Source: Candidatus Eiseniibacteriota bacterium (lineage in GTDB: Bacteria > Joyebacterota > Joyebacteria > Joyebacterales > Joyebacteraceae). From it: a stretch of DNA of 10,090 nucleotides. Within the stretch, counting starts at the first letter, position 1. Every line of letters starts with the position of its first letter. The translations under genes and the position numbers were made by a program. Positions 1 to 10,090 of the stretch are shown in pieces. The stretch spans positions 1 to 10,090 of the forward strand of contig JAUWRQ010000011.1 in NCBI GenBank assembly GCA_030610515.1, in the 5' to 3' direction. The notes beneath the pieces were generated by a model that had not been told where the DNA came from, did not search any database, and worked only from the letters and a program-made list of their open reading frames with translations.

Positions 1-511
1 CCTCATCAAACGCCAGCGTGGCCCCGAAAACATAGTCCATGCCGGCGCCGAATCTCAGGGCGAGTGGGCCGCCGCCCACGGGCATTCGGTAGAAGGCGTA
101 GGCGGAAACCAGCTTGCCGGTGGCTTCGAAGTCTGCATTGTCTGTATAGCTAAACCACCCGTAGTCGTCCTCCACCCAATAGCTGTACCCCCCATCACTG
201 GACAGAGGCACGAATTCCATCCCGACGCCCCAATTCGCATCCAGCAGGTATTCGACGCTCGCTCCGAAGAGGAAACCACCCGTGAGCTCGTCGTCGCTGA
301 AACCCCAATCGATGTCGTCGACGCCTTCGTAGATGTCGCGCACCATGCAACCTACGTCGTCGATCGTATCGTTGACATCCTCGTGTGCGTAGAAGCCGGA
401 TCCCACAAACCCTCCGACTCGAATCTGGCCTGCCCCCGAGGCGACCGAACCGAAGGGCAGCGCACAAGCCAACAGGCAGATCACGAACACCCGGGCGTTT
501 CCGAACTTCAT
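1..511 (-). CDS. Outer-membrane beta-barrel-like protein, N-terminal part (runs off left edge)
   Basis: The frame is open from an ATG at 511 (reading leftwards) to the window edge, giving about 170 residues without a stop. A textbook AGGAGG ribosome site (complement of 519-524) lies 7 bases before the ATG and fixes the start. The protein opens with a signal peptide: basic residues at 2 and 7, a hydrophobic core at 8-20, and likely cleavage near residues 24-27. The mature part alternates short polar and aromatic/glycine stretches (GGFVGSGFYAHED, GGFLFGASVEYLL, LVSAYAFYRM, LRFGAGMDYVFG). These look like amphipathic strands of a small OmpW/OmpA-type barrel, with acidic, Asp-rich loops. It is likely exported to the outer membrane. 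It points away from the hydrogenase operon and nothing suggests a joint function. Family membership is inferred from strand pattern only; the exact family and C-terminus are not visible. Confidence 0.75.
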   Translation of the reverse strand, partial: MKFGNARVFVICLLACALPFGSVASGAGQIRVGGFVGSGFYAHEDVNDTIDDVGCMVRDIYEGVDDIDWGFSDDELTGGFLFGASVEYLLDANWGVGMEFVPLSSDGGYSYWVEDDYGWFSYTDNADFEATGKLVSAYAFYRMPVGGGPLALRFGAGMDYVFGATLAFDE

Positions 512-708
512 CGCAGATCCTCCTCGCGACGACGCCAGCACGCCGAGCGGGACAGCCAACCGGCGATGCGTCGCTTTTCGAATCCTCGCTCCGCCTCTCG
601 CGCACTACGAGCGACGGGCTCCCGCTGCGCGCCACGTCCCCCTTGAACCGGGGCCGACCGAGCACCACTAATCCTACTCAAGCTCATCACAGCTGAAACC
701 GCAGCTTA

Positions 709-737
709 CGTCTATCAGCGCGCGGTTTGCCCGTCAA
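709..737 (-). promoter_or_regulatory. Weak candidate sigma70 promoter for the barrel gene
   Basis: On the minus strand, TTGACG (complement of 732-737) is followed after exactly 17 bases by TAGACG (complement of 709-714). The -35 matches 5 of 6 consensus bases and the -10 only 3 of 6. Transcription would start near 702, leaving a leader of about 190 bases before the ATG at 511. This is a pattern match only, and GC-rich DNA gives such matches by chance. Confidence 0.25.
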
Positions 738-780
738 GCATCAAGTTCGTGCCTTGCTGACACCTGCGGCCCATTTCGCC

Positions 781-810
781 TTGACACCCCAGGAAGCATG
801 ACGATACACT
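781..810 (+). promoter_or_regulatory. Candidate sigma70 promoter for the hydrogenase operon
   Basis: A perfect -35 TTGACA at 781-786 is followed after 18 bases by TACACT at 805-810. The -10 matches 4 of 6 bases, including the most conserved first T, second A and last T. The start would be near 817, about 287 bases before the HydB-like ATG at 1104. It is the best housekeeping-type promoter I found upstream of the operon. The long leader it implies is unusual, and a closer promoter cannot be excluded. Confidence 0.4.
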
Positions 811-849
811 CTTTCGAGCCACAATCCCCGGCCTGGTCCCATCTTCGGG

Positions 850-871
850 GGGTCGGGGGTTCGTTCGACCC
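850..871 (+). repeat. Inverted repeat in the operon leader
   Basis: GGGTCG (850-855) and CGACCC (866-871) can form a 6-bp stem closed by a 10-base loop. It lies some 35 bases after the predicted transcription start. No T-run follows, so it is not a standard intrinsic terminator. It may be an operator, an RNA stem, or chance in GC-rich DNA. Confidence 0.3.
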
Positions 872-995
872 GCGAGCAGCACTCGGTTGAAAGGACTGTC
901 TGTTACTTGCAGGCTTGGGCGGCACCGCCTTCTGAAGCACGCGCGGCTATTTGGACAGCCCCGGGGTCGTTCCTCCGACGGGGAGCGGCTCGGGG

Positions 996-1009
996 TTTGC
1001 GCGCGCAAA
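996..1009. repeat. Perfect 14-bp palindrome, possible operator
   Basis: TTTGCGCGCGCAAA reads identically on both strands and lies about 95 bases before the first operon start codon. A perfect 14-bp dyad with AT-rich ends is the shape of a dimeric repressor or activator site, and it could also fold as a 5-bp stem with a 4-base loop in RNA. It matches no operator consensus I can name. It lies downstream of the predicted promoter, which would suit a repressor roadblock or an RNA role. Confidence 0.35.
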
Positions 1010-1037
1010 GGGCCATCGGGGGCCCTACGGCGGGCCC
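1009..1037 (+). repeat. Overlapping, mutually exclusive hairpins in the leader
   Basis: AGGGCC (1009-1014) can pair with GGCCCT (1021-1026) around a 6-base loop. The same downstream arm, GGGCCC at 1020-1025, can instead pair with a second GGGCCC at 1032-1037, also with a 6-base loop. A 10-bp palindrome GCGGGCCCGC spans 1030-1039. The two pairings exclude each other, as in an attenuator or translational switch, but there is no T-run. The segment ends about 65 bases before the start codon. Chance pairing is quite possible at this GC content. Confidence 0.25.
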
Positions 1038-1103
1038 GCGAACGTCGCCGCCTCTCAAAGAAGGCGCCTGCCGCGTCACCCCAACCTGAGAGGGCATGCC
1101 ACG

Positions 1104-2171
1104 ATGAGAGAAGTCTTCATCGGAAGAGAGAACCTCAGGAAGCTCATCGGGAGGTGGGCCAAAGAGCGCCGGGTCTACGTTCCGGTCACGTTCGACATCA
1201 TGAACCACGAGGAGACTCCCGACTACGAGCTCGTCGGCGACGCGGTTCCCGAGAACATGCAGCTCCACGGCGCGGCTCCGGCCCACGCTCCCAAGTCGTT
1301 CCTTTTCTACCCGAGGGAAGTCGTGGCCAAGTACCCCTCGAGCGACCCGGAGGCAGACGTCAGCGCTCCGCCCACGATCGTCGTGGGACCGCGAGGCTGT
1401 GACGTTCGGGGACTCCAGAAGTTCGACAAGGTCTACTGGAGCACCGAGAACTTCACCGAGGAGTACGACGATCCGTTCTACATTGAGAAGAGGAAGAACA
1501 CTTTCATAGTCTCCGTCGACTGCACTGCCGCCAAGGAGACCTGCTTCTGTACGCGTGTCGGCGGCGAGCCCTACCCTGAGGACGGATTCGACCTGAACCT
1601 GGCTCCGATTGAGCCGGGTTTCGTTGTTACGGTCGGGTCGGAGAAGGGTGATACACTGCTGGTCGGTAACGACGACCTTCTGATGGAGGTTCGACCCGAG
1701 CATCTTGAGGAGCGGACGCGCAACCGGAACTCGGTGGCGGAGGCCGTGAATCGCCACAACGCCGAGTTCGAGGTCGACGCTGCGTACGACAAGTACGATC
1801 TTGAGGGCACGCTCGACGCCTGGATGGAGGTCACACAGAACTGTGTCGCGTGTTCGGCGTGCAATCGTACGTGCCCCACGTGCACATGCTTCCTCCTCGT
1901 CGACCAGCCGGCCACGGGCGGCTATGAGCGAACGCGCAACTGGGACACCTGCCTCTCGATCGGCTTCGCCCGCACCGGAGGCGGAGGCAACTCGCGCGCG
2001 GCTCTCGCCGAGAGACTCCGGAACAGACTCCGCTGCAAGTTCGAGTACTCGCGAGACAGGTACGGCCTCGTTACCTGCACCGGCTGCGGCAGATGCATCG
2101 ATGTCTGCATGGGCAAGATCGACATGAGGGAAGCCATCAAGCACGTCCTCACGGAGAATGCGAAGGTATGA
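1104..2171 (+). CDS. HydB-like (sulfhydrogenase beta-type) iron-sulfur electron-transfer subunit
   Basis: A 355-residue soluble Fe-S protein of the family that includes the beta subunit of group 3b hydrogenases, where it carries electrons between the flavin subunit and the hydrogenase core. A GPRGCDVRGL segment lies near residue 95. A C-x6-C-x-C motif (C140, C147, C149) precedes GGEPYPEDGFDLNL. The first cluster motif has C247, C250, C253 and C257, with C260 and C262 just after. RTRNWDTC follows, then a C-terminal second cluster motif at C325, C328, C331 and C335. These elements and their order are the HydB signature. The start at 1104 has a GAGAGGG-type ribosome site. A longer in-frame start at 951 would add 51 basic, low-complexity residues with no family match. 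It overlaps the next gene by ATGA and is the first gene of the operon. Confidence 0.85.
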   Translation: MREVFIGRENLRKLIGRWAKERRVYVPVTFDIMNHEETPDYELVGDAVPENMQLHGAAPAHAPKSFLFYPREVVAKYPSSDPEADVSAPPTIVVGPRGCDVRGLQKFDKVYWSTENFTEEYDDPFYIEKRKNTFIVSVDCTAAKETCFCTRVGGEPYPEDGFDLNLAPIEPGFVVTVGSEKGDTLLVGNDDLLMEVRPEHLEERTRNRNSVAEAVNRHNAEFEVDAAYDKYDLEGTLDAWMEVTQNCVACSACNRTCPTCTCFLLVDQPATGGYERTRNWDTCLSIGFARTGGGGNSRAALAERLRNRLRCKFEYSRDRYGLVTCTGCGRCIDVCMGKIDMREAIKHVLTENAKV

Positions 2172-3013
2172 AAAACCTCTACAGGCCAATCGAGAGCGTG
2201 ATCGAGGACATCAAGCCCGAGACGCCGAACATCACGACCTACAGGTTTCGTCCGAAGGAGCCCGTTACGTTCGCGGCCGGGCAGTTCGTCGAGCTGACGG
2301 TTCCCGGAGTCGGGGAGGCTCCGTTCACGCCGTCCTCCAATCCGAACGTGAAGGACACGCTCGAGATCACCATCATGCGGGTCGGGACCGTGACCGCCGC
2401 CCTCGAGAAGATGAAGGTGGGGGACACCGTCGGGCTGCGGGGACCGTACGGGAAGGGCTACAACATGGAGGACTTCTACGGCAAGGAGGTCCTCATCATG
2501 GGCGGCGGCGTGGGCTTGGCCCCGCTGCGCTCCCTCATCCTGGCGCTCTTCGATGAGATCGACAAGTTCAAGAAGATCTCGATCCGCTACGGCGCAAGGA
2601 CCCCCGAGGACATCGTGTACAGAGACCTTCTCCCCGAGTGGGAGAAGATGAAGAACACGGAGGTTCTCCTCACCATCGACGAGCCTCATCCCGAGTGGAG
2701 TGGAACGGTCGGCGTCGTTACCGTCCTCCTGGACGGGCTGCCCCTTCTCACGACGGTCGACGTTGAGGATCTCCCATTCCACGCTGAGAGCGCAGTCGCG
2801 TGCGTCTGTGGACCTCCGATCATGCTCAAGTTCGTGAACATGACGCTTCTGGAGAAGGGCTTCAAGCCGGAGAACATCTATCACTCGATGGAGCGGAACA
2901 TGAGCTGCGGGCTCGGCAAGTGCGGGCACTGCATGATGGGGGAGTACTACATCTGCAAAGACGGTCCCGTCATGACGGCGGCGCAGATAGCGAAGTTCGA
3001 AGATCCGTTCTAG
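2168..3013 (+). CDS. HydG-like (sulfhydrogenase gamma-type) FAD/NAD(P)-binding oxidoreductase subunit
   Basis: A 281-residue flavoprotein of the ferredoxin-NADP reductase fold, related to HydG of group 3b hydrogenases and PyrK of dihydroorotate dehydrogenase. The FAD-binding barrel covers about residues 1-100, with FAAGQFVELTVPG and a GEAPFTPSS segment replacing the usual RxYS flavin motif, as in HydG proteins. The nucleotide-binding half has MGGGVGLAPLRSLI (111-124) and CVCGPPIM (212-219). A C-terminal [2Fe-2S] site uses C247, C252, C255 and C263. It should exchange two electrons with NAD(H) or NADP(H) and pass them singly to the HydB-like partner. NAD versus NADP cannot be told from sequence. 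The ATG overlaps the stop of the preceding gene (ATGA), implying translational coupling and 1:1 assembly. The stop TAG is followed at once by an in-frame TGA. Confidence 0.88.
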   Translation: MKNLYRPIESVIEDIKPETPNITTYRFRPKEPVTFAAGQFVELTVPGVGEAPFTPSSNPNVKDTLEITIMRVGTVTAALEKMKVGDTVGLRGPYGKGYNMEDFYGKEVLIMGGGVGLAPLRSLILALFDEIDKFKKISIRYGARTPEDIVYRDLLPEWEKMKNTEVLLTIDEPHPEWSGTVGVVTVLLDGLPLLTTVDVEDLPFHAESAVACVCGPPIMLKFVNMTLLEKGFKPENIYHSMERNMSCGLGKCGHCMMGEYYICKDGPVMTAAQIAKFEDPF

Positions 3014-3041
3014 TGAGTTCTCGCTCGAGGGGTTAACCGAC

Positions 3042-4730
3042 ATGCCAGAGACCAAGAAGGCGTCGTGTCTCTTCTGTTCTCTCCAGTGCGGGTTCGCAAT
3101 GGAGATGGACGCGGGCGTACCGGTGCGGGTCGACTTCGACACCGAAGCGCGCCAGAACCTGGGCTCGCTGTGCGTCCGGGGACACTACAATCACGAGCTT
3201 CTGACTCATCCCAAGAGGTTCCTGGCCGCGACCGTCAACAGGCGGAGGGTTCCGTGGGCAAGTGGTGTGACCAAGGTCGCGGGCAAGCTTGCTGAGATCA
3301 AGGGGAGCCACGGCGGCGACGCGCTTGGCGTGATCGTCGGGACGGAACTCTCGAACGAGGATTACGAGACGGCCGCGGCGTTCGCGGCGGGCGTCCTGGG
3401 GACCGCTAACCTCGCCGTAGCGTACGACGGGAGCGACTTCCCGTTCCTGACGGGCGGAGGCGCCGGCGACGCGACTCCGGAGGACCTCGACGCGGCCGAC
3501 TGCTTCGTCCTCGTGGGCGACGTGTTCTGGGGACACCCCACCGTGGCCAAGCGCGTGATAGGCGCGCGCCACGGAGCGAGGTCGAACCGCATCTACACGA
3601 TCAACCCTTATCGCACCAACACCGACTGGTTCGCGGACAGGCACATAGCGACGGCCCCGGGCGCCGAGCCCGTCGTGCTGGCCGGCCTTCTTCGCGCCAT
3701 GAACGCCGGCGGCGCTCCGGAGATAGCGCGGTCGAAGGCGGCCGCGGCCGCCGGCATGCCCGAGGCCGAGCTCGCGTCGATCGCCAAGGACATCAAGGAG
3801 CACGAGAAGGTCGTCGTTCTCGTCTCCTCCAGGCTCGGAGACTCGGTGTCGGGTTACCTGACGGGCAAGCTGGCAGCCGATCTCGCGAAGGCGGCAGGCG
3901 GCAAGTACGGTCCGCTCTTCCGCGGCGGGAACGCCATTGGAGCCTTCGAGAGGATCGGGTCGGCCAAGACGGTCCCCGACATCCTCGCGGGCGTCGCGGA
4001 CGGCACCATCAAGGGCCTCGTCGTCTTTGGCCCCGACATCCTCCAGCTCTACCCGGGCGCTCTGGCGGGGGACGACGTAGAGAGGCTCGAGTTCCTGGCC
4101 GCATCCTCCGTGTTCGAGAACGACGTCACGAAGCACAGCGACGTGGGCCTTCCGCAGTCCGTGTGGACCGAGATGGAGGGCAACTACTCCGCGTCGTTCG
4201 GCATGGCGACTGCGGTCGCTCCGGTGACGGCCCCACAGGGCGACGCCACGTCGGTCGCCGAGATGCTGAGTGCGATTGCCAAGGAGATGAGTGCGTCGCT
4301 CGGGGCCACGTCTCCTGCCGCGCACCCGCCGATCGAGATCGACGTTGACGTGGCGCTCTCGAAGCTCGCCGACCTCGGGAAGAGCGAAGAGCTCGATCTC
4401 ATAGAGGCAATCAGCCCGCTTCACAGGTGGGACGGGGCCATAACCGGACGCATGAGTTTCGCGCAGTCGATCTCGCCGTACTGCGACGTCTGGATCGGCG
4501 AGGAAGCGGCGGGCGAGCTCGGAGTGGAACAGGGCTCAACCGTCGCGCTGTCCTCCGACAGAGGTGAGACGCGCATCATCGCCACCGTCACGAGCAGAAT
4601 GCCGGGCGGCCTGATCGCCATACCTAGCTACGTGCCGGATGCCCGCGGTCTTTTCAAGTGGACCGCGAACGCGGGCACGAGGTGGTTTGACGTGTCCGCT
4701 GAGCGGGCGAAGGTTACGCCCGAGGCGTAG
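3042..4730 (+). CDS. Molybdopterin-oxidoreductase-fold protein, NuoG-like, probably without catalytic Mo/W chemistry
   Basis: 562 residues. The N-terminus has the Molybdop_Fe4S4 pattern C9-x2-C12-x3-C16-x27-C44, followed by VRG where formate dehydrogenases usually have VKG. The central domain carries the family's typical stretches: ADCFVLVGDVFWGHP (about 152-166) and INPYRTNTDWFADRHIA (about 187-203). A C-terminal molybdopterin-dinucleotide-binding-type barrel covers about 450-555. In formate dehydrogenase the catalytic Cys or Sec lies some 20-30 residues before the ADxxVLxG strand. Here that stretch (LAVAYDGSDFPF) has neither, and the only other cysteines (C154 and one near 486) fall elsewhere. 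This resembles the inactive domain of NuoG with its N7 cluster but lacks NuoG's N-terminal Fe-S domain. Likely role: structural or electron-relay subunit. An unusual active formate or formylmethanofuran dehydrogenase is less likely. GAGGGG at 3027-3032 is the ribosome site. Confidence 0.75.
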   Translation: MPETKKASCLFCSLQCGFAMEMDAGVPVRVDFDTEARQNLGSLCVRGHYNHELLTHPKRFLAATVNRRRVPWASGVTKVAGKLAEIKGSHGGDALGVIVGTELSNEDYETAAAFAAGVLGTANLAVAYDGSDFPFLTGGGAGDATPEDLDAADCFVLVGDVFWGHPTVAKRVIGARHGARSNRIYTINPYRTNTDWFADRHIATAPGAEPVVLAGLLRAMNAGGAPEIARSKAAAAAGMPEAELASIAKDIKEHEKVVVLVSSRLGDSVSGYLTGKLAADLAKAAGGKYGPLFRGGNAIGAFERIGSAKTVPDILAGVADGTIKGLVVFGPDILQLYPGALAGDDVERLEFLAASSVFENDVTKHSDVGLPQSVWTEMEGNYSASFGMATAVAPVTAPQGDATSVAEMLSAIAKEMSASLGATSPAAHPPIEIDVDVALSKLADLGKSEELDLIEAISPLHRWDGAITGRMSFAQSISPYCDVWIGEEAAGELGVEQGSTVALSSDRGETRIIATVTSRMPGGLIAIPSYVPDARGLFKWTANAGTRWFDVSAERAKVTPEA

Positions 4731-4782
4731 AAACCGGGGCGGATGGCTTGAAGGCCCTCGCCGCTCACACCGGGAGACTTGG

Positions 4783-5265
4783 ATGAACAAGAGGAACGTC
4801 CTGGACTACGGGCGCTGCATCGGCTGTCGAAGCTGTATCGCGGCGTGCTTCTACTCCCACAACGGCCAGGATCATCTCGAGGCCTCGCAGGTCTTGGTCA
4901 ACACGGTGCTGCAGATGAATTGCCGGCACTGCGAGCAGCCGCTCTGCGAGGCGGCGTGTCCGCAGGAGGCCATCAAGCGGCGCGACGATGGTCTTGTGGT
5001 CCGCAGCAACGTCAAGTGCAGCGGGTGCACATCGTGCGCGCAGGCGTGCCCGTTCGGGGCGATCGACCTCGTGAAGACGCGCCACACGATGCCGAAGTGC
5101 GATCTCTGCAGCTGGCGGACCCTCGAGGAGAAGGACACAATGTGTGCGGGGACGTGTGTGTCGGGCGCCCGGACCTTCGAGGACATCAGCGACACCGAGT
5201 TCCAGAGAGGCAGACCGATGAGGGGCGGACGCACCGTCGAGAAGACCGTGCGGCGCGAGCACTAG
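4783..5265 (+). CDS. HycB/HydN-like polyferredoxin with four [4Fe-4S] sites
   Basis: 160 residues with exactly sixteen cluster-type cysteines in four groups: C12, 15, 18, 22; C47, 50, 55, 59; C79, 82, 85, 89; and C106, 109, 121, 125. This is the layout of the Fe-S electron-transfer subunits of molybdopterin enzymes (HycB, HydN, DmsB, FdnB). Clusters pair as 1/4 and 2/3 to make a wire. There is no signal peptide or membrane anchor, so it is cytoplasmic. Following a molybdopterin-fold gene, as in formate hydrogenlyase-like loci, it probably joins that subunit to the hydrogenase. The start at 4783 is chosen because homology begins immediately (DYGRCIGC) and GGGAG lies 7-8 bases upstream. An upstream in-frame ATG at 4639 lies inside the previous gene and adds arginine-rich sequence without family character. 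Gaps to its neighbours are 52 and 48 bases. Confidence 0.88.
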   Translation: MNKRNVLDYGRCIGCRSCIAACFYSHNGQDHLEASQVLVNTVLQMNCRHCEQPLCEAACPQEAIKRRDDGLVVRSNVKCSGCTSCAQACPFGAIDLVKTRHTMPKCDLCSWRTLEEKDTMCAGTCVSGARTFEDISDTEFQRGRPMRGGRTVEKTVRREH

Positions 5266-5313
5266 AACCCGCGGTTCCAAACGTTCGAACAGGACCAACG
5301 GAGAGGTAACAGG

Positions 5314-6252
5314 ATGGCTTCGACACTGAGCATGATTCTCTACTTCCTGATCTTCCCGGGCCTGCTCTTCACGGCAGCAGTCGGGCTCCTGACGACCTGG
5401 GTGGACAGGAAGGTATCAGCGCGCGTCCAGTGGAGAGTTGGGCCTCCTTGGTATCAGCCCTTCGCTGACATCCTCAAGCTCATGGGGAAGGAGATCGTGA
5501 TCCCCGAGGGCGCGAAGAGGACCGGGTTCCTCCTGGCCCCCCTGGCCGGTCTCGCTGCGGTGGGTGTGGTGTCGATGATCCTGTGGCTGACCAACATGAG
5601 GGGCACGGGCTTCGTGGGCGACCTCATCGGTGTCATCTACCTTCTCACGATCCCCTCTCTCGGCATGATTATCGGGGCCTCCGCGTCCTCGAATCCGCTC
5701 GCCAGCGTCGGCGCCAGCCGCGAGATGAAGCTGGTCCTCGCGTACGAACTCCCGTTCGTGATCGCAATCTTCACCGCGGTCACGAAGATCTCGCCGATGT
5801 CGCTCAGGCTCGATTCCATCATTCAGTACCAGGACGCGAACGGCGTGCTGCTGGGCAGCGCGTCCTGCATCATCGCGTTCATCGTCTGCCTCCTGTGCAT
5901 GCAAGCCAAGCTCACGTATCCGCCTTTCGACATCCCGGAGGCGGAGACCGAGCTCATGGACGGCACACACATGGAGTACTCGGGCCCCGCGCTCGCGGTC
6001 GTCAAGACCACGCAGGCGATGATGTTGTTCACGCTGCCGGTCTTTTTCATCACCATCTTCTGGGGCGGGCTCAAGCTGACCGGCTGGGGCCTCCTCTACA
6101 CGATTGTCAAGTACGTCATCATCGTGACCATCGCGGTACTCATTAAGAACACGAATCCCAGGGTGAGGATCGACCAGGCCGTCCGGTTCTTCTGCGGGCC
6201 TGTGACCGTTCTCGCCATCATCGGCATGATCCTCGCGGTCGCGGGGTTCTAG
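5314..6252 (+). CDS. NuoH/HycD/EchB-like membrane subunit of group 4 hydrogenase
   Basis: 312 residues with about eight hydrophobic membrane segments. It belongs to the complex I subunit 1 family, which docks the peripheral arm and forms the entry of the ion path. Visible family motifs: WVDRKVSARVQWRVGP (29-44), continuing to WYQPFADILKL in the first cytoplasmic loop, then PPFDIPEAETEL (203-214) with EYSG (221-224), and RIDQAVRFF near the C-terminus. The glutamates in the PEAETEL loop correspond to the conserved acidic residues at the quinone-cavity and ion-path junction in complex I. The short loop and the IPEAE form resemble hydrogenase anchors more than true NuoH. GGAGAGG at 5300-5306 is a strong ribosome site. 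Length is normal for the family (about 300-330). Confidence 0.93.
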   Translation: MASTLSMILYFLIFPGLLFTAAVGLLTTWVDRKVSARVQWRVGPPWYQPFADILKLMGKEIVIPEGAKRTGFLLAPLAGLAAVGVVSMILWLTNMRGTGFVGDLIGVIYLLTIPSLGMIIGASASSNPLASVGASREMKLVLAYELPFVIAIFTAVTKISPMSLRLDSIIQYQDANGVLLGSASCIIAFIVCLLCMQAKLTYPPFDIPEAETELMDGTHMEYSGPALAVVKTTQAMMLFTLPVFFITIFWGGLKLTGWGLLYTIVKYVIIVTIAVLIKNTNPRVRIDQAVRFFCGPVTVLAIIGMILAVAGF

Positions 6253-6273
6253 ATCGAACGGAGCGAGGAACGA

Positions 6274-6687
6274 ATGGGCGCAACGAACTGGGGATTCAAG
6301 AAGTCGCTGTGGGTCTTCCATCTGAATGCGGGGGCCTGCAACAACTGCGATATCGAGGTTCTGGACTGCCTCTGTCCGAAGTACGACATCGAACGCTTCG
6401 GGATGAAGCTCGTGGGCAGCGTGAAGCACGCTGACGTGCTTCTAGTGTCGGGCAGCGTTCCGCGCAAGGTGGTGCCGCAGCTCATCGAGGCGTACGAGCA
6501 GGCACCGAAGCCGGTGGCCGTCGTCGCGCTCGGCGCGTGTGGCTGCACCGGAGGGATCTTCAAGGACGGCTACAACTTCGCGGGGCCGATCGACAAGCAC
6601 ATCCCCGTGGACGCCTACGTTCCGGGTTGTCCCCCGAGGCCCGAGGCGATCATCGACGGCATCGTCAAACTCATGGGGAAACTCTAG
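6274..6687 (+). CDS. [NiFe]-hydrogenase small subunit, NuoB/EchC/HycG-like
   Basis: 137 residues, the compact small subunit of group 4 hydrogenases, holding the single [4Fe-4S] cluster next to the Ni-Fe site. Ligands visible: C22 and C25 in GACNNCDIEVL, C89 in LGACGCTGGIF, and C119 in YVPGCPPRPE. The CxxC spacing in the first motif is the hydrogenase form; complex I NuoB has two adjacent cysteines instead. An additional C91 in ACGC is common in hydrogenase relatives. The gene starts 21 bases after the NuoH-like stop, with a purine-rich GCGAGGAA before the ATG. The protein has no signal peptide, so the catalytic arm faces the cytoplasm. Confidence 0.93.
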   Translation: MGATNWGFKKSLWVFHLNAGACNNCDIEVLDCLCPKYDIERFGMKLVGSVKHADVLLVSGSVPRKVVPQLIEAYEQAPKPVAVVALGACGCTGGIFKDGYNFAGPIDKHIPVDAYVPGCPPRPEAIIDGIVKLMGKL

Positions 6688-6751
6688 GAACGGGGCGTCC
6701 GTCCGAAGGCTGAAGAGGGCGCCCGGATCCGGATACGGGAGGGTCGAGACA

Positions 6752-7180
6752 ATGAGCAAGCAAGTTCTCGATGGACTCAAGGCCAAGTTCGGGGACAGGG
6801 TCGACATCTTCGAGCGGAGCGAGCGCCGGGCGTACGTCACCGTCTCGAACGACGACTGGATCCCTGTGACGAGGCACATGTACGAAGAGGCGAAGGGGAG
6901 GCTGGCGACGGCGACGGGGAGCGACAGGAGCACGGGTGTGGAGCTTCTCTACCACTTCGCGTTCGACAGGGACGGAACGGTGGTGAACATTCGGACGACG
7001 CTTCCGAAGCCGTTCCCGAAGATTGAGTCGCTGACGACGTACTACCCGGCTGCGGACTTCATCGAGCGAGAGATCTTCGACTTCCTCGGCGTCGAGTTCA
7101 CGGGCCACCACGATCCACGGAAGATCCTTTCCTCCCACGATCGCCCCGCGGATTTCCACGCGATGAGGAGGGATGAGTAG
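6752..7180 (+). CDS. NuoC-like 30-kDa-type subunit of group 4 hydrogenase
   Basis: 142 residues matching the complex I 30-kDa family, which caps the large subunit and helps assembly; it binds no cofactor. The diagnostic C-terminal stretch is present at about 98-132: YPAADFIEREIFDFLGVEF, then GHHDPRKIL, equivalent to the ER-E-YD-FG--F-GHPDLRRIL signature. The start at 6752 has GGGAGGG at 6737-6743. The upstream extension of the frame to 6539 overlaps the small-subunit gene and is not family-like. Its TAG stop is followed directly by the ATG of the large subunit with no spacer, so translation is probably coupled. In E. coli HycE the two are one fused polypeptide; here they are separate. Confidence 0.92.
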   Translation: MSKQVLDGLKAKFGDRVDIFERSERRAYVTVSNDDWIPVTRHMYEEAKGRLATATGSDRSTGVELLYHFAFDRDGTVVNIRTTLPKPFPKIESLTTYYPAADFIEREIFDFLGVEFTGHHDPRKILSSHDRPADFHAMRRDE

Positions 7181-8353
7181 ATGAGCACGCTCATACCGAT
7201 CGGCCCATTTCATCCCGTCCTCGAGGAGCCCGAGTACATCTCACTGTACGTGGACGGCGAAACGGTCGAGGACGCCGACATAGATCTCGGCCGCATTCAC
7301 CGCGGCATCGAGCTTCTCGCGCAGGAGAAGACCTACGACCAGGACACGTTCCTGGTAGAGAGGATCTGCGGGATCTGCTCGGCCTCCCACAGCTGGGCCG
7401 CGTGCCTGGCGATGGAGGACATCGTCGACGTCGTCATCCCGGACCGCGCCCGCTATCTCAGGACCATCGTCCACGAACTCGAGCGGCTTCACAGCCACAT
7501 GCTCTGGGTGGGGTTGGCCGGGCACATCCTCGGGTATTGGACCGTCTTCATGTGGGGATGGAAGTACAGGGAGCCGGTTCTCGACTGCCTGGAAGCCATC
7601 ACCGGCAACAGGAACAACTACGCGTGGTACTGTCCCGGCGGAGTACGGCGGGACGTGGCGGACGAGATCTGGCCCGGTGTTCTCAAGGCGATGGACGAGT
7701 TCGCCGTCCAGACCGACATGCTCCTTCACGCGATCCTGGACGATCCGGTTATCCTCGGGCGGCTCAAGGGCGTCGGCATTCTCACGACCGAGGACGCGAT
7801 AGCATACGGGACGCTCGGCCCGACGGCGAGAGGGTCCGGCGTGCCCATTGACGTGCGGCGAGACGAGCCGTACGGCGCATATTCCGAGGTCGACTGGGAC
7901 GTCATGGTCCAGGACGGGTGTGACTGCCTGGCGGTCGCGGCGGTGCGGCTTCTCGAGATGCTGGAGTCGGTCAAGATCATAAAGCAGTGCATCGAGAAAC
8001 TACCGGCCGGGCCCATCGCGACGGAAGTCCGCGAGATCCCAAGAGGAGAGGGCATCGGCCACATCGAGGCCCCGCGCGGCGAGACCTTCCACTTCATACG
8101 GTCGAACGGCACGAACATGCCGGAGCGCCACAAGATGAGGGCGCCCACGTTCAACAACATCCCGTCATTCAGGCCCCGCGTGAAGGGCGAGTCGATATCG
8201 GACGCGGTCCTCATCTTCGCCGTCATCGACCCATGCTACAGCTGCACTGAGCGCTTGGCCGTGCTGGGACCGGACGGAAGACCATACATGAAGGGTAAGG
8301 ACCTCATTGCGCTCTCGCATGCGAAGACGGAAGAGCTCAGGAAGAACTCCTAG
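7181..8353 (+). CDS. [NiFe]-hydrogenase large (catalytic) subunit, group 4, NuoD/HycE/EchE-like
   Basis: 390 residues. Both nickel-ligand motifs are intact: ERICGICSASHS (C63 and C66) and IDPCYSCTER (C352 and C355). Complex I NuoD and the MBS sulfur reductase lack one or more of these cysteines, so this should be an active H2-evolving or H2-oxidising subunit in the cytoplasm. TER after the last cysteine is the group 4 form. After R358 there are 32 further residues ending in LRKNS, comparable in position and length to the tail cut from E. coli HycE by HycI. A maturation protease is therefore expected but is not in the window. The ribosome site GAGGAGGG (about 7165-7172) lies inside the NuoC-like gene's end. 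Subgroup (4a, 4e, 4g or other) cannot be settled without a tree. Confidence 0.95.
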   Translation: MSTLIPIGPFHPVLEEPEYISLYVDGETVEDADIDLGRIHRGIELLAQEKTYDQDTFLVERICGICSASHSWAACLAMEDIVDVVIPDRARYLRTIVHELERLHSHMLWVGLAGHILGYWTVFMWGWKYREPVLDCLEAITGNRNNYAWYCPGGVRRDVADEIWPGVLKAMDEFAVQTDMLLHAILDDPVILGRLKGVGILTTEDAIAYGTLGPTARGSGVPIDVRRDEPYGAYSEVDWDVMVQDGCDCLAVAAVRLLEMLESVKIIKQCIEKLPAGPIATEVREIPRGEGIGHIEAPRGETFHFIRSNGTNMPERHKMRAPTFNNIPSFRPRVKGESISDAVLIFAVIDPCYSCTERLAVLGPDGRPYMKGKDLIALSHAKTEELRKNS

Positions 8354-8370
8354 TCCCCGGGGGTAGAGAG

Positions 8371-10090
8371 ATGCCACAGCTGCTCATACCGATCGTCGTC
8401 CCGGCCATAGCCGGCGGGCTCTGCCTTCTCATTCCGAGAAGGGTGAAGTTCGTAAGGGAGCTCCTGAGCCTGTTCGCCCTCGCGTGTACTTTCACCGTAG
8501 CGCTACGGCTCTTCGGTCAGTGGCCGCTTTCGTATGTGAAGGACTGGGTGGTGCTGGGTGGGCTCACGGTTCAGTTCGACCTTCTCCTCAACCACTTCAG
8601 CGCATTCGTCATCGTGTTCGTCGGGCTCTTCGGGCTGGGCGTCGGACTCTACTCGATGTCTTGGCTCTCGCCCGAGCACGACGGGCGCCGCTACTACGCG
8701 TTCCTTCTCTGGACGGTGGCCGCGAGCTCGGGGGCGGTGCTGGCGAACAACCTCCTGGTGCTCCTGGTCTTCTGGGAAGCACTGACGGCGATCCTCTTCC
8801 TCTACGTGAACACGGGGTTAAAGAAGACCGAGGCGTCGGGGGGCGCGTCGAAGAGCTTCATCATGCTGGGCTTGTCCGACGCGGCGCTCTTCATCGCAGT
8901 CGCCATGATCTGGGTGCGCTTCGGCACGCTCAACATGAACGAGCTGTCGATCTTCGTCGGAGACGGGATGACGACGACCATCTACATCCTCATGATGATC
9001 GGCGCCATCACGAAGGCCGGCGCGATGCCGTTCCACACGTGGATCCCGGCGGCCGCGAAGGGAGCACCGACGCCCGTCATGGCGCTCCTTCCAGCCTCGA
9101 TCGACAAGCTCCTGGGCATCTATCTTCTGGCTCGCATCAGCCTCGATATCTTCAGCGTCGGTCACGGGATGATGCTTCTCCTCATGATCATCGGCGCCGT
9201 CACGATCTTGGGCGCCGTCTTGATGGCGCTCATCCAGCACGACCTCAAGGTCCTCCTCTCGTACCACGCGATCAGCCAGGTCGGATACATGGTGCTGGGC
9301 ATCGGGACGGGAGTCCCGATCGGGATCGCGGGCGGCATCTTCCACATGCTCAACCACGCGATCTACAAGGCGTGCCTCTTCCTCTGCGCCGGCTCCATCG
9401 AGAAACAGGCCGGGACGACCGAGATATCGAAGCTAGGCGGTCTCGCGCGGGCGATGCCGGTGACGTTCGTGACGTGCGCAATAGCCGCTTTTGCCATTTC
9501 CGGCGTTCCGCCGTTCAACGGGTTCGTCTCGAAGTGGATGGTCTACTCGGGCCTCGTCGAGCTCGGCGCCCGGGGGATGAACTACTACTGGATCTTCCTC
9601 GTCGCGGCGCTCTTCGGCAGCGCGCTGACACTGGCGTCGTTCGTGAAGGTGCTCTACTCGGGCTTCCTCGGACAGCGGCCGAGCAAGCTCGCGCAGGTCC
9701 GCGAGGCTCCGTGGGCGATGCAGGTTCCGATGATCGCCCTGGCGATACTGTGTGTCGCGTTCGGCGTCTGGGCCAAGTTCCCGATCGAGCGCTTCATCAA
9801 CCCGATAGTGCACGGCGCGGTCACGATGGGCGCGAGGGGCGGGATCGATCTGGGGGTCGGTGCGTGGAGCCCCGGGGCCGCGACCACTCTTATGGTGCTC
9901 GGCATCGTGTTCGGGTTCCTGGTCTTCCTGGCCGGCAGGATGACGAGAATCCGTACCGGACACATCTTCATCGGTGGGCACAAGCCACCCGCGAATCTCG
10001 ACTCGATGCACGTTTCAGGCACGGGCTTCTACAACACGATCCGCGAGACGAAGGGACTCTCGGGCATCTTCGCGAACGCGGAGCAGCGCA
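8371..10090 (+). CDS. NuoL/HyfB/MrpD-like ion-translocating membrane subunit (cut by window end)
   Basis: The frame is open from ATG 8371 to the right edge, 573 complete codons with no stop. It is a multi-pass antiporter-like protein. Family markers include FWEALTA with E136 (the conserved TM5 glutamate), ITKAGAMPFHTWIP with K215 and H222, PVMALLPASIDKLLG with K246, LSYHAISQVGYM, and FHMLNHAIYKACLFL with H325, H329 and K333. These are the charged residues that line the ion channel in complex I and Mrp antiporters. After the last clear membrane helix (about 503-527) a polar tail contains HIFIGGHKPP and FYNTIRETKGLSGIF, as in hydrogenase-type members that continue past the core. The NHAIYKA form also favours the hydrogenase branch. 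It should pump H+ or Na+. The start is chosen by the 17-base gap and a modest GGGGGTAGAGAG site. Confidence 0.93.
   Translation, partial: MPQLLIPIVVPAIAGGLCLLIPRRVKFVRELLSLFALACTFTVALRLFGQWPLSYVKDWVVLGGLTVQFDLLLNHFSAFVIVFVGLFGLGVGLYSMSWLSPEHDGRRYYAFLLWTVAASSGAVLANNLLVLLVFWEALTAILFLYVNTGLKKTEASGGASKSFIMLGLSDAALFIAVAMIWVRFGTLNMNELSIFVGDGMTTTIYILMMIGAITKAGAMPFHTWIPAAAKGAPTPVMALLPASIDKLLGIYLLARISLDIFSVGHGMMLLLMIIGAVTILGAVLMALIQHDLKVLLSYHAISQVGYMVLGIGTGVPIGIAGGIFHMLNHAIYKACLFLCAGSIEKQAGTTEISKLGGLARAMPVTFVTCAIAAFAISGVPPFNGFVSKWMVYSGLVELGARGMNYYWIFLVAALFGSALTLASFVKVLYSGFLGQRPSKLAQVREAPWAMQVPMIALAILCVAFGVWAKFPIERFINPIVHGAVTMGARGGIDLGVGAWSPGAATTLMVLGIVFGFLVFLAGRMTRIRTGHIFIGGHKPPANLDSMHVSGTGFYNTIRETKGLSGIFANAEQR

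What the first reader, a model, noticed from the sequence alone, without database searches (positions are those of the whole stretch)
1104..10090. Chimeric hydrogenase: sulfhydrogenase-type NAD(P)H module plus NuoG-like subunit on a proton-pumping group 4 hydrogenase
Seen: HydB-like and HydG-like genes, in the same beta-gamma order as soluble group 3b hydrogenases, head a single tight operon that continues with a molybdopterin-fold protein, a four-cluster polyferredoxin and a full set of group 4 membrane-hydrogenase genes. Known: Ech and Mbh take electrons from ferredoxin, formate hydrogenlyase from formate; HydBG normally partners a soluble group 3 hydrogenase. Inferred: this would be a membrane-bound, ion-translocating NAD(P)H-linked hydrogenase, either using ion-motive force to drive H2 release from NAD(P)H or conserving energy while oxidising H2. 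It mirrors complex I (NADH module, NuoG-like bridge, membrane arm) assembled from hydrogenase parts.
Basis: partly seen in the sequence, partly recalled or inferred. Interest (0 to 1): 0.75.

Follow-up and report, generated by a model that had tools for sequence, protein, structure and literature searches.

The report
NAD(P)H-linked ion-pumping hydrogenase operon
The contig carries a real, widely conserved gene set for a membrane hydrogenase that is predicted to exchange electrons between NAD(P)H and hydrogen gas while moving ions across the membrane, much as respiratory complex I does between NADH and quinone; an earlier paper noticed a like gene set in another lineage, and no test of it was found.

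Summary
HydB/HydG, a molybdopterin-fold protein (MoG), a 16-Cys HycB and NuoH-B-C-D-L-like genes lie on one strand with gaps of at most 64 bp; the contig ends in NuoL. The large subunit keeps both Ni-Fe CxxC motifs. In the host phylum the large subunit and HydB occur in 20 of 20 genomes and MoG in 18 of 20 (both misses have contig ends there); relatives add Mrp genes and a NuoI-like gene. Outside it, 27 of 27 checkable loci of this hydrogenase clade carry HydB-HydG upstream, against 4 of 24 loci of other NuoD/group 4 relatives. MoG occurs in only 6 of those 27. MoG is a dead formate-dehydrogenase fold rather than a clear NuoG: 4Fe-4S site kept, FDH Sec/Cys, His and Arg lost. Best reading: an ion-translocating NAD(P)H:H2 oxidoreductase in which MoG bridges HydBG to HycB. 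PMC6349859 had described asrA, asrB, cooF, a Mo-protein and Mrp genes beside such a hydrogenase in Saganbacteria. Added here: HydBG linkage across the clade, MoG's lost active site, and doubt about the "ferredoxin-dependent" label used for such enzymes. Complex formation, cofactor, direction and pumping are untested.

The parts
1104..2171 (+). HydB/AsrA-like iron-sulfur subunit (355 aa), sulfhydrogenase beta type
   Evidence: of the 11 Cys from 250 to 335, 10 are kept in 53 of 53 rows (C311 in 40), C247 in 52 (rows include the window and duplicate loci)
2168..3013 (+). HydG/AsrB-like FAD/NAD(P)H-binding subunit with 2Fe-2S Cys 247/252/255/263 (281 aa)
   Evidence: the four Cys kept in 54 of 54 rows, GGG 112-114 in 53-54 of 54
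3042..4730 (+). MoG: molybdopterin-oxidoreductase-fold protein (562 aa), 4Fe-4S Cys 9/12/16/44 kept, FDH catalytic residues lost
4783..5265 (+). HycB/CooF-like 16-Cys polyferredoxin (160 aa)
5314..6252 (+). NuoH-like membrane subunit; six of seven acidic residues of E. coli NuoH compared are identical (E36 is Asp)
6274..6687 (+). NuoB-like hydrogenase small subunit
6752..7180 (+). NuoC-like subunit
7181..8353 (+). [NiFe] group 4 hydrogenase large subunit (NuoD homologue), RICGIC and DPCYSC present
8371..10089 (+). NuoL/antiporter-like subunit, cut by the contig end; E144, D178, K229, K399 of E. coli NuoL kept, H254 and D400 not

Best explanation
A membrane-bound, ion-translocating NAD(P)H:H2 oxidoreductase. 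HydG (FAD, 2Fe-2S) exchanges electrons with NAD(P)H and passes them through the clusters of HydB. MoG, a formate-dehydrogenase fold without a working Mo site, is the structural and 4Fe-4S bridge that hands them to HycB; they run through HycB (and the NuoI-like protein encoded later in relatives' operons) to NuoB and the Ni-Fe site of NuoD, where H+ and H2 interconvert. NuoH couples this to the NuoL- and Mrp-type subunits, so NAD(P)H-linked H2 turnover is tied to the ion gradient. Shown: gene content, order, conservation, ligand and active-site residues, predicted fold of MoG. Inferred from homology: cofactor, electron path, complex formation, pumping. Direction is a guess from textbook potentials: NADPH at 1-10 Pa H2 would allow about 1.0-1.4 ions per H2, NADH would be near equilibrium, and at high H2 the reaction would favour H2 oxidation (potentials recalled). 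I expect reversible redox balancing, H2-evolving at low H2.
For: HydB and HydG match sulfhydrogenase I beta and gamma. HydBG lies upstream in 27 of 27 loci of this large-subunit clade outside the host phylum whose contig reaches far enough (33 fetched, 6 cut) and in 5 of 5 such Margulisiibacteriota loci, against 4 of 17 plus 0 of 7 control loci (Fisher p about 1e-10 for 27 of 27 v 4 of 24, not corrected for relatedness). A distant second HydB (34-43%) is seen in only 3 of 20 host-phylum genomes. Ni-Fe motifs intact; most NuoL and NuoH charges compared kept. MoG lacks the FDH Sec/Cys140-His141 pair and Arg333 yet keeps the 4Fe-4S Cys. HycB cluster I is kept in 29 of 29 distinct MoG+ loci but at least 3 of its 4 Cys are lost in 8 of 21 MoG- loci, as expected if MoG feeds that cluster.
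Against: No protein-protein contact was tested. HydG and HydB score below the curated cut-offs of every NAD(P)H-hydrogenase equivalog listed, so cofactor use is by analogy. HycB and the NuoI-like protein could accept ferredoxin directly. MoG is absent from 21 of 27 outside loci, so it is not essential to the design. HydBG also stands beside 4 of 17 control loci, so it is not exclusive to the clade. The HycB cluster I link is weak once relatedness counts: four changes on the tree, no power in the paired test.
Confidence: 0.7

Rival explanations
1. A ferredoxin-driven Mbh-type hydrogenase (the usual reading of group 4g), with HydBG as a side branch so that ferredoxin and NAD(P)H are used together or ferredoxin passes electrons to NAD(P)+.
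For: Four-cluster HycB and, in relatives, a NuoI-like ferredoxin protein could dock ferredoxin. Passages in PMC8542988, PMC9723716, PMC10290634 and PMC11257099 assign 4g to ferredoxin or presume it. Ferredoxin would give the best energy yield.
Against: HydBG is linked in 27 of 27 outside loci. No experiment on 4g appears in the passages seen, and HydDB calls 4g uncharacterised. HydG resembles sulfhydrogenase gamma and DHODB-type reductases, which are not bifurcating flavin subunits (recalled).
Confidence: 0.2
2. A formate hydrogenlyase: MoG is a working Mo/W formate dehydrogenase and HydBG an add-on that also reduces NAD(P)+.
For: Best NCBIfam hit is FDH alpha (TIGR01591, 121 bits, cut-off 666); FDH is the top fold match; in E. 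coli FHL, FdhF sits on HycB (PMC9474812 passages).
Against: None of 19 MoG rows has the Sec/Cys140-His141 pair or Arg333 (one has Cys at the first column but Asp at the second), and Lys44 is Arg in all 19. The seven Margulisiibacteriota MoGs aligned also lack the C-terminal dinucleotide-binding part.
Confidence: 0.04
3. HydBG is an AsrAB-like or sulfhydrogenase module that reduces sulfite or sulfur and is only co-transcribed with the hydrogenase.
For: HydG's best NCBIfam hit is AsrB (212.8 bits, below the 288.6 cut-off); PMC6349859 named such genes asrA and asrB.
Against: No AsrC-sized gene lies between HydG and MoG in the window (28 bp gap) nor between HydG and HycB/NuoH in the 21 MoG-less outside loci (at most 683 bp from HydG to NuoH); AsrC was not searched for elsewhere. 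Linkage to the hydrogenase holds in 27 of 27 loci from 23 family codes.
Confidence: 0.06

Closest known systems
'Enigmatic' group 4 [NiFe] hydrogenase region of Saganbacteria RX5A (Matheus Carnevali et al. 2019, PMC6349859; passages seen)
   Same: Same parts list: hydrogenase subunits, Mrp-like subunits, an unclassifiable molybdopterin oxidoreductase, cooF, asrA, asrB; nearest hydrogenases there in Zixibacteria and Omnitrophica
   Different: The passages seen give no electron donor and suggest Mbh-like function; they do not state clade-wide HydBG linkage or a lost Mo site
P. furiosus sulfhydrogenase I (group 3b), PDB 9nez
   Same: HydB and HydG homologues
   Different: Soluble, with a group 3b large and small subunit and no membrane arm (recalled)
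P. furiosus MBH (group 4d), PDB 6cfw
   Same: Large subunit (best PDB hit, 9.5e-76); MbhD/E- and Mnh-type genes in relatives
   Different: Ferredoxin-linked (recalled); here HydBG, HycB, sometimes MoG, and a separate NuoL-type subunit
E. coli formate hydrogenlyase, PDB 7z0s/7z0t
   Same: Mo-fold protein, HycB, and NuoB/D/H/I homologues; large subunit 4.9e-74
   Different: FdhF is catalytic; no HydBG; a single antiporter-like subunit, HycC (PMC9474812 passages)
Respiratory complex I and its NuoG subunit
   Same: Plan: NADH module, Mo-fold subunit without a Mo site, membrane arm
   Different: MoG lacks the NuoG N-terminal cluster domain; Ni-Fe site instead of quinone site
StnABC transhydrogenase (PMC10482914 passages, PDB 8oh5) and NfnABC (9bov)
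   Same: Catalytically inactive FdhF-like domain in a NAD(P)H enzyme; StnC's is described as a non-functional electron branch needed for stability or assembly
   Different: No hydrogenase or membrane arm described in the passages seen

Membership tests
[NiFe] group 4 (energy-converting) hydrogenase | Two CxxC Ni-Fe motifs in the large subunit | tested here: met
   RICGIC and DPCYSC in the window; RICGIC and DPC(Y/F)(S/C)C in all 28 relative rows; EcNuoD has neither
[NiFe] group 4 (energy-converting) hydrogenase | NuoH- and antiporter-like membrane subunits in the operon | tested here: met
HydDB subgroup 4g | Assignment by the HydDB classifier | not testable with these tools
   HydDB is not on hand; its paper describes 4g as a loose class of unknown function (PMC5037454 passages)
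Group 3b sulfhydrogenase beta/gamma (ShyB/HydB, ShyC/HydG NCBIfam equivalogs) | Score above the curated cut-off | tested here: not met
   HydB 160 of 690 and 150 of 750 bits; HydG 177 of 650 and 171 of 600: relatives, not members
Anaerobic sulfite reductase AsrAB | Score above the curated cut-offs for AsrA and AsrB | tested here: not met
   113 of 323 and 213 of 289 bits
Formate dehydrogenase alpha | Catalytic Sec/Cys-His pair and Arg | tested here: not met
   (roles recalled)
Formate dehydrogenase alpha | N-terminal 4Fe-4S site with four Cys | tested here: met
   Cys 9, 12, 16, 44
NuoG (complex I) | N-terminal 2Fe-2S/His-cluster domains before the Mo fold | tested here: not met
   MoG starts at the Mo-Fe4S4 domain (residues 4-53); no PF13510 or PF10588 hit
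NuoG (complex I) | Common clade with NuoG in a tree | tested here: inconclusive
   Tree puts NuoG on the FdhF side and MoG with Nap/Nas (97/96), but a MoG+NuoG clade is not rejected, p-AU 0.083
NAD(P)H-linked ion-pumping enzyme (works like) | NAD(P)H-dependent H2 turnover coupled to ion transport | not testable with these tools
   needs biochemistry

The most novel reading that the evidence does not exclude
A whole clade of membrane hydrogenases spread over many bacterial lineages, of the sort usually filed as ferredoxin-dependent, is in fact a hydrogenase counterpart of complex I: NAD(P)H enters through a sulfhydrogenase-type HydBG module that is constant in the clade. In some lineages a formate dehydrogenase has been turned into a dead bridging subunit independently of NuoG, and where it was lost the matching HycB cluster decayed.
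Probability: 0.45. Interest if true: 0.75.

Novelty: new variant of a known kind. Interest (0 to 1): 0.57.

Why it matters
If right, H2 production by many uncultured anaerobes would be tied to NAD(P)H and an ion gradient rather than to ferredoxin, which changes energy budgets and the H2 levels at which they can grow, and annotations of Mrp-linked hydrogenases would need revision. It also offers a second case of a complex I-like plan (NAD(P)H module, dead Mo-fold subunit, membrane arm), useful for asking how complex I was assembled.

Tried and rejected
Rejected: MoG as an active formate dehydrogenase. MoG as a NuoG orthologue: weakened, not excluded. HydBG as a borrowed partner of a group 3b enzyme: the second [NiFe] enzyme, found in 15 of 20 host-phylum genomes, is VhuA/Mvh-like in the own genome (441 bits, below the 800 cut-off). 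Chance neighbourhood.

Results against or limiting the reading: MoG is in only 6 of 27 outside loci. Four of 17 control loci also have HydBG (L185, L186, L189, and L197, where a group 3b-like large subunit may be the owner). The 17 were chosen by me from the hits at 35-48% identity, mostly the highest-scoring; three of them (L198, L200, L201) lack both Ni-Fe motifs, so they are NuoD-type and not hydrogenase controls; without them the control figure is 4 of 21. One of the 7 Margulisiibacteriota controls (L072) is a 5.9 kb contig. HydB gave a single match in 14 of 20 host genomes; G002, G003 and G004 have a distant second one; G009, G015 and G017 show two pieces at contig ends (in G009 the contigs overlap by 598 bp at 89% identity, so a variant copy is possible). 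PF01512 (NuoF/RnfC type) is in 20 of 20 genomes, so the hosts have other NADH enzymes. The HycB cluster I link has no power once relatedness is counted.

Rows dropped before counts: 6 of 33 outside loci cut at contig ends (L156, L157, L159, L168, L178, L181); L199 (clade fragment) from the controls; six duplicate loci (L079, L081, L083, L087, L088, L089) from the 29 MoG+ loci, though they are in the 53-54 row counts. HydB is split over two frames in L155 and L169, and NuoC was not detected in L180, L182, L183.
Full report
What is in the window. The window is the whole of contig C279 (10,090 bp) of a fragmented MAG of 1.67 Mb, 57% complete. Nine genes on the + strand run from 1104 to the contig end with gaps of at most 64 bp; HydB and HydG overlap by 4 bp. 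Pfam and NCBIfam give HydB/AsrA-like, HydG/AsrB-like, a molybdopterin-oxidoreductase fold (here MoG), a HycB-like polyferredoxin, and NuoH, NuoB, NuoC, NuoD and NuoL homologues. The NuoD homologue keeps both Ni-Fe motifs, RICGIC and DPCYSC, so it is a hydrogenase and not a complex I subunit; its best PDB matches are the Pyrococcus MBH and E. coli FHL large subunits.

Host. Named relatives of MoG come mostly from MAGs called Candidatus Eisenbacteria, and one from Ca. Effluviviaceae Genus IV. That last record is the same DNA as the tool's 'same genus' genome G018 (100% over 19,900 bp), so the host is most likely Ca. Effluviviacota. The paper that named this phylum (PMC11323493, passages seen) reports group 4 hydrogenases and mrp genes, and that a complete complex I was not found; the passages seen do not mention a HydBG module.

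Conservation inside the phylum. In the 20 genomes held, the large subunit is in 20 of 20, HydB in 20 of 20 and MoG in 18 of 20. At the two misses a contig ends where MoG should be: in G005 within its first codons (that contig is L021), in G019 just after HydB, with the next contig starting in HycB. MoG and the large subunit lie on one contig in 14 of the 18; in the other four the contigs end inside the operon. Longer contigs show the rest; Pfam names it, on L017, MbhD/MbhE, MnhB, a NuoK-like chain, a second antiporter subunit, MnhE, MrpF and MnhG, followed in L086 and others by a ferredoxin-domain protein similar to the NuoI-like one of L019.

Conservation outside the phylum. Of 74 genomes in the phylum of locus L019's genome (record named Margulisiibacteriota), 10 have a large subunit at E<=1e-100. 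Ten loci at 56-60% identity were laid out: five reach far enough and all have HydB-HydG-MoG-HycB; two more (L019, L061) show the part their contig allows and three are cut before it. Seven loci of a second hydrogenase type (45-48%) show neither HydBG nor MoG. In a broader sample of 386 genomes, 52 have a hit at E<=1e-120, 33 of them outside the host phylum, from 26 family codes; their phyla are not told. All 33 loci were fetched. Six are cut at contig ends; in the other 27 of 27 (23 family codes), HydB and HydG lie upstream of (MoG)-HycB-NuoH-B-D, with NuoC found in 24. Of 17 control loci at 35-48% identity, 4 have HydBG nearby; 14 of the 17 keep at least the C-terminal Ni-Fe motif and 3 keep neither. 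Fisher's test for 27 of 27 against 4 of 24 gives p about 1e-10, without correction for relatedness. So HydBG is the constant electron module of this hydrogenase clade as far as sampled. MoG is not: it is found in 6 of the 27, and in the other 21 at most 683 bp separate HydG from NuoH, room for HycB only.

How it probably works. HydG and HydB keep their flavin, NAD(P) and Fe-S residues: the four HydG 2Fe-2S Cys in 54 of 54 rows and 10 HydB Cys in 53 of 53. In E. coli FHL, FdhF sits on HycB, which relays electrons onward (PMC9474812, passages); MoG would take FdhF's place as a bridge. In line with this, HycB keeps the Cys of cluster I (first three and last Cys; assignment recalled) in 29 of 29 distinct MoG+ loci (one has a His at one position), but loses at least three of the four in 8 of 21 MoG- loci, and all four in 7. 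Fisher p is 0.0012 for the strict and 0.0004 for the relaxed count, but on the tree there are only four changes, at least three forced by well-supported branches, all in the MoG- part, and the paired test has no power. This is a hint, not proof. NuoL and NuoH keep most of the charged residues compared (list recalled). Energetics with recalled potentials: NADPH at 10 Pa H2 gives about -14 kJ per H2 (one ion at 150 mV), NADH at -280 mV about +3, ferredoxin about -39.

What was known. The closest report is PMC6349859 (passages seen): in Saganbacteria RX5A an 'enigmatic' group 4 hydrogenase with Mrp-like subunits, an unclassified molybdopterin oxidoreductase, cooF, asrA and asrB. Passages in PMC8542988, PMC9723716, PMC10290634 and PMC11257099 call 4g enzymes ferredoxin-dependent or presumably so; HydDB calls 4g uncharacterised. 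Whether the present clade is HydDB 4g could not be tested, so that the 4g label applies to it is my assumption. My searches for a characterised NAD(P)H-linked group 4 complex with HydBG (listings) showed none; the library lacks most subscription journals.

Verdict. It is a new variant of a known kind, already glimpsed in print. What is added here: HydBG linkage holds across the clade as sampled, MoG is a dead FDH-fold subunit and optional, and the ferredoxin label in common use deserves a test.

Noticed in passing
L185, L186, L189: HydB-HydG next to a differently arranged group 4 hydrogenase; L186 and L189 also carry Mo-fold proteins without the FDH Cys-His pair and Arg. A second hydrogenase type may have taken the same module.
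   Followed up: partly
L167 and L169: An FdhF-like gene lies upstream of HydB in these MoG-less operons; in L167 it keeps the Cys, His and Arg (residues of L169 not checked).
   Followed up: partly
L019, L060, L061, L062, L064, L066, L067: A TPR protein of about 250 aa sits between HycB and NuoH in most Margulisiibacteriota operons but not in the window.
   Followed up: no
L124 (own genome C251): A second [NiFe] hydrogenase, VhuA/VhuG-like, beside a sensor kinase-like gene (the kinase judged by eye).
   Followed up: partly
window 2-559, minus strand: Open frame of 186 aa running off the contig, no Pfam hit; looks like a secreted barrel-type protein by eye.
   Followed up: no
window 8255-8350: The large subunit continues 32 residues past DPCYSCTER; clade relatives align nearly to its end while more distant hits mostly stop earlier. 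This suggests a C-terminal peptide removed on maturation.
   Followed up: no
Identity by length only.
   Followed up: no
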